Shown here one piece after another: positions 1 to 64,000 of a stretch of 64,000 nucleotides of DNA. The stretch is taken from positions 1,473,030-1,537,029 of the forward strand of contig NZ_CP064788.1 in NCBI RefSeq assembly GCF_017094525.1, in the 5' to 3' direction. A program made the translations under genes and the position numbers. The notes under the pieces were generated by a model. That model made no database searches. It was not told where the DNA came from and saw only the letters and a list, made by a program, of their open reading frames with translations. How positions within the stretch are numbered: the stretch's first letter is position 1; each line of letters begins with the position of its first letter. The stretch comes from Halapricum desulfuricans (GTDB lineage: Archaea; Halobacteriota; Halobacteria; Halobacteriales; Haloarculaceae).

Positions 1-747
1 TACGTCGACGGCTTCCGGTGTGACATGGCATGGGCCGTGCCACGGCCGTTCTGGCAGGAGATCCGCGCCCTCACCAAGTCCAAGGACAGCGAGTTCCTGC
101 TGATGGACGAGACGATCCCCTACGTCGCGGACTTCCACAACCTCTGTTTCGACGTTCACTTCGACGCCGGGCTGTACTTCGATCTGCTCCAGATCGGCCA
201 GGGTAACCAGCCCGCCGACCAGATATTCGATTCGATCGAGAACCGGTACAAGATCGGCTTCCCGGATCACGCCGGGTTCCTCACCTACATCGAGAACCAC
301 GACGAGGATCGCTACATCGAGCAGGCCGGTGAAGCGGCCGTCCGGGCGGCTGCAACCGCGTCCTGGACGGTTCCCGGCATCCCCATGATCTACGCCGGCC
401 AGGAAATCGGCGAACGCCAGCGTCGCGGCCACACCCACTGGGAGTACGCCAACGAGGAACTGCGGGAGTTCTACCACCAGTTGACCGAGACCTGGGAGGA
501 TATCGACGCGCTGAAAGTCGACGCCGACTTCGAGCGCGTCGATTACGAGAGTGACGACGACGCCGTCACCGCCTTCGCTCGAGACGGCGAGGACGGTCGC
601 TACGTCGTCGTGCTGAACTTCTCGGGCGAATCAGAGGTCGTCGGACTCGACGAAGAAGTCGAAGCCATCGACCAGATCACCGGCGAGAACGTCGCCGCCG
701 AGAACGGCGTCACCGTCGAGGACGCGGTCGTCCTCCCCGCAGAATAG
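1..747 (+). CDS. GH13 alpha-amylase-family glycosidase, 5' end missing
   Basis: The reading frame is already open at base 1, so only the C-terminal 248 residues are present. The visible part holds three GH13 signatures: DGFRCDMA with the nucleophile Asp at about visible residue 8, LLMDETIP with the likely acid/base Glu at about 37, and ENHDED with the transition-state Asp at about 101. YAGQEIGE follows, then a beta-rich C-terminal domain. It should hydrolyse or rearrange alpha-1,4-glucans in the cytoplasm. It converges on a 4-alpha-glucanotransferase and lies near a TrmB-type regulator, which fits maltodextrin use. Substrate cannot be fixed from this fragment. Confidence 0.88.
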   Translation, partial: YVDGFRCDMAWAVPRPFWQEIRALTKSKDSEFLLMDETIPYVADFHNLCFDVHFDAGLYFDLLQIGQGNQPADQIFDSIENRYKIGFPDHAGFLTYIENHDEDRYIEQAGEAAVRAAATASWTVPGIPMIYAGQEIGERQRRGHTHWEYANEELREFYHQLTETWEDIDALKVDADFERVDYESDDDAVTAFARDGEDGRYVVVLNFSGESEVVGLDEEVEAIDQITGENVAAENGVTVEDAVVLPAE

Positions 748-884
748 CGTTTCCGGTCAGATCCCGCTGCTTTGCTCGTCGACTTCTAGCCCGTCGCGTC
801 CCCGACGACGGCCTCGCGACCCACCCGCCCGACCCAGAACATATCGGCGAGGTTGTGAACCTGCCTCGGGGCCAAGTGGTTCTC

Positions 885-2378
885 CTAGTCGGTCAGCCGT
901 CCGGTCGCCTCGGTGATGTCATACAGTCGCTGGGCGACCTCGTCGGTCAGAGCGTCTTCACTGACCCGCCAGGACCAGTTGCCTTCCTCAGTGCCGGGGA
1001 CGTTGAACCGTGCTTCCGAGCCGTAACCCAGCGGATCCTGCACCTGCGCGAGCGTGATGGCCGAGTCCGACCCCCAGACGGTATCGAGGATGTCCCAGTG
1101 GACGTCCCCGCCCTCGTAGTCGACGGCGTAGTGCAGACAGTCGAGCTGTCGATCGTCGAGGTCCTCGTACCAGCCGACGAGCGTGTCGGTGTCGTGGGTT
1201 GAGGTGTAGGCGACGGAGTTCTCGTCGTAGGTCACCGGGTGATAGCGACTATCGCCGTCACACCAGTCGGCGAACGCTGCGACGTTCATGCCCGGATACC
1301 CCAGATCGTCGCGGATCCGGTCCATCTCCTCGGTGATCTCGCCGAGGTCCTCGACGACGATCGGGAGGTCGCCCAGCTGGTCGCGGACAGCATAGAAGAC
1401 CTCCTCGTGTGGTCCGACGACCCACTCGCCCTCACGGGCGGTGTCGGCGTCGGCCGGGATCTCCCAGTAGCTCTCGAATGCCTTGAAGTGGTCGATCCGG
1501 AAGATGTCGACTCGCTGGAGCAGACGCTCGAAGCGACTGACCCACCAGCCGTAATCGCGCTCGGCCAGCGCGGCCCAGTCGTAGACCGGCGTCCCCCACA
1601 TCTGGCCGTCGTCCGAGAACTCGTCCGGCGGGACGCCGGAGACGTACTCGGGTTCGCGCTGTTCGTCGAGTTTGAATATCTCCGGGTTGGCCCAGACGTC
1701 GGCGCTGTCGAGGTCGACGTAGATCGGCACGTCCCCGACCAGCTTGACGCCGCGTTCGTTGGCGTACTCTTTCAGCGCGGACCACTGCTGGTCGAACAGC
1801 CACTGGAGGAACTGCCGGTACTCGATCGTCTCGGCCAGTTCCTCGCGGTACCGTTCGAGGGCGTCTGGATCGCGCATCTTCGCCTCTTCGGGCCAGTCCA
1901 GCCAGGAGACGCCGTCGAAGTGCGTTCGGAGCGCCCGATACAGCGCGTACTCCTCGAGCCACTCGCCGGCGTCGTCCTTGAACTGCTCGAACGCCGCCCG
2001 CTCGTCGTCGCTGGCCGCCTCCTGAAAGGTCTCGAAGGCCTCCTCGAGACGGGCCTCTTTGAACTCCCGAACCGGTTCGTACTCCACGTTCGCGTCGTCG
2101 AAATCGGGGCGGTCGAGTTCCTCGAGCCAGCCGCGCTCGACCAGATCGTCCAGATCGAGAAACAGCGGATTGCCGGCGAACGCCGAGTAGGACTGATACG
2201 GGGAGTTGTCGTGGATTGGGATCGTCGGTCCCAGCGGACAAAACTGCCACAGCGACTGCCCGGAATCGGCAAGAAAATCGACGAACGTTTCCGCCGGGTC
2301 ACCGAGCGTTCCGATGCCGTCCGGACCTGGTAACGAGGCAATGTGCAAGAACAGTCCGCTCTGTCTATCAAATTCCAT
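885..2378 (-). CDS. malQ: 4-alpha-glucanotransferase (GH77), copy 1
   Basis: This 497-residue protein is full length for the short GH77 family. It transfers alpha-1,4-glucan segments between maltodextrins in the cytoplasm. The three catalytic acids are visible: RIDHF (nucleophile), VVEDLGE (acid/base) and STHDTDT (transition-state Asp). NSPYQSYSAFAGNPLF near the N-terminus is the usual family signature. It is read divergently from the TrmB-type regulator, with a candidate TrmB box in the shared upstream region. A second GH77 gene with the same layout lies at 15774. Confidence 0.95.
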   Translation of the reverse strand: MEFDRQSGLFLHIASLPGPDGIGTLGDPAETFVDFLADSGQSLWQFCPLGPTIPIHDNSPYQSYSAFAGNPLFLDLDDLVERGWLEELDRPDFDDANVEYEPVREFKEARLEEAFETFQEAASDDERAAFEQFKDDAGEWLEEYALYRALRTHFDGVSWLDWPEEAKMRDPDALERYREELAETIEYRQFLQWLFDQQWSALKEYANERGVKLVGDVPIYVDLDSADVWANPEIFKLDEQREPEYVSGVPPDEFSDDGQMWGTPVYDWAALAERDYGWWVSRFERLLQRVDIFRIDHFKAFESYWEIPADADTAREGEWVVGPHEEVFYAVRDQLGDLPIVVEDLGEITEEMDRIRDDLGYPGMNVAAFADWCDGDSRYHPVTYDENSVAYTSTHDTDTLVGWYEDLDDRQLDCLHYAVDYEGGDVHWDILDTVWGSDSAITLAQVQDPLGYGSEARFNVPGTEEGNWSWRVSEDALTDEVAQRLYDITEATGRLTD

Positions 2379-2449
2379 CCGTACCGTTCAGGTTGTTCAT
2401 CCGAAGACTTCAAAGTAGCCGATTCGTCCCGACCGTCTCGTTTTTCAGT

Positions 2450-2466
2450 TACTCCCACCAGAAGTA
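2450..2466. promoter_or_regulatory. Candidate TrmB operator between malQ and trmB
   Basis: TACT, eight bases, then AAGTA, close to the TACT-N7/8-GAGTA motif reported for haloarchaeal TrmB. It lies about 75 bases upstream of malQ and 125 upstream of the regulator gene. Function is inferred from motif and position only. Confidence 0.45.
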
Positions 2467-2591
2467 TGAAGAAAAATTACAAACAATATATGTATCCCGA
2501 GTGCGAGGGTACGAAACAGGATGTGGGCACATAGACCGGCGGCAGGTCGAATCGGAACACCCATAACTTGGAGTCAAGGAGGCAAGAAAGT

Positions 2592-3650
2592 ATGACTTCG
2601 GCCGGGATCGAAGACCAGCTCAAGCAGTTCGGACTTTCCGAAAAAGAGATTCAGACGTACCTCGCGATTCTCGAACAGGGTGAGGCGAAAGCGAGCACGA
2701 TCGCCGACGACACAGGCGTTTCGAAGCGATACGTCTACAGTATCTGCGAGAAACTCGAAGACCGAGGCTTCGTCGATGTCGACGACCACGTCGTTCCGAC
2801 GAAGATTCGGGCGAAGCCACCCGAAACCGTCATCGAGATGCTCTCCGGGCGGCTCGAAGATATCGAACCCGTCCTGAAACAGCGCTTCTCCGAGACCTCT
2901 TCGCGACCACAGCGGTTCGACGTCATCAAATCGCGCGTGACCGTCATTAAACGCCTGCGCGAGTACATCGAGAGCGCCGAGCAGGAGGTGGTACTGGCCG
3001 TCCCCGAAGGGTATCTTCCGGAGGTAGCCGAGGAACTTTCCGCGGCCATCGACCGCGGCGTTCTGGTCCTGTTGTTGGTCAGCGATGTCGACGATCCCGA
3101 GCACGCGCTCGACGGCATCGACGGCCCGGTCGGGAGCGTCGTTCGCGTCTGGGAACTCGGGATGCCGGTCCTGCTGGCGGCCGACGAGCAACTCGGGATC
3201 GCCTCGCCGGCGGAGATGGTCTCGCGAGCCAACAGCGACGACCGGGCGATCGCCATCGTTCAGGGACAGATCGTGCCGATCATCTCCAGTTCGTTCCTCG
3301 CGAACTACTGGCCGTTCGCCCGGCAACACTTCGTGGTCGATCCGGTCGAACTCCCCCAGACCTACCGGAGTTTCCGCCACGCGACACTACAGGCGACGTT
3401 GCACAGTCAGGCCGAAGCGACAGTCTACGCTCGAGCGACCGGCCAGCCAGTCGAAACCGACGACTCGTTTACCACGCTGCAGGGTGCCGTCGTCGAGACC
3501 CGCCAGGGCATGGTCGAACCGCAGACGAATACAATCCCGATTGAGCACACGATCATCATCGAAACCGAAGAGGGCAACGTCTCGATCGGCGGCCCGGATT
3601 CGTTCCTCGAAGATTACGAGGCGCGCAAGGTCACGCTGGAACGGCCGTAG
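2592..3650 (+). CDS. TrmB-family sugar-sensing transcriptional regulator
   Basis: The 352-residue protein starts with a TrmB-type winged helix (about residues 5-80, [19 protein letters not shown]), followed by a phospholipase-D-like sensor region and a C-terminal sugar-binding-like domain. Family members switch gluconeogenic and glycolytic or maltodextrin genes according to sugar level. I chose the ATG at 2592 because homologues begin shortly before the helix-turn-helix; an upstream in-frame ATG at 2568 would add eight residues. It is divergent from malQ with a TACT-N8-AAGTA element between them, so local control of glucan genes is likely. Confidence 0.88.
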
Positions 3651-3745
3651 CGGTTCTGCCTCCCCGGTCGCTCGAAGGAGCAGTATCACTTTCACCGCGG
3701 TACCGAGAAGGCTTTATGCCATGCAGGACTGGTTGTTCCCAACGA

Positions 3746-6700
3746 ATGCCATCGATGCAGTCCACACTGGGCGAGTCGGGGATCGCCGAGGAACTGGCCG
3801 AGAGCCAGCGCCAGATCTCCATCGCCGAGTTCTTCGAGAAGAACAAGCACATGCTCGGGTTCGACTCGGGGGCCCGGGCGCTCGTCACGGCAGTCAAGGA
3901 GGGCGTCGACAACAGCCTCGACGCCTGTGAGGAAGCCGATATCTTTCCCGATATCTACGTCGAAATCGAGGACCTCGGCGACTACTACCGGCTCGTCATC
4001 GAGGACAACGGCCCCGGGATCACCCGCGAGCAGGTGCCGAAGGTCTTCGGGAAACTGCTGTACGGTTCGCGGTTCCACAAGCGCGAGCAGTCGTTGACGC
4101 CAGACCAGCGAGTGCTCGTCAGGCGGAACGACACGGTCGAGACAATCCCGATCAGGGTCCTGTGCGACGCCTACCTTCCGGAAGACGGGGAAGCGACACG
4201 ACCGATCCCCGACGACATCGAAGTACCGTCGTTCAATCGTGAAACCCACGAGATGTCCTGGGAGTCGGTCACGAACGCCATTCGACACGAAACCGACGAG
4301 GCCACGTACGAGATAACGACCGAGAAAGGTCGGACTGTGGAAGTGACCGGTAACCACAGCCTGTTTTCGGTGACGAGTGCGGGCGAGACGAAGGAGGTCG
4401 AGGCCAGCGACTTACAGCCAGGTGACACGGTTCTCACACCCCAGACGCTTCCGTCGTTCGAGGAGTCGGTTGAGTCGGTGAACCTGCTGGAGTACATCAC
4501 GCCGGACCAACTCGACGGTCGGCGAGTGTACGTATACGGCTTCGACCGGGAGACACTCGAACGACTAAAAACTGGAGAGAAGGTCCGAAAGAAACCGTCG
4601 CCGGACAGCGATCGAAAGCGGACCTTCTATCGGTACGATGGCGTCGAGGTTCTCAAAGACAGTCTCGAAACGAACTACCTCGAAAAGGGATACCTACCCG
4701 CAGAGACGGTGATCGAACTCGGCTGGGAAGCGAAAGCCGCCGACTGTGAGTTCAAGACCTACCAGGTCGGTGGCGAAGAGACGACGATACCGGTGTCCGT
4801 CCCCATCGACCGGTCGTTCATGCGTCTGCTGGGGTACTACGTCGCAGAAGGACACGTCGACGACCGGCAGGTCGGGTTCACCTTCGGTACCCACGAGGAG
4901 GAACTGATAGCGGAGACCGAGTCGGCCGTCGCTACTGTGGGAGGGACCACGACGACCGTCGATCGCGAGCGCAACTCGACGCGAGTGAAAGCGTTCGGGT
5001 CACCGCTCTCGATGTTTCTCGAAACCGTCTGTGGCGAGAGGGCAGAGAACAAACGGATCCCCGAGTTCGTGTTCAGCACGGACCGCGAACACCAGCAGGA
5101 GTTCATCACGGCACTGTACCAGGGAGACGGCTCCGACTCGCATCCGAGCAACGAACTGTCCCATACGACGACCAGCGAGACGCTCGCACGGCAGCTATCG
5201 GTACTGTGGAACATGCAAGGCGTGCTCGCGAGTACGGAGATTGCGACGGACGACAACGGATACAGTGACGACCCCAGCACGCAATACAGGACGAAAGTCT
5301 ACGGCGAGGACGTGAACCTGACGGACGTATTCAGCGAGCGCCGCCCGCCGGGCGAGCAGCAGTACAAACGCGTTCCCGTCTCGCTGCTCTCGGACCACCG
5401 AGTGGGACACGTCGGCCACGAGACTGTTCCGGATACCATCCCAGGGTTGTTGCTCGGCGTTGGAATCGGCTCGAACCTCGAACACGCCGAGGTCTACCGG
5501 TCGTTGATCGAACGGGCACTGGATGGAGAGTACGTCGAGAAGCCCCGGTACGTGCACAATCTCAAAGAGATGGGGCTGCTCGACGGCGACCACCAGCCGA
5601 CTGAAACGCTCGAAGACCTGTGGGAGACGATTCACGAACTCCAGGGGATCACCGAGACGGACCTGTGTCTGCTCCCGGTGAAAGACGTCGAACAGACTGA
5701 ACCACCCGAATACGTCTACGACATCTCGGTTCCAGGAACGACGGGCTACGACGAAAATTTCGTCGTGGTCAACGAGGGGGCACTCTCGGTGAAAAACAGC
5801 CGCGGTCAGCAGGGGATAGGGATCTCCGCAGCGGTCCTCTACTCCCAGTTGACGAGCGGCAAGCCCGCCAAGATCACCTCCCGAACGAAAGGGTCGAGCG
5901 AGGCACACTACTTCGAACTCATCATCGACACCGACACCAACGAACCGGAGATCAGCGTCGAGGAGACGACCTCGTGGGACCGGCCGCACGGCACGCGGAT
6001 CGAGCTGGAACTGGAGGCGAACATGCGCGCGCGCCAGAGCCTCCACGAGTATATCGAACAGACGGCGGTCGTCAACCCGCATGCTCGCATCGAGTTCGAC
6101 GAGCCGAACCTCAAGGAGCCGCTGAAGTTCGAGCGCGCCGAGGACGCCGAACTCCCCGCCGAAACCGAGGAGATCCGTCCGCATCCCCACGGCGTCGAAC
6201 TCGGGACGCTGTTGAAGATGCTCGAGGCGACCGATTCCTACTCCGTGTCCGGGTTCCTGCAGGAGGAGTTCACGCGGGTCGGTCAGAAGACCGCAGACAG
6301 CGTTCTCGACCGATTTCGCGATCGGCACTTCGGTCGCGAGATGGCCTGGCGGCCGCCGCAGGTCCACGAGGACGCCGACGTCACGACCGCCGTCCGGGCC
6401 GCCGTCTCGAACAAGGGCAAAGAGGCGACGAAGTCTTTCGCGAGTGCGGTGGCCGAGACTATCGACGATCGCGACCGTGTGGCCCACCACGAGGTCCGCG
6501 AGATCGTCGACCGCGAGGCCGACGTCGTCGAGGACGAGTTCGGGACGACCTTCGGTTCGACCGTGCGCGAGAAGGGCACCGAGGCCGCCTGGACCCAGCT
6601 ACTCGGCAATGGTGAGAGCGACGAGGACCGCAGGGAGGCGCTCACATCGGACCTCTACCCCCTCGTGGACGACGCCACGAGCACCCGGAAAGACGACGCA

Positions 6701-7876
6701 GTGTTGCAGGGGCTCTCAGAGCGGCTCGCGGCCAAGTTCGTCACCAGTGATGACGAGCGCCATCGACTGACCCGCGAGGGCCTGGCCGACTACGTGGCCC
6801 GGGCGGCCGATGCGACCGAGGAGTACGACGACGCGACCTTCGGCGACACGGCCAGAGAGAACGTGATCGAGGCGATCTGGGACGTGATGGTCACGGTGCC
6901 GGACGACCTGCCAACCGTCAGCTCGATCGCCGACGACCGCGACGCGGCGTCCGAACTCCTGGAGGCGATGCGAGCGACCGACATCATGTCGCCGCCGACA
7001 GGGTGTCTCGCGCCGATCACCGACGACCTCGTTCTTTCGGGGCTGCAAAAGGAGTTCGACGCGGACTTCTACGCCGCGGCGACTCGCGACGCCGCGGTCC
7101 ACGGCGGCGATCCGTTCGTCGTCGAGGCGGGGATCGCCTACGGCGGCGAACTCGAAGACAGTAGTAGCGTCGACGTGATGCGCTTCGCCAACCGCGTCCC
7201 GCTGGTCTACCAGCGCGGCGCGTGTGCGACCACCGACGTGGTCAAGTCGATCAACTGGCGCAATTACGGGCTTGACCAGCCTGGCGGGAGCGGCATCCCG
7301 AACGGCCCCGCAGTCGTGATGATCCACGTGGCCTCGACGAACGTTCCGTTCACCAGCGAGTCCAAGGACGCAGTCGCGAACGTCCCCGAGATCGAAAGCG
7401 AGATCGAACTCGCCGTCCGGGAGGCGGCCCGTGATCTCAAAAGCTACCTCAAGAAGCGCCGATCGATGCGCAAACGCCGCGAAAAGCAGGACAAGCTGGC
7501 GACGATCCTACCTGAGATGGCAGAGAAGCTCGCCTCGGTCACCGGTCACGAAGAGCCGGACATCGACGAGGCGCTGGCCCGCATCATGAACAACGTGCTG
7601 GTCGAGCGCGCGGTCGAGGACGGCACGGCGACGATCAGCGTCGAGAACAACGCCGATAGAAACGCAGACCTCGAAGTGACCGAGATTCTCGACGCCCAGC
7701 CCCAGGACGCGAACGGCGCGAACGTCGTCGAGATGGACGGCGAGTACTACCTCAAGTGGTCACCGACGGTGCGGAGCGGCGAGACGGAACGACTCGAATA
7801 CAGCATCGACGGCGACGCCGACAGCGAACTCGCAGTCGACGGAATCGACGACGAGAAACTCACGATCCAGTCATGA
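3746..7876 (+). CDS. top6B: DNA topoisomerase VI subunit B with intein
   Basis: This is the ATPase subunit of topoisomerase VI. The precursor has 1376 residues; removing the 569-residue intein leaves 807, normal for haloarchaea. GHKL motifs are clear: EGVDNSLD (N-box), DNGPGI (G1) and [11 protein letters not shown] (G2), plus a transducer domain. The intein sits immediately before G2, so the unspliced protein cannot form the ATP lid. A TATA-like CTTTATGC at 3712-3719 and leaderless initiation favour ATG 3746; ATG 3755 is an alternative. The stop overlaps the top6A start in ATGA, indicating translational coupling. Confidence 0.97.
4091..5797 (+). other. Intein with LAGLIDADG endonuclease domain in Top6B
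   Basis: The insertion splits KREQ from SRGQQGIG. It begins with Ser ([10 protein letters not shown]), has a block-B-like GNHSLF, two LAGLIDADG-type motifs ([10 protein letters not shown] and [10 protein letters not shown]), a block-F-like VYDISVPGT, and ends SVKN before the +1 Ser. Length is 569 residues. The penultimate residue is Lys rather than the usual His, a variation that splicing may tolerate. Both endonuclease motifs keep acidic residues, so homing activity is possible. Boundaries follow from extein conservation and canonical splice residues. Confidence 0.95.
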
Positions 7877-8979
7877 GCACGGACGACGATATCAACTACG
7901 GCGAGGGCGACGCGCGCCAGCGACTTCTCGATCTGGCCGAACAGTTCTACGAGCAGTTCGAGGACGGTGACGTCCCCCGATTGCAGGTCCCGACACGGAC
8001 CAAGACCAACATCGAGTACGACGAGGACAGCGACGTCTGGGTGTACGGCGACCGGACCTCGACACGGAGCGCCAAGACCGTCTCGGGGGCGCAGAAACTC
8101 CTGAAGGCTGTCTACACGATCGACTTTCTCGCCCAGCAACTCGGTGAGGACCGCTCCTCGACTCTGCGTGAACTATATTATCTCAGCGAGTCCTGGGACC
8201 TCGACGAGGCGCAGTTCAACAGTCAGGACGAATCGAACCAACTGATCGAGGACCTGGAGATCGTCTCCGGGGTCACGCGCGAGGACTTCCACATGCGTCC
8301 CGAGGAGTCGGGCGCGACGCTGATGGGACCGCTCTTGATCCGCGAGCAGACCCGCCGCGGCGAGCGCGAGATCCACTGTCAGGAAGACGTCGGCGAGGGC
8401 GGGTATCAGATCCCGAACAACCCCGATCAGATCGAGTTCCTCGAAAACGACGCCGAGTTCGTGCTCGCAGTCGAGACCGGCGGGATGCGCGATCGGCTGG
8501 TCGAAAACGGCTTCGACGAGGAACACGACGCCCTGATCGTCCACCTGAAGGGCCAGCCCGCCCGCGCGACGCGGCGGATCACCAAGCGCCTGCACGACGA
8601 GCTCGATCTGCCGGTAACGGTGTTCACCGACGGCGACCCCTGGTCGTATCGCATCTACGGCTCGGTCGCCTACGGCTCGATCAAGTCCGCTCACCTCTCG
8701 GAGTATCTGGCGACGCCACAGGCGCAGTTCGTGGGCGTCCAGCCCGAAGACATCGTCGAGTACGATCTGCCGACGGATCCGCTGAGCGACTCGGACATCA
8801 ACGCGCTGGAGTCGGAACTCGAAGACCCCCGGTTCCAGACCGACTACTGGGAAGAACAGATCGAACTGCAACTGGACATCGAGAAGAAGTCCGAACAGCA
8901 GGCACTGGCCTCTCACGGGCTGGACTTCGTTACCGAGACCTATCTGCCCGAACGTCTCGAGGCAATGGACGTGCTCTAG
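7873..8979 (+). CDS. top6A: DNA topoisomerase VI subunit A
   Basis: This 368-residue DNA-cleaving subunit is related to Spo11. The winged-helix 5Y-CAP region carries the catalytic tyrosine in LRELYYLSE (about residue 100). The Toprim domain shows AVETGGM (Glu) and DGDPWSY (DxD) for metal binding. With Top6B it forms the A2B2 enzyme that relaxes and decatenates DNA. It overlaps top6B by four bases, so the two subunits are almost certainly co-translated. Length and motifs are complete. Confidence 0.98.
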
Positions 8980-9022
8980 AGAGGATCGAGACGTCGTCTC
9001 GTCGCTGAATTCTGCCGCGCGA

Positions 9023-9030
9023 TTTATATA
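9023..9030 (+). promoter_or_regulatory. TATA box of the antitoxin-like gene
   Basis: TTTATATA about 43 bases before ATG 9066 matches the haloarchaeal TATA box and predicts a transcript start near 9052, giving a very short leader. Confidence 0.6.
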
Positions 9031-9065
9031 CCCCTGATAGTAACGATCGTTCTTGATGGTCGTGG

Positions 9066-9347
9066 ATGACTAACAGTCACATGGGAACAATGGTCACTAT
9101 CGAAGTCAGTGAGGCTGTATACGAGGCGCTCGAGGCAGAGACCGATCCGGGGGAATCGATCGACGATCTACTGACGCGCGTACTCGACGTCGGATCGGTG
9201 GAGGAGCCGGCAGAGGTAGACGATTCCGGGGTCGAGTCGGGAGACATCCACGGCGGCACGAACATGTGGACCGTCTACGACCAGCTCGGGCGCGAGCGAA
9301 AGGAAGGCGAGTCGCTTTCGGACACGTTCCGTCGACTTCAGGGTTAA
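9066..9347 (+). CDS. Orphan VapB-like/ribbon-helix-helix antitoxin-type protein
   Basis: This small acidic protein has at most 93 residues. The conserved part appears to start at MVTIEVSEAVYEALEAE (ATG 9090), with upstream ATGs at 9066 and 9081 also possible. The beta-strand plus helix start and the DDLLTRVLD segment resemble haloarchaeal VapB-family antitoxins, and the C-terminal GESLSDTFRRL resembles a toxin-contact tail. No toxin gene is adjacent. Instead an 860-bp structured non-coding stretch follows. Family assignment is by resemblance only. Confidence 0.6.
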   Translation: MTNSHMGTMVTIEVSEAVYEALEAETDPGESIDDLLTRVLDVGSVEEPAEVDDSGVESGDIHGGTNMWTVYDQLGRERKEGESLSDTFRRLQG

Positions 9348-9360
9348 GGCACTGTGATCG

Positions 9361-9702
9361 CTCTCCTGTTTTCGAGAACAGTAAGTCGCCGCGAAGCCGC
9401 CGCCTAGCGAGGCGGATAGGCTTGCAGCAGCGGCACGGGCCGGCGGTCAGGGGTAGCGGCCCGACGGAAACCGGCAGGATCAGCGCACACCTGATCCGCC
9501 GGCGCAAGCGTCGAACACTGGTAGCTTAAGCGCACGTGGTCAGTCGCCGGACGATACTTTCAGTCTGCCGTTTGAGTGGACTTAGTATTATTCTTTGATT
9601 CTCTCACTATCTTGTCGACGTAGGCTGGTGAAACACCACGACCTTGTGTTTCCATAGCAAATAGTTCCAGGAAACAGGAATATATAATGCTTTTGTGCAG
9701 AC
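9361..9702. ncRNA. Structured repeat unit, copy 1 (candidate ncRNA or MITE)
   Basis: Copy 1 of a unit repeated at 9810-10158. It begins CTCTCCTG and ends GCAGACGT. Three helices are visible: AAGCC 9394-9398 with GGCTT 9419-9423 enclosing CCGCC/GGCGG; CGGGCCG 9436-9442 with CGGCCCG 9457-9463; and a 12-bp stem with one bulged base, 9471-9483 with 9491-9502, around loop CGCACAC. A GC-rich core is followed by an AT-rich tail. Open frames through it give very basic peptides unlike haloarchaeal proteins, so I call it non-coding. Strand is uncertain; a minus-strand promoter lies at the right end. Confidence 0.6.
9680..9687 (-). promoter_or_regulatory. Minus-strand BRE/TATA at the right end of copy 1
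   Basis: Read on the minus strand, CAAAAGCATTATATA fits the archaeal BRE plus TATA pattern and would start transcription near 9658, running leftward into the structured core. The equivalent position in copy 2 keeps the pattern. Confidence 0.4.
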
Positions 9703-9809
9703 GTGGTTTCAGTGTCCGGCATTCATAATACGATATTATGACTGATTTCCCACGAGAACCACAGCGATCACTGGGAAGTATTTCGGACCGGCTCGCCGCT
9801 GGATGATAA

Positions 9810-10158
9810 CTCTCCTGGTTTCGAGAACGGTAGTTCGCCGCGAAGCCGCCGCCCGGCGGGGCGGATGGGCTTGCGGCAGCGGCACGGGCCGGCGGTCAGG
9901 GGCACCGGCCCGACGGAAACCGGCGGGATCAGCGCACACCTGATCCGCCGGCGCAAGCATCGAACACTGGTAGCACGCTCAAGGGCACGTGGTCAGTCGT
10001 CGGGCGATACGTTCAGTCTGCCGTTTGGGTGTATTTTGACTTATTCTTTGATTCTCTCGCTATCTTGTCGACGTAGGGTGGTGAAATACCACGTCTTTTC
10101 GTTTTCGTCGGCAATTAGTCGCAGGAACGAGTACCATATAAGGTTTACGTGCAGATGT
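9810..10158. ncRNA. Structured repeat unit, copy 2 (candidate ncRNA or MITE)
   Basis: This copy is collinear with 9361-9702 over its whole length. Differences tend to preserve pairing: the second helix becomes CGGGCCGG/CCGGCCCG (8 bp instead of 7), and the bulge in the long stem changes from A to G while the stem and its CGCACAC loop stay the same. The stretch 9703-9809 between copies shows nothing I recognise. The tail of each copy ends with a TATA-like element. Whether it is an RNA gene pair or a non-autonomous mobile element cannot be decided here. Confidence 0.6.
10135..10141 (-). promoter_or_regulatory. Minus-strand BRE/TATA at the right end of copy 2
   Basis: On the minus strand CGTAAACCTTATATG resembles BRE plus TATA and matches the promoter-like end of copy 1 in position. 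It would drive transcription leftward through the structured unit from about 10115. Confidence 0.4.
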
Positions 10159-10210
10159 CGCTAGGGCGTTGGGTATTCCTTATATTATATCAAGCCATTT
10201 GTCACCGCGA

Positions 10211-10663
10211 TCAGCCGAGGCGTCGTCCGCTGGACAGCCAGAGGACGACCAGACAGCACGTCCAGATGGCCACGGTCGGGATCGGTGAATGTCCGGTCGT
10301 TCCGAGGTCGAGGTAGTAGTTCGTCTCGAAGAGCGGATAGAGGTGTGGAACGCCCTTCGGGGTGGTCGTGTCGATCAGCAGGTGCGAGCCGTACGTGACC
10401 GCGACGGCCGCAGCGGTCTGGCGGTTTCGATAGGCGACGATCCCGACGACCAGCGCGCCCACGAGCAGCGTGTGCGTGATCCCCCGATGGACGAACGGCC
10501 ACCCGAGCGCGTTCGGAAACAGGAAGTCGACGTCCGGGGCCACGCCAGCGAGCAGCCCGGCGATCGGCCGGTCGAAGAGGGCCTTCCCGAGCGTGTAGCC
10601 GATGACTCCGTGGGTCGCGATCGCAACGGTCAGAAAGACCGCGTGCTCCAGCGAAACCATCAT
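10211..10663 (-). CDS. Membrane-bound metal-dependent hydrolase (YdjM/DUF457 family)
   Basis: This integral membrane protein of about 150 residues has the conserved polar motifs HGVIGY, PDVDF, HRGITHT and SHLLID within hydrophobic helices, the pattern of the LexA-regulated YdjM/DUF457 family. The His and Asp residues probably bind a metal; the substrate is unknown. ATG 10660 is an equally good start. It is read divergently from the TatD-related gene at 10770. Confidence 0.85.
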   Translation of the reverse strand: MMVSLEHAVFLTVAIATHGVIGYTLGKALFDRPIAGLLAGVAPDVDFLFPNALGWPFVHRGITHTLLVGALVVGIVAYRNRQTAAAVAVTYGSHLLIDTTTPKGVPHLYPLFETNYYLDLGTTGHSPIPTVAIWTCCLVVLWLSSGRRLG

Positions 10664-10769
10664 TGCCTGCTGGGAGCCACCAGCCTATAGTATTGCCGAA
10701 GACCGTCCGTGCGTGGTCGTCGTTTCCGGAGACAAACCCCTTTTGCGCTCGCCACACTCACCTACAGGT

Positions 10770-11615
10770 ATGGATATCGAGGACACGCCGGTACTGGACA
10801 ACCACATGCATCTCGATCCGATCGAGGGGCAGAATATCGACGCCGTCGAGGACTTCGAAAGCGTCGGCGGGACGCACCTGCTCGTGCTCAACAAGCCGTC
10901 GTGGCATCTGTTCGACCCTGCAAGCGACGAGGCGACCTTCGAGGAGGTGTTCGAGTTGACGATTGAGGCGGCCGCCGACGCGAGCGAGGTATTGCCCGGT
11001 CGCGCCTGGCCCGTGCTGGGCGTGCACCCGGGGCTGATCTCGCAACTGGTCGACGAGGGATACACGGCGGCGCAGGCGCGGGATATCATGCAGGCAGGGC
11101 TCGACGTCGCCGCCGAGTACGTCGCCGACGGCCCGGCGCTGGCGATCAAGTCCGGGCGGCCCCACTACGACGTCTCCGAGGACGTCTGGGAGGCCTCGAA
11201 CGCCGTCATGCGCCACGCGTTCGACCTGGCGAGTGAGGTCGGCTGTGCCGTCCAACTTCACACCGAGGGAAGCGAGGACCTCACCGAGATCACCGAGTGG
11301 GCACAGGACGAGGGACTGCCACCCGAGCAGGTCGTCAAGCACTACTCGGGGGGCCGCCTCGCTGGCCCGATCAAGAGCGTCATCGCCGAGAAAGACGAAC
11401 TCGAGATCGCGGCCGAACTCGACGAGCCGTTCCTCATGGAGACGGACTTTATCGACGATCCCGACCGGCCGGGCGCGGTGCTGGGCCCGAAGACCGTTCC
11501 GCGACGGGTACGGTGGATGCTCGAGGAGGGATGGGAAGACGCCGTCCGGCGCGCTCATGTCGAGACGCCCGCGAGAGTGTACGGAATCGACACCGAGGCG
11601 ACGCTGGGTCGGTGA
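10770..11615 (+). CDS. TatD-related metal-dependent hydrolase (COG1099 type)
   Basis: This 281-residue TIM-barrel hydrolase starts with VLDNHMHLDP, the HxH metal motif of the amidohydrolase/TatD superfamily. Further candidate ligands are in LGVHPGL and METDFIDDP. The archaeal group is annotated as predicted metal-dependent hydrolase or DNase; activity is unproven. ATG 10770 puts the metal motif at residue 11 and fits family starts; an upstream in-frame extension is not conserved in character. Confidence 0.85.
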   Translation: MDIEDTPVLDNHMHLDPIEGQNIDAVEDFESVGGTHLLVLNKPSWHLFDPASDEATFEEVFELTIEAAADASEVLPGRAWPVLGVHPGLISQLVDEGYTAAQARDIMQAGLDVAAEYVADGPALAIKSGRPHYDVSEDVWEASNAVMRHAFDLASEVGCAVQLHTEGSEDLTEITEWAQDEGLPPEQVVKHYSGGRLAGPIKSVIAEKDELEIAAELDEPFLMETDFIDDPDRPGAVLGPKTVPRRVRWMLEEGWEDAVRRAHVETPARVYGIDTEATLGR

Positions 11616-11640
11616 TTCGGACGGGTCTCTGGAGAACGTA

Positions 11641-11653
11641 TAGCCACCAGTAT
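11641..11653. repeat. Single arm of the nested-palindrome repeat
   Basis: TAGCCACCAGTAT is one base different from the right arm of the palindrome at 27856-27935. No matching inverted arm is close by, so it may be a relic or coincidence. Confidence 0.25.
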
Positions 11654-11724
11654 GAGTATGCGGGACCCCCACAGACGGACCGGGCAACGAAAACCATATC
11701 CCCCGACGGACGAACAGGGTTGAC

Positions 11725-12306
11725 ATGAGCACACCACCGGGGGAGTACTACACCGAGGAACGGTGGCAGAACTGGTTAGACCGCATCGCAGCCGAAGAGA
11801 TCGATCCCGAGGACGAGGACTCGGCGCGCCTGCTGTTGAATCTGCAGGACGATACCGCCATCGCCGTCGCGAAGATCATCACCGACTATCAGGACGCCGA
11901 CCTCGAAGCGGAGACCGCGCTCGAGGAGCTGGCGGACATCCGCGAGGTCGTGCTTTCGGAGGTCGATATCGACGACGAAGAGAAGTTGATGCTCGTCGAC
12001 GGCGTCCAGACGTCGCTCGTCTGCGTGTTCTACGCGGCCGAAGAGTACGTCGCGGGTGGCCCGCCGGAAGAGGGAACGGTCGGCGGGTACATCGAGGCCG
12101 CGAACGAGGCCGAAGGCGAAGAGGACCTAGACGCGGCGCTCGGCTACTGCGCACAGGCCGGGACGCTGATTATCGACGGGGCGGAGCTGGATCGGGAGGT
12201 CGCAGAGGATCTGGAGTTCGGGCTGGTCGCCGAGTGGGTCAACGGCCTGGACAGCCTCCAGACCGCGATGAGCGACCCGGAAGTTATCGAAGAGGACGAC
12301 GAGTAG
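11725..12306 (+). CDS. DUF2150 family protein
   Basis: This 193-residue, strongly acidic, cytoplasmic-looking protein opens with EYYTEERWQNWLDRI and has no signal peptide or membrane segment. The sequence matches what I recall of DUF2150, a haloarchaeal family of unknown function. It is mostly helical with a central LLLNLQDDTAIAVAKII segment. It lies between the TatD-like gene and the pilin-like surface gene in the same direction, separated by more than 100 bases from the former. Confidence 0.8.
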   Translation: MSTPPGEYYTEERWQNWLDRIAAEEIDPEDEDSARLLLNLQDDTAIAVAKIITDYQDADLEAETALEELADIREVVLSEVDIDDEEKLMLVDGVQTSLVCVFYAAEEYVAGGPPEEGTVGGYIEAANEAEGEEDLDAALGYCAQAGTLIIDGAELDREVAEDLEFGLVAEWVNGLDSLQTAMSDPEVIEEDDE

Positions 12307-12375
12307 GCGGCTTCGCTTCGAGTTTTGAGAACCGGGTGGTCACCTTTTTGCGTCTCGGGCAGTCATATCAGGGCA

Positions 12376-14397
12376 ATGCAGTTCCGGGGCGACCGTCGCG
12401 GCCAGGCGATCCAGATCGGAGCCGTGCTGCTGCTCGGCGCGATCGTCCTCTCGTTTGCGATCTATCAGTCGACGGTCGTCCCCGAGCAGAACCGCGAGAT
12501 CGAGTTCCAGCACAGCCAGACCGTCGGTGACCAGCTTCAGGACGCTCGAAACGGGATCGTCTCGACTGGCTCGACCGGCGACGGACGCTCAGTATCGGTA
12601 ACGCTCGGAACCCAGTACCCCTCGCGGGTGATCGCGATGAACCCCGCCCCGCCGTCCGGGACGCTCGCGACCGTCGGGACCACAGACAGATCGATCAATG
12701 CGACGATCGCCAACGCGGAGGCGACCGGCGAGACGGGCGATTTCTGGAACGGAACGAACCGGACGTACAACACGGGTTCGCTGGTCTACCGACCGGGATA
12801 CAACGAGTATCGGAACGCGCCGACGACGTGGTACGAGAACTCGGTACTGTTTGATGAGTTCCGGGACGCGAACCTGACGGAAACCGGCCAGCGACTGATC
12901 GACGGGACGACGATATCGCTGGTAGCGCTCAACGGCTCCTACCGGGCGAGCCGAACGGGAAGCGTCTCGCTGGATTTCCGCGGGACGAGCGTCTCGAGTC
13001 GGACAGTCTCTGTCACCAACGAAACCGGCTCGAACGTCACGATCACGGTGCCGACCCGGCTAGACGAACAGAACTGGGAGGAGTTGCTCGCAGACGAGCC
13101 CCACTTCGTGGATGCGCGTCCGGTGTCGGTCGCCGGGGCGGACTATCACCTGATGCAGATCGTCCTCGAGCGGAGCGTGACCTACGACCTTCGGTTGTCC
13201 CGGGCCGGACTCGGGACGAACGTCGTCAAGCCGGAGCCGGCGTATCTGACCCGGGTTGCCGAGAACACGCCGACAGTGCCCGAGGGCGGGAAGGTGGATG
13301 TCACTGTCGAGGTCCGCGATCGGTTCGACAATCCGAAGCGGGACGTCGAAGTGATCGCCGGAACGAGCGCAAGCGGGTCGACAGTCTCGCCGAACAGTCT
13401 CACAAGCGACGGCGACGGACAGGTGACAGTGACCTACGAGGCACCGAGTATCTCGGGCGAGAGCCAGCTAACAGATCACGTCCAACTGAGTCTGAACACG
13501 TCGCTTTCGAGTGCGGTCAACGGGTCGGAGTTCAACGGCTCGACACCGGTCAACGTCTCGGTTCCGATTCGGGTCGACAACAGCGACGGGAGCGGGCTGG
13601 GCGGTAACGGTGGCGGCGGTGCATATGACACGACCTGGAAGGACCCCTCCGGGCAAACGGGCGTGAGTGGCAGCAACGGCGTCTACAGGGTCGACGCCAG
13701 CGAGACGTCGAGCGTGACGCTGACGGGAGAAACCACCCCGGTCGCCGAAAACGCCTCGATGGAGTTCACGCTGAACGACTCCTCGGTCGGCAGCCTCTCG
13801 CCGACGACCACCAGGACCGATAGTAACGGTGAGGCGACGACGACGTTCACGCCTATGTCGAACGGGGCAGTCGCGACGTTCGTTTCGAGTGGCGGGAGCG
13901 GTGAGCAACTTGATTTGATAGTCGAAAACCCCACAGTACAGACAAGTGCCAACTCGGTACAACTCATTACCAATAGCGAAAGCAAGAGTGGTAACGACAA
14001 CCAGAGCGTGACCTTTGAGTTGGAAAATACAGGATCCTCAGTCGCGACGATACAGAATATTACTGTAATAAATACATCTAACGGAAACGCTGAAATAGTC
14101 GGTAACGGAACACGGGTAACCGGCGGTGGACGCAGCGATCCCTATGTTGATGCAGGACCCGAACTTCGTAGTAACCGATCCGGGACGCTACTCAATACCA
14201 CAGACCCATTCAATGTCGGGAGCACTGTCACGCTGAACACCACAAGTTCGCTATCTAGTGGCGAAGCGACACAGTACAAGCTCGCCGAATTTAGGCAATC
14301 CGCCAATTACAAGCAACGGGACCCGGGGAGCCAAGTCTACGTCAGTTTCGGATTCGATGACGGAAGTATCAAAGTCGTCGAACTCAACTTCCCGTGA
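12376..14397 (+). CDS. Large pilin-like surface protein with Big-1/Ig-like domain
   Basis: The 673-residue protein starts with RRGQAIQIGAVLLLGAIVL, a type-IV-pilin-like anchor (DUF7289-like), so it probably stays membrane-anchored with the bulk outside. An invasin-like Ig domain is visible around residues 295-375 (VPEGGKVDVTVEVRDRFDNP) and another beta domain near 440-520, split by a Gly/Ser linker. Many NxS/T sequons suggest glycosylation. From about 13960 the base composition becomes visibly AT-richer and the Ser/Asn content rises, so the C-terminal 145 residues may have a different origin. A small pilin gene follows 75 bases later. ATG 12376 puts the anchor at the N-terminus. Confidence 0.75.
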   Translation: MQFRGDRRGQAIQIGAVLLLGAIVLSFAIYQSTVVPEQNREIEFQHSQTVGDQLQDARNGIVSTGSTGDGRSVSVTLGTQYPSRVIAMNPAPPSGTLATVGTTDRSINATIANAEATGETGDFWNGTNRTYNTGSLVYRPGYNEYRNAPTTWYENSVLFDEFRDANLTETGQRLIDGTTISLVALNGSYRASRTGSVSLDFRGTSVSSRTVSVTNETGSNVTITVPTRLDEQNWEELLADEPHFVDARPVSVAGADYHLMQIVLERSVTYDLRLSRAGLGTNVVKPEPAYLTRVAENTPTVPEGGKVDVTVEVRDRFDNPKRDVEVIAGTSASGSTVSPNSLTSDGDGQVTVTYEAPSISGESQLTDHVQLSLNTSLSSAVNGSEFNGSTPVNVSVPIRVDNSDGSGLGGNGGGGAYDTTWKDPSGQTGVSGSNGVYRVDASETSSVTLTGETTPVAENASMEFTLNDSSVGSLSPTTTRTDSNGEATTTFTPMSNGAVATFVSSGGSGEQLDLIVENPTVQTSANSVQLITNSESKSGNDNQSVTFELENTGSSVATIQNITVINTSNGNAEIVGNGTRVTGGGRSDPYVDAGPELRSNRSGTLLNTTDPFNVGSTVTLNTTSSLSSGEATQYKLAEFRQSANYKQRDPGSQVYVSFGFDDGSIKVVELNFP

Positions 14398-14472
14398 TAT
14401 TCACGCTCGTTCGATAATATCTATGTCTGCTAATCCAGCGGATCGCGGCGAAACAGAATTCAGGAACGAGAA

Positions 14473-14886
14473 ATGAAGCGACGCGCCCAATCCGAAGTCG
14501 TCGGCGTCGTCATCCTCGTCGGGGTGTTCGCGCTCCTCGCGACCATCGTCGGCGTGCTCGTCATCGGCAACGTCACCGACCAGGCAAGCGACGAACCGCT
14601 GGTCGATCTAAGTGCCACAGCGACCGCCGGGAACCTGACGCTAGCCCACGGCGGCGGTGATGCACTCGATGCGGCCGACGTAGACGTGATCGTCCGCAAC
14701 ACGAGCGAGGAGCGCCGGTTAGATCTCGAGGACTTCGACGAAACGCAGGGCAACGACGATGATCGCTTTACTGCCGGCGAGAAGCGCCGACACGAAACGC
14801 CGTTCGATTCAGGGACGCTCCGGGTGCTCGTCGTCCACGAACCGTCGAACGCTGTCATCCACGACGAGACAATCGAGATCTCGTGA
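14473..14886 (+). CDS. Archaeal type IV pilin N-terminal domain protein
   Basis: The 137-residue protein has the N-terminus MKRRAQSEVVGVVILVGVFA, a short basic stretch followed by the hydrophobic helix of archaeal type IV pilins; prepilin peptidase would cleave before the helix. The remainder is a compact beta-rich domain. It follows the large pilin-like gene and probably forms a two-gene surface unit with it. The role (adhesion or minor pilin) is inferred. Confidence 0.8.
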   Translation: MKRRAQSEVVGVVILVGVFALLATIVGVLVIGNVTDQASDEPLVDLSATATAGNLTLAHGGGDALDAADVDVIVRNTSEERRLDLEDFDETQGNDDDRFTAGEKRRHETPFDSGTLRVLVVHEPSNAVIHDETIEIS

Positions 14887-14928
14887 ACGACCACGGTATT
14901 TACTCCCGGAGGATATAACACTTCGAGT

Positions 14929-15669
14929 ATGCCCACAATCACAGTCTGGAACGAGTACGTCCACGAGAAAGAGAACGACCGCGCCGCCGAGCTCTACCCC
15001 GACGGTATCCACACTCACATCGCCAACATTCTCGCTGAAGCGGGCCACGACACCCACACTGCCACCCTACAGGAACCCGACCACGGCCTCACAGAAGACG
15101 TACTCGAGGACACTGACGTCCTCTACTGGTGGGGGCACATCGCACACGACGAAGTAGCGGATCAGGTCGCCGAGCGCGTCGCCCGGCACGTCCGCGAGGG
15201 GATGGGACTGGTCGTATTGCACTCGGGCCATCACAGCAAACCCTTCCGGAAACTCCTGGGAATGGACGCCGACCTGACCTGGCGCGAGGTCGGAGAGCGC
15301 GAGCGCCTGCACGTGATCGACCCCGGCCACCCCATCGCAAGCGGGCTGCCCGAGAGCTTCGTCGTGCCCGAGGCCGAGATGTACGGCGAACCCTTCACCG
15401 TCCCCGAACCCGACCGGCTGGTGTTCGTCTCGTGGTTCGAGGGCGGGGAAGTCTTCCGCTCGGGGTGTTGCTATCGCCGCGGCAAGGGCCGGGTTTTCTA
15501 CTTTCGGCCCGGCCACGAGACCTATCCCGTCTACCATCAGTCGGAGGTCCAGACAGTCCTGCGAAACGCCGCCGAGTGGGCCGCGCCCGTCGAGGGCAGT
15601 CCCTACCCGACCGAACCCCGCAACGTGCCCGACCCCGCCGAAGACATCGACGGGTACGAACCGCGATAG
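14929..15669 (+). CDS. ThuA-domain protein (trehalose utilisation family)
   Basis: This 246-residue protein belongs to the ThuA-like class-I glutamine-amidotransferase fold, with [27 protein letters not shown] and [10 protein letters not shown] as recognisable segments. ThuA proteins are linked to uptake or oxidation of disaccharides such as trehalose, but their chemistry is unsettled. The gene is 104 bases before the second 4-alpha-glucanotransferase, so a link to sugar use is plausible. Confidence 0.85.
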
Positions 15670-15740
15670 TGACGTGACTCGTTGCCGATCGCCGAGCCAT
15701 CTCCTTCAGCGGTGGGTCCCGACGCCGGGCGAACCGCCCA

Positions 15741-15747
15741 CATATAA
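15741..15747 (+). promoter_or_regulatory. TATA box of malQ copy 2
   Basis: CATATAA lies 27-33 bases before ATG 15774, so the transcript probably begins at or next to the start codon (leaderless). Confidence 0.65.
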
Positions 15748-15773
15748 GACCCTTCCACCGGAACCGTTCGGGT

Positions 15774-17261
15774 ATGTCCTTCGAGAGACAGAGCGGCGTC
15801 TTTCTTCACGTGTCGTCGCTGTCCGGGCCTGACGGCATCGGGACGCTCGGAGAGCCGGCTCACGAGTTCGTCGAGTACCTCGAGACGGCCGAACAGTCCC
15901 TCTGGCAGACCTGCCCGATCGGTCCAACCGATCCGAGACAGGGCAACTCCCCGTACTCGTCGTTCTCCGCGCGTGCGGGCAATCCCCTGTTCATCGAACT
16001 CGACGCGCTCGTCGAGGAAGGCTGGCTCGACGACCCTGACCGCCCCGATTTCGACGACCGCGAGGTCGAGTACGAACGGGTGATGGCGTTCAAGCGGGAG
16101 GCGCTTCGGGACGCCTTCGAGGGCTTTTCCGACGTCGCCGACCCGGACGACTTGACGGCCTTCGAGTCGTTCTGTGAGGAGAACGCCGAGTGGCTCGACG
16201 ACTACGCGCTCTTCCGGGCGCTCGATGATCACTTCGACGCCGATACCTGGCTGGACTGGCCCGACGGGGCGAAGTTCCGCGATCCCGACGCGCTCGAGCG
16301 GTACCGGGAGCAACTCGCTCGGGACGTTCGGTTCCGACAGTTCCTCCAGTGGGTCTTCGATCGACAGTGGGCGGAGCTACGCGAGCACGCCCACGAACAC
16401 GGGATCGAACTCGTCGGAGACATGGCGATCTACGTCGGTACCAACAGTGCCGACGTCTGGGCCAACCCGGAGATATTCAAACTCGACGAGGAGCGAGAAC
16501 CGATTTACGTCTCTGGGGTCCCGCCGGACGACTTCTCGGACACGGGACAGCTCTGGGGCACGCCAGTCTACGACTGGGAGACGCTCGCCGACCGCGAGTA
16601 CGACTGGTGGATACAGCGTTTCGCCGGATTACTCGACCGCTTCGACGTCTTCAGGATAGACCACTTCAAGGGGTTCGAGAGTTACTATCAGGTGCCAGCC
16701 GAGGAAGACACGGCGATGAACGGCGAGTGGGTCTCAGGTCCGGGTCGGGACTTCTTCGAGGCCGTCCGTGAGAGACTCGGCGACCTCCCGATCGTCGTCG
16801 AGGACCTGGGCGAGGTCACCGACGCGACGCGGGCGCTCCGGGACGCGTTCGGGTTCCCCGGGATGCGAGTGGCGGGGATGGCTGACTGGTGTGACGACGA
16901 TCACACGCATCACCCGGCGAACTACGACGACGACTCGGTCGCCTACGCTTCCACGCACGACACGAGCACGACGCCCGGGTGGTACGAGGACCTCTCCGAG
17001 ACGCAGAAACAGTGTCTCCACTCCGTGGTCGATCACGAAGGCGACGAGGTGCACTGGGATATCATCGAAGCCGTCTGGGCGTCCCCGGCGATCATCACGC
17101 TCGCACAGTTCCAGGACTTCCTCGGCCTGGGGGACGAACATCGGTTCAACCTTCCCGGCACGGCGACGGGGAACTGGAAGTGGCGAATGCGTCGGTCAGA
17201 GCTCGATCCGGCTGTTGCTGAGCGGCTCGCCGACGTCACCCGACGGACTGACCGACGCTGA
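15774..17261 (+). CDS. malQ: 4-alpha-glucanotransferase (GH77), copy 2
   Basis: This 495-residue enzyme is complete and shares the whole layout of the copy at 885-2378. Catalytic acids are in RIDHFKGFESYY, VVEDLGEV and STHDTSTT. It has its own TATA box and appears leaderless. Downstream in the same direction is a GH13 enzyme, so this is a second glucan-processing block. The two copies differ at many positions, pointing to an old duplication or separate acquisition rather than a recent tandem copy. Confidence 0.95.
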   Translation: MSFERQSGVFLHVSSLSGPDGIGTLGEPAHEFVEYLETAEQSLWQTCPIGPTDPRQGNSPYSSFSARAGNPLFIELDALVEEGWLDDPDRPDFDDREVEYERVMAFKREALRDAFEGFSDVADPDDLTAFESFCEENAEWLDDYALFRALDDHFDADTWLDWPDGAKFRDPDALERYREQLARDVRFRQFLQWVFDRQWAELREHAHEHGIELVGDMAIYVGTNSADVWANPEIFKLDEEREPIYVSGVPPDDFSDTGQLWGTPVYDWETLADREYDWWIQRFAGLLDRFDVFRIDHFKGFESYYQVPAEEDTAMNGEWVSGPGRDFFEAVRERLGDLPIVVEDLGEVTDATRALRDAFGFPGMRVAGMADWCDDDHTHHPANYDDDSVAYASTHDTSTTPGWYEDLSETQKQCLHSVVDHEGDEVHWDIIEAVWASPAIITLAQFQDFLGLGDEHRFNLPGTATGNWKWRMRRSELDPAVAERLADVTRRTDRR

Positions 17262-17443
17262 TACTGCCGGCGTCAGCGCGTATCCGGCACTCTGTCGCGC
17301 CGTGATACACCTACCGTAATGACTAAGTTTAACTGCGGTTGTAAAAACACTAGGACGGTAAAGCGGACGCGACCGGCTCGATCCTACTCGTGGCCGTTCG
17401 TCCCCGCCCGCGTTCGGGGTCCGTCTCACGCGGAGGAGCTACC

Positions 17444-19042
17444 ATGACAGACCGGATCGAGACGCTGTGGCGAGAGATTTACGGGACCGACTATCCAGAA
17501 CGCTTCGAGGAGTTGCGGGCGCTGCTCGACGAACGGAGCACGCAGGTCGACTACGCGCCAGAGGAAACTGACTGGTACCAGACCGGCGTCGTTTATTCGA
17601 TGTACGTCGATCTCTTCGCGGACGACTTCGACGGGCTGGTTGAGCGGCTCGAGTATCTCGACGAGCTCGGTGTGACGATCGTCTGGCTGCTGCCCGTTCT
17701 CGAATCGCCGATGGTAGATCAGGGATTCGACGTCTCGGATTTCACCAGCATTCGGGACGAGCTCGGCGGGAACGAAGCGTTTCTCGAGTTCGTCGACGCT
17801 GCTCACGACCGGGGAATCAAAGTCGTCTTCGACGTGCCGATCAACCACACGTCCGACCAGCACCCGTGGTTCCAGAACGCCCGACAGAGCGAAGATGCCG
17901 AGTACCGCGACTACTACATCTGGAACGACGATACCGAAAAATACCAGGACGCGCGCTTGCTATTGAAGGGCGTCTCCGACTCGAACTGGACGTACAACGA
18001 ACCCACGGACGACTACTACTTCCATCGGTTCTACGACATCCAGCCGGATCTGAACTACAGGAACCCGGACGTCCTGATCGACATGCTCCGAATCCTGACA
18101 CGCTGGCGTGTCGCAGGCGTCGACGGGTTCCGGATGGACGCCGCCCCGTTCCTCTGGAAGCGAGAGGGGACCGACTGCGAGAACCTCCCGGAGACCCACG
18201 CGATCCTGAAGCTCTTCCGGGCGGCGGTCGAGTACGTCGCCGACGGGACGGTGATAATCGCCGAAGCCAACCAGGAGCCCGCGGACGTCATCGACTACTT
18301 CGGCGACGATGACGAGTGTCATGTCGCGTATAATTTCCCCGTCATGCCGAAGTTCTTCCTGGCGCTGGCCGAGAACGACCCGACCCGTCTCACTGACGAA
18401 CTGGCGGCACTCGAGACGCTTGACGTTCCCGATGACGCACAGTGGTTCACGTTCTTGCGCGTCCACGACGAGCTGACGCTGGAGTTCGTCAGTCCGGACG
18501 AGCGCCAGTTGCTCAACGATCACTATCTCGAGGACGAACGCTGGTCGTTCCGCGACGGTGAGGGGATTTCCGGGCGGCTGTACAACCTTCTGGAGGAGGA
18601 TCCCGACCGGGTACTGCTCGCCTATTCGATGCTGTTCGCCGTCGAGGGCACCCCGATCATCTACTACGGCGACGAGATCGGTATGGAAAACGATCGCGGG
18701 TTTTACGAGGAAATGAACGAGACACTCGGCTACGGTGACAGCCGCTACCTCCATCGCGGCCCCTTCGACGAGACGCGCAAGACGTCAGCAGTAACCGGCG
18801 AGGACGACGACGCCCACGCGATATGGTCCGGGCTCCGGGAGATGATCGATGTCCGGACGAATAACCCGGTTCTGTTCGGACAGACACCGACATACAGCGC
18901 CGAGAACGGCGTATTCGTCTCGACGCGAGTGCATGACGATCGGACCGCGACGATATACAACAACGTCACTCCGGAACCTCGAACCGTCGACGGGGTCAAA
19001 CTCGACGGCTACGAGTACGTGTGGGACCTATCGGACCGCTAG
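17444..19042 (+). CDS. GH13 trehalose-synthase/maltogenic-amylase-like enzyme
   Basis: The 532-residue GH13 enzyme carries GFRMDAAPF (nucleophile Asp), IIAEANQEP (acid/base Glu) and RVHDELT (His-Asp), so all catalytic residues are intact. DVPINHTSDQHPWF, DYYIWNDDTEKY and a short C-terminal beta domain resemble trehalose synthase and related alpha-glucosidases more than alpha-amylases. ATG 17444 follows a strong ribosome-binding site (GGAGGA at 17432-17437), unusual here, while an upstream frame extension is poor. It may interconvert maltose and trehalose or hydrolyse short maltodextrins; the specificity is not settled. Confidence 0.85.
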   Translation: MTDRIETLWREIYGTDYPERFEELRALLDERSTQVDYAPEETDWYQTGVVYSMYVDLFADDFDGLVERLEYLDELGVTIVWLLPVLESPMVDQGFDVSDFTSIRDELGGNEAFLEFVDAAHDRGIKVVFDVPINHTSDQHPWFQNARQSEDAEYRDYYIWNDDTEKYQDARLLLKGVSDSNWTYNEPTDDYYFHRFYDIQPDLNYRNPDVLIDMLRILTRWRVAGVDGFRMDAAPFLWKREGTDCENLPETHAILKLFRAAVEYVADGTVIIAEANQEPADVIDYFGDDDECHVAYNFPVMPKFFLALAENDPTRLTDELAALETLDVPDDAQWFTFLRVHDELTLEFVSPDERQLLNDHYLEDERWSFRDGEGISGRLYNLLEEDPDRVLLAYSMLFAVEGTPIIYYGDEIGMENDRGFYEEMNETLGYGDSRYLHRGPFDETRKTSAVTGEDDDAHAIWSGLREMIDVRTNNPVLFGQTPTYSAENGVFVSTRVHDDRTATIYNNVTPEPRTVDGVKLDGYEYVWDLSDR

Positions 19043-19087
19043 TACCGTTCGCCATCCGGTTGCGAGACGCCGAGCAATCTGACTGCT

Positions 19088-19426
19088 TCAGAACTGGTAG
19101 CGACGGTCGTCAGGGTCGCCCTGTGGGCCGTTGCCCACGCCGGCCGTCCCGCCAGTCATCTCGTCGAATGTCATACCGGAGAGATATTCGTCGTAGGTAA
19201 CGTCGTACTGATCGCGGAGCTGGAAATCGAGTCGGCCCGTATCGACCTGCTGCTGGAAGAACGCGTGGACGGCCCGCCGGACGAGTTCGTCGGGATCGGT
19301 CGGCCCCAGCGCGGCGGTCAGCATCGCGAGTTCCGTTCGAGTCTCCCGATCGAGAGTGACGTCGATCGAATCGCCGAGTTCGCCTGCCGTGTCGGTCACG
19401 TCCGCGTCGAGGTCGTCGAGACTCAT
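19088..19426 (-). CDS. Small haloarchaeal protein, ribbon-helix-helix-like
   Basis: The 112-residue acidic protein contains SIDVTLDRETRTELAMLTAA, a strand followed by helix as in ribbon-helix-helix DNA-binding proteins, then a helical HAFFQQQ segment and a Gly-rich tail. I do not recognise a named family. It is convergent with the GH13 gene and divergent from the aldo/keto reductase, which it might regulate. Confidence 0.6.
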   Translation of the reverse strand: MSLDDLDADVTDTAGELGDSIDVTLDRETRTELAMLTAALGPTDPDELVRRAVHAFFQQQVDTGRLDFQLRDQYDVTYDEYLSGMTFDEMTGGTAGVGNGPQGDPDDRRYQF

Positions 19427-19531
19427 ACCGGGTGATACGCCGCGACCGGGAAACGCCTTTCGACGACGGACGACGGTGTCCGACGGTCCGGCCGGTACTT
19501 ATACGTGCTCGGGAGATGTACTCTGGACGGC

Positions 19532-20560
19532 ATGGAGTACACGACACTCGGAGCGACCGGCACGCGCGTCTCGCAACTGTGTTTCGGCACGTGGCGGTTC
19601 GGACGGGAGACCGGCGGCGTCGTCGAGACCGGCCGCGAGCAGGCACACGAGTTGCTCGATGCGGCCAGAGATCACGGGATCAACTTCATCGACACGGCCA
19701 ACGTCTACGGGACGCCACACGGTACGAGCGAGGAATACGTCGGCGAGTGGCTGGCCAGCCACGACCGGGAGGACTTCGTCGTCGCCTCGAAGGTCTACTT
19801 CCCCTTCGACGGCTGGGGCGAACCCGGACCGAACGACCGGGGGCTGGGACGCAAGCACATCCGCGCCCAGATCGAGGGGACGCTCGAACGGCTCGACACC
19901 GACTATCTCGATCTGTACTACATCCACCGCTGGGACGAACAGACGCCGATCGAGGAGACGCTCCGGACACTGAACGACCTCGTCCGGGCGGGGAAGGTCA
20001 ACTACCTCGGCGCGTCGACGATGGCGTCCTGGCAGCTGACGAAAGCGCTCTGGAAGAGCGACGTCGAGGACCTCGCCCGGTTCGACGTAGCCCAGCCGCT
20101 CTTTCACGCGGGGTATCGCGACGACGTCAAGGACTATCTCGACGTCTGTGCCGATCAGGAGCTGGCAGTCTGTCCGTACTCGCCGCTCGCGGGCGGGTTC
20201 CTGACCGGCAAGTACGAGCGCGTCGACGAGGACGACCCCACGGCGTTCGAGGGGCCGGAGGGCGCCCGCGGAAGTCTCGACGATCGGTTCGACGACTACT
20301 ACCTCTCGGAACGGGGCTGGCACGTCCTGGATGAGATCCGTGCGATCGCGGACGAACTCCACGCGACTCCCGCGCAGGTGGCGTTGCGCTGGTTGATCGA
20401 GCAGCCCGACTTCACGACGGTCCCGATCGTCGGGGCGCGGACGACAGAGCAGCTCGAGGAGAACGTCGGCGCGGTCGACATCTCGCTGTCCGACGAGCAG
20501 TTCAACCGCATCGTCGACGCGAGATACGCCGACGAAGGCAAACGCTGGGGACACCGGTGA
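19532..20560 (+). CDS. Aldo/keto reductase
   Basis: The 342-residue (alpha/beta)8 NAD(P)H-dependent oxidoreductase shows the AKR tetrad: Asp and Tyr in IDTANVYG, Lys in VASKVY and His in YIHRWDE. MEYTTLGATGTRVS is the usual start, favouring ATG 19532 over 19505; a TATA-like TTATACG at about 19499 lies some 30 bases upstream, so it is probably leaderless. The substrate is a carbonyl compound or sugar, unknown. Confidence 0.92.
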   Translation: MEYTTLGATGTRVSQLCFGTWRFGRETGGVVETGREQAHELLDAARDHGINFIDTANVYGTPHGTSEEYVGEWLASHDREDFVVASKVYFPFDGWGEPGPNDRGLGRKHIRAQIEGTLERLDTDYLDLYYIHRWDEQTPIEETLRTLNDLVRAGKVNYLGASTMASWQLTKALWKSDVEDLARFDVAQPLFHAGYRDDVKDYLDVCADQELAVCPYSPLAGGFLTGKYERVDEDDPTAFEGPEGARGSLDDRFDDYYLSERGWHVLDEIRAIADELHATPAQVALRWLIEQPDFTTVPIVGARTTEQLEENVGAVDISLSDEQFNRIVDARYADEGKRWGHR

Positions 20561-20647
20561 CAGCGACACCGTGAACGAGACGATAAACTGACACATTCGC
20601 GATACGGTGAACCGACGCCGATCCCGGACCAGTCGCTGTGGCGGCAA

Positions 20648-21922
20648 TCAGAAGATCTCGTCGGGGTCAGCCTCGGTCCGGTCGCGCCGCGAGACCAGCA
20701 GGTCGTCGAGCGCTTCGCTCAGTTGCGTCTCGTTGGGGAGCGCGTGGATCTCGCAGTCGAACGCGACCGAGTCGGTTGTGATCCGCGACTCGATCGTGTA
20801 CGCGTGCGTCTGGAACGGACCGAGCTGTTCGGTGACCAGTTCGATCAGCGTCATCTCCATGTCGTCGCTGAACTCCGGCGGCGTGTGATCGACGGCGGTC
20901 TGCAGGACGTTAGCCCACCCGTCGATGAACCCCGAGGCCATGTTGTTGCCCAGCTCCTCGAGCGCGCTTCTGTGCATCTGCGTGAGTCCGTCCCCGTCCG
21001 GGTCAGTCGGGAGCATCTCCTCGGCGACGCGACGGGCCGACTCGTCGGGGAACATGATCGCCAGGTGACCGCTTGGCTTGCCCTCGAACTCCAGGGTCGT
21101 CCCCACGTAGGAGTCGGCGTCCAGACTCGTCGAGATGTCGTCGATCGGTGTGAAGTTAATCCCCGCGATTTCGGTGTCAGTCTCAATCCCGGTAAACGCC
21201 GTCACCCGCTCGGCGGCAGCTCTCGTCCCGGCTCTGGTCAGATCGCTGAAAACCGAGAGCTTGTCCAGCGACAGCGGCGTCGACGTGCCGTCGTCGCTCT
21301 CGAAGAGGCCGCTGTCGCTCTCTCCAAACGAGGTGTCACCGCCGTCGGAAGTAGCATCGTCGCCGATCTCGACACGCTCGTTGCCCTCCTTCGACAGCAG
21401 TGTCTCCAGCGACGCCGCGTCGGGTACGAGGTACAACTTCACCCGTCCCGGACGACCGACGACGTCGATGCTGCCCTGAAACAGCGGCGTACTCTCGGCG
21501 TCGTCGCTGATCGAATCGAAGCCGAAATCGTGTACGGCCGGATCAGGTACGTACGTTACCGTCTCGACTCTCAGATCGCCGCCGACGTACGATTCCCACT
21601 CGTCGACGAACGCGTCGAACAACTCGCTAGCCAGTCCGTCGACTCCCTCCTCATCGCTGCGGCTCCGCACCAGCGACCGCACTCCCTCGTCGAACGTCAG
21701 AAGCGCCGTCCCGGAGAGCGGACCGGCGACATCGAACTTGAGACACTCCTCGTCGCCTGTCAGCAGCGCCGCGACCAGATCCTGCTGGCTGGTAATCCGG
21801 ATCCGGCTCGCGCCGATCGTCGTCTCGACACCGATCGTGTCCGAGAACTGCTTTCCCGCCCGCTCGGCTCCGTCTCGCGTCCTGAGATTGAGCTGCTCGA
21901 GGGAGTCGGCGTCTACTTGCAT
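20648..21922 (-). CDS. cheC: CheC-family chemotaxis phosphatase-like protein
   Basis: The 424-residue protein has a CheC-type C-terminal region with EELGNNMASGFIDGW, matching the CheC active-site helix (Glu and Asn for CheY-P dephosphorylation). The N-terminal half looks like a second, degenerate CheC-like fold, giving a two-domain protein longer than bacterial CheC. An acidic Ser/Asp linker lies in the middle. In haloarchaea CheC proteins adjust archaellum signalling. No other chemotaxis gene is in the window. Confidence 0.8.
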   Translation of the reverse strand: MQVDADSLEQLNLRTRDGAERAGKQFSDTIGVETTIGASRIRITSQQDLVAALLTGDEECLKFDVAGPLSGTALLTFDEGVRSLVRSRSDEEGVDGLASELFDAFVDEWESYVGGDLRVETVTYVPDPAVHDFGFDSISDDAESTPLFQGSIDVVGRPGRVKLYLVPDAASLETLLSKEGNERVEIGDDATSDGGDTSFGESDSGLFESDDGTSTPLSLDKLSVFSDLTRAGTRAAAERVTAFTGIETDTEIAGINFTPIDDISTSLDADSYVGTTLEFEGKPSGHLAIMFPDESARRVAEEMLPTDPDGDGLTQMHRSALEELGNNMASGFIDGWANVLQTAVDHTPPEFSDDMEMTLIELVTEQLGPFQTHAYTIESRITTDSVAFDCEIHALPNETQLSEALDDLLVSRRDRTEADPDEIF

Positions 21923-22108
21923 GTGCTCACCTCCAGTGGTCCGGACGTCCCTGCTGGCCGCTTGCAGGTCTGTGTGTCCATCACGCGAGAGACTCGACTA
22001 CGGCCGTTAAGGTCTTGGGGAGCAGTTCTCAATCGTGGTAATCGAAGGTCTGCTAGTGGTCGCTCGGAATTTGCGGCGGTTCGGCGTTCCGAGTGAGAGA
22101 CGTTCGAC

Positions 22109-23965
22109 CTACGAGGGCACGACGGTGATCCGCTTGCCCCGGTCGACCGCCTGCTCCAGCTCGTCGGCGATCGCACTGCCGCGGGAGACCTGAATCTCGC
22201 CGCCGCGGGAGACCGTCGCTGTGAAGAGGTACTCCCCGTCGGCCTGTACTTCGACGGTCTCGCCCGTGTACTCGTGGGCCGGGACGATCACGTGCCGCGA
22301 GGTGATCTCCGGCGTGACGACGTCGCCTGTGGAGCTGGCCGGCTCGGCGCTGCCGCCCTCACTGCTCGACCCCGATTTCCCGCCGGGGCGCTCCTCGAAG
22401 GTGCGGACGTCGATGTCGATGCCCAGCCGGTTCTCGATGTCGGAGATCCGGCCGCCGCCCTTGCCGATCACGTGGCTGATGTCGTGCTGTTCGACCCAGA
22501 CGACCGCGCGGTTCGACCCCTGCAGTTCGACCTCGACGTGGCCGTCCGCGACCGATCGGATCTCGCGCTGGATCTCCTGGCGGGCGATCCGATCGACGCC
22601 GCTCTCGTCTCCCTCACCTTCGTCCAGCGGCACCGTCACGACCTGCCGGTTGAACGTGTAGATCTCATACTCGGGGCGGCCCGTCTCGAAGTCCTGAATG
22701 GTGATAACCGGCCGCGCGAGGTCCTCTTCCATCAGCCCCTCCGGCACCTTGACTTCCGTCTGCACGTCGTAGACTTTCGCGATCTCGCCGGCCTCGATGT
22801 AGACGACGGTGTCGACGATCTGGGGGATCATCCCCAGCTCGACCCGTCCGACGAGCCGCTGGAGGGCGTCGATGGCTCGCGTCGCGTGGACGACGCCGAT
22901 CATCCCCACACCCGCAAGACGCATGTCCGCGAAGACCTCGAAGTCGTCGGTCTTGCGGACCTCGTCGTAGATGGTGTAGTCCGGTCGGACCATCAACAGC
23001 GAGTCGGCGGTCTTGGCCATCTCCCCGCCCAGTGCCGTGTACTGGGTGATGTCCGCGCCGACCTGCAGGTCACGGGGTTTCTCCATGGTCTTGACCGCGT
23101 AGTCGTTGTCGGTCAGAAACTCCGCGACTGCCTGGGCGAACGTGGACTTGCCGGCCCCCGGCGACCCGGAGATGAGGACGCCGCGCTGGTGTTCGGCGAG
23201 CCGATCCCGAAGTTCGTCGGCGTACTCGTAGTCGTCCAGTTCGGTCTTGACAATCGGTCGGACCGCAGTGATCTCCAGCGCGTCAGCAAAGGGCGGTCGG
23301 GCGATTGCGATCCGGAACTCCCGGAACTGGACGATGCTCATCCCGGGTTCGTCGAGTTCGAGGAACCCGTCCGGACTGGCGCGGGCCCCCTCCTCGATCT
23401 CGTGGGCGTACTCTTTCAGTTCGGATTCGGTGGCCGGCTCGTCGCGGATCCGCTGGTAGTGCATGTCGCCGATGTCGCCGCGCTTTGCCTTCGGCGAGAC
23501 GCCCACCTTGAGGTGGACCGACATCGTCGACTCATCGAAGAAGTTCTCGATCGAGAGTCGCTCGACGTCTCGGCCGTGAGGTTCGAGATAGATGACCTCC
23601 AGCCCCTTGGCACGAGCGACCTCGCTCTGGACGACGTCGCTGGTCAGCAGCGTCGCGTCGCGCTCGTCGGCGAGGTCGCGGATCAGCGCGTCGATTTCGC
23701 CCTCGCCGGCCTCGCGTTTCTCCACGGCGTCGGGACGCCGACCGACGTACTCGACCGCGATGTCGCCCTTGTCGTGAAGATCGGCCAGTTTCTGTAACTC
23801 CTCGAGGCCGTCCCAGCCCTGCTGGCGGCTGTCGTTGGCCTGTGACTCGAGCTCGCCGACGACCGCCTCCGGAACGACAATCGTCGCCCCCGCGAGGTCG
23901 CCGTCGGCGATCTGCTCGGACACGCGGCCGTCGATGACCACGCTCGTGTCCGGTACGATTTCCAT
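22109..23965 (-). CDS. PIN-domain ATPase with KH domain
   Basis: The 618-residue protein has three modules: an N-terminal PIN nuclease domain (PDTSVVIDGR, then TLLTSDVVQ), a VirB11/PilT-like ATPase with Walker A GSPGAGKST at about 263-271, and a KH RNA-binding domain near 490-540 (VIGKGGGRISDIE). This PINc-ATPase-KH family is archaea-wide and suggests ATP-driven RNA handling or ribosome quality control; the role is unproven. It looks complete. ATG 23965 is right before the PIN strand. Confidence 0.92.
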   Translation of the reverse strand: MEIVPDTSVVIDGRVSEQIADGDLAGATIVVPEAVVGELESQANDSRQQGWDGLEELQKLADLHDKGDIAVEYVGRRPDAVEKREAGEGEIDALIRDLADERDATLLTSDVVQSEVARAKGLEVIYLEPHGRDVERLSIENFFDESTMSVHLKVGVSPKAKRGDIGDMHYQRIRDEPATESELKEYAHEIEEGARASPDGFLELDEPGMSIVQFREFRIAIARPPFADALEITAVRPIVKTELDDYEYADELRDRLAEHQRGVLISGSPGAGKSTFAQAVAEFLTDNDYAVKTMEKPRDLQVGADITQYTALGGEMAKTADSLLMVRPDYTIYDEVRKTDDFEVFADMRLAGVGMIGVVHATRAIDALQRLVGRVELGMIPQIVDTVVYIEAGEIAKVYDVQTEVKVPEGLMEEDLARPVITIQDFETGRPEYEIYTFNRQVVTVPLDEGEGDESGVDRIARQEIQREIRSVADGHVEVELQGSNRAVVWVEQHDISHVIGKGGGRISDIENRLGIDIDVRTFEERPGGKSGSSSEGGSAEPASSTGDVVTPEITSRHVIVPAHEYTGETVEVQADGEYLFTATVSRGGEIQVSRGSAIADELEQAVDRGKRITVVPS

Positions 23966-24042
23966 ACGCTAATTCGGCGACCGAGCCTGATAAACACGAT
24001 GACTCCCCCTCTGCTCGCGGCCGCTCGGCCGCGAAGAGCTGC

Positions 24043-24237
24043 CTAAAGTCCGTACTGTCGCTTGCAGCGACTCTCGAACGCCCGGATGCGATCGAACTCG
24101 CGCGGGCTACCGACAGTCGTGCTGTCGAGGACCTCTCGGCTCCCGTTCCCGTAGACGCCGATGCCCTCGATGTAGACGCCCATCGCCCTGTCGGTCTGCT
24201 CGAACTCGATCGCCTGGATATCGGTGTCAGTCATCAT
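24043..24237 (-). CDS. Small conserved-looking hypothetical protein
   Basis: This protein of about 64 residues has a hydrophobic-polar beta pattern (AMGVYIEGIGVYGNG) and a charged C-terminal helix with one Cys. I do not recognise it. Acidic composition and position between two PIN-domain genes support it being real. The second Met (ATG 24234) is an equally good start. Confidence 0.5.
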   Translation of the reverse strand: MMTDTDIQAIEFEQTDRAMGVYIEGIGVYGNGSREVLDSTTVGSPREFDRIRAFESRCKRQYGL

Positions 24238-24353
24238 CTGTGTGTGCCGATTCGAGCCACAAGTACCCTTCCCTGATACGCGCTTGGACAGCCTAAAGTA
24301 TGGATACGCCTACTAGGGGCACGTGTTATCGTCACACATCTTTCTCGGCATCG

Positions 24354-25043
24354 CTACTCCTCGACACCAGTGGCTCGCAGGTACTCCTCCAGTAGCGTCG
24401 GGAACTGCCCGCCCCGGACGTACCTGAGCCCGAACCGATCGGCCCAGGAGATGATCCCCCGGTCCTCGGTCACGACGCCGGCCTCGAGTTCCTTCGCGAG
24501 CACGAGCAGGTCAAAGTCCTCCCGGGAGTCGAGCACGCCCTGTCGTAGCGCCTGGCGGTACTTGTCCCGGAGGTTCGAGAGCACGCGGTCTGCCTCGGTC
24601 ATGTAGTCCTCGCTCGTCCCCAGCGTGTCGGGATCGAGTTGTTCGACTTCCCGGAGTGCTTCCTCGGAAACTCGGAGTCCACGGTCGACCCGGTCGCTCA
24701 TCTCGTCGACGAACTGGTAGACGATGTCGGCGGGAATGTCGACCCCGTAGCGGTCGGGGCTCTTGCGGACGACCCACGTCTCCAGTCGGTGGAAGACTTC
24801 CTCACTCACGTCGCGTTCGCGCAGCATCGTCACGAGTTCATCGTGAATGGAGGGCGGCATGTGACAGGAGATGTTGAGTTCGAGCCGGGCCGTCGCGATC
24901 AGATCGAGCAGCCTGAGGATGGCGTCCTCCAGCGTCTCCTCGGGCTCTCGGATCTCGTCGGTGATGAACAGCGACGTGTCGAGCACGAACTGCTGTCGCC
25001 GTAGTTCCGCGGGCATGCCCGGACGTTGTACGTCGATGCCCAT
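24354..25043 (-). CDS. RNA ligase partner protein, PIN domain
   Basis: The 229-residue protein has PIN-like nuclease motifs [12 protein letters not shown] near the N-terminus, [21 protein letters not shown] in two parts, and ISWADRFG at the end. It matches the archaeal family named RNA ligase partner (TIGR03875, related to MJ0950), which occurs next to Rnl3-type RNA ligases. ATG 25043 is preferred over the upstream ATG 25172, whose extension would overlap the ligase coding region. It is divergent from the ligase with 46 bases between start codons. Confidence 0.88.
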
Positions 25044-25089
25044 AGAACCACCCCCGTCGCTTTTGTCCGAATCCGGCGTAGATGCGGGT

Positions 25090-26214
25090 ATGGACAGGGA
25101 CGCCTGGCACGAGCGACTCGAGACGAGCGCCGACAGCCCGTCGGAACTGTTCGAACACTTCCAGACCCGCACTGATCAGCGGCTCGAGTACCAGTACCTG
25201 CCCGACGCCAGGCACGGTCTCGAGCGCGGGACGGTCCTCGTCGAGACGACCGGCGAGGTCGTCCGGGGCTATCCCAGCGTTCCGCGCGTGCTCGTGCTCA
25301 ATCCCGGCGTCCGGAACTACTTCGAGAGCGACCGAATCACGCTCGAAGAGAAGCTCAACGGCTTCAACGTCCGCGTCGCCGACGTCGACGGCACGACGGC
25401 GTTCACCCGCAGCGGCTACGTCTGTCCCTACACGACCGCACGGGCTCGCGAACTACTGGATCCGGCGGATTTCTTCGCGGACCACCCCGGAAAGATGCTC
25501 TGTGCGGAACTGGTCGGCCCGGAGAACCCCTACACGGTACACGACTACGAGGGGATCGAGACGAACGCCTTCCGGGTGTTCGACATCCGCGATCGGCAGA
25601 CCGGTCGGCCGGTGGCGCCCGATCGACGGCGGGAGCTGTGCGAGGCGTACGGGTTCGAACAGCCCCCGACGTTCGGCTGGCACGACACCGACGACGCCGC
25701 CGGGGCCGTGCGCGACGCTATCGAGCAACTCGACGCCGAAGGGCGGGAAGGCGTCGTGATGAAATCGGACGACGGACAGTCGATACTGAAGTACACGACC
25801 GAGGCGACCCACCACCAGGAGCTGGGTCACGCGTTCTCGCTGCCGTTCGATTACGGTCGGGACTTCCTGTTCTCGCGGCTGCTCCGGGAGGCCTTCCAGA
25901 CGGTCGAGTTCGAGGAATCGCCCGAGCGGCGGCGCGAGCGGGCGCGCGACATCGGGGAGTCGATCCTTCTGCCGATGGCCGAGACGATCGAAGCCGTCGC
26001 CGACGGCGAGACGGTCGGCGAGCGACACACGGTCCGGGGCGATCCCGCAACGATCGACGCGCTACTCGCCCACCTCCGGGAGTTTCAGCTGACGCTCGAC
26101 GTGGAGTCCGACCGCCGCCTCGACGGCGAGCGCGTCGTCACCTTCACCAAAGTCGCCGCCTCGACCAACGACCGGATCGAGCACTACCTCGACGGCGGGA
26201 TTGTCGACGAGTGA
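25090..26214 (+). CDS. ATP-dependent RNA ligase (Rnl3 family)
   Basis: The 374-residue enzyme has nucleotidyltransferase motif I in [11 protein letters not shown] (Lys forms the adenylate), motif IV-like EGVVMKSDD and motif V LKYTTEA. Family members join 5'-phosphate RNA ends and can circularise RNA. The C-terminal helical domain is typical of archaeal Rnl3 dimers. It shares a 46-base divergent promoter region with its PIN partner, so both are probably co-regulated and may cut and join the same RNAs. Confidence 0.93.
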
Positions 26215-26221
26215 CGCCCAG

Positions 26222-26509
26222 TCACTCGATTTCCAGTTCCCCGCCGGGTTCTCCCTCGCCCTCGGCGTTCTCGGGCCACTCGAGTTCGAACTCGACGCTC
26301 AGTTCCTTCGGGCCGTCGGTCGCCCCTTCGCGTTCGGCTTTGACTTCGAAGGTCGGACGCGCAGGCGGGCTCAACGTTACGGATTCGCTCCCCGCTTTGA
26401 GCGTGATGTCCGTTCCCTGCTCCAGGTTGTCCGCGACGGTTCGGAGGAACGACGCGATCTCATCCCCGCTCTGTCGGTTCTCGGATTTGAATAGCACTTC
26501 TTCGGGCAT
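26222..26509 (-). CDS. Amphi-Trp domain protein
   Basis: The 95-residue acidic protein begins MPEEVLFKSENRQSGDEIA and has the ELSVEFELEWP end typical of the amphi-Trp family, including the conserved Trp. It is a small cytoplasmic beta protein of unknown function found across haloarchaea and some bacteria. It converges on the RNA ligase, seven bases away. Confidence 0.85.
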   Translation of the reverse strand: MPEEVLFKSENRQSGDEIASFLRTVADNLEQGTDITLKAGSESVTLSPPARPTFEVKAEREGATDGPKELSVEFELEWPENAEGEGEPGGELEIE

Positions 26510-26617
26510 ACACGACAGATACGGTCTGTGCGTTGATAACTGTACGTGTCGCCGACTCGCTGGTGGCCAATATACCCGTTAGCGGCAAGCACATGTGGCT
26601 GTGGCCGAATAGGACGT

Positions 26618-27856
26618 ATGCGAACGACAACCGTTCTCGTGATTGGCGGCGGTGCAACCGGCGTCGGAATCGCCCGCGACCTTGCGCTTCGGGGCGTCGA
26701 CGTGACGCTCGTCGAGCGCGACGGTCTCGGAAGCGGCACCTCCGGGCGCTCGCATGGACTGTTACACAGCGGCGCGCGCTACGCGGAGTCCGACCAGATC
26801 GGTGCCGAGGAATGTATCGTCGAGAGCCGGATTCTCAAAGACATCGCGGGCGAGTGCATCCGCGATACCGGCGGCCTGTTCGTCCAGCTCGCCGGGGACG
26901 ATCCCGAGTACTTCGAGCGAAAGCGAGACGCCTGCGAAGACGTGGGGATCCCGACCGAGACGCTCGACGCCGAGGCCGTCCGCGAGCGCGTCCCCGAGAT
27001 CGCCCCGGATGTCGAGCGGGCGATGGAGGTGCCCGACGCTGTCATCTACCCCTCCCGGCTCGTCGCCGCGAACGCGGCCGACGCCCGGGATCACGGCGCG
27101 ACGATTCACACGCACGCACCAGTCGAAGACGTCACCGTCGAAGACGGACAGGTTCAGCACGTCACGGTCGGCGGGAGCGTCGACGACCGGATCGAGGCCG
27201 AGTACGTCGTCAACGCGACCGGGGCCTGGGCCGAGCAACTCGCCGAGATGGCGGGCCTCGACGTCGGGATGAAGCCGACCCGCGGCGTGATGCTGTCGGT
27301 CGAATACGACGGACTCGGACCGGTGTTGAACCGCGCCCGGGATCCGGACGACGGTGACATCGTCGTCCCGCACGAGGGGGAAGTCGTCCTGGGGACCACC
27401 AGCGTCGAAGTCGAGAATCCGGACGAGTACCCGCAGGCGGACTGGGAGGTCGAGCGGACGGTCGAGGAGTGTGCGGCGATGCTGCCGCCGGTCGCGGACG
27501 CGCCGACAGTCCGTACTTGGTGGGGCGTGCGCCCGCTGTACGCGCCCGACGAGGACGAGCGCGGCGGACGGGGGATCTCGCGCGGCTTCTTCCGGCTCGA
27601 TCACGCCGAAGACGGCATCGAGAACGCGGTCAGCGTCGTCGGCGGGAAGTTGACCACCTACCGGCAGATGGCCGAATCGACGGCGGACCTCGTCTGTGAC
27701 CGACTCGGCGTCGAGGCCGAGTCCGTGACGGCCGACCGGCGGCTGCCCGGCGCTGACGACCCCGACCGGCTCGACGCGTTCGTCGCGGAGTTCGACGCGC
27801 AGGGCGAGACCGACGCGGGCGTGGTCTCACCGCCGGCGAACTCCGGAAGCGACTGA
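26618..27856 (+). CDS. FAD-dependent GlpA-like glycerol-3-phosphate dehydrogenase
   Basis: The 412-residue flavoprotein has the FAD-binding VIGGGATGVGIARDLALRG at the N-terminus, GRSHGLLHSGARYAE and GGKLTTYRQMAE, diagnostic for the GlpA/GlpD group. Haloarchaeal GlpA proteins acting with GlpB and GlpC usually have about 580 residues with a C-terminal [2Fe-2S] domain; here that region is absent and the protein ends in an acidic tail. No glpB, glpC or glpK is nearby. It may be a solo oxidase/dehydrogenase for glycerol-3-phosphate or a related hydroxy acid. ATG 26618 is the start directly before the FAD motif. Confidence 0.85.
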   Translation: MRTTTVLVIGGGATGVGIARDLALRGVDVTLVERDGLGSGTSGRSHGLLHSGARYAESDQIGAEECIVESRILKDIAGECIRDTGGLFVQLAGDDPEYFERKRDACEDVGIPTETLDAEAVRERVPEIAPDVERAMEVPDAVIYPSRLVAANAADARDHGATIHTHAPVEDVTVEDGQVQHVTVGGSVDDRIEAEYVVNATGAWAEQLAEMAGLDVGMKPTRGVMLSVEYDGLGPVLNRARDPDDGDIVVPHEGEVVLGTTSVEVENPDEYPQADWEVERTVEECAAMLPPVADAPTVRTWWGVRPLYAPDEDERGGRGISRGFFRLDHAEDGIENAVSVVGGKLTTYRQMAESTADLVCDRLGVEAESVTADRRLPGADDPDRLDAFVAEFDAQGETDAGVVSPPANSGSD

Positions 27857-27935
27857 TACTGGTGGCTACACGTTCGTGACGATATCTGGCACGACGGCGT
27901 GCCAGATCATTTCGAGATGGTATAGCTACCAGTAT
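27856..27935. repeat. Nested palindromic repeat (80 bp)
   Basis: Outer arms ATACTGGTGGCTA (27856-27868) and TAGCTACCAGTAT (27923-27935) pair with one G-T mismatch. A perfect 9-bp inner hairpin, ATCTGGCAC (27884-27892) with GTGCCAGAT (27899-27907), sits in the middle. The design equals that of 40107-40189, 43180-43258 and 50934-51017. It starts at the stop codon of the GlpA-like gene. Confidence 0.7.
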
Positions 27936-27985
27936 GGCTTCCCCTTTCGGAGCGCCCGCCGAGAACCGATCGCGGTCGCGGGTCG

Positions 27986-28432
27986 TCACTCCTCGGCGGC
28001 CTGCTCGCAGATACTTTGCCAGCGGTCGCGTTTCTCAAGGCGCTCCTGGAGTTGCTCTGCGTACTCCTCGGCGAGCGATTCGGCCTCACGCTGGCGCTCC
28101 CCGCCACCGGAGCCGCCACCGGAGAGCAGACTTGCGAGTTTGCTCAGCAGTCCCCCGCCGCCTGCAGTACCGCCCGTACCGCCCGCGGCACCACCCATGC
28201 TGCCCCCGTCCATCTGTTCGATCTGGCCCATGACGCTCGGGAGACTGTTCGTGTCCGCGATCAGCTGTGCCGTCTCCGGGTCGGACGGGGTTTCGATGTC
28301 GAACTCGACGGCCGTCATCACCAGCCCCCACTGCTGGCGGGAGAACGACGACGACTGGACCCGGTCCTCGAACTCCTGGTCGACGCGCATCCGCTCGGCG
28401 GCGAGCATGTCTCGCCAGCTGTTGTCGCTCAT
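27986..28432 (-). CDS. DUF5799 family protein
   Basis: The 148-residue protein begins MSDNSWRDMLAAERMRVDQ and contains FSRQQWGLVMTAVEF, which I recognise as DUF5799, a haloarchaeal family of unknown function. A Gly-rich segment in the middle separates the conserved N-terminal domain from a C-terminal helix with one Cys. It is cytoplasmic. Confidence 0.78.
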   Translation of the reverse strand: MSDNSWRDMLAAERMRVDQEFEDRVQSSSFSRQQWGLVMTAVEFDIETPSDPETAQLIADTNSLPSVMGQIEQMDGGSMGGAAGGTGGTAGGGGLLSKLASLLSGGGSGGGERQREAESLAEEYAEQLQERLEKRDRWQSICEQAAEE

Positions 28433-28516
28433 GCGTGGGTGTTCGTCCCCTGCCCCGATGAACGTTTCCCGACCGGTTTTGTCGCCTGTCTCGGGTTTGA
28501 AAATACCGGGCGATTA

Positions 28517-28542
28517 TTTGTGTTTGTGTACACATACACAAA
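28517..28542. promoter_or_regulatory. Palindromic operator of vapBC pair 1
   Basis: A 26-bp inverted repeat centred on TGTGTACACA, with outer TTTGTGTT and TACACAAA, one mismatch in 13 pairs. It ends two bases before the antitoxin ATG, as expected for an autoregulatory site bound by the antitoxin complex. Confidence 0.7.
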
Positions 28543-28544
28543 CT

Positions 28545-28823
28545 ATGGGGACCAAGACGATCGGTCTCAGAGAAGACGTATATGAACGGCTAAAGGCCCG
28601 GAAACGAGAAGACGAGAGCTTTACAGACCTCATGGACCGGCTCCTGGACCAAACGACTACCGACTGGCGTGAGGGGTTCGGCACACTGGCTGCGGAAGAC
28701 GCCGACGAACTCGAAGCGATCGCTGCGGATTCACGCGACAGAACGAGCAAGGGATTATCCGCGCGACAACAGGAGGCGCTCAGTGAGATGACGAAACGCG
28801 GGGCTGACGATGAAACTGCTTGA
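28545..28823 (+). CDS. VapB-family antitoxin 1
   Basis: The 92-residue protein begins GTKTIGLREDVYERLKARKR, the ribbon-helix-helix N-terminus of haloarchaeal VapB-type antitoxins, followed by a long charged toxin-wrapping tail. It overlaps the PIN-domain toxin gene by 14 bases, so the pair is translationally coupled. A long palindrome ends two bases upstream of its ATG. VapB 2 at 32177 shares the motif but is clearly diverged. Confidence 0.85.
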   Translation: MGTKTIGLREDVYERLKARKREDESFTDLMDRLLDQTTTDWREGFGTLAAEDADELEAIAADSRDRTSKGLSARQQEALSEMTKRGADDETA

Positions 28824-29211
28824 TACGACGTTTCTCATCCACTACTGGGCGGGACGAGAAGCGGTCGCGGACTACCTCGAACAACACGACGAATCGGAGT
28901 TCGTGACGACGACCCTGAATATCAAAGAGATCGCCGTCGGACGAGTGATGCAAGAGCGGCTCAATCCACATGAAATCCGGTCAATATTCGGGTGGACGAC
29001 TACCATTCCGTTTCGATCCGAACACGCCTTTGCTGCCGGAGAACTGGAGGCGGAGCTTCGTCGGAACACGGACCTCAATCGGGACAAAATAAATTCCCTC
29101 GCAGGGGATCTGTTGATTGGGGCCGTCGCCAGAGTGGAAGGCGCAACGATCGTCACACGGAACACGGACGACTTCCGGCTGCTCGATGGCGTGGCTGTCG
29201 ACACCTATTGA
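28810..29211 (+). CDS. VapC-type PIN ribonuclease toxin 1
   Basis: The 133-residue PIN protein has the acidic active-site residues in LLDTTFLIHYW (Asp 5), NIKEIAVGR (Glu), SLAGDLLIGAVA (Asp) and TRNTDDFRLL (Asp). VapC toxins cleave specific RNAs, often tRNA or rRNA. It follows its antitoxin with a 14-base overlap. All key acids are kept, so the toxin looks active. Confidence 0.88.
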   Translation: MKLLDTTFLIHYWAGREAVADYLEQHDESEFVTTTLNIKEIAVGRVMQERLNPHEIRSIFGWTTTIPFRSEHAFAAGELEAELRRNTDLNRDKINSLAGDLLIGAVARVEGATIVTRNTDDFRLLDGVAVDTY

Positions 29212-29365
29212 GATCACGGGGACGAGCGCAACCGATCGGAGCAAGTTCGTCTCCGAGTGGATCGACAGATGGACAAAGCGGGTGACTCAGCACTTGATCC
29301 AGAGCGGTTCACGCGAATCCCCATCAGAAGAGACTTACAGAAATCACTCCAAAATCCATCTACGC

Positions 29366-30253
29366 ATGCAAACGATCGGATTCATCGGACTGGGCGCGAT
29401 GGGAGCGCCGATGGCTTGGAACCTCGAGGAGGCCGGCTACGACCTGCTCGTGTACAACCGCAGCGACGGCCCGACGGAGCCGTTCGCCGAGGCCGGTATC
29501 GAGGTCGCAGACTCGCCTCGGGCGGTCGGCCAACAGGCCGATATCGTCGTGACGATGGTCACCGACGACGAGGCGCTGGCGGCCGTGCTGGACAGCGAGA
29601 CGGGACTGCTCGCCGGTCTCGGATCGGGGACGACCGTCGTCCAGATGAGCACGGTCACGCCCGAAGCCACCGAGGCGGCCGCCCAGACCGTCCGCGCGCA
29701 GAACGCCCGGTTCGTCGACGCACCGGTCTCGGGCACGGTCGGCCCGGCCGAGGAGGGGGCGCTGACGGTTCTCGCCGGCGGTGACGACGACGTCATCGAC
29801 GACGTCGAGGGGGTCCTGGCCGCGATGGGGGAGCCGATCGTCCGGTGTGGCGAGGCCGGCGACGGCGCGCGAATGAAGCTGTTCGTCAACCTCCTGCTGG
29901 GCGATATGATGGGCGCGTACGCCGAAGCGCTGACTTTCGGGGCCGCACAGGGGCTGGATCTGGAAGCGATGCAGCAGGTCGTCGAGGCCGGCGCGGTGGA
30001 CTCGCCGCTGTTCGAGATCAAGGGCGACCTCATCGCCGATCGGGACTTCGAGCCCCGATTCCCGGTCGACCTGCAGTTCAAGGACCTGCGGTACGCCAAC
30101 GAGGTGGGCAACGAGATCGGCGTCCAGCTGCCCCAGACCGCTGCCGCGCGCGAGTCGTTCAGTGCCGCCAGCGCGATGGGGCACGGCGACGAGGACATGA
30201 CGGCCGTGATCAAGTACCTCGAATCGATCGCCGGCGTGACCGTCGAGCGGTAA
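29366..30253 (+). CDS. NAD(P)-dependent beta-hydroxyacid dehydrogenase
   Basis: The 295-residue enzyme begins IGFIGLGAMGAPMAWNL, the Rossmann motif of the 3-hydroxyisobutyrate/6-phosphogluconate family. DAPVSGTVGPAEEGALTVL is the substrate-binding segment and the catalytic Lys lies in GARMKLFVNL. It oxidises a 3-hydroxy acid or reduces a semialdehyde; the substrate is unknown. ATG 29366 begins at the Rossmann strand; upstream in-frame sequence overlaps the toxin and looks non-coding. Confidence 0.9.
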   Translation: MQTIGFIGLGAMGAPMAWNLEEAGYDLLVYNRSDGPTEPFAEAGIEVADSPRAVGQQADIVVTMVTDDEALAAVLDSETGLLAGLGSGTTVVQMSTVTPEATEAAAQTVRAQNARFVDAPVSGTVGPAEEGALTVLAGGDDDVIDDVEGVLAAMGEPIVRCGEAGDGARMKLFVNLLLGDMMGAYAEALTFGAAQGLDLEAMQQVVEAGAVDSPLFEIKGDLIADRDFEPRFPVDLQFKDLRYANEVGNEIGVQLPQTAAARESFSAASAMGHGDEDMTAVIKYLESIAGVTVER

Positions 30254-30255
30254 GC

Positions 30256-31317
30256 TTACCCGGATCGACTGTTCGCCGGAACAGCCGCCCAATCTCCCGC
30301 TATCGCGGCTGCGATCCACCGCTCGTCGCTGCCGGTCCGCCGTTCGACGAGCCCGACGAATCGCTCGACGGTGACTGGTTCGTCCTCGGCGTTTATCGCC
30401 CGGAAGACGTCGACCAGCGCGTGCTCGCCGCCGGTTTCGGCACGGATCTCGGCGTCGACGGCCGCCAGCAGCTGAGCGCCGGCGTGATAGTGGTCAGTCG
30501 TCCCCGCCCAGGTCGTCCGGTTCGCGAGGACGACGCGTTCGTCCCCGGGCGATGCGGCGAGTTCCGCCCGGAGGTCGGCTGCTGTCACACCCTCGTATTG
30601 CTCCTGCATGAACCGGGCACTGAGATAGCGGGCGCTGGCCTCCCGGAACCACACCATGCCGTCGGCGGTCCGGAAGTCCTGACGCGCGTGGACGTACTCG
30701 TGGAGCCAGACGCTGTGGGCGTCGCCGTCCCAGAACGCCTCGACGGTCACGTATCCGCGGTCGTCGGAATACATGAGTCCCTCGTGTGGGAGTGCGTCGG
30801 GGACCGAGAGGAGTACGACGCTCCGATCGGCGTTCGGCGACAGCGGGTACGGGCCGGCGAAGGCCTCGATGAACCCGGCTTTGCGGGCCGGATCGACGTC
30901 CCGCCCCGCCGGAACGACGACGGACAGTTCCGTCCCGTCGATCGGAACCGTCGCCGTCTCGACCGCGCCGACCAGCGCCCACTCGCCGAATCCGACCACG
31001 CCGTTGCCGGGGTCGTCATCGACGGCACGCAGCACCGAGGGCAGCGACGACCGATCGACGATCGCCCAGCCGTGTTCGGGGCTGGCGAGGGCCGGATCGA
31101 CGCCGGCGACCGTAAACTGATCGGACGCGCCGGAAGTGTCGGTGTAGGTGACTGTGACAGTCCCGGTGCCCGAGACCGACTCGACGGACGGGCCGTCGTC
31201 GGCACCGGCTGTTGCACCGGGATCGAGAACGACGACAGTGACGACCGCGCCCGCAAAGAGGACGACGAGCACGACACTCGCTGCCGAACCCGGGAGTTCC
31301 TGGAACCGACTGGGCAT
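30256..31317 (-). CDS. Membrane-anchored gluzincin-like metallopeptidase
   Basis: The 353-residue protein has one N-terminal membrane segment (about 13-32) and an extracellular domain with HEYVH at 206-210 and WFREASARY with Glu 226, a zinc peptidase pattern (HExxH followed by a downstream Glu). The spacing is slightly shorter than in family M1. Family assignment is therefore open, but a cell-surface protease is the simplest reading. It converges on the hydroxyacid dehydrogenase three bases away. Confidence 0.7.
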   Translation of the reverse strand: MPSRFQELPGSAASVVLVVLFAGAVVTVVVLDPGATAGADDGPSVESVSGTGTVTVTYTDTSGASDQFTVAGVDPALASPEHGWAIVDRSSLPSVLRAVDDDPGNGVVGFGEWALVGAVETATVPIDGTELSVVVPAGRDVDPARKAGFIEAFAGPYPLSPNADRSVVLLSVPDALPHEGLMYSDDRGYVTVEAFWDGDAHSVWLHEYVHARQDFRTADGMVWFREASARYLSARFMQEQYEGVTAADLRAELAASPGDERVVLANRTTWAGTTDHYHAGAQLLAAVDAEIRAETGGEHALVDVFRAINAEDEPVTVERFVGLVERRTGSDERWIAAAIAGDWAAVPANSRSG

Positions 31318-31375
31318 CTTCTGACCGTTTCGGGCTACGGGATGATAACTTTCGTCGGCCCGAAACCGTTTTGAG

Positions 31376-31396
31376 TATGAATATGATATGAATATG
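31376..31396. promoter_or_regulatory. Tandem direct repeat before abrB-mazF
   Basis: TATGAATATG occurs at 31376-31385 and 31387-31396, an 11-base step (one helical turn), ending one base before the antitoxin ATG. It is a likely binding site for the AbrB-type protein, or an AT-rich promoter-operator overlap. Confidence 0.5.
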
Positions 31397-31397
31397 C

Positions 31398-31664
31398 ATG
31401 GATCGAGCCGAAAAGCGCAAGGTCGGAGAGCGCGGGCAAGTCACGCTGCCCAAGGAACTTCGAGAGAAATTCGATATTCAGGGGGGAGACGAGGTACTCA
31501 TCCACGAGGAAGACGGGAGAATCACCATCGAAAAGCCGGTCAGTCGGGAGGAACTGGCCGAAGGATATCGACGATACGCGACACGAGCAGCAACCCTCGA
31601 AGCGGAGCTGTCCGGCGTGTCCAGTGAAGCCAACCAGTACCTCGGTGACGCGCCGGACTGGTAA
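31398..31664 (+). CDS. AbrB/MazE-type antitoxin
   Basis: The 88-residue protein carries the swapped-hairpin AbrB domain: KRKVGERGQVTLPKELREKF and IQGGDEVLIHEEDGRITIEK, near residues 5-50. The acidic C-terminal part should bind the toxin. The stop TAA ends one base before the MazF start, so the two form an operon. Tandem TATGAATATG repeats sit just upstream. Confidence 0.88.
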   Translation: MDRAEKRKVGERGQVTLPKELREKFDIQGGDEVLIHEEDGRITIEKPVSREELAEGYRRYATRAATLEAELSGVSSEANQYLGDAPDW

Positions 31665-31665
31665 C

Positions 31666-32019
31666 ATGCGTGTTCGACGCGGGGATGTCGTCACCGTCGA
31701 TCTCGATCCCGCAACGGGGTCAGAGCAACGGGGGACTCGTCCGTGTCTCGTCGTGCAAAACGACGTCGGGAACGACAACGCACCGACGACGATTATCGTC
31801 CCGTTCTCGACGTCGTTCGGTGACAGACTCTATCCGTTCGAGGTGCACGTCCCGGCGGACGAGTCCCCGCTCCATGAGGATTCGATCGCCCTCTGCAACC
31901 AGATCCGCACAGTCGCTGTCGAGGAACGCATCGCCGAGAATATCGGTCCCGTTCCGGACGCCCGGATGGCGGAGGTCGATACGGCACTCGAATACAGTCT
32001 CGGTCTGCGAGAACTGTGA
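31666..32019 (+). CDS. MazF/PemK-type endoribonuclease toxin
   Basis: The 117-residue protein has the MazF signature: RRGDVVTVDLDPATGSEQRG, TRPCLVVQND and IALCNQIRTVAVEERI. MazF toxins cut single-stranded mRNA at short motifs; the conserved Arg in RGTRPCLV and the Thr/Ser in the second motif are kept. Start ATG 31666 is one base after the antitoxin stop. Confidence 0.9.
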   Translation: MRVRRGDVVTVDLDPATGSEQRGTRPCLVVQNDVGNDNAPTTIIVPFSTSFGDRLYPFEVHVPADESPLHEDSIALCNQIRTVAVEERIAENIGPVPDARMAEVDTALEYSLGLREL

Positions 32020-32158
32020 CTACCTGTTCTCGCGCCGCTCGGCCTTGTTCAAGCCGATAACTCACTACCCTGTTTCGTGTACGGTGCCGGTCTCTCGGGG
32101 AATGAGGTCACCGTTCCACCGGGCGGATAGGGTTCGCACTAGTTTTTTAAGTGTGCAT

Positions 32159-32175
32159 GTAGTACTGTGTACTAC
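32159..32175. promoter_or_regulatory. Perfect palindromic operator of vapBC pair 2
   Basis: GTAGTAC, three bases, GTACTAC: a perfect 7-bp inverted repeat ending one base before the antitoxin ATG. It matches pair 1 in placement but not in sequence, implying separate autoregulation. Confidence 0.7.
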
Positions 32176-32176
32176 G

Positions 32177-32437
32177 ATGGCGACGAAAACGATTTCACTC
32201 GACGAGGAAGCCTACGAGCGGCTGAAAGCCCGAAAAATGGAGGGAGAAAGCTTCAGTGAGACCGTCAAGCGCCTTGCAGGAGAACGGTCGTGGAACGAGG
32301 TCGCAGGAATTCTCTCCGAGGACGAGGCGGCAGACCTCGAGGCAGCTATCGAGGACGGACGAACGAAGTCCAGCGAACGGAGTGATCGCCTCGCAGCGGC
32401 GTTAAACGAAACCGGAGACGACGAGACGTCGGAATGA
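32177..32437 (+). CDS. VapB-family antitoxin 2
   Basis: The 86-residue antitoxin begins ATKTISLDEEAYERLKARK and shares the first domain with VapB 1 at 28545 while the toxin-binding tail differs. It overlaps the downstream toxin by four bases in ATGA. A perfect palindrome immediately precedes the start. Confidence 0.88.
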   Translation: MATKTISLDEEAYERLKARKMEGESFSETVKRLAGERSWNEVAGILSEDEAADLEAAIEDGRTKSSERSDRLAAALNETGDDETSE

Positions 32438-32826
32438 TTCAGGACACATCGTTCATCATCGACTTGCTCCGGGGCGACGAAAACACGAAACGACTTCTCA
32501 ATATCGTCGAAAAAGAAGCGCGACCACAGAAACTGTCCTCCGTGACGGTTTTGGAACTCTACGAGGGCGTTGTTCGGTCTCAAACGCCGGAGACGAAGCG
32601 GGAGCGAGTTCTCGAGATACTGGAAACGAAGCACGTCGTGAACGCTGACCACATTGTGATGCGAAAAGCCGGAAAACTGTCCGGTGAGCTAATCGATGAC
32701 GGCGAACGGATCGAGCGAGAAGACCGTATTATCGCTGCGACGGCGCTTCTCAACGACGAACCGGTTATCACGAGAAACGCGAAGCACTTCGGACGTATCG
32801 ACGGCCTCGAAGTACGGTCGTACTAA
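32434..32826 (+). CDS. VapC-type PIN ribonuclease toxin 2
   Basis: The 130-residue PIN toxin has its active-site acids in MIQDTSFIIDLL, SVTVLELYEGV, EREDRIIAATAL and TRNAKHFGRI. It is only distantly similar to VapC 1. Four-base overlap with its antitoxin shows coupling. It is convergent with the chorismate mutase gene. Confidence 0.9.
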   Translation: MIQDTSFIIDLLRGDENTKRLLNIVEKEARPQKLSSVTVLELYEGVVRSQTPETKRERVLEILETKHVVNADHIVMRKAGKLSGELIDDGERIEREDRIIAATALLNDEPVITRNAKHFGRIDGLEVRSY

Positions 32827-32840
32827 ATCCTCGAGCGAAG

Positions 32841-33146
32841 TTACCTGTTCTCGCGCTGTTCGACCTTGTTCAACTCGATCAGGAGTCGGAAGACGGCCTT
32901 GACCAAGTTGGCGTCGACGTCGAACTGCTCGGCGTTGTCGCCGGCGCGTTCCATCACGGCCTGTTCCTGCTGCTCGTCGGTCGTCGGCAGCCCCCTCTCG
33001 GATTTGACCTGTGCGATCGTGTCCGCGACGTAGGTTCGCTGGGCGATCTTCTCGACGATCTCGCGGTCGATCGTCTCGATCTCCTCGCGCAGTTCCTCGA
33101 GGCTCATCTCGTCCGGGTGCCTGCTGTCTGTGTCGTTGTCAGCCAT
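32841..33146 (-). CDS. aroQ: Chorismate mutase (AroQ class)
   Basis: The 101-residue all-helical protein has the AroQ pattern: LREEIETIDREIVEKIAQRT, then a helix with VADTIAQVK, and NLVKAVFRLLIELN. It converts chorismate to prephenate for Phe/Tyr synthesis. The start ATG 33146 lies inside the upstream shikimate kinase gene, overlapping by 43 bases, so both are read from one transcript. Confidence 0.9.
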   Translation of the reverse strand: MADNDTDSRHPDEMSLEELREEIETIDREIVEKIAQRTYVADTIAQVKSERGLPTTDEQQEQAVMERAGDNAEQFDVDANLVKAVFRLLIELNKVEQRENR

Positions 33147-33964
33147 GTTGATCCGTCCCGTTGGTCCCACATCTCTCGTACGTCCTCTAATGACTCCCGG
33201 TCCCCGACCGCGACGACGCTCGGGCCGGTCCCCGACAGCGAGACGCCCTCGACCAGGGGCATCGCCTCGACCATCGGGTCCGTCGAGAAGGAAAGCGCCG
33301 CGGAGAAGGCCAGTCCGTTGACCGTCATCGCACGGCCGTACGCGCCCTCGCGGGCCAGATCGAAGGCCAGTTCGGCCATCGGAGCGATTCGTTCGCAGCG
33401 CTGGACGTCCGCGTCGGCGCTGAACGACTGCTCGTCGGGCGTCCAGACGAGCACGTTCCAGTCGACGTCCTCTCGGGCGAGCAACTCGTCGGTCGTGTTG
33501 TCCGTGACGGTGACACCCCCGAGCATCGACGCCGAGGCGTCGTCGAACGCGCCGGTGACGGTGACTCCGACCTCCCGGGCGGCCATCACGCCCAGTCGAG
33601 CGGCGTCCTCGCGGGTCATCCGATCGGTCGCGTCGAGCGCGTCGAGCGTCGCCATGACGGTCGCGTTGGCGGCCGCCGAAGACGATTTCAGCCCCGAAGC
33701 CATCGGCACCTCGCTCTCGGTCTCGACGTGTGCACCCGAGGTCTCCGGGTCGCCGTGGGCGTCGAGGACGTACTCGACGCAGGTCTCGATCAGCCGCGTG
33801 TCGGCGTCGGGGTCTTCCGCCACCGCTCCGGTCACATCCTCGGTATCGTCAAGCAGTTCCACTGTCGCGGTCGTGTATGCGTCGATAGCGAACGCCGAGC
33901 CCTTGCCGGTCGCGAGCGCGTTGAGTACCGTCCCGGCTGCCGGTGCCCGTGCCTGACCCTGCAT
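33104..33964 (-). CDS. aroK: Shikimate kinase, archaeal GHMP type
   Basis: The 286-residue enzyme belongs to the GHMP kinases. PMASGLKSSSAAANAT is the phosphate-binding loop, APAAGTVLNALATGKGSAF the N-terminal motif and SLSGTGPSVVAVG motif 3. It phosphorylates shikimate and replaces the bacterial P-loop enzyme in archaea. It overlaps the chorismate mutase gene by 43 bases; the pair forms an aromatic amino-acid operon. Confidence 0.93.
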   Translation of the reverse strand: MQGQARAPAAGTVLNALATGKGSAFAIDAYTTATVELLDDTEDVTGAVAEDPDADTRLIETCVEYVLDAHGDPETSGAHVETESEVPMASGLKSSSAAANATVMATLDALDATDRMTREDAARLGVMAAREVGVTVTGAFDDASASMLGGVTVTDNTTDELLAREDVDWNVLVWTPDEQSFSADADVQRCERIAPMAELAFDLAREGAYGRAMTVNGLAFSAALSFSTDPMVEAMPLVEGVSLSGTGPSVVAVGDRESLEDVREMWDQRDGSTWLTTTQTAGTRTR

Positions 33965-34051
33965 GGTCGTCGGTGGGTTCGAACCGGATATATGGGTGGT
34001 GGTTCGCAACGGGAAGGAAATACGGAGTGTGGCTGGACCGTAATGCGAGGT

Positions 34052-34252
34052 CTAGTCTTCGAGTTGGAAAGCGACGACCGCTTCGGCCTGATACTCGCGG
34101 TCTTCCGCGCTTGCGACCTCGACCCCGAACTCTTCGACTTCGACCCAGTGGATGTTCTCGAGTGTCGCTTCGGCGCGCTCGATAGCGTCGTCGACCGCGT
34201 CCTCGAAACTCTCTGTGCTCGTCCCGATCAGCGTGATTTTCTTGAAGACCAT
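34052..34252 (-). CDS. Dodecin, flavin-binding protein
   Basis: The 66-residue protein MVFKKITLIGTSTESFEDAV matches dodecin over its whole length. The Trp in IHWVEVEEFG (about residue 37) stacks on flavin. Archaeal dodecins form 12-mers that store riboflavin or lumichrome in high-light cells. ATG 34252 is preferred over the upstream ATG 34261. Confidence 0.92.
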   Translation of the reverse strand: MVFKKITLIGTSTESFEDAVDDAIERAEATLENIHWVEVEEFGVEVASAEDREYQAEAVVAFQLED

Positions 34253-34370
34253 TGTGGTCACCTGCTGGCACGACTCCCGAGCGGGCCGCGTGCCACCGAA
34301 TAATTGTCACGGAAAACAAATATAGTTACCGACCGCCACAGTCTTGCCCGCCGAACCCCGAGAGACGGGT

Positions 34371-35090
34371 ATGCGGTACGAGGATCAGGGACTGCGCGAG
34401 CCGTCCGAGGGGCCGTGGGTCAGTTCCGGCCCGGGGGACGGTTCGCTACCGAGGACCGAGGCCGTCAAAGACGAGCGCGTCCGCCGGTGGGACGTTGCGA
34501 CGCCGAGCGCGACGCTGATCGGCCGAGCAAAGGGTCCGGACGAGGACATCCCCGAGCGCCTGCGCCGGCTCCACGAGGAGCGTCACCCGGCGATGGCCGG
34601 CCACAGCGAGCGCATGCACCGGCTGGACAAGATTCGGATCGCGCACGCGATCTGTTCGCGACTCGATCTGACGCCCTGGGAGCGCGATCGTGTGCTCGGG
34701 CTGATGGCCGATCTCGATCTCACGGCGTTCGGCAGCCAGCGCGCCGTCCCCACGGTCACGCTCGTCGTCGTCAGCCACGTCGTCGATCGCGAGCGACAGC
34801 GCCAGCTCGGCCTGCACGACGACGAGCGACTGGCAGCGCTGTCGGCCGACAGCATGGAACGGCTGTACGAACTGTACGACCCGATCACCGACGACGACAC
34901 CTACCGACAGTTACTCGATCAGCAAGAGGTGACGACGACGAACATCAATCGCCTCAAGCGCGTGCTCGAGACGCAGATCGAGGAGCAGGGGCTCGACGGG
35001 GCGGTGCTGGGCCGGTCGCCGTTCCGCGATCCGAACCTCCCGCCGGTCACTGACGACCGCGAGCGCTCCGAGCAGCCAGAGGACGCCTGA
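34371..35090 (+). CDS. DNA-directed RNA polymerase subunit epsilon (haloarchaeal)
   Basis: The 239-residue protein contains DERVRRWDVATPSATLIG and LTPWERDRVLGLMADLDLTA, which I recall from the haloarchaeal protein annotated RNA polymerase subunit epsilon. It is charged and helical without membrane segments; the internal repeat-like helical part resembles a cyclin-like fold. The role in transcription is by annotation history, not visible in sequence. Confidence 0.72.
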   Translation: MRYEDQGLREPSEGPWVSSGPGDGSLPRTEAVKDERVRRWDVATPSATLIGRAKGPDEDIPERLRRLHEERHPAMAGHSERMHRLDKIRIAHAICSRLDLTPWERDRVLGLMADLDLTAFGSQRAVPTVTLVVVSHVVDRERQRQLGLHDDERLAALSADSMERLYELYDPITDDDTYRQLLDQQEVTTTNINRLKRVLETQIEEQGLDGAVLGRSPFRDPNLPPVTDDRERSEQPEDA

Positions 35091-35194
35091 TCCAGGGCGC
35101 CACTGCTGGTAATGGCCGGCTCGATCGGTTACACGCCTCATCCCGGAGATGACGCCAGCAGAGTTATTCGATCCCAGCCCGTACTTTGCCTATA

Positions 35195-35473
35195 ATGACA
35201 GTGGATACACAAGAATTGGTCGAGGCAGTAAAGAGAGGGGAGATGACCGACGCCGGGGGAATGACGACCACACAGGACGTTGCTGACGTGGTCTCAGATG
35301 CGTACGAGACGGTAGCCGAGAAGTTGCGTGCCCTCGAGCGCGACGGTGTTATCGAGAGTAAACTGTTCGGAAACGAGCGGGTCTGGGTCGTCCCCGAAGA
35401 CACTGACACTCCTGACGTGGCGTCAGACGAGACTCCTATCCCAACAGACACCCGGGCCCCACCAGACGTGTGA
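35195..35473 (+). CDS. Small winged-helix DNA-binding protein
   Basis: The 92-residue protein begins MTVDTQELVEAVKRGEMTDA and has a wing-helix pattern TTQDVADVVSDAYETVAEKL followed by ALERDGVIESKLFG and a strand NERVWVV. This is typical of small haloarchaeal winged-helix regulators. The acidic Pro/Thr tail is disordered. TTG 35186 would add three residues; ATG 35195 is more likely. Confidence 0.75.
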   Translation: MTVDTQELVEAVKRGEMTDAGGMTTTQDVADVVSDAYETVAEKLRALERDGVIESKLFGNERVWVVPEDTDTPDVASDETPIPTDTRAPPDV

Positions 35474-35518
35474 CAGCGGCGAAAACCGGGCGGCGACGGA
35501 TGTGCTACGGCGTTCTGC

Positions 35519-36745
35519 TCACTCGTCGGGCCCGAGGCCCGCCTCCTGCATGTACTCGTCGAGCTTCTCGGCCATCGCTCGCGCGAACGCCTCGTCGTTG
35601 ACGTCGGTCTCCATCTCGACCAGTTCGACGGAATCAGCCAGATGTTCTCTGAGCGCCTCGAACAGGGCTGTGTCGGCCTCGGGGTCGTGGAAGTCCTCGC
35701 CCTCGATGTCGATCATCGAGACGCCCGAAAGCGGCAGGTACAGCGCGGTCGGTCCGGTCGCCGCGGAGAGTTTCTCGGCGATAATCTCCCCCAGTTCGGC
35801 GTTCTCCTCGGGCGTGGTCCGCATCAGCGTCACCTGCGGGTTGTGGATGTGGAACTGCCTGTCCTCGAACGTCTCGGGGACGGAATCGCGCGGCCCGAAG
35901 TTGACCATGTCCAGCGCGCCCGTCGAGACGACCTGCGGCGTGCCCGTCTCCGCGGCGGCGTCGAGGCGGTCCGGGCCGGCGTTGAGCACGCCCCCGACGA
36001 GTTCGTCGGCCCACTCGGTCGTCGTCACGTCCAGCACGCCGTCGATGACGCCCTGCCGCACCAGGTCTTCCATCGCCTTGCCGCCGGTCCCGGTCGCGTG
36101 GAAGACGATCGTCTCGTAGCCCCGCTCTTCGAGGTACTCGCGGGCCGTCTGGACGCAGGGCGTGGTGACGCCGAACATCGTGATCCCGATGGTGGGTCGG
36201 TCCGCGACGGCGACGTCGGGTTCGTTCGTGACCATCCCGACCATCGCCAGCGCCGCGTTGGCGATCACCTTCCGGGAGAGCTGGTTGAGGCCCTCGATGT
36301 CGGCCACCGAGTACAGCATCATCATGTCCTTCGCACCGACGTACGGCTCGGTATCGCCGGAGGCCATCGTCGAGACCATCACCTTCGGGACGCCGACCGG
36401 CAGCGCGCGCATCGCGGTAGTCGCGATCGAGGTGTTGCCCGACCCACCCAGTCCGAGCACACCGTCGAGTTCGCCGTCGTCGTGCATCTGCCGGGCGATC
36501 GCGGCCGCGCCCTCGCCCATCGCCTCCATCGCCTCGCCGCGCTCGGCGTCCTCGCGGAGGCGCTCCAGCGTCGTGTCGGCAGCCTCGGCGACCTCGCTCG
36601 CAGTAGTGTCCGGATCGATCTCCGGGTCGCCCAGCACGCCCGTGTCGATCACGTGTACGCCGACCCCTTGCGAGCGGAGGACGTCCCGCGCGAATCCGAT
36701 CTCCTCGCCTTTCGTATCGAGCGTGCCGACGATGACGACGGTCAT
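35519..36745 (-). CDS. Tm-1-like ATP-binding protein (UPF0261)
   Basis: The 408-residue protein starts VVIVGTLDTKGEEIGFARDV and has LGGSGNTSIATTAMRALPVG, both UPF0261 signatures. The family is related to the plant Tm-1 resistance protein; its biochemical role is unknown. It ends the operon begun by the PEP-hydrolase-like gene one base upstream. This pairing is seen as a two-gene unit or fusion in other microbes and fungi, which supports a joint function. Confidence 0.88.
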   Translation of the reverse strand: MTVVIVGTLDTKGEEIGFARDVLRSQGVGVHVIDTGVLGDPEIDPDTTASEVAEAADTTLERLREDAERGEAMEAMGEGAAAIARQMHDDGELDGVLGLGGSGNTSIATTAMRALPVGVPKVMVSTMASGDTEPYVGAKDMMMLYSVADIEGLNQLSRKVIANAALAMVGMVTNEPDVAVADRPTIGITMFGVTTPCVQTAREYLEERGYETIVFHATGTGGKAMEDLVRQGVIDGVLDVTTTEWADELVGGVLNAGPDRLDAAAETGTPQVVSTGALDMVNFGPRDSVPETFEDRQFHIHNPQVTLMRTTPEENAELGEIIAEKLSAATGPTALYLPLSGVSMIDIEGEDFHDPEADTALFEALREHLADSVELVEMETDVNDEAFARAMAEKLDEYMQEAGLGPDE

Positions 36746-36746
36746 C

Positions 36747-37580
36747 TCAGAGGTCGATCTCCTTGAACTCGCGGGCCTGGTTCTCGATGGCCTCCTCCGT
36801 CGGGAGGCGCTCGATGCTGGAGGCGCCGAAGAACCCGACGACGCCCTCGGTGTTGTTCAGGACGTACCTGGCGTCGTCGGGCCAGGCGATCGGGCCGCCG
36901 TGACAGATCACCATGACGTCCTCGTTGATCTCCTTGGCGGCATCGTGATGTGTCTGGACGCGCTCGGCGGCGGCTTCGAGGTCCAGCGCGGTCTCGGCAC
37001 CGATGTCTCCCGAGGTCGTCAGACCCATGTGCGAGACGATCACGTCCGCCCCCGCTTCGGCCATCTCGCGGGCCTGTTCCTCCGTGAAGACGTACGGGCA
37101 GGTGAGCATGTCCTGCTCGGCGGCCTCTTGGATCATGTCGACTTCCTTGTCGTAGCCCATCCCCGTCTCCTCGAGGTTCTGCCTGAACCCGCTATCCTCG
37201 TCGATGAGGCCCACTGTCGGAAAGTTCTGGACGCCCGAGAACCCGCGCCGTTTCAGGTCCTCGATGAAGACGTCCATCTGCCGGAAGGGGTCGGTCCCGT
37301 TGACGCCCGCGAGCACGGGCGTGTCCTCGACGACCGGGATGACCTCGTGACCCATCTCGACGACGATCTCGTTGGCGTCACCGTAGGGCAACAGCCCGGC
37401 CAACGACCCGCGACCGTTCATCCGGTAGCGCCCGGAATTATAGATGATCAGCAGATCGACGCCGCCACGCTCGGCGAACTTCGCCGATATTCCCGTCCCC
37501 GCACCCGCACCGATGATCGGGTCGCCGTGCGATACCGTTTCCTGTAGCCGGTCGAGCGACTCCTGACGTGTGAACTCCAT
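36747..37580 (-). CDS. TIM-barrel PEP-hydrolase-like protein
   Basis: The 277-residue protein belongs to the TIM-barrel family annotated as phosphoenolpyruvate hydrolase or signal-transduction protein: [38 protein letters not shown] and VICHGGPIA. Catalytic chemistry is unproven. It is followed one base later by the Tm-1-like gene, so both are surely co-transcribed. Confidence 0.85.
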
Positions 37581-37731
37581 GTGTCATGTATTACCGTCAC
37601 ATCCCACTGTCATCAAATTTTTGATAACTTCGGCGCATCACGAGATTGTGAAATATTAACCATTATTGTTCCCAGCGACCGGGAGTTCGGCCCGTCAATT
37701 TATTGTGTGGCCCCCTGAGAGGATACCTGCA

Positions 37732-38175
37732 ATGTCAGACGAAGTCGTTGATTTGCTCAGACAGGCGTACGCCGATGAGGTCGAGACCGTGATGAACTAC
37801 CTCGCGAACGCGATTTATCTGGAGACGTTCGACGGCGAGGACATCGCCGAGGACCTGATGGAAGACGTCGAAGAGGAACTGGGACACGCCGAGGAACTGG
37901 GCTATCGGCTCCGCTACTACGGAGAGGTGCCACCGGCGTCGATGGACATCGAACCGGCACAGGACATGCTCCAGCCCCCCGAAGACAGCACTGACGTTGA
38001 GGCAGTCATCGACGGTGTCATCGAAGCCGAAGAAGAGGCGATCGGAACCTACGAGGCGCTGGTCGAAGCGGCAGAGGAAGCCAACGATTACGTCACCGCC
38101 GACCTGGCGACGGAACTGCTCGCCGATGAGCAGGCACACAAGGCGGCGTTCCTCAGCATCAAGAAGTCCTTCTAG
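37732..38175 (+). CDS. Ferritin-like di-iron protein
   Basis: The 147-residue four-helix bundle has ferritin-type ligands: EVETVMNYLANAIYLE, EEELGHAEELGYRL, IEAEEEAIGTYEAL and LLADEQAHKAAFLS, that is Glu and ExxH pairs for a di-iron site. It may store iron or detoxify peroxide. The length is shorter than classic ferritin. ATG 37732 follows the AT-rich upstream region; a longer upstream frame looks non-coding. Confidence 0.88.
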   Translation: MSDEVVDLLRQAYADEVETVMNYLANAIYLETFDGEDIAEDLMEDVEEELGHAEELGYRLRYYGEVPPASMDIEPAQDMLQPPEDSTDVEAVIDGVIEAEEEAIGTYEALVEAAEEANDYVTADLATELLADEQAHKAAFLSIKKSF

Positions 38176-38223
38176 GTCGCGCGGCCACTACCTCTTTCCC
38201 GGACGAGGGCGTACTCGCTGCCG

Positions 38224-39255
38224 ATGACTTCCCCCGCTGTTCGCGCTGTGTTCGTCGCTGCGGTCTTGCTGGGCGGCGTCGCAGCCGGTCCCGCCCTCGC
38301 CGGCGACGATGCGCGCGCGGAACTCGGTGCGGAAACGTTCGCCCAGAGCGACCTCGACCCGGATAACATCGTCCTCGATCTACGTCTCGAGCCGGACGGC
38401 ACCGCGGTCTGGTCGGTCTCCTATCGGGTTGAACTCGCGACGGACAACGAGACGGCGGCCTTCGAGCAACTCCAGGCCGATATCGCGGACAACACCACGA
38501 CCTACACCGCGGCCTTCCGCGACCGCATGGAGCGCACTGCACGGACTGCCGAGAACGCTACGGGCCGGTCGATGGCGATCGAGAACCTCTCGGTGTCGAC
38601 GAGCGTCGAAAGCCTCCAGCAGTACGGAACTGTCACCTATCGGTTCTCCTGGACCGATTTCGCTGCGATCGACGGTGAGACGGTTCGTGCCGGCGACGCT
38701 CTCGGCGGGTTCTTCCTCGAAGAAGACAGTCGGCTCGTGATCAGCTGGCCCAACGGCTACAGTGCCGACACCGTCTCACCGACGCCCGACGACCGACGCG
38801 ACCGGACCGCAGTCTGGGAGGGTCCGATCGAGTTCGGTCCCGACGGACCGCAGGTCGTCGCCAGCCCTGCCTCCTCGTTCCCGACGCTGGCTGTCGGTGC
38901 CGTTGCCGTCCTCTTCGTGATGGGCGTTGCCGCAGGCCTGTGGTGGCGAGCGCGCGACGGTGAACCGACAGGCGACGTCGAAGCCGCGGACGCCGCGCCC
39001 GAAGGCGCCAGCGACGCCGGCGCGACAGCCGACTCCGGGCCGGACGAAGAACTGTTGAGTAACGAAGAACGGGTCCTGCGACTGCTCGACGACCGGGACG
39101 GACGCGTCAAGCAGCAGGAGGTCGCCGCCGAGTTCGACTGGACCGACGCGAAGACCAGCCAGGTCGTCAAGACCCTCCGTGAGGACGGCCGCGTCGAGGT
39201 CTTCCGACTCGGCCGCGAGAACGTCCTCGTCGATCCCGAGGAGAGCGAGTTATAA
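38224..39255 (+). CDS. Membrane-anchored protein with C-terminal winged helix
   Basis: The 343-residue protein has a signal peptide (1-26), an extracellular beta domain (about 30-215) with several NxT/S sites, one membrane helix (about 220-240), an acidic Ala-rich linker and a cytoplasmic winged helix (about 278-338: NEERVLRLLDDRDGRVKQQE). The design suggests sensing outside and DNA binding inside, as in other haloarchaeal membrane-bound regulators. The ligand is unknown. Confidence 0.78.
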   Translation: MTSPAVRAVFVAAVLLGGVAAGPALAGDDARAELGAETFAQSDLDPDNIVLDLRLEPDGTAVWSVSYRVELATDNETAAFEQLQADIADNTTTYTAAFRDRMERTARTAENATGRSMAIENLSVSTSVESLQQYGTVTYRFSWTDFAAIDGETVRAGDALGGFFLEEDSRLVISWPNGYSADTVSPTPDDRRDRTAVWEGPIEFGPDGPQVVASPASSFPTLAVGAVAVLFVMGVAAGLWWRARDGEPTGDVEAADAAPEGASDAGATADSGPDEELLSNEERVLRLLDDRDGRVKQQEVAAEFDWTDAKTSQVVKTLREDGRVEVFRLGRENVLVDPEESEL

Positions 39256-39389
39256 ATATTTCGTTCGTTCACGTCGGGTTTCACTTGAGATCGGGTGGCT
39301 GCGACGGGATAGAAATCCGCTTAATCCCGCTTAATCGGGGGAAGAGGTGTGCTGTTTATAGGTGTCTGTAGCGTCAAGTGGTGGGTACG

Positions 39390-40085
39390 ATGCGTTCACT
39401 ACCGACCCGAGTGGCGCTGGTGGTCGTCGTCGCGGCACTGTTCGTAACGCCGGCGGCGGCACTGTCGCTCTCGGGAACGAATCAATCCGCCCCACAGACG
39501 ACCGCCGACGACTCGATCGCTCCGGGTGCTCAACTCGCCGGCGTCGTCGCCGTCGGACAGACCGAAATCGACGGCGCGGTCGAGGGGCGAGCCTTCGGTC
39601 AGATGATCGCCGCCGCCGAGAGCAACGCGAGCAAGGCAGCCGTCGTCGCTGACCGGTTGCCCGCCATGACCGACCGTCTCGACGACCTCCGCCAGCAGCG
39701 CGAGGAACTCCGGACGGCCTACGAGAACGGCACGCTCGACCGTGACACGTACCGAGCGAAGATGGTGGCTCTCGCCTCCCGTATCCAGCAGATCGAACAC
39801 CGACTCAATCAGAGCCGCGCTGTTGCTGGTGCGTTGCCCGAACAGGCACGTTCCGCTGCCGGGCTCGATATCGACAGGGTCGACCGCCTCCGCGAGCAGG
39901 CCGGCGAGATGCGCGGCGGGGAAATCGCCGAGATCGCACGCGGAATTGCCGGCCCCAACGTCGGTATGGGCATCCCCGACAGCCCCGGTGGTCCACCGGC
40001 CGGTGTCCCGGGGAACTGGAGCGGCGGCCCCGGCGGACCTGGCGACCCCGGTCCGCCGAGCGACGACTCGCGCCCGAATCGGTGA
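39390..40085 (+). CDS. Secreted helical protein, haloarchaeal
   Basis: The 231-residue protein has a clear signal peptide (RVALVVVVAALFVTPAAAL), a central coiled-coil-like region (DRLDDLRQQREELRTAYENG) and a Gly/Pro-rich disordered C-terminus. I recall similar haloarchaeal proteins of unknown function (DUF7096-like). It follows the membrane-bound winged-helix gene by 134 bases and may share its regulation. ATG 39390 puts the signal at the N-terminus. Confidence 0.7.
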   Translation: MRSLPTRVALVVVVAALFVTPAAALSLSGTNQSAPQTTADDSIAPGAQLAGVVAVGQTEIDGAVEGRAFGQMIAAAESNASKAAVVADRLPAMTDRLDDLRQQREELRTAYENGTLDRDTYRAKMVALASRIQQIEHRLNQSRAVAGALPEQARSAAGLDIDRVDRLREQAGEMRGGEIAEIARGIAGPNVGMGIPDSPGGPPAGVPGNWSGGPGGPGDPGPPSDDSRPNR

Positions 40086-40106
40086 CGGCACCTTCGAAAT
40101 TCGTCT

Positions 40107-40189
40107 GATAGTGACCGTTGTAACGATTTACCGGGCGACCGCACGACTCCGTGCGGTCGATCCCGAAAGGACGTACAACGGTCACTATC
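40107..40189. repeat. Nested palindromic repeat (83 bp)
   Basis: Perfect 16-bp arms GATAGTGACCGTTGTA (40107-40122) and its complement (40174-40189), with a perfect inner 9-bp hairpin CGACCGCAC (40136-40144) and GTGCGGTCG (40151-40159). It lies between a gene stop and the left end of the TnpB element. The centre is homologous to the copy at 50934-51017. Confidence 0.8.
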
Positions 40190-40380
40190 TTGATTCAGCG
40201 TGAGAATCCCCCCCTTCCCGTGAGGGACGGGTGTTCCGACGCTTAGTCGGAACCGAGGACCGAACAGGGCGGGCGTGAATCGCGTACGCTCCGTTACCCA
40301 GCCGACAGTGTTTCTCCCGGCAGGATATTCCACGCTGACCCGTAACAATTAAATCATTATACTGTCATAGGCTATGTATA

Positions 40381-41634
40381 GTGAATCTGGTCACGACACG
40401 CACCATTACAGCGGCACTCACAAATGATCGTGAGGGTGTCGTGTGCGACCTTGATTCACTCGCTCGTTCCGGCAGTAAAATCTGGAACGTTGCTCGGTGG
40501 ACCGCTGACCGTATCTGGGACGAAACCGGTGACATACCCGATGAAGGACCGCTCAAGTCCTATATGAAGAACCAGCCGTGCTGGAAAGATTTGAACGCCC
40601 AATCAAGCCAGGCAATCGTAGAAGAATTGGCTGGCGCTTTCCAGTCCTGGTTCGAACAAGACAACCCAAACGCCAACCCACCGGGCTACCGCAAGCACGG
40701 TGAAGAACGCCCACGCTCAACAATCACGTTCAAAGAAGATGGCTTCAAACTCGATACGAAACACCAGCAAGTCCGCCTCTCGAAAGGGCAAAACCTGAAA
40801 GACGGGTGGAGCGACTTCATCCTCTGCGAATACGATACCGGTCCAGACGCAGACCTGACTGCCGTCGAAGACGTACAACAAGTCCGCATCGTCTGGGACG
40901 GTGAGCAGTGGGAACTACACTTCGTCTGTAAAGTCGCTATTGATACCGCTGACTCAACTGGTGAAAAGACGGCTGGCGTTGACCTCGGTATCTGCAACAC
41001 TGCGGCTGTCTCTGTTGGTGACGAGACCTTGTTGTATCCCGGCAATGCCCTGAAAGAAGACGCCCACTACTTTCGCCAGGAAGAATATGACACAGAAGGT
41101 GAAAACGGTCCAAGCGCCCACGCTGAGTGGGCACGCCGAAAGAAATCCCGGCGACAAACTCACTACCTGCACGCACTGTCGAAAGACATCGTGGAGCAAT
41201 GTGCAGACCGGGGCGTGGAGACGATAGCTGTTGGGCACCCGAAGAACATCCGCGAAGATGAAGACTGGGGACGGCACGGGAACAAGCGCCTGCATGACTG
41301 GGCGTTTGAAACCGTGCTGAGTCACATTGAGTACAAGGCCGAAGAACGTGGTATTGAGGTGGAACGAGTTGACGAGTACGAGTTGGCCACGTCGATAACC
41401 TGCTGTGCGTGCGGGGTGAAAGCCGATTCGAATCGTGTCGAGCGTGGCTTGTACGTGTGTGAAAACTGCGAGTTAGTGGCGAACAGCGACCTGAATGCAG
41501 CGGAGAATATGCGTGCGACGGTAACTCCGAATCCTGCTGAGGATAGGAGTAACGGCTGTCTGGCCCAGCCATCGGTGCGCCTGTTCGACAAATCCACGGG
41601 GCGAGTCGCCCCTCAAGAACAGGTCTGCCCGTAG
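40381..41634 (+). CDS. tnpB: TnpB RNA-guided endonuclease
   Basis: The 417-residue protein starts with GTG. It has the OrfB N-terminal and RuvC-like nuclease parts: GVDLGICNTA (first Asp), a zinc ribbon (CCACG and CENC) and NSDLNAAENM (last Asp). TnpB cuts DNA under guidance of an omega RNA made from the element's 3' end. At the middle RuvC site the sequence reads VGHPKNIRED, without the classical Glu, so nuclease competence is uncertain. Its 3' end runs into a hairpin-rich region that fits the guide scaffold. Confidence 0.92.
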   Translation: MNLVTTRTITAALTNDREGVVCDLDSLARSGSKIWNVARWTADRIWDETGDIPDEGPLKSYMKNQPCWKDLNAQSSQAIVEELAGAFQSWFEQDNPNANPPGYRKHGEERPRSTITFKEDGFKLDTKHQQVRLSKGQNLKDGWSDFILCEYDTGPDADLTAVEDVQQVRIVWDGEQWELHFVCKVAIDTADSTGEKTAGVDLGICNTAAVSVGDETLLYPGNALKEDAHYFRQEEYDTEGENGPSAHAEWARRKKSRRQTHYLHALSKDIVEQCADRGVETIAVGHPKNIREDEDWGRHGNKRLHDWAFETVLSHIEYKAEERGIEVERVDEYELATSITCCACGVKADSNRVERGLYVCENCELVANSDLNAAENMRATVTPNPAEDRSNGCLAQPSVRLFDKSTGRVAPQEQVCP

Positions 41635-41674
41635 ACCAGCAAATATCCCAACGCTTGCGGTGCGGTTCGGGAAG

Positions 41675-41800
41675 CCCCGTCGTCGTCGGGTGGTTCGAGA
41701 GAGCGAAGCTCTCTCGTCATCACGAAAGGCGCTCGCGCCTTTCGAACGACTACGCCCGACTGCCTGAGGGATCTTCGATCCCTCTCCGTTCACGACGGGG
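41675..41800 (+). ncRNA. Putative omega RNA scaffold of TnpB
   Basis: A closing helix CCCCGTCGT (41675-41683) with ACGACGGGG (41792-41800) encloses three perfect hairpins: 41696-41704/41708-41716 (loop GAA), 41723-41732/41735-41744, and 41766-41773/41777-41784 (loop TTC). It follows the tnpB stop directly, where known omega RNAs lie. The guide would extend past the right end. Confidence 0.7.
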
Positions 41801-41929
41801 AGGAGGTCACGACCGCTTTGGACAACAGCATCACCACTCTTACAGCCGAGTCTGATCCCAGGTGTATTAGAATATTTATTCGATAATATGAAGGCGTGGA
41901 GTTGCGATGACAGCCGCAATTTTGGGGAA

Positions 41930-42718
41930 TCAGAATTCGCTCAGGGAGGCGTGACTGGTGTTATGATCGGGAAAAACGTTATTTTCTAGTTCTTCGACCG
42001 TCGTTTCAAAGACCTGCTTCGCGTTCTCGTTCAAGTCGCCAAGAACCGCCTCTCGACCAAGACCGGCTGCCCCGATTCCAACACTTCCTGACCCAGCCAG
42101 CGGGTCAAACACTTTGTCCCCTGGCTCGGTAAAGTGCTCGAGTAAGACGCCCACGACTTCCAGTGGCAATCGCGTCGGATACTTTGGCATCTCTTTCAAG
42201 TAATTCCGTTTGATGTCCAGAACAGACAGGTTCGCTTCGCCTTCCTGACAGTGGTCGAACGAACACTCGTTCGAATAAAACCAGTCGTCGCCCTTCACCA
42301 TCCAAAACAATTCGTACACGTTGTGTGCGGGGCGTTTCTTGCAATACGGGGCGAAGTTATACGCCCAGTATAGTTTTCCCTCTAACCGCCACGTGTCGTG
42401 GTCAAGCACCATCTGGTGGAGCAAGTGACTGTTGTCTTTCCCGGAGAACACGATCGCCTGGCCGTTTGCGTTCGTGTTCCGTGCGAGAACGTCCAGCAAC
42501 TGGTTTATCTTATCGGAATATTCGTTCGTCTCCCATTCGACATATCCATCGACCACACGCGACACATCACGATTGTAGTTGCCCGCTTTTCCGTCGAATT
42601 CGAGGCCGAATGGGGGGTCAGTGATCGCAATATCGGCGTCTACATCAGACCATTCTTCCATATCCTGCAGTTCGTAAACGAGGTCCCCACGAGATTTCGC
42701 GGAAGAGACATCACTCAT
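41930..42718 (-). CDS. DNA N6-adenine/N4-cytosine methyltransferase, orphan
   Basis: The 262-residue enzyme has the catalytic motif TDPPFGLEF near residue 33 and the SAM-binding motif FDPLAGSGSVGIGAAGLGRE in the C-terminal part, the order of beta-class amino-methyltransferases. No restriction endonuclease is adjacent. AT content is above that of the neighbours, and it sits in the mobile island, consistent with acquisition. The specificity is unknown. Confidence 0.88.
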   Translation of the reverse strand: MSDVSSAKSRGDLVYELQDMEEWSDVDADIAITDPPFGLEFDGKAGNYNRDVSRVVDGYVEWETNEYSDKINQLLDVLARNTNANGQAIVFSGKDNSHLLHQMVLDHDTWRLEGKLYWAYNFAPYCKKRPAHNVYELFWMVKGDDWFYSNECSFDHCQEGEANLSVLDIKRNYLKEMPKYPTRLPLEVVGVLLEHFTEPGDKVFDPLAGSGSVGIGAAGLGREAVLGDLNENAKQVFETTVEELENNVFPDHNTSHASLSEF

Positions 42719-42983
42719 GCCACACAGTTACGAGATGGGGGGATAAATCTGTTTTCGAATCTCTCGACGGCCTAATATCCGATGATTCATCATAATATAC
42801 ACTATAACTTTTATTCTGCACAAATATGGGGAGTCCGATCACAGTGTCCCACGCAATCGTTCAATGGAAAAAGCAAGGACGATCCCTCGGAACCACTAGG
42901 CCTGCACTTGCACGGCGTCAGCGAGCGCTTCACTGCCGAATGTGTGGTTTCGGCCGTCGATCTACGGGCCGCGAGATGCGGAT

Positions 42984-43130
42984 ATGCTCATCACGCTGGA
43001 GAGGATCGACGGCAGCGGCAAAACGAGCGCCTGGGAGGCGCTCCGGAGAGCCGAGTTTGGCGTCGAGACGTTCACGCTCGAACCGACCGACTCGTGGTAC
43101 GGCGATGCAGTCGCCCGTTCGATCGGCGTG
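42984..43130 (+). pseudogene. tmk: Thymidylate kinase, N-terminal fragment
   Basis: The fragment begins [20 protein letters not shown] with the P-loop GSGKTS, then [18 protein letters not shown], as in the first 50 residues of haloarchaeal dTMP kinase. After that the frame runs into a palindromic repeat and transposon sequence and stops at 43277. The other three quarters (LID region and C-terminal helices) are missing from the window. The gene was probably broken by insertion or deletion at about 43130. Confidence 0.72.
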
Positions 43131-43179
43131 ATGTCGTTGAAACCGTCCGTGAACGACTCTGATTGGCTCTGCATGTTTC

Positions 43180-43258
43180 ATACTGTCGGCTGTAACAAAC
43201 TGAAGGAGTTCGCCACCCCGGGTGGCGAATATCTTTACGAACTTACAGCCGACAGTAT
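43180..43258. repeat. Nested palindromic repeat (79 bp)
   Basis: Perfect 16-bp arms ATACTGTCGGCTGTAA (43180-43195) and its complement (43243-43258), enclosing a perfect 9-bp hairpin TTCGCCACC (43209-43217) / GGTGGCGAA (43221-43229). The arms resemble those at 27856 and 40107. It lies between the thymidylate kinase fragment and the transposon remnant. Confidence 0.8.
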
Positions 43259-43356
43259 CAGCCGGGATACCGTGTGAAGTACCTCGGGGACAAGCCCCGA
43301 GGCTTCCCTGTTTAGGGCCGCATCGCACCGGCAAGGGAATGTAATTCCCCTCGACC

Positions 43357-43375
43357 CATTCGTCTTTAGCTAAGA
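43357..43375 (+). repeat. Left terminal inverted repeat of the IS
   Basis: CATTCGTCTTTAGCTAAGA matches the complement of 44742-44760 except for one base. The target duplication CCCCTCGACC ends at 43356. Confidence 0.92.
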
Positions 43376-44683
43376 CTCACACCTCGGTTGCGTGGCGGTA
43401 GCGAGCGTCTCTTGTAAGATCGGTCGTTGCTGGTGGATCTTCTGTGCGTCTTCGATCAGCCGCTCCAACAGCGGCGGTGGCGAGTAGCCAAGGTACTCAC
43501 CGAGTTCGTGGAGGATGAGCTGGGCGTGCGACCGGAAGGTCGCCGCCCAGCGTTCCGGCGGAAACACGATCTCATCGTCAGCCTGCTCGGTGACCAGATC
43601 CAACAGCTCACGACTCACCAGCAGTGACAGCAACGCCGCATACAGCAGAATCTCCACGACATCCGGGTCGCTTGTGTCGAATTCATCCAGTTCGTACTGT
43701 GTCTTCAGCTCACGGAACAACGTTTCTACTTCCCAGCGACACCGATACAGCGTTGCTAGATCTGCCGGGAGAAACTCCTCTCTCGGCAGATTCGTGATGT
43801 AGAGATGGTAGTCGTCGGCGTCCTCGTCGCGGACGCCGACGACGCGGAACCGCTTCGTATCCAGCGAGCGCGTCCCTTCGTACGGTCCTCGCTTGAACTC
43901 CGCCTCGACCTCTACGTCGATGTACTTCCGCGAGAGGTCATCGACCACATCGTGGATCTGCTTGCCCTCCAAGGGAATGGCGCGCCCGCGCCATTCCCGT
44001 AATTCCTCTGTTATCACCGGGTTCGCGCTCTTCTTCAGCCGACTCACGAAGTAGCCGTCGTTCTCGTCGATTAACGCGAAGCGGCGGTACTTGAAGTACG
44101 CTAGATCGAGCAAAACGAGCCGTCCTTGCAGCCACGAACCTGTATTGAACAACGTGCTGTCGTGCGTTTTCTCGTCTGTTACGTCGATCCGTTCAATTGT
44201 CTTGTCGGTGGCGTTATGGAGCAGGTGGAGCGTCGCTCCAGCCTGCTCCTCGTGACGGGCTTGGAACTCATCAGAGAGGAACTCGTGGAGCCGCAACACC
44301 GTTCCATCAGCAATCATCACGTCCCTGAATCGGTCGATATCAGCGTCAACAGCGTCGGGAACAGCGACCTCGTCGAGACCGCGCTCAACGAGGTCGCGGA
44401 GGTACTCCGCCAGCGTCGGTGTCAACCGGTGATAGAAGCCACCGGGCGAGATCGTTTCGTCAGCTGTGGAGTTGTAGCTGCGTCTGAACCCAGCGAGTGT
44501 TCGGCTCTCGCCTGCGGCGAAGCCGAACACGAGCGCCCACACGAGGACTGGAACCTGGAGTTTTCCCTCTCGTTCGACCACGCCGAGTTCCTCGGCGTGC
44601 TCTTCGAGGAACTCGGAGGGAAACAGTGTAGTGAGCCGACGCATAACTCTCGATGAGGAGGTTTTAGTGTGCACAACCGACAC
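43370..44683 (-). CDS. IS4-family (ISH8-type) DDE transposase
   Basis: The 437-residue transposase has the three catalytic acids: Asp in MIADGTVLRLHE, Asp in LLDLAYFKY and Glu in YRCRWEVETLFRELK, which also fits the IS4 signature Y-x2-R-x3-E-x6-K. The frame is intact from near one end of the element to the other, so it should be functional. Confidence 0.95.
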   Translation of the reverse strand: MSVVHTKTSSSRVMRRLTTLFPSEFLEEHAEELGVVEREGKLQVPVLVWALVFGFAAGESRTLAGFRRSYNSTADETISPGGFYHRLTPTLAEYLRDLVERGLDEVAVPDAVDADIDRFRDVMIADGTVLRLHEFLSDEFQARHEEQAGATLHLLHNATDKTIERIDVTDEKTHDSTLFNTGSWLQGRLVLLDLAYFKYRRFALIDENDGYFVSRLKKSANPVITEELREWRGRAIPLEGKQIHDVVDDLSRKYIDVEVEAEFKRGPYEGTRSLDTKRFRVVGVRDEDADDYHLYITNLPREEFLPADLATLYRCRWEVETLFRELKTQYELDEFDTSDPDVVEILLYAALLSLLVSRELLDLVTEQADDEIVFPPERWAATFRSHAQLILHELGEYLGYSPPPLLERLIEDAQKIHQQRPILQETLATATQPRCES

Positions 44684-44741
44684 CTCCTCATTCCTCTCGA
44701 AAAGAAGCCTCGATAAGCTACTGCTGTACTGCGGTTCTTCT

Positions 44742-44760
44742 CTTAGCTAAAGACGGATGC
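44742..44760 (-). repeat. Right terminal inverted repeat of the IS
   Basis: The complement reads CATCCGTCTTTAGCTAAGA, one base different from the left end. The second copy of the 10-bp target duplication begins at 44761. Confidence 0.92.
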
Positions 44761-45045
44761 CCCTCGACCTTCCCAGATGGGTCGGCTGGAATTAACACCC
44801 GAACACGCCGATGTGTCCGTGAGGGCCTGGACCTCCACCAGCCCACGACAACTCCCGTCTCACGCCCAATGGACGGTCTTGAGAGGAGTCGCATTTCCAC
44901 ACTACCGAACGGCCAGCAAAGGAATTGAGATGTTCAATTCCATATTTTGAGGGTTGTTCTCTGGCCGTTACAGCTCTATTTGTCGCCAAGGGTATTAAAT
45001 ATCGCCTTACCGGGGTGAAAGTGAAAGTGAGCGTACGGCCTTCAC

Positions 45046-45175
45046 CCTCGGGGTCAAGTGGTTCGAGAATCCCCGATTCTCGTCATCTGCTCACGGCGCT
45101 TGCGCCGTTCGCAGGTTCGTGGGACTTCGTCCCACGCCCATCACGGAAATCTTCGATTTCCGTACGACCCCGAGG
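45046..45175 (+). ncRNA. Orphan omega-RNA-like structured region without tnpB
   Basis: A perfect 10-bp closing helix CCTCGGGGTC (45046-45055) / GACCCCGAGG (45166-45175) encloses four hairpins: 45064-45071/45075-45082, 45093-45099/45102-45108, 45119-45125/45129-45135 and 45144-45151/45155-45162. The first hairpin has the same flanks (GTGGTTCGAGA and TCTCGTCATC) as the RNA after tnpB at 41690-41720. No tnpB precedes it. A Gfo/Idh/MocA gene begins 121 bases downstream. Confidence 0.6.
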
Positions 45176-45295
45176 CACTCGGCCTGCTCCGCCTGTAGAG
45201 GACAGTGACGGCCGATGCGACCGATAACGGATTTCGGGAGTCTCTGAACGTGCAGAGTAAGGTATTATGCAGTGCCGGGTCGACATCCAGTCGTC

Positions 45296-46381
45296 ATGCA
45301 CTCTCTCGGCGAGTACTTCGACGAGTTCACCCACCGAGACTGGCAGACTCTCGATCCAACTGCCGTCGACGACACAGTCAGACTTGCAGTCGTCGGCCTC
45401 GGCTGGTTCACCCGCGAGTGGGCACTTCCAGGTATCGAGCGCTCGGGGTTCACCGAGGCGACTGTTGCAATCGACATCGACTCAGATGCCGTGGCCACTG
45501 TCGCGAACGAGCACGATCTCATAGGACTCACGCCCGAAGAATTCCGTAATGGGGTGGCCAGCGAGGCGTACGACGCGGTCTACGTCGCGACGCCGAACGC
45601 GAACCATCTCGAATATGCCGAAATCGCAGCCGATCAGGGCACTGCTCTCCTCTGTGAGAAGCCGCTGGAGGCATCTCTTGACCGAGCGAGGCGCCTCGTG
45701 ACCGCTTGCAACGACGCTGATATCCCCCTGATGGTGGGATATCGGATGCAGACCGACCCCGCAGTGCGTCGTCTCAAAGAACTGCTCCGCGAGGATTTCA
45801 TCGGTGATGTCCTCCACATTCACGGCACCATGTCACAGATGATGCTCGGAGAGTTGAGCGAGGAGACCGATCAGTGGCGATTGGACCCCGACCTCTCGGG
45901 CGGGTGTGCACTCATGGACCTCGGCATCTACCCACTCAACACGACGCGGTTCATCCTTGACGCCGACCCGACGGAAGTGTACGGTCACACACGCTCGGAG
46001 CATGACCCCTTCGAAGAGGTCGACGAACACGCCACCTTCCAGTTGCGATTCCCCGATGACGTTCGCGCGCTCTGTTCAGTGAGTCAGAACGCACAGCACG
46101 CCAGCCGACTTGAGATTACTGGCACCGACGGACAACTCATACTCGATCCCGCGTTCTACGAGCGGGAAGCCCGCGAACTCACACTCGTCCGCGATGGCGT
46201 CGAGTCGGAAATCGAATTCGATCCCGTCCATCAACTCGAAGAGGAGTTCGCGTACTTCGGCCATCACCTGCTGACCGACACCAATTTTGTCCCCGATGGC
46301 GAGCATGCACTGGCCGACATGCGCATCCTCGATGCGGTGTACGAGTCCGCAGCCACCGGCATTCCCATAGCCGTCGAGTGA
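45296..46381 (+). CDS. Gfo/Idh/MocA oxidoreductase, xylose-1-dehydrogenase-like
   Basis: The 361-residue protein begins with the Rossmann motif VVGLGWFTREWALPGIE and has ATPNANHLEYAE and CEKPLEAS, followed by the MDLGIYPLN segment. It resembles haloarchaeal NADP-dependent D-xylose 1-dehydrogenase (gfo6), first enzyme of oxidative pentose degradation. Related glucose or other sugar dehydrogenases cannot be excluded. A TATA-like TATTATG at 45262-45268 lies 28-34 bases before ATG 45296, arguing for a leaderless start there rather than the ATG at 45272. Confidence 0.82.
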   Translation: MHSLGEYFDEFTHRDWQTLDPTAVDDTVRLAVVGLGWFTREWALPGIERSGFTEATVAIDIDSDAVATVANEHDLIGLTPEEFRNGVASEAYDAVYVATPNANHLEYAEIAADQGTALLCEKPLEASLDRARRLVTACNDADIPLMVGYRMQTDPAVRRLKELLREDFIGDVLHIHGTMSQMMLGELSEETDQWRLDPDLSGGCALMDLGIYPLNTTRFILDADPTEVYGHTRSEHDPFEEVDEHATFQLRFPDDVRALCSVSQNAQHASRLEITGTDGQLILDPAFYEREARELTLVRDGVESEIEFDPVHQLEEEFAYFGHHLLTDTNFVPDGEHALADMRILDAVYESAATGIPIAVE

Positions 46382-46537
46382 CCGTCGTGTTCAGACTCAT
46401 AGTGACTCGTCCGTGTGCGAAGGGAGCCGAGTCATGGGCGTTACAGCCCGGATGCCGCGCTGGGCGGCCCTCAGTGGCCGGCTGAGGCCCTCCGTGAGCG
46501 ACTGCTATCGCCGGACAGCGACCGCACCGCATCACTA

Positions 46538-46875
46538 TCAGGAATCGTCGGGTTCCAGCGATTCGAACAGCTCCAGAAAGTCCTTTTCAGCCGTCCCGCC
46601 TTCGACCGAGTAGGCGACTGTCGTGTCAGTCGTTTCCCGTCGATCGCGTCCGTGACCGTTATGCTGCTCGTGTACTCGCCCGCAGCGGCGTCGGTCGAGA
46701 GCGTCACATTCCAGAACAGGTAGATCTCCGAGACGGACTCGTTCGAGCCGATCGGCCGGGTTATGTCGTCGGACAGCGTGTCGATCGTCGTACCGTCCCC
46801 GTTACATCCTGCAACGAGCATCGCAACGGTGTGGCCACCTGCTGTGAGCAGTTGTCGCCGTGTTTGAGACGCCAT
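46538..46875 (-). pseudogene. Tat-type lipoprotein with frameshift
   Basis: The frame starts at 46875 with a twin-arginine signal and lipobox (SQTRRQLLTAGG then VAGC), so the product would be exported and lipid-anchored. After about 77 residues, near 46640, the protein-like sequence continues only in another frame: TTDTTVAYSVEGGTAEKDFL and then ELFESLEPDDS to a stop at 46538. Without a shift the frame runs on to 46471 with an unnatural basic tail. Either a one-base mutation has broken the gene or there is a sequencing error. Confidence 0.65.
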
Positions 46876-47011
46876 ATGTGTTATTTTATAATATTTCGTA
46901 TGTATCCACTGCCAGACTATGGGGGATTTCAAAATCAGATCAGTCACTCGAATCGGTAACACCGACGTCACTGGGCCGCTTTTCAGGCCAGCGGACGTAC
47001 GAAGAGTCATA

Positions 47012-48004
47012 ATGAACATGCTCGTCGACGGCGAGTGGCGGACAGACGTCTACCGGACGACCAACGAGGACGGAGAGTTCGAGCGCCAGGAGACGGCGTT
47101 CCGTGACTGGGTCCGCGACGACCCCGACGCGCGGTTCCAGCCGGAGGCCGGCCGGTATCACCTGTACGTCTCGTATGCCTGCCCGTGGGCCCACCGGACA
47201 CTGATCGCGCGGAAACTGCTCGGACTCGAGGACGCCATCAGCGTCGACGTGGTCGATCCTTACCGCGGAGAGGACGGCTGGCAGTTCACGCCCGAAAAGG
47301 ACGGCTGTACCGAGGACTCGCTGTACGGCTCGGACTATCTTCGGGAACTGTACGTGAGAGCCGACCCCGAGACGGCCGGTCGGGTGACCGTCCCCGTGCT
47401 CTGGGACACACAGACGGAGACGATCGTCAACAACGAGTCCAGAGAGATCCTGCGGATGCTCGATACCGAGTTCGACGACGTCGCGGACCGTGACGTCGAC
47501 CTCTACCCGAAGGGGTATCGCGAGGAGGTCGACCGGATCATCGACGAGATCTACGAACCGATCAATAACGGCGTTTACCGCGCCGGATTCGCCGACTCAC
47601 AGGCCGCCTACGATCGGGCTGTCGAGGAGCTGTTCGACGCCCTCGACCACTGGGACTCGGTACTTGCCGACCAGCGCTATCTCGCCGGCGACCGCCTGAC
47701 TGAAGCCGATGTCTGTCTGTTCACGACGCTCGTCCGTTTCGACGAAGTCTATCACACGCATTTCATGTGCAATCACCGACTGATTCGGGAATACGACGAT
47801 CTCTGGCCGTATCTTCGGGACGTGTATACGACCGGGAATATATCCGAGACAGTATACATGGACCACATCAAGGAACACTACTACACGACCCACCCCGACG
47901 TCAGCCCGAAGCGGATCGTCCCGAAAGGCCCCGATCCGGATTTCGAGAAGCCCCACGACCGGGACGAACTGCCGGGCGAGCCGCCGTCGAGACAGTCGCG
48001 CTAG
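47012..48004 (+). CDS. Glutathionyl-hydroquinone-reductase-like GST family protein
   Basis: The protein of about 330 residues has the YACPWAHRT cysteine motif of Xi-class GSTs (EcmB/YqjG type) in its thioredoxin fold, followed by the helical C-terminal domain with RFDEVYHTHFMCN. These enzymes reduce thiol-hydroquinone conjugates. Haloarchaea make gamma-glutamylcysteine instead of glutathione, so that is the probable cofactor. Start ATG 47012 or 47018 gives the family N-terminus. Confidence 0.9.
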   Translation: MNMLVDGEWRTDVYRTTNEDGEFERQETAFRDWVRDDPDARFQPEAGRYHLYVSYACPWAHRTLIARKLLGLEDAISVDVVDPYRGEDGWQFTPEKDGCTEDSLYGSDYLRELYVRADPETAGRVTVPVLWDTQTETIVNNESREILRMLDTEFDDVADRDVDLYPKGYREEVDRIIDEIYEPINNGVYRAGFADSQAAYDRAVEELFDALDHWDSVLADQRYLAGDRLTEADVCLFTTLVRFDEVYHTHFMCNHRLIREYDDLWPYLRDVYTTGNISETVYMDHIKEHYYTTHPDVSPKRIVPKGPDPDFEKPHDRDELPGEPPSRQSR

Positions 48005-48264
48005 CCCAGTAGCGCAAAGGCCATCAGCAGCCCGAAGTACAGCACCACGAGCACGCCGACGGCGGCGATCCGGTAGCGCCTGAGCGGCTCGGCTTCGGCC
48101 TCGTAGGCGGACTCGAAAGCGTCCCGTTCGGCTTCGTCGAGACGATCGGGATGGTCGAGCCCGCGATGTAACGCGAGCAGCCGCCGTTCCGGAAACGGTC
48201 GTCCACAGTCGGGACACTCATAGACCGGCTCTCCGGGCGGGACGTCGTACGTTTCACTGGTCAT
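48001..48264 (-). CDS. C2H2 zinc-finger membrane protein
   Basis: This 87-residue protein has a C2H2-like finger CPDCGRPFPERRLLALHRGL followed by Asp-His, and one C-terminal membrane helix (about 66-86). Small proteins of this design are common in haloarchaea; function is unknown. It overlaps the GST gene end by four bases on the opposite strand and lies one base after the polytopic membrane protein gene, so they form an operon. Confidence 0.75.
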   Translation of the reverse strand: MTSETYDVPPGEPVYECPDCGRPFPERRLLALHRGLDHPDRLDEAERDAFESAYEAEAEPLRRYRIAAVGVLVVLYFGLLMAFALLG

Positions 48265-48265
48265 A

Positions 48266-49651
48266 TCAGAGGAACGGTGGTTCGATAGTCGGTTGCGAGA
48301 CGATGAACAGGCTCGAGATCGTATAGAGGACCATCACGACAGTGTAGGGGTACTGGCTGCGGATCGCCTGCAGCCGTCCGGGGAAGCTGTCGAACGCGAC
48401 CGCGTGGGCGGTCCAGATAGCCAGGACGTGTCCGAGCAACACGCTCGCCAGCGCGACGGCGTCGAACCACCCGGGCAGGGCGAGCACCGGAACAGTCTCG
48501 CGAAGCGCCAGCGGCGTCGCCGCGGTCGCGATCAGTGACGGGGCCAGCGACAGGAAGTACTCGAGGTAGTGTGCGAGGTGATACCCGGCGGCGATCGCGA
48601 GCAGCGGCGGGGCGAACCGGCGGGCGAGCGTCGCCGTCGAGAGGTAGGTCCCGGCGAGCTGTCGGCTGTAGCGCGTCCCGAGCAGGTAGACACCGACGAA
48701 CAGCAGATACCCGGCCACCAGTACGACGAGATACAGCACGAGCGGCGGGACGCCGGCCTCGACGATCGGGGCCACGGCCGACTCCCAGGCCGGCGTCGCG
48801 ACGAACCCGTCGTAGGTCGTCGCCCACACCAGCGCGATCACGAACCCGACCTCGTCGAACCCGTCGACCAGCCGCGTCTCCGCGAGCGCGGTCCCGGGCA
48901 GCCGGAGCCTGATCGAACCGCCCTCGCGAGCCAGCGGCGCGAGTCGTCCGTAGTACCGGAAGACGCGGGCGATCGGATCGACCGTCTCGAACCACCTGTC
49001 CGGGCCGTAAGCGATCGCGCCCGACAGAGTGACGGCCGTGTATCCGGCGACGACGGCCGCGAGCGTCCGCGGGTCGCCGGCGACCGGGCTGACGACCTCG
49101 ATCCAGATCAGCGCGAGCAGGCCGACGACGCTCGGCCACGCGCCGAGTCGGTCCGGGTAGAGCCGGTCTAGCGACGAGAGCGAGTCCGCGACTGTCCGCC
49201 AGGGATTGAGGGCGGGCCAGACGGAGCCAACGAGATACGTCGACATCGTGAACCCGGCCCACCAGCCGACCCACACCAGCAGGACCGCCGCGTTCGAAGC
49301 GCCGCGTTGCGGGCCGACGACGCCGACGACGAACACCCAGAGCAACCCGACGACGCCGACGAGGGACAGGACCGATCCCAGTCGCGATGCACCGGGGACC
49401 GGAGCCCGTCGTCGCCACTCGTGGACCGCGGCAATGAGCGCGCGGTCGGTGACCAGCGAGGCGAGCAGAAACGACGCGCCGATCGCCGCGCCACCGGTCA
49501 CCAGAAACAGCCACGTCGGGACGGCGACGGCCTCGCGGCCGCCACCTCCGAGCGCCGCGCCGTGTGCCGCGACCGATCCGGTCGCAACGACGGCCAGCCC
49601 GAGCAGGCCGGCGACTCGACCGTATCGACGGTGACACCGACGGCGACCCAT
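48266..49651 (-). CDS. Polytopic membrane protein (annotated elsewhere as fenitrothion-hydrolase-like)
   Basis: The 461-residue protein has about ten membrane helices and conserved WPALNPWRT and GYHLAHYLEYF segments with His residues. Homologues carry the name fenitrothion hydrolase by loose similarity, but no hydrolase motif is visible and a membrane transport or heme/copper-related role is as likely. It precedes the zinc-finger gene and is divergent from cytochrome oxidase subunit III. ATG 49651 gives a signal-like first helix. Confidence 0.65.
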   Translation of the reverse strand: MGRRRCHRRYGRVAGLLGLAVVATGSVAAHGAALGGGGREAVAVPTWLFLVTGGAAIGASFLLASLVTDRALIAAVHEWRRRAPVPGASRLGSVLSLVGVVGLLWVFVVGVVGPQRGASNAAVLLVWVGWWAGFTMSTYLVGSVWPALNPWRTVADSLSSLDRLYPDRLGAWPSVVGLLALIWIEVVSPVAGDPRTLAAVVAGYTAVTLSGAIAYGPDRWFETVDPIARVFRYYGRLAPLAREGGSIRLRLPGTALAETRLVDGFDEVGFVIALVWATTYDGFVATPAWESAVAPIVEAGVPPLVLYLVVLVAGYLLFVGVYLLGTRYSRQLAGTYLSTATLARRFAPPLLAIAAGYHLAHYLEYFLSLAPSLIATAATPLALRETVPVLALPGWFDAVALASVLLGHVLAIWTAHAVAFDSFPGRLQAIRSQYPYTVVMVLYTISSLFIVSQPTIEPPFL

Positions 49652-49758
49652 ATGCCTCACGGTTGGGTGCCCCGCTGGTGAATAGCTTCCGGACCGGAAT
49701 ATGAGCAAACACCCCCGTATTCAGGGAGGTTTTAATATCCGGCCCGCTACGGGTGGGT

Positions 49759-50634
49759 ATGAGCACCGCAGATTCCGAGGACCACGGAGGACACCACCTC
49801 CCCGCAGTCGAGGACTGGCCCCGCGGATTCGGCGAGGCGAGCTGGTGGCCCTTCGTCACGGCCGTCGGCGGAGCGTTGGTCTACGTCGGCGTAGCGCTTG
49901 TCATCTGGAGCAGCAGTTCGAACCCGACGCTGACGACGGTCGGCGGGACGGCGGTCACGCTACGGGTCGCCGCCGGTGGCGTCCTCTCGACGAGCGTCCT
50001 GCTGTTGCTCGGCGGGATCTACGGCTGGCTATATCACGCGTTCGTGGCTACCTATTGGGAACACGGTACCGAACAGCGAAGCAGCAGTTCGCTCCGGTTC
50101 GGGATGGTGCTGTTTCTCGGCTCGGAGATCGCGACGTTCGGCGCCGGTTTCGTCTACTACTTCTTCATCCGGTCCGGCGCCTGGAGCACGGACGCGTTCC
50201 CCGAGTTGCTCGGCAGCCTGGTGTTGATCAACACTGCCATCCTGCTGGCGAGTAGCGTGACACTGCACTTCGCCCACGTCGCGCTACGGAACGGCAACCG
50301 CCGGCGGTACGTCCGCCTGCTCGGGCTCACGCTCCTGCTCGGACTGATCTTCATCGGCGGCCAGGCTTACGAGTACTATGAGTTCATCGTTCACAAGGGC
50401 TTCACGGTTCAGGGCGGGGCCTTCAACAGCGCGTTCTACGGGCTGACTGGACTCCACGGGGCGCACGTCTCGCTGGGCGCGCTCCTGCTCGGGATCGTCT
50501 TCGTCCGTAGCCTCATGGGCCAATACACCCAGGACCGCCACACGTCCGTCAGCACCGTCTCGATGTACTGGCACTTCGTCGACCTGGTGTGGGTCTTCCT
50601 CGTCGTCTCGCTGTACGTCGGTGCTGAACTCTGA
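49759..50634 (+). CDS. Heme-copper oxidase subunit III
   Basis: The 291-residue membrane protein has seven helices with the family residues GSEIATFGAGFVYYFF (conserved Glu) and GLHGAHVSLG (conserved His). It stabilises the terminal oxidase and supports oxygen and proton entry. Subunits I and II are not in the window, so it stands alone here. A TATA-like TTTTAATA is about 28 bases upstream of ATG 49759. Confidence 0.92.
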   Translation: MSTADSEDHGGHHLPAVEDWPRGFGEASWWPFVTAVGGALVYVGVALVIWSSSSNPTLTTVGGTAVTLRVAAGGVLSTSVLLLLGGIYGWLYHAFVATYWEHGTEQRSSSSLRFGMVLFLGSEIATFGAGFVYYFFIRSGAWSTDAFPELLGSLVLINTAILLASSVTLHFAHVALRNGNRRRYVRLLGLTLLLGLIFIGGQAYEYYEFIVHKGFTVQGGAFNSAFYGLTGLHGAHVSLGALLLGIVFVRSLMGQYTQDRHTSVSTVSMYWHFVDLVWVFLVVSLYVGAEL

Positions 50635-50684
50635 TCAGTCGAGGTCCGGGTTATCTGAAGGGTATCTCTGATCGGTACCAAAAC

Positions 50685-50693
50685 TATTTTATA
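50685..50693 (+). promoter_or_regulatory. TATA box of the candidate ncRNA
   Basis: CCAAAACTATTTTATAG gives a BRE-like AAAAC followed by TATTTTATA at 50685-50693. It predicts a transcript start near 50715-50719, just where the first strong helix begins. No coding frame of quality follows. Confidence 0.6.
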
Positions 50694-50718
50694 GGATTCT
50701 GGTGTGGTATCGAGGCGA

Positions 50719-50873
50719 GGGATAGTGTCGCACGCGGGGGAAAGGATCACCGACCGCACCGGGGGAGACAGGCCGTCGACCCACCTGGGGGGGCTGTTTG
50801 GGGGTGGCACCGACGGAAAACGACGATCCGCGGTCGGCTGTGGCCCCGCGCCAGCTTCCTGGCGCACTATCCC
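50719..50873 (+). ncRNA. Candidate structured non-coding RNA, about 155 nt
   Basis: The ends pair perfectly: GGGATAGTG (50719-50727) with CACTATCCC (50865-50873). Inside are CGCGGGG (50733-50739) / CCCCGCG (50844-50850), an 8-bp helix CCGACCGC (50751-50758) / GCGGTCGG (50830-50837), CCGTCG (50773-50778) / CGACGG (50811-50816), and a terminal hairpin CGCCAG (50849-50854) / CTGGCG (50859-50864) that competes with one helix. GGATC (50744-50748) / GATCC (50825-50829) would form a pseudoknot. It matches none of RNase P, SRP or tRNA as I know them. Confidence 0.6.
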
Positions 50874-50933
50874 GGTTCTCTCTCGACTGATTCATCGTGA
50901 GCCTCGCACGGGGTGTTATCGCGACGATGATAC

Positions 50934-51017
50934 GATATAGGGCAGTCGATACGGTACCGATTTGCCGGTGTGACTGCACGATGGCGTGCGGTCAACCCGG
51001 AACGGACAGACACTATC
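50934..51017. repeat. Nested palindromic repeat, diverged copy (84 bp)
   Basis: The centre CGATTTGCCGG through GGAACGGAC is homologous to 40124-40172. The inner hairpin TGACTGCAC (50971-50979) / GTGCGGTCA (50986-50994) keeps all nine pairs, two of them changed. Outer arms are degraded to GATA and TATC. Its right end overlaps the scpA stop codon. Confidence 0.65.
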
Positions 51018-51924
51018 AGTCCGCTGCGGCATCGCTGATCCCCGAGTTCTCGATCCAGAGATCGCCGAAGAGGTCGTCCTGCGAGAGCAGGACTTCGCCC
51101 CGATGGGACAGAAAGAGCAGTCCCAGAAACGTCTCGACGCGGGAGCCCCCGACGTCGCTGATCTCGCGATAGAGCACCTCCGACCGACCGGCCTCGTACT
51201 GCTCGGCGAGCGCCTGTTCGACGCTGTCGATTATTTCGTCGATGTTTTCGGCGTGGGCCGTTCCCGTCACTTCGGCCGCCGTCGGCTCCTCGTCCATGCG
51301 GAGGTCGTCGGCGCTCCGGTAGTCGAGTTGCTGGGTCCCGCGCTGGTAGCCCTGCGGCGAGTCGCTGGTGTCGTACTCGCGGGACTCTTTCCACCAAGAG
51401 TCGCGTTCGGCGTCGCGCAGTTCGTGGACGAGTTCGTCCAGCGTCCGGGGCATCCCGCGAGCGCGCTTGCGTTCGAGCCGGCGGTCGATCTCCGCGTCGA
51501 GCTGGTCGAAGGGATCGACGCCCAGTTCCTCCTCGCCCAGCGGCTCGACCCAGGGTTCGTCGTCGTCCGGTTCCTCTCGGCCGTCGTCGCCGTCCAGCAG
51601 GGCGTCGCTTTTCATGCGCACGAGGACGCTCGCGTAGAACAGCGCCCGGCCCGAGGTCCGCAGGTCGGCCGACTCGAGCGCGTCGAGGAACTTGTCGGTC
51701 ACCCGGACGACGTCGATGTCCCAGGGATCGATCTCGCCGTCCTCGGCCAGCTGGACCAGCACCTCGACCGGTTCGATGTCGCTATCAGCGGCGTCCGGGC
51801 CGGCTGGCCCGCCGCTGTCCGGTTCGCCACCTGCGACGACGCTCGTGCCGCCGTCGGGCAGACTCCGCTCGTCGTCCCGTGTCTCGTGGCCCGCGATGTC
51901 CAGTGGAATCTCCTCGCTAGTCAT
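51016..51924 (-). CDS. scpA: Segregation and condensation protein A (kleisin)
   Basis: The 302-residue ScpA bridges Smc heads. The N-terminal part has VEVLVQLAEDGEIDPWDIDV, typical of kleisins, the middle is acidic and variable, and the C-terminal winged helix ends with TFLGLLFLSHRGEVLLSQDD. It follows smc in the same direction, separated by 207 bases of repetitive hairpins. No scpB is visible. Confidence 0.93.
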   Translation of the reverse strand: MTSEEIPLDIAGHETRDDERSLPDGGTSVVAGGEPDSGGPAGPDAADSDIEPVEVLVQLAEDGEIDPWDIDVVRVTDKFLDALESADLRTSGRALFYASVLVRMKSDALLDGDDGREEPDDDEPWVEPLGEEELGVDPFDQLDAEIDRRLERKRARGMPRTLDELVHELRDAERDSWWKESREYDTSDSPQGYQRGTQQLDYRSADDLRMDEEPTAAEVTGTAHAENIDEIIDSVEQALAEQYEAGRSEVLYREISDVGGSRVETFLGLLFLSHRGEVLLSQDDLFGDLWIENSGISDAAAD

Positions 51925-51946
51925 GACTCACCTCCGACGTTCGAGA

Positions 51947-51988
51947 CGCTCGACTGTCGGAGACGCTCACTGCCGTTCGCGTCTCCCT
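51947..51988. repeat. 42-bp direct repeat in the smc-scpA spacer, copy A
   Basis: Identical to 52092-52133. It contains the hairpin GGAGACG / CGTCTCC. The step of 145 bases is not a multiple of three, so the two copies are read in different frames and the spacer is unlikely to be coding. Confidence 0.85.
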
Positions 51989-52091
51989 GCTCGCGGGTCG
52001 ATCCGCTCGCGGGTCGATTCTCTCCCCGCTCGCGTTCGAGGATCTTCACTTCGTTCAGATCCTCGCTAGTCTCGCGGGTCACTCCGTTCCC

Positions 52092-52133
52092 CGCTCGACT
52101 GTCGGAGACGCTCACTGCCGTTCGCGTCTCCCT
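52092..52133. repeat. 42-bp direct repeat in the smc-scpA spacer, copy B
   Basis: Identical to copy A; its end overlaps the smc stop codon. Between the copies lies a perfect 8-bp hairpin GAGGATCT / AGATCCTC. Confidence 0.85.
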
Positions 52134-55100
52134 AGTCATCGGCAGGAACACCTCCAGCACTCAGGTCGATCCCGGTGACCGCCGAGACGTTGTCCTGTTG
52201 CATGGTGACGCCGATCGCCCGCTCGGAACGTTCGAGCAGTGCCGAGCGATGGGAGACGACGACGAACTGGGCGTCGCCGGCGAGTTCGTCGACCATCTCG
52301 CCGACGCGCTCGGCGTTCGCCGCGTCGAGGAACGCGTCGATCTCGTCGAGCGCGTAGAACGGGGCCGGGTTGTGGCGCTGGATCGCGAAGATGAACGCGA
52401 GCGCAGTCAGCGACTTCTCGCCGCCGCTCATGGCGTTGAGCCGCTGGATCGGCTTGTCGCCGGGCTGGGCCTTCATCGTCAGCCCGCCGTCGAACGGATC
52501 GTCCTCGTTTTCGAGATAGAGGTGGCCCGTCCCGTTCGAGAGCCGCTCGAAGATCGACTCGAAGTGGTCGTTGATCGACTCGAAGGCGTCCATGAACGTC
52601 TCCTTCTTGCGGGCCTCGTAGGTCTCGATCCGGTCGCGGATCCCGTCTGCCTCCTCCTGGAGCGTGGCACGCTTCGCCTCTAGGTCTTCGAGGTCGGACT
52701 GGACGTCGTCGTACTCCTCGATCGCGAGCATGTTGACCGGCTCCAGTTTCTCCATCTCGCTCTCCAGGCGGCCGATCCGCGATTCGACCGTGTGATGATC
52801 GGGGATCTCCTCGGGATCGTAGTCGCCGACCTCGCTCTCGAGTTCGTCGATCTCCCAGTCGAGGCGCTGTTCGGTCTCCTCGAGTGCATCGATCTCGCTC
52901 TGGACGCTGTCGACGGCCGCCTTTTGCTCGTCGCGCGCCTCCTTGGCGTCGCTCAGTTCCGCCCGGAGATCCTCGCGCTCGGCCTTGAGGTCGGCCAGTT
53001 CGTCTTCGAGGTCCTCAACTGCGGTTTCTTTCCCTTCGAGCAGGTCCGCTTGCTTCTCGATCTCGCTCTCGAGTTCGGCGATCTCCTTCTGGCGGTCTGC
53101 CTTGCGGTTCTGGGCAGTCTCGATCTTCTCGTGGAGCTCGTCGATGGCGTCCTCGGCGTACTCTTTCTCCAGCTGTTTCTCGTTCAGGTCCGCGTCGAGG
53201 TCGTCGACCCGGTCCTGCAGTTCGTCGATCTCGGCTTCGATCGCCTCGGCCTCGTCGGTCAGCTCGGGCAGCTCCGAGTCCTCGATCTCGGCTTCGAGAT
53301 CGGCGATTTCGTCTTCGATCTCCTCGATCTCGGCTTCCTTCGCCTCGATGTCGGCCTCGATCTCGTCCATCCGCTCGGAAACCTCCTCGCGTTCGTCCTC
53401 GATCGCTTCGAGGTCGGCCTCGAGATCGGCGATCTCCTCGCGGACCTCCTCGCGCTCGGCCTCGCGCTTCTCGATCTCGGTTTCGATGTCCCGGACCTGC
53501 TCGGCCGCGTCGGACTTGCGGTCGCGGGCGTCTTCCAGCCGGTCCTCGACGTCCCGGATGTCGTCCCGGACGTCCTGGCGCTGGTCCTCGAGTTCGTTGA
53601 TCCGCTGGGCGACCCGTTCGAGTTTGCCTTCGCTGCCCGCGAACGAATAGCGAGAGCCGCTCTTCGAACCACCGGTCATCGCGCCGCTTTTCTCGACCAG
53701 ATCACCGTCAAGCGTCACCAGCCGGAACTCGCCCATCAGATCGCGAGCCGTTTCCATGTCCTCGACGACCAGCGTGTCGCCCAGCACGTACGAGAAGACC
53801 GGTGCGTACTCGCTGTCGAACTCGACGAGATTGTAGGCGAAATCGACCACGCCCGGGAGGTCCGGCTCCGCCGGGAGCGAGCGGTGTTGCATCTCCGTGA
53901 TCGGCAGGAAGGTCGCCCGCCCGGCGTTGCGGGACTTGAGGTACTCGATGCACTGCTGGCCGACCCCGTCGTCCTCGACCACGACGTGTGCCATCCGCCC
54001 GCCCGCGGCTGTCTCGCAGGCCGTCGCGTACTGGCCGCCGACGCTGCCGAGCTGTGCGACCGTCCCGTGGACGCCGTCCATGCCGGCGTTGAGAACCGTC
54101 GTCACCGCCCGCCCGTAGGAGGTGTCACCGCTGTCGTCGGCTTTCGCCTCTAGCTGGGCGTACTCCTGCTGTTTGGCGCTGATCTCGTCCTCGATGGTCT
54201 CGAGGTCCGATTGCAGTTCGCGCTTCTCCTCGGTGAGATCGGCGACGACTTCGGCGATCGTCTCGCGGTTCTGCTCGGCCTTGTCAAGTTCCGCACGCAG
54301 GTCCTCGAGCTCGGCCTCGATCTCGGGGATGCGAGCCTCGGCCTCCTCGATCGCCTCCTCTTTTTGGCGCTGGTCGTTCGACCGCCGCCGCGCTTCGTCG
54401 AGCAGTCGGTCCTGCTCGTGCTGGAGTTCGCTGCGCTCGGATCTGGCGTCCGCGAGATCCTCCTTGCGCGATTCCAGCTCCTCGCGGACGTCCTCGAACT
54501 CCTCGCCCAGTTGCTCGATCTCGGCCTCGACCGACTCCAGTTCGGCCTCTTTCTCCTGGATCTCGGCCATCAGCGAGGACTTCTCGACTTTGATCTCGCG
54601 GATCTCGCCCTCCAGATCGTCGATCGTCTCCTGCTTGCGATCGATCTCGACGAAGGCCTGCCTGCGCTCGTTCTCGGCGTCTTCGAGTTTCTCTTCGGCA
54701 GTGGCGACCTTGTCTTCCAGCCGGGAGATCTCGCCTTTGACCTCTTCGATCTCCCGTTTGAGCTGGAGCTGTTCGTCCTCGCCCTTGCGTTCGATCTCGC
54801 GGTTGAGTTCGGCCAGTTCGTCCTCCAGCCGGACGACCTTCCCTTCCCGTTCGTCCAGTTCGGCCTGCAGTTCGGCGAGTTCGTCGTCCCTGTCAGCGAT
54901 CTCCTCGCGGACGTCGTTCACCTCCTCGCGTTTGTCCTCCAGTTCGGCGGCCTTCCGGTAACCCTCGTATTCTTCTTTCTGCTCGCGCAGGTCCTGATAT
55001 TCGAGGGCGGTCTCGCGTTCGTCCTCGAGCTGATCGAGCCGGTCCTGTTTCTCCTCGATCCGGAGGTCGGCCTCCTCGATGCGGTCTTCGACGACGTCCA

Positions 55101-55704
55101 GTTCCTCGAAGGCGTCCTCTTTCTTTTCGTCGAACTCGGCGACGCCCGCGATCTCGTCGATGATCTGCCGGCGGGCGTGAGGCGTCATGTTGATGATCTC
55201 GGTCACGTCGCCCTGCATGACGACGTTGTACCCCTCGGGCGTGACGCCCGCCTGCGCGAGCAGGTCCCGGATGTCAGAGAGGTTGACCGACCGACCGTTG
55301 ATGTAATAGTAGGAGTAGTAGTTGTCGTCGGTCTCCTTGACGCGGCGCTTGATCGTGATTTCCCCGACCTCGCCGATCTTGTCGGTGCCGGCGGCGTTGA
55401 CGACCTGCGAGCGCTCCAGCGCTCGATCAGTGTTGTCGAGCACGACCTCGACGCTGGCCTCCCGCTCGCCGGCCGTCTCGGCGCTGCCGTCCTGATGGCC
55501 GGGGTTGTAGATGAGGTCGGTCAGCTTCTCGGCACGGATGCCCGAGGTGCGGGCCAGCCCGAGTGCGAACAGCACGGCGTCGATGATGTTCGACTTGCCC
55601 GAGCCGTTCGGGCCGCTGATGGTGGTAAAGTCCTCGTAGAAGGGGATTTTCGTCTTCCGACCGAAGCTCTTGAAGTTGTCGAGTACGAGCTCTTTGATGT
55701 GCAT
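52132..55704 (-). CDS. smc: Chromosome segregation ATPase Smc
   Basis: The 1190-residue protein has the full SMC layout: N-terminal Walker A GPNGSGKSNIIDAV (about 32-45), long acidic coiled coil, hinge near 530-650 (GVHGTVAQLGSVGG), returning coil, signature MSGGEKSLTALAF and Walker B FYALDEIDAFLDAAN. It compacts and segregates the chromosome with ScpA. It is preceded by a small coiled-coil gene and followed by scpA on the same strand. Confidence 0.98.
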   Translation of the reverse strand: MHIKELVLDNFKSFGRKTKIPFYEDFTTISGPNGSGKSNIIDAVLFALGLARTSGIRAEKLTDLIYNPGHQDGSAETAGEREASVEVVLDNTDRALERSQVVNAAGTDKIGEVGEITIKRRVKETDDNYYSYYYINGRSVNLSDIRDLLAQAGVTPEGYNVVMQGDVTEIINMTPHARRQIIDEIAGVAEFDEKKEDAFEELDVVEDRIEEADLRIEEKQDRLDQLEDERETALEYQDLREQKEEYEGYRKAAELEDKREEVNDVREEIADRDDELAELQAELDEREGKVVRLEDELAELNREIERKGEDEQLQLKREIEEVKGEISRLEDKVATAEEKLEDAENERRQAFVEIDRKQETIDDLEGEIREIKVEKSSLMAEIQEKEAELESVEAEIEQLGEEFEDVREELESRKEDLADARSERSELQHEQDRLLDEARRRSNDQRQKEEAIEEAEARIPEIEAELEDLRAELDKAEQNRETIAEVVADLTEEKRELQSDLETIEDEISAKQQEYAQLEAKADDSGDTSYGRAVTTVLNAGMDGVHGTVAQLGSVGGQYATACETAAGGRMAHVVVEDDGVGQQCIEYLKSRNAGRATFLPITEMQHRSLPAEPDLPGVVDFAYNLVEFDSEYAPVFSYVLGDTLVVEDMETARDLMGEFRLVTLDGDLVEKSGAMTGGSKSGSRYSFAGSEGKLERVAQRINELEDQRQDVRDDIRDVEDRLEDARDRKSDAAEQVRDIETEIEKREAEREEVREEIADLEADLEAIEDEREEVSERMDEIEADIEAKEAEIEEIEDEIADLEAEIEDSELPELTDEAEAIEAEIDELQDRVDDLDADLNEKQLEKEYAEDAIDELHEKIETAQNRKADRQKEIAELESEIEKQADLLEGKETAVEDLEDELADLKAEREDLRAELSDAKEARDEQKAAVDSVQSEIDALEETEQRLDWEIDELESEVGDYDPEEIPDHHTVESRIGRLESEMEKLEPVNMLAIEEYDDVQSDLEDLEAKRATLQEEADGIRDRIETYEARKKETFMDAFESINDHFESIFERLSNGTGHLYLENEDDPFDGGLTMKAQPGDKPIQRLNAMSGGEKSLTALAFIFAIQRHNPAPFYALDEIDAFLDAANAERVGEMVDELAGDAQFVVVSHRSALLERSERAIGVTMQQDNVSAVTGIDLSAGGVPADD

Positions 55705-55765
55705 AGGGTGTCAATGCTCCGCAGACGCCGGTTGGGCACCCGGTGGCGTCATGCCGGAGTCGGTC

Positions 55766-56044
55766 TCATGCGATGATGATGTCCGAATCGCCGTCCGTCT
55801 CCGGTTCCTCGTCGTGTTCGTCCGTTGGGTCGGCTTCCTCGGTGTTAGGTTCTTCGGCCGATGGTGGTTCTGTCTCCGGGTCAGTCTCCGACGAGGCCGG
55901 GCTGAATCCCATGTCTGCATCGACGGCGTTCTCGAGTTCGCGGATGCGAACCTTGCACTCGACCAGTTCGTCGGTCAGTCCGTCGACGGTCGCCTGCAGT
56001 TGATTGACCTGCTCTTCGAGCTCTTCGACGCGATTGCCGCACAT
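55766..56044 (-). CDS. Small coiled-coil protein preceding smc (DUF7518-like)
   Basis: The 92-residue protein has an N-terminal leucine-zipper-like helix (VEELEEQVNQLQATVDGL) followed by an acidic disordered tail. It lies 61 bases upstream of smc in the same direction, as in other haloarchaea, and may associate with the condensin complex; that is an inference from position. ATG 56044 gives the start MCGNRVEEL. Confidence 0.75.
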   Translation of the reverse strand: MCGNRVEELEEQVNQLQATVDGLTDELVECKVRIRELENAVDADMGFSPASSETDPETEPPSAEEPNTEEADPTDEHDEEPETDGDSDIIIA

Positions 56045-56190
56045 ATCCCTACCACGCGCCCCCGTCCGCATAAACTTACGTCAGACATTCACATAGTAAC
56101 TGATACGATCGGCGGTCGTGGACGCGAAAGGGGACGACTCGGTAGCCGCGGACGCGAACGCTTTTCCGGATCCGGGTCGCTCCTTCGAGT

Positions 56191-56871
56191 ATGAAACGAG
56201 GGGGTACGGACGAGCAGAAGCGCGCCGCGGGCGAGTCGGCGGCCGACACCGTCTCCGACGGCATCGTCGTCGGTCTCGGAACGGGAAGCACGACTGCCTA
56301 CGCGATCCGCGAACTCGGGAGACGCGTCGACGCCGGGCTGGACATCGAGGGGATCCCGACCTCCTACCAGTCCCGACAATTGGCCCGCGAGATCGGGATC
56401 CCGCTGACGACGCTTGACGACGCGAGGCCCGAGGTAGCGATCGACGGTGCCGATCAGGTCGCCGGCGGGACGCTGATCAAGGGCGGCGGTGCGGCACACG
56501 CCCGGGAGAAACTCGTCGACGCCGCCGCCGACCGGCTGCTCGTGGTCGTCGACCCGACGAAGGAGGCGGACGTTCTCGATCACCCGGTGCCGGTCGAGGT
56601 GCTCCCGGACGCTCGCCGGACCGTCGCCGACGCGGTGGCCGACCTCGGTGGCGACCCGCAACTGCGGGCGGCCGAGCGCAAGGACGGCCCGGTCGTCACC
56701 GACAACGGCAACCTCGTGCTGGACTGTGACTTCGGCGAGATCGGAGACCCGGCGACGCTGGCGAGCGACCTCTCGGCGCTACCGGGCGTACTCGAACACG
56801 GCCTGTTCGTCGACCTGGCCGACGAGATCCACTGCGGGACGGCCGACGGCGTTCGCGTGACCCGCCTCTAG
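56191..56871 (+). CDS. rpiA: Ribose-5-phosphate isomerase A
   Basis: The 226-residue enzyme has GLGTGSTTAYAIREL (phosphate loop), the DGADQV motif and KGGGAAHAREK with the catalytic Glu. It interconverts ribose-5-phosphate and ribulose-5-phosphate. It overlaps the convergent AEC transporter by four bases (CTAG). With the nearby uridine phosphorylase it suits breakdown of nucleoside ribose. Confidence 0.95.
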   Translation: MKRGGTDEQKRAAGESAADTVSDGIVVGLGTGSTTAYAIRELGRRVDAGLDIEGIPTSYQSRQLAREIGIPLTTLDDARPEVAIDGADQVAGGTLIKGGGAAHAREKLVDAAADRLLVVVDPTKEADVLDHPVPVEVLPDARRTVADAVADLGGDPQLRAAERKDGPVVTDNGNLVLDCDFGEIGDPATLASDLSALPGVLEHGLFVDLADEIHCGTADGVRVTRL

Positions 56872-57863
56872 AGAACGAAACCGGTCTGCAGGATCGCGAT
56901 CAGCGCGGTCAGCGTCGGGATCGAGACGAGCGTCGAGGTGAACACGACCGTCGAGACGTACGACTCGGGAGTGACGCCCTCGACCGAGCCGCCGGAGAAC
57001 TCGCCCACGAGGATCAGCGGTGTCACGGCCGCCGGCGTCGCACACTCGAGGACGAACACGCGGGCGACGGTCGCCTGCGGCCCTTCCAGTCCGAGTCGGG
57101 CAAAGGCCGCCAGCGAGAGCAACGCGACGCCGACGGCGACGGCCGGCGCGAGCGCCATCTTCAGGGCGTTCGCGCGGACGACGCTCCCCAGCGCGGCCCC
57201 GAGATCGGCGTTCGACAGCTGGACCCCGAGCAACAGCAACATCACGGGGATCGAAGCGTTGCCGACCATCCCGACCGTCTCCATGGTCGCGCTCTCGGCG
57301 GGCGGCAACAGCCCCAGCGGCCCCGCGACCAGCCCGACGGCGACGGCGTAGACGAGCGGGATCGAGAAGACCCGTCGCACGCCGGCCAGCGCGCTCTCGT
57401 CGCGACCGCGGGCGGCGAGATAGACCCCGAGCGTGTACAGCAGGACGCTCTGGACGACGATATACAGCACGGCGGTCGAGCGACCGACCGCGCCGAAGGC
57501 GAAATCCGACAGCGGGATGCCGTAGTTGCCGGCGTTGCCGAACGAACTCGTCAGGACGAACGCCCCGAGCAGGGGTTCGGTCTCGCCGGCGATCCGGCCG
57601 ATCCCCTCCGCGAGCGTAGCCATCGTCAGCGTGAAGCCCGTGACGCCGATCGCCAGCCATAGCAACGTCTCCCCGCCGAGCGGCGTGGTCGCGACGCTGT
57701 GAAAGACCAGCGCCGGCGCGAGCACGTAGACAGTGATCGTGTTCAGCGGCCCGGCATCGACGTCCTGCGTTCGACCGAGAGCGTACCCCACCGCCGCGAT
57801 GGCGATGATCGGCGCGATGGCGGTCGCGAAGATCGACAGCAGGTCCGAATCGACTGGCGACAC
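56868..57863 (-). CDS. AEC-family (auxin efflux carrier-like) transporter
   Basis: The 331-residue protein has ten hydrophobic segments in two halves with the family motif SSFGNAGNYGIPLSDF and the second-half GNASIPVMLLLLG. Substrates in this family include malate and other organic acids. Start GTG 57863 is chosen because no ATG lies before the first helix; longer upstream frames are basic and overlap the divergent gene. It converges on rpiA. Confidence 0.85.
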   Translation of the reverse strand: MSPVDSDLLSIFATAIAPIIAIAAVGYALGRTQDVDAGPLNTITVYVLAPALVFHSVATTPLGGETLLWLAIGVTGFTLTMATLAEGIGRIAGETEPLLGAFVLTSSFGNAGNYGIPLSDFAFGAVGRSTAVLYIVVQSVLLYTLGVYLAARGRDESALAGVRRVFSIPLVYAVAVGLVAGPLGLLPPAESATMETVGMVGNASIPVMLLLLGVQLSNADLGAALGSVVRANALKMALAPAVAVGVALLSLAAFARLGLEGPQATVARVFVLECATPAAVTPLILVGEFSGGSVEGVTPESYVSTVVFTSTLVSIPTLTALIAILQTGFVL

Positions 57864-57994
57864 GAACGGAAGTCGCGCCGGGGCGTGCTTGTGCGTTGTG
57901 GATCGTTCCCGGGGTTTGCACGTCGCGGTTTGACTCGCGGCACGTGCGTCGTGGATCGACCCGATTTTTGTCCTCCGAGCACCCACTGCGAGAT

Positions 57995-58735
57995 ATGGCC
58001 AAACAGCCACACCTGCTCGTCGAGGAGGGCGACATTCACGATCTGGCGCTCGTGCCGGGCGATCCCGGCCGCGTCGACCGTATCGCCGACCGCTGTGAGG
58101 ACGTCGAACTCGTCGCACAGAACCGCGAGTACAAGCTCGTCAACGCCACCTACGACGGGCGACCGCTGACGATCTGTTCGACCGGAATCGGAAGCCCTTC
58201 GGCCGCGATCGCCGCCGAAGAGCTGGCCGCTGTCGGCGTCGAAACCCTCGTCCGCGTGGGGACGACCGGCGCGCTCCAGCCGGGCATCGAGATCGGCGAT
58301 ATGATCGTTGCGACGGGCGCGGCCAAAGACGAGGGAACGACGAAACGCTACGAGTCCGCGACCGTCCCGGCCGTTCCCGACTACGAGGTGCTCTCCGGAC
58401 TCGTCGATGCGGCCGAACGGATCGAAGACGAGACCGCGGGCGGGGCCGTCCACGTCGGTCCGATCGCGACCGACGACGCCTTCTACGCCGAGACCGACGA
58501 GTACGTCGATGCCTGGGAGGCGGCCGGACTGCTGGCCGTCGAGATGGAAGCGGCCGCGCTGTTCACGCTCGCCCGTCGGAAGGGGCTCGCTGCCGGTGCG
58601 ATCTGCACTGTCGATGGCAACCTCGTCGAGGGGGCCCAGAAGGGCGAAACCGAATCGGAGGAGCTCCCCGAGAAGGCCAAGAACAACGTCGAGCGTGCGA
58701 TCGAGATCGCGCTCGAGGCGGCGACGGGACTGTAG
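57995..58735 (+). CDS. Uridine phosphorylase
   Basis: The 246-residue enzyme has VPGDPGRVDRIAD, RVGTTGALQPGIEIGD and AVEMEAAALFTLARR, diagnostic for the nucleoside phosphorylase I family with uridine-type specificity. It splits uridine into uracil and ribose-1-phosphate. It is near rpiA, so ribose could enter central metabolism. ATG 57995 gives the standard MAKQPHLLVEEG start. Confidence 0.92.
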   Translation: MAKQPHLLVEEGDIHDLALVPGDPGRVDRIADRCEDVELVAQNREYKLVNATYDGRPLTICSTGIGSPSAAIAAEELAAVGVETLVRVGTTGALQPGIEIGDMIVATGAAKDEGTTKRYESATVPAVPDYEVLSGLVDAAERIEDETAGGAVHVGPIATDDAFYAETDEYVDAWEAAGLLAVEMEAAALFTLARRKGLAAGAICTVDGNLVEGAQKGETESEELPEKAKNNVERAIEIALEAATGL

Positions 58736-58832
58736 CGCGGACCTCGTCGTCGACCTGCCGCCAAAGCGGAGGCTCGTGACCGGAACGGGGCCGCGGATTT
58801 TTTGTCCCTGTAGGCGGATCGGACGGTAAACC

Positions 58833-60425
58833 ATGCTCGGCCCGGTCGATAGCGTGCGAGGGCTCCCGAGGCGGATCTCCAGGCTGATCCACGAGAAGGT
58901 TCGGGCGTTTCGCCGGTGGATCGAGACGACCCACAATCTGATCCACCTCTCGGTGCTCCTCGCGCTGCCGCTGTTGCTTGGATCCGTGACGGCGCTGTCG
59001 AACGCGATCGACCTCCTGCCGTTTCTGCTCTTCCCGCCGCTTGCGTCGGGATCGTACACGCTCTTTTCCAGTCCCGAGAGTCGCTCCGCCTCGCCGCGCC
59101 GGTTCGTCGGCGGACTCACGGCAGGCGCGTTCTGTGGCTGGATCGCGCTCGAACTCGCGTTGCGCTACTGGTATCAGCCCCGGCCACAGGCGCTCGCGGC
59201 CGATCCGGCAGCCGTCGCGCTGGGGCTGTTCCTGACGGGCGTCGTCACCTGGGCGCTCGACATCGAAGAGGCGTCGGCGTTCTCGACGGCGCTTCTGGTG
59301 CACGTCACCGGTGCGGACCAGTTCGCCTACGTCCTCAGCGTCGCAGCGTCAAGCGCGCTGGTCGCCGCCGCGTTCGTGCTCTGGCGCGACAACGTCTACG
59401 AACAGCGCGCGAACATCCTCTACGAGTCGACACGCGGCGACGATCACGTGCTAGTCCCGACGGGCGGCCCCCACGAAGACGCGACCGCGATGCTGGGTGC
59501 GCGACTCGCGGCCGCCCACGACGCCGGGAAAGTCGTCCTCTGTGACGTCGTCGCCGACGAGGACATCGCCGCTCAGGAACAGGCACTGCTGGAGGGGCGT
59601 GGAGAACCCGTCGACGAGGGGATCGATGCCATTGTCCCGCAGGCCGACCCGACCGGCGTCCAGCCCGGCGACGTCCACCAGAACTGGGCCGACTTCGAGC
59701 GCGAATCCCCGGACCACAGTCAGGGGGTCGATGCCGGTGACATCAGCCAGGACTGGGACGCCTACGACGCGGACACGATCCGAGAGCGCGCACGCGATCG
59801 TGCCGTCGCCGTGTCGGCCGCCACGCTCGAATCGCGTGCCGAGCGCATCGAGAGAGACGTGGGCGTCCCCTGTGAGGTCGTCGTCGCCGCCGGAAGCAGG
59901 TCCCGCGCGCGGACGATCTCCCGGACGGCCCGCGAGACCGGCTGTGACCTGATCGTAGCGTCCTACGAGACCGACAACGGGGATCTCGCACCGTCGGTCC
60001 GCGAACTATTCGAGAGCGATATCGACGTGCTCGTCCACCGGTCTGCCGACGAACGGGCTCGCTGGTCACGTGTGCTGGTGCTGGTGCGACGGGCCAGCGA
60101 CGTCGCACACGCCATGATCGACTTCGCGACGCGACTGACCGGCGACGACGTCAGTCTGTGTCGCTGTATCGACGCCGAGCGCGAGCGCCGCGACGCCGAG
60201 GAGATGCTCGCGAACCTCGCCGGGACCGCGGACGGGAACGTCGAAACGCGGGTCGCTCGCGCCGACGTCGTGTCGTTCCTCGAGGCGAACGCCGCCCAGT
60301 TCGATCTGGTCGTGCTCGGATCGAGCGGGGACCGAAGTGCCGCTTCTCGATTCCTCACCCCGCCGACCTACGAGCGACTCGGCGAACTCGACATCGACGT
60401 CGCGATTCTCGACCGGGGGCGATAG
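58833..60425 (+). CDS. HPP-family membrane protein fused to universal stress domain
   Basis: The 530-residue protein has an N-terminal HPP domain with four membrane helices (about 40-165; FPPLASGSYTLFSSPESR is the signature) followed by a long cytoplasmic USP-like part, apparently two domains (about 200-385 and 405-525; VVLGSSGDRSAAS is an ATP-loop-like end). HPP proteins have been linked to nitrite transport in plants. The function here is unknown. Confidence 0.82.
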   Translation: MLGPVDSVRGLPRRISRLIHEKVRAFRRWIETTHNLIHLSVLLALPLLLGSVTALSNAIDLLPFLLFPPLASGSYTLFSSPESRSASPRRFVGGLTAGAFCGWIALELALRYWYQPRPQALAADPAAVALGLFLTGVVTWALDIEEASAFSTALLVHVTGADQFAYVLSVAASSALVAAAFVLWRDNVYEQRANILYESTRGDDHVLVPTGGPHEDATAMLGARLAAAHDAGKVVLCDVVADEDIAAQEQALLEGRGEPVDEGIDAIVPQADPTGVQPGDVHQNWADFERESPDHSQGVDAGDISQDWDAYDADTIRERARDRAVAVSAATLESRAERIERDVGVPCEVVVAAGSRSRARTISRTARETGCDLIVASYETDNGDLAPSVRELFESDIDVLVHRSADERARWSRVLVLVRRASDVAHAMIDFATRLTGDDVSLCRCIDAERERRDAEEMLANLAGTADGNVETRVARADVVSFLEANAAQFDLVVLGSSGDRSAASRFLTPPTYERLGELDIDVAILDRGR

Positions 60426-60438
60426 GATCCGTCGACGA

Positions 60439-61662
60439 CTACCCGTCGTCGGTCTCGTCTTGGGCGATCTCTTCGACCTCTTCGCCGGAGGTGCCCAGGA
60501 TTCGATCGGCGACGGATTCGACCTCCGCCTGCCCGAGCGCCGACTGGACGAGCAAGTGCCCGCCGATGACTGCGGGGCTGATGACGGCATCCGCGCCGGC
60601 TCGCCGGAGTTTGTCGATGTTCTGGCGGTCGGTCGCCGCCGCGACGATCCGGATATCGGGGTTGAGCTCCCGCGCGGTCAGGATGGCGAGCGCGTCCTCG
60701 GCGTCGTTGTTCGTCGCCGCCACGACGCCGGTCGCGCGTTCGATCCCGGCGTCGTGCAGCGGCTGTTCGTCGCTCGGGTCGCCGATCAGGACGTTGATCT
60801 CCCGATCCCGGAGCGAGGAGGCTCGCTCCCTGTCCGGCGTGACGACGATAAAGGCGGTGCGCGCTTCGTCGAGTCCTTCGAGGATCGGTTCGGTCAGTTC
60901 GCCATATCCCATGACGATGATGTGGTCTTCGAGCATGCTGAGTTGTGCCTCCGACATCTGTCCGAGCGCGGCCGCGAATCTGGCCTCGATCGCCGGGCCC
61001 AGTAGCGTCCCCGCCGCGACACCGAAGCTGGCGACGCCGACGACCAGCACTGACATGCTGAACAGCCGCCCGATCTGACTGGTCGCCGTGAAGTCGCCGT
61101 AGCCGACCGTCGAGGCCGTTACGAGCGTGAAATAGAACGCATCGAGCACCGTATTCACGCCGGGAAACTCCTCGCGCAGGGCATAGGTCCCGACGGTGCC
61201 GTAGATCTGAGCGCCGATCAGTGCCGACAGTGCTGCCAGCTGACTGGTCGACAGCTCCCACGACTCGGTGTACTGGCTGCGCCCGGCCGAGACCAGGGGA
61301 ATCGACACCACCGAGAGCACGACCAGCGGCGTCGAAGCCGGGATCGGAACCTCGATCAACGGGACCGGGATCGTTCCGGGTTGGACCAGTCCCTGCAGTG
61401 CGGTCACCGGCAGCAAGACCAGCGTCGAGTACCAGGCTGCACGGAGTCGCTTCCGAAGCCCGTAGGCACTGGTCAGCATGAGAAAGCCGGTCATCGCGCC
61501 GGTAAACCCAGCGAGACGCTGGATTGACTTCGGGACGTATGCGCTCAGTAGGGCCACTTCCTGGGACGCGATGTTGACGACTCCGACAGCGAACGAGAGC
61601 ACCGCGACGACGGTCACGAGCCAGACCGTCGCTCGCGCTCCCGGATGCCGGATCATACCCAT
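60439..61662 (-). CDS. Potassium channel with RCK/TrkA-N domain
   Basis: The 407-residue protein has N-terminal membrane helices (about six), a selectivity filter TVGYGDFTA near residue 190, and an NAD-binding RCK domain with VMGYGELTEPILEGL and GDPSDEQPLHDAGI. It conducts K+ under nucleotide or ion control, important in an organism with high internal K+. It converges on the HPP-USP gene 13 bases away. Confidence 0.92.
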   Translation of the reverse strand: MGMIRHPGARATVWLVTVVAVLSFAVGVVNIASQEVALLSAYVPKSIQRLAGFTGAMTGFLMLTSAYGLRKRLRAAWYSTLVLLPVTALQGLVQPGTIPVPLIEVPIPASTPLVVLSVVSIPLVSAGRSQYTESWELSTSQLAALSALIGAQIYGTVGTYALREEFPGVNTVLDAFYFTLVTASTVGYGDFTATSQIGRLFSMSVLVVGVASFGVAAGTLLGPAIEARFAAALGQMSEAQLSMLEDHIIVMGYGELTEPILEGLDEARTAFIVVTPDRERASSLRDREINVLIGDPSDEQPLHDAGIERATGVVAATNNDAEDALAILTARELNPDIRIVAAATDRQNIDKLRRAGADAVISPAVIGGHLLVQSALGQAEVESVADRILGTSGEEVEEIAQDETDDG

Positions 61663-61711
61663 GCTCGTCCGGCGACGGATATAACAGTTACAGGTTTCGG
61701 GGAACGGTCGG

Positions 61712-62575
61712 CTACCGGACGCCGTCGACTTCGAGCCAGGGGACCTCGACGAGCGCCGGGATGTGTGTCTCGACGTGGTGTTCCCAGACGCCTTCTTCGC
61801 CGAAGGCCTCGCCGTGGTCAGCGGTCACGACGACCGTGCCGTCCAGATCTTCGACGAGTTCGACGACCGACTCCAGCGCGATCCGGAGGTTCTCCTCGTA
61901 GAGGTTCATCGCCGCGCCGCGCGTGCCGTCCTGCAGGACCGCGCGCGGACCGAGTTCCAGCCACAGCCCCATCTTCTGGGCGAGTTCGACGCCGTCGAGC
62001 GCGCCCTCGACCGTCCGGCGGACCCCGCCGACGGCCGAGGAGATGACGCCGTCACCGTCGGAGTGGTCCTGTGCGCCCTGTCGTTTGATGCCCTTCTGGA
62101 TCTGCTTGAGTTTCTGGCCCTTGCCGCGCGAGAGGTACGGCGCGTGGGGTTGCATGTAGTGAACCACGGTTCGGTCGGCGGCCTCGACGGCGTCCCGATT
62201 GGCGAAGAAGGCTTCGTTGAGGCTGTCCGGCGGGACCGTCTCCAGGTCGTCGTCCCAGCCGGACTGCCAGACGTCGAAGATGTTCGCGATGTGCTCAGAG
62301 GCCGTCCACGTGTAGCCGGCGCTCGCTCCCCACTTGAGTTCGTTGAGCGGGATCCCCAGATCGTTGATGAAGGGGTTCCCCGAGAAGTACGCGAGGTCAT
62401 GCACGTCGGTGAACGTTTTCGAGGCCCATTCGGGGGTTGAGGAGCCGATGCTCGTTCGCTTTTCGAGGTCGCCCTCGAGGTAGTCCTCGTAGACGTCGCT
62501 GAAGACATCGTACCGGCACGCGTCCAGCACGACCGCGTAGTCCCAGTCCGATTCGAGGAAGTCGTGGTCCGCCAT
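61712..62575 (-). CDS. Alkaline-phosphatase-superfamily (sulfatase-like) protein
   Basis: The 287-residue protein starts with WDYAVVLDACRYDVF and has the metal-binding end VVTADHGEAFGEEG, as in the sulfatase/phosphatase fold. The Cys in DACRYD is not in a classic CxPxR formylglycine motif. Haloarchaeal relatives lie in glycosylation regions; here no sugar genes are adjacent. No signal peptide is visible, so it acts inside the cell or on a membrane face. Confidence 0.82.
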   Translation of the reverse strand: MADHDFLESDWDYAVVLDACRYDVFSDVYEDYLEGDLEKRTSIGSSTPEWASKTFTDVHDLAYFSGNPFINDLGIPLNELKWGASAGYTWTASEHIANIFDVWQSGWDDDLETVPPDSLNEAFFANRDAVEAADRTVVHYMQPHAPYLSRGKGQKLKQIQKGIKRQGAQDHSDGDGVISSAVGGVRRTVEGALDGVELAQKMGLWLELGPRAVLQDGTRGAAMNLYEENLRIALESVVELVEDLDGTVVVTADHGEAFGEEGVWEHHVETHIPALVEVPWLEVDGVR

Positions 62576-62649
62576 CGATAGACGGTAGTTGGTGCGTGCG
62601 TATCTATTTCTTTGGTTTCACAGCCCGAGCCCTCTCTCTGATGTCACGA

Positions 62650-63063
62650 TCACGCCGATACGGGTTCGGCGTTCGGGATGGCGGCGAAGGCGGCCTCGAC
62701 AAGGCTGCTCACCTCTTCAGCGATTGGTTCGACTGCCTCGTTTTCGGTAATCGTCAGCACCGCCGTCGGATCGACGACGCTGACACCGGTCTCGTCGCCG
62801 TCCGTCTCGTAGACGACGACGTTACACGGCAACAGGGCACCGATCTCGAACTCCACGTCGATCGCGTCGTACGCGAGCGGCGGGTTGCACGCTCCGAGAA
62901 TCCGATACCGGACGTGTTCTTTGTCGAGTTTCTCCTCGAATGCCGCCTGCATGTCGATATCGGAGAGGACTCCGAACCCCTCTTCGGCGAGCGCGTCAGT
63001 CACGATCTCGATCGTTTCGTCGAACGGTGCGTCGACTCGATACTGGTGGGTATAGGGTGCCAT
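62650..63063 (-). CDS. DUF302 domain protein
   Basis: The 137-residue protein shows the DUF302 pattern: DETIEIVTDALAEEGFGVL, then RILGACNPPLAYDAI with the conserved Cys-Asn-Pro, and LLPCNVVVYE. The fold resembles TT1751 and may bind a ligand or metal through the two Cys residues. It is a soluble cytoplasmic protein of unknown role. Confidence 0.9.
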   Translation of the reverse strand: MAPYTHQYRVDAPFDETIEIVTDALAEEGFGVLSDIDMQAAFEEKLDKEHVRYRILGACNPPLAYDAIDVEFEIGALLPCNVVVYETDGDETGVSVVDPTAVLTITENEAVEPIAEEVSSLVEAAFAAIPNAEPVSA

Positions 63064-63186
63064 CGTCCACTAGACGAGCTGAGCACTCATCAACCCTCCG
63101 TGCAGGTCAATCGTTGCCGGGAACCGACGAACCGTTGCCGCGAGGCTGCCGGGAAACGGAGATCGAACGGGCAGAAGCAGCGCCGA

Positions 63187-63645
63187 TCAGGCGTAGCGTT
63201 CGAGTTCGGGCCGGTCGAGTTCCTCGAGCACGTCCTCTGCGATCGAATCGAGCAACTGGCGTCCCTCGGCGGTGACCACGCGACCGTCGTTGGCCTCCGT
63301 CTCGACGTAGCCGGCGTCTTCGAGCTGCTGGAGCGCGGTGCGGATGATCTTGCGCGAACCGTCGCTCTGGCTCGGGGGTCGGACCTGATAGCGGTTGGAG
63401 CCGCCCTTGGTGTTGCCGTAGGCGGTCGCGAGCGATCCGACGCCGACGGGGCCGTCGACGGCGACCTTCCGGAGCAGGCTGGCGGCGCGACGCGCCCAGA
63501 AGTCGTCCTGCTCGGGCGGCAGTTCGCGGTCGACGCCCGTAGTCGTGAACTCGATCCAGTCCGGTTGCTCGAGGTCGTCCTCGTCGAGTCGGTCCGCGGC
63601 GGCCTCGATGAGGTCCTCCGCGGGGACATCGTAGAGTGTCGTCAT
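63187..63645 (-). CDS. rps19e: 30S ribosomal protein S19e
   Basis: The 152-residue protein begins MTTLYDVPAEDLIEAAADRL and includes DFWARRAASLLRKVAVDGPV and GSRKIIRTALQQLEDAGYVE, which define eukaryote-type S19e, a small-subunit protein needed for 18S/16S maturation. ATG 63645 is the family start. Confidence 0.96.
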   Translation of the reverse strand: MTTLYDVPAEDLIEAAADRLDEDDLEQPDWIEFTTTGVDRELPPEQDDFWARRAASLLRKVAVDGPVGVGSLATAYGNTKGGSNRYQVRPPSQSDGSRKIIRTALQQLEDAGYVETEANDGRVVTAEGRQLLDSIAEDVLEELDRPELERYA

Positions 63646-63724
63646 TGAGCGTTCATACTGTGGTCGGTCATTTAAGCACATCGTCTCGTGCCCGTGACTG
63701 CCGATGTCGATCGGCGGTCGAGAC

Positions 63725-64000
63725 CTACCCGTGACCCGGATAGTCCCGCTCGAACCGGGCTTCGATCTCGTCGGTATCGATTTCGATCAACACCGGGCGA
63801 CCGTGCGGGCAGGCGTAGGGGTTCTCACAGTCTGCGAGCGCCTCGAGCAGCGAGACGACCGACCCGTCGGTCAGCGAGGTGTTGGCCGTCACCGAGGGAT
63901 AGCAGGCCAGATCGGCCAGCAGTTCGTCGGCGACCGCCTCGACTGTCCCGGCGGCGTCGCCGTCGCGCTCGACGAACGACGAGAGGACGTCCCGGACGAG
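63725..64000 (-). CDS. mutL: DNA mismatch repair protein MutL, C-terminal end
   Basis: The frame is open to the right edge of the window; the last 91 residues are present. The terminal motif ACPHGRPVLIEID is the conserved CPHGRP zinc-site segment of the MutL dimerisation/endonuclease domain. Upstream LADLACYPSVTAN also fits. The N-terminal ATPase lies beyond base 64000. Confidence 0.9.
   Translation of the reverse strand, partial: LVRDVLSSFVERDGDAAGTVEAVADELLADLACYPSVTANTSLTDGSVVSLLEALADCENPYACPHGRPVLIEIDTDEIEARFERDYPGHG

Follow-up and report, generated by a model that had tools for sequence, protein, structure and literature searches.

Downstream of the gene for cytochrome oxidase subunit III (coxIII) of Halapricum desulfuricans lies an intergenic stretch that raises a question: does it encode an RNA of its own, and with what would such an RNA interact? 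The stretch was analyzed within a window of 64,000 nt (G000:C1:1473030-1537029) of the 2.89-Mb host genome (G000), in which Pfam assignments place coxIII (PF00510) before it and a convergent scpA gene (PF02616) after it. An earlier note had proposed that a structured RNA of about 155 nt, with a promoter of its own, begins at GGGATAGTG. This proposal is well supported, and the element, hereafter RNA A, is conserved in five Halapricum genomes (Table 1).

Table 1. Features of RNA A (window coordinates) and of its candidate partner, RNA B.
Feature	Position	Strand	Observation
TATA box CTATTTTATA of the promoter of RNA A	50684..50693	+	TATTTTATA invariant (n = 5 genomes); ungapped spacer to GGGATAGTG
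RNA A, ~155 nt, non-coding	50719..50873	+	Kept in 5 Halapricum genomes; frames shift between blocks; covariance-model matches in the genus only
Closing helix P1 (9 bp), 5' strand GGGATAGTG	50719..50727	+	Invariant in 5/5 genomes
Closing helix P1, 3' strand CACTATCCC	50865..50873	+	Kept in 4 genomes; CACTACTCCC in G003, still pairs with one bulged base
Helix P2, 5' strand GCGGGG	50734..50739	+	Partner 50844-50849; GGGG and CCCC invariant
Helix P2, 3' strand CCCCGC	50844..50849	+	Partner 50734-50739
Block 1, GGGGAAAGGATC	50737..50748	+	Invariant in 5 genomes; complement of GATCCTTTCCCC of RNA B, an orthologous RNA locus in the same 5
Helix P3 (8 bp), 5' strand CCGACCGC	50750..50757	+	Partner 50830-50837; forms in 4/5 genomes, not in G003
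Helix P3, 3' strand GCGGTCGG	50830..50837	+	Partner 50750-50757
Block 2, TTGGGGGTGGCACC	50798..50811	+	Invariant in 5 genomes; TGGCACC (50805-50811) complementary to GGTGCCA of RNA B
3' hairpin P5, CGCCAG-CTTC-CTGGCG	50849..50864 (arms 50849-50854/50859-50864)	+	100% of cells paired; two one-sided changes to G-U
Pyrimidine stretch TTCTCTCTC, 3' of the final helix	50876..50884	+	Pyrimidine-rich in 5/5, not identical
RNA B (unannotated, C-rich, small-RNA-like)	G000:C1:~253963-254043 (L085:~1470-1550)		Orthologues L089, L098, L092, L088; TATA box and CsmR-type motif
GATCCTTT	RNA B		Counterpart of block 1 of RNA A

RNA A is found downstream of coxIII, on the same strand, in five of the six Halapricum genomes (G000, G001, G002, G003, and G005), and was not detected in the sixth, G004, which is 78% complete. 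In the five-genome alignment, the TATA box, the ungapped spacer to GGGATAGTGTC, and the segments GGGGAAAGGATC, TTGGGGGTGGCACC, and CTGGCGCACTA are invariant, while most of the sequence upstream of the TATA box and downstream of the pyrimidine stretch is not. The length of the RNA varies between 131 and 155 nt. The predicted start, placed by a BRE/TATA element exactly where the 9-mer begins, holds with constant spacing in all five genomes, and the perfect complement said to close the domain is present at its end. The pyrimidine stretch after the last helix is a possible terminator. Since RNA A lies between convergent genes, it is not an mRNA leader, and since an ApbC/Mrp-like gene (named from its sequence) replaces scpA in G003, its linkage is to coxIII only.

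It is highly improbable that the element belongs to the coxIII 3' untranslated region or encodes a small protein instead of being an independent RNA. It does always follow coxIII on the same strand, and it overlaps with a 78-aa frame of the window. Nevertheless, the TATA box stands at a constant spacing from the conserved 5' end, as expected of an intergenic small RNA gene with its own promoter, and in the other genera inspected, coxIII is followed by other genes or unrelated sequence, with no RNA A. The absence of a good coding frame, as the earlier note had it, is borne out: overlapping open reading frames are listed, yet they are not conserved between genomes. From genome to genome, the spacing of the conserved blocks varies by numbers of nucleotides that are not multiples of three, even for G000 and the 92%-identical G001, which is a strong argument against a protein frame running through the element.

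The distribution of RNA A is narrow. A DNA search of 97 relatives found it only in Halapricum (G001, 92%; G005, 75%; G002, 73%; G003, 97% over 31 bp), the other matches belonging to a separate dispersed repeat. A covariance model matched 5 of 146 genomes of the family, all Halapricum, and a search of 391 genomes of the class gave nothing convincing outside the genus, although the filters of such large searches may drop weak matches. Among its 17 weak matches (E 0.09-0.92), the five inspected lacked block 1, and the best one lay inside a reading frame. Pattern searches of plasmid, viral, and genome-contig records returned one true named match, in Halapricum hydrolyticum; the remaining ones were short, came from unrelated bacterial records, and were judged to be chance. 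Rfam 15 yielded no match for the window at the gathering score; in 50600-51050, even a limit of E = 10 gave none. RNA A is not the archaeal signal recognition particle RNA, as the RF01857 locus of the genome sits elsewhere (G000:C1:154832-155144). Beside the element, window positions 50954-51000 and their flanks hold one copy of a dispersed palindromic repeat whose core, ACCGGTGTGACCGCACG..CGTGCGGTCAACCCGG, is often flanked by the outer arms CATAGTGGTTGCTGTA/TACAGCAACCACTATCA; it is MITE- or terminator-like and occurs in several copies per genome in Halapricum and its relatives.

Taken together, RNA A is almost certainly a conserved non-coding RNA, and a new one. The support comes from comparison, that is, from a promoter, spacing, ends, and blocks that are kept while the flanks diverge, and not from single-sequence folding. 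The predicted folding energy of RNA A is -76.8 kcal/mol, against -70.5 ± 4.6 for shuffled sequences, 19/200 of which fold as stably, so that the argument from helices of one sequence, originally described as unlikely by chance, does not hold. The minus strand of the locus folds about equally well relative to its own shuffles. The internal helices P2, P3, and P5 are present in the sequence, but they do not make up a fixed internal fold: P1, P5, and a short helix of GGGG with CCCC recur in nearly all five genomes, whereas the 8-bp P3 is missing from G003, where the GATCC that pairs with GGATC lies at a different place. A pseudoknot between GGATC (50744-50748) and GATCC (50825-50829) had also been suggested; both motifs are present, but G005 and G002 have not kept GATCC, so this pseudoknot is not supported, and GGATC is more probably kept for pairing with another RNA. 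The comparison with related genomes, proposed as a check, showed the element and its TATA-to-start spacer to be kept, but few compensatory changes: covariation among the five sequences is weak, with one pair changed on both sides and a level reached by 102/500 shuffles. P1 has a pair probability of 0.84-1.0 in four genomes, and AAAGGATC is mostly unpaired within RNA A in four (0.73-0.85). Block 1 is mostly paired in G003, and the TGGCACC of block 2 is mostly paired within RNA A (unpaired 0.14-0.30).

A candidate partner emerges when the complement of GGGGAAAGGATC is searched in Halapricum. Besides RNA A itself, one orthologous intergenic site is found in all five genomes that carry RNA A; in two of them, G000 and G003, no further site of this complement exists on either strand. 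This locus, RNA B, is encoded about 1.27 Mb from RNA A in G000. It is flanked by a divergent serB-like gene for a HAD phosphatase and by a small zinc-ribbon gene, a zinc-finger gene that may correspond to HVO_2753. The locus comprises a 37-nt segment, AGTGGCACCGCCCCACCGGTGCCATGATCCTTTCCCC, invariant in 5/5 genomes, after which come a C-rich tail and CACCTACTTTCG; a TATA-like box precedes the likely start by about 25 nt. No RNA B locus matched Rfam at the gathering score. The complement of block 2 (GGTGCCACCCCC) has no shared second site. Several related sequences were observed along the way. Additional copies of the 12-mer occur at other places in G002, and one more is common to G001 and G005. 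Two unlinked intergenic copies in G002 (L091:1501-1580 and L099:1431-1512) are 90% alike over 82 bp and have GGGGAAAGGATC...GAGGGTGGCACC arranged like the blocks of RNA A, with a TATA-like AATTATAC on the opposite strand. An extra B-like C-rich hairpin occurs in G002 (L083, G002:C45:53219), and two tandem ones, about 190 bp apart, occur in G004 (L180, G004:C232:~15600-15860).

Within RNA B, (T)GATCCTTTCCCC is immediately preceded by GGTGCCA, so one contiguous stretch can pair, antiparallel, with both internal blocks of RNA A. The longest perfect complementarity between the two RNAs is 14, 13, 13, 12, and 15 nt in the five genomes; shuffles of RNA A reached it in 0/200 cases in each genome (0/1000), and shuffles of RNA B in 0, 0, 2, 0, and 0 of 200. 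On cofolding, block 1 lands on GATCCTTTCCCC in 5/5 genomes. The total interaction energy is not exceptional compared with shuffles, as expected for a G-rich against a C-rich sequence. Both sides of the helix are nearly invariant, the sole change being at one end, where G000 and G003 have a terminal A-U pair and the remaining three genomes a G-U pair; there is, therefore, no compensatory change to prove pairing. In G004, the relative of RNA B lacks TCCTTTC, which, given the 78% completeness of that genome, agrees with the co-occurrence of RNA A and the B segment without proving it. RNA A has the specific and evolutionarily kept complementarity to a small RNA that is expected of a sponge, and it is probably the base-pairing partner of this newly recognized C-rich small RNA.

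RNA B belongs to a wider family. A pattern consisting of the hairpin GGCRCC-loop-GGTGCC and a C-rich tail matched 63/96 good Haloarculaceae genomes, in 19/22 genera, with a reversed control near zero in most genomes; as some matches resemble coding sequence (e.g., L162), 63/96 is an upper estimate for this pattern. A TATCA-N4-TGATAA-like motif precedes the hairpin by 59-61 nt in all 28 B loci examined (L162 was excluded); in 26 of them it has no more than 2 mismatches of 11, versus about 1.5% of shuffled upstream sequences. In Haloferax volcanii, the consensus TATCA(N4)TGATA was derived from ChIP-seq of CsmR, which controls motility and cell shape (PMC13286277). By this consensus, found upstream of the TATA box of RNA B, CsmR is a probable regulator of RNA B. 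Upstream of RNA A, the best match to the motif has 4 mismatches of 11. Elsewhere in Halapricum, TATCAATGGCGATAAT (or a close variant) lies about 65 bp before the start of a cheY-like response-regulator gene in 6/6 genomes (L194, L189, L190, L192, L193, L191), and TATCA-N5-GATAAT precedes a third gene (~430-450 aa, ..TGEPVGLQYFDYD..) in three genomes (L187, L188, L197). For the B of genus g2, the search for a partner RNA gave a 12-mer second site in 1/2 genomes, without an A-like context.

We infer that both RNAs are transcribed and pair in the cell, and consider it fairly likely that the Halapricum-specific RNA A is a partner of the CsmR-motif small RNA B, a sponge being its most probable role. 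P1 and the 3' hairpin would hold RNA A as a platform exposing two G-rich blocks, which would pair with the invariant contiguous segment GGUGCCAU-GAUCCUUUCCCC of RNA B. Block 1 would provide the grip through a helix of 13-14 bp, to which block 2 may add once the hairpin of RNA B has opened. Titration of RNA B would withhold its C-rich tail and, thereby, free its targets. Because the promoter of RNA A lacks a CsmR-type motif, we propose that RNA A would set a threshold on RNA B. The reverse direction, with RNA B controlling RNA A, fits the sequence nearly as well.

Complementarity is symmetric and gives no direction, which leaves room for a less likely reading, in which the effector is RNA A (regulating in trans, or binding a protein) and RNA B is its regulator or one of several targets. 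The larger size and richer structure of RNA A, with its very stable closing helix, would suit such a role, but one contiguous segment of RNA B accounts for both invariant internal blocks of RNA A, and RNA A occurs only where RNA B has that segment, whereas RNA B is widespread without RNA A. It is more doubtful still that the structured RNA A serves an unrelated role, its match to RNA B being a coincidence or a shared short motif. G-rich sequence pairs easily with C-rich sequence, the total energy is unexceptional, and the additional 12-mer copies in G002, and the one shared by G001 and G005, would be in keeping with this. Chance, however, does not readily yield a perfect 12-15-nt match that shuffles of RNA A never reached, nor a site that is orthologous in five genomes and sits inside a conserved small-RNA-like element.

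Among known systems, the sponge of RoxS in Bacillus subtilis (PMC8216469) is, like RNA A, a separate RNA complementary to a small regulatory RNA that it is proposed to titrate, and both cargoes are C-rich as judged by sequence. Unlike bacterial sponges, RNA A is archaeal, much more structured, and restricted to one genus, and its titrating role is here a proposal from sequence. A limited search of the open literature found no archaeal RNA sponge. Haloferax sRNA132, involved in the phosphate response (PMC6560208), is likened to RNA A by description: it is an intergenic haloarchaeal small RNA with its own promoter, confined to one genus, and with conserved neighbors, but it is reported to target the 3' untranslated region of an mRNA. 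The CsmR regulon of Haloferax volcanii likewise combines the consensus, found upstream of the TATA boxes of the B loci, with a regulatory RNA in the network, hvo_1211s, a 420-nt antisense RNA to cirA (PMC13286277). In contrast, RNA B is C-rich and, as far as seen, not antisense to a neighbor, and the promoter of RNA A lacks the motif.

In Firmicutes, small RNAs with a hairpin and C-rich runs pair with G-rich ribosome-binding sites. RNA B shares this architecture, a hairpin followed by C-rich runs, with IsrR (PMC9410917) and RoxS, a likeness for which no homology is claimed. Tentatively, the two Halapricum RNAs may form an archaeal circuit, in which a family-wide C-rich small RNA under CsmR control is countered, in one genus, by a dedicated structured sponge that would have evolved to fit a short genus-specific insertion in that small RNA. 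Few archaeal small RNAs have known partners; here, the sequence alone names both candidate partners and their pairing site, as well as a probable regulator of RNA B. With the C-rich family present in most of the Haloarculaceae genera searched, its CsmR-type promoter would offer a testable link between a small RNA and archaeal motility.
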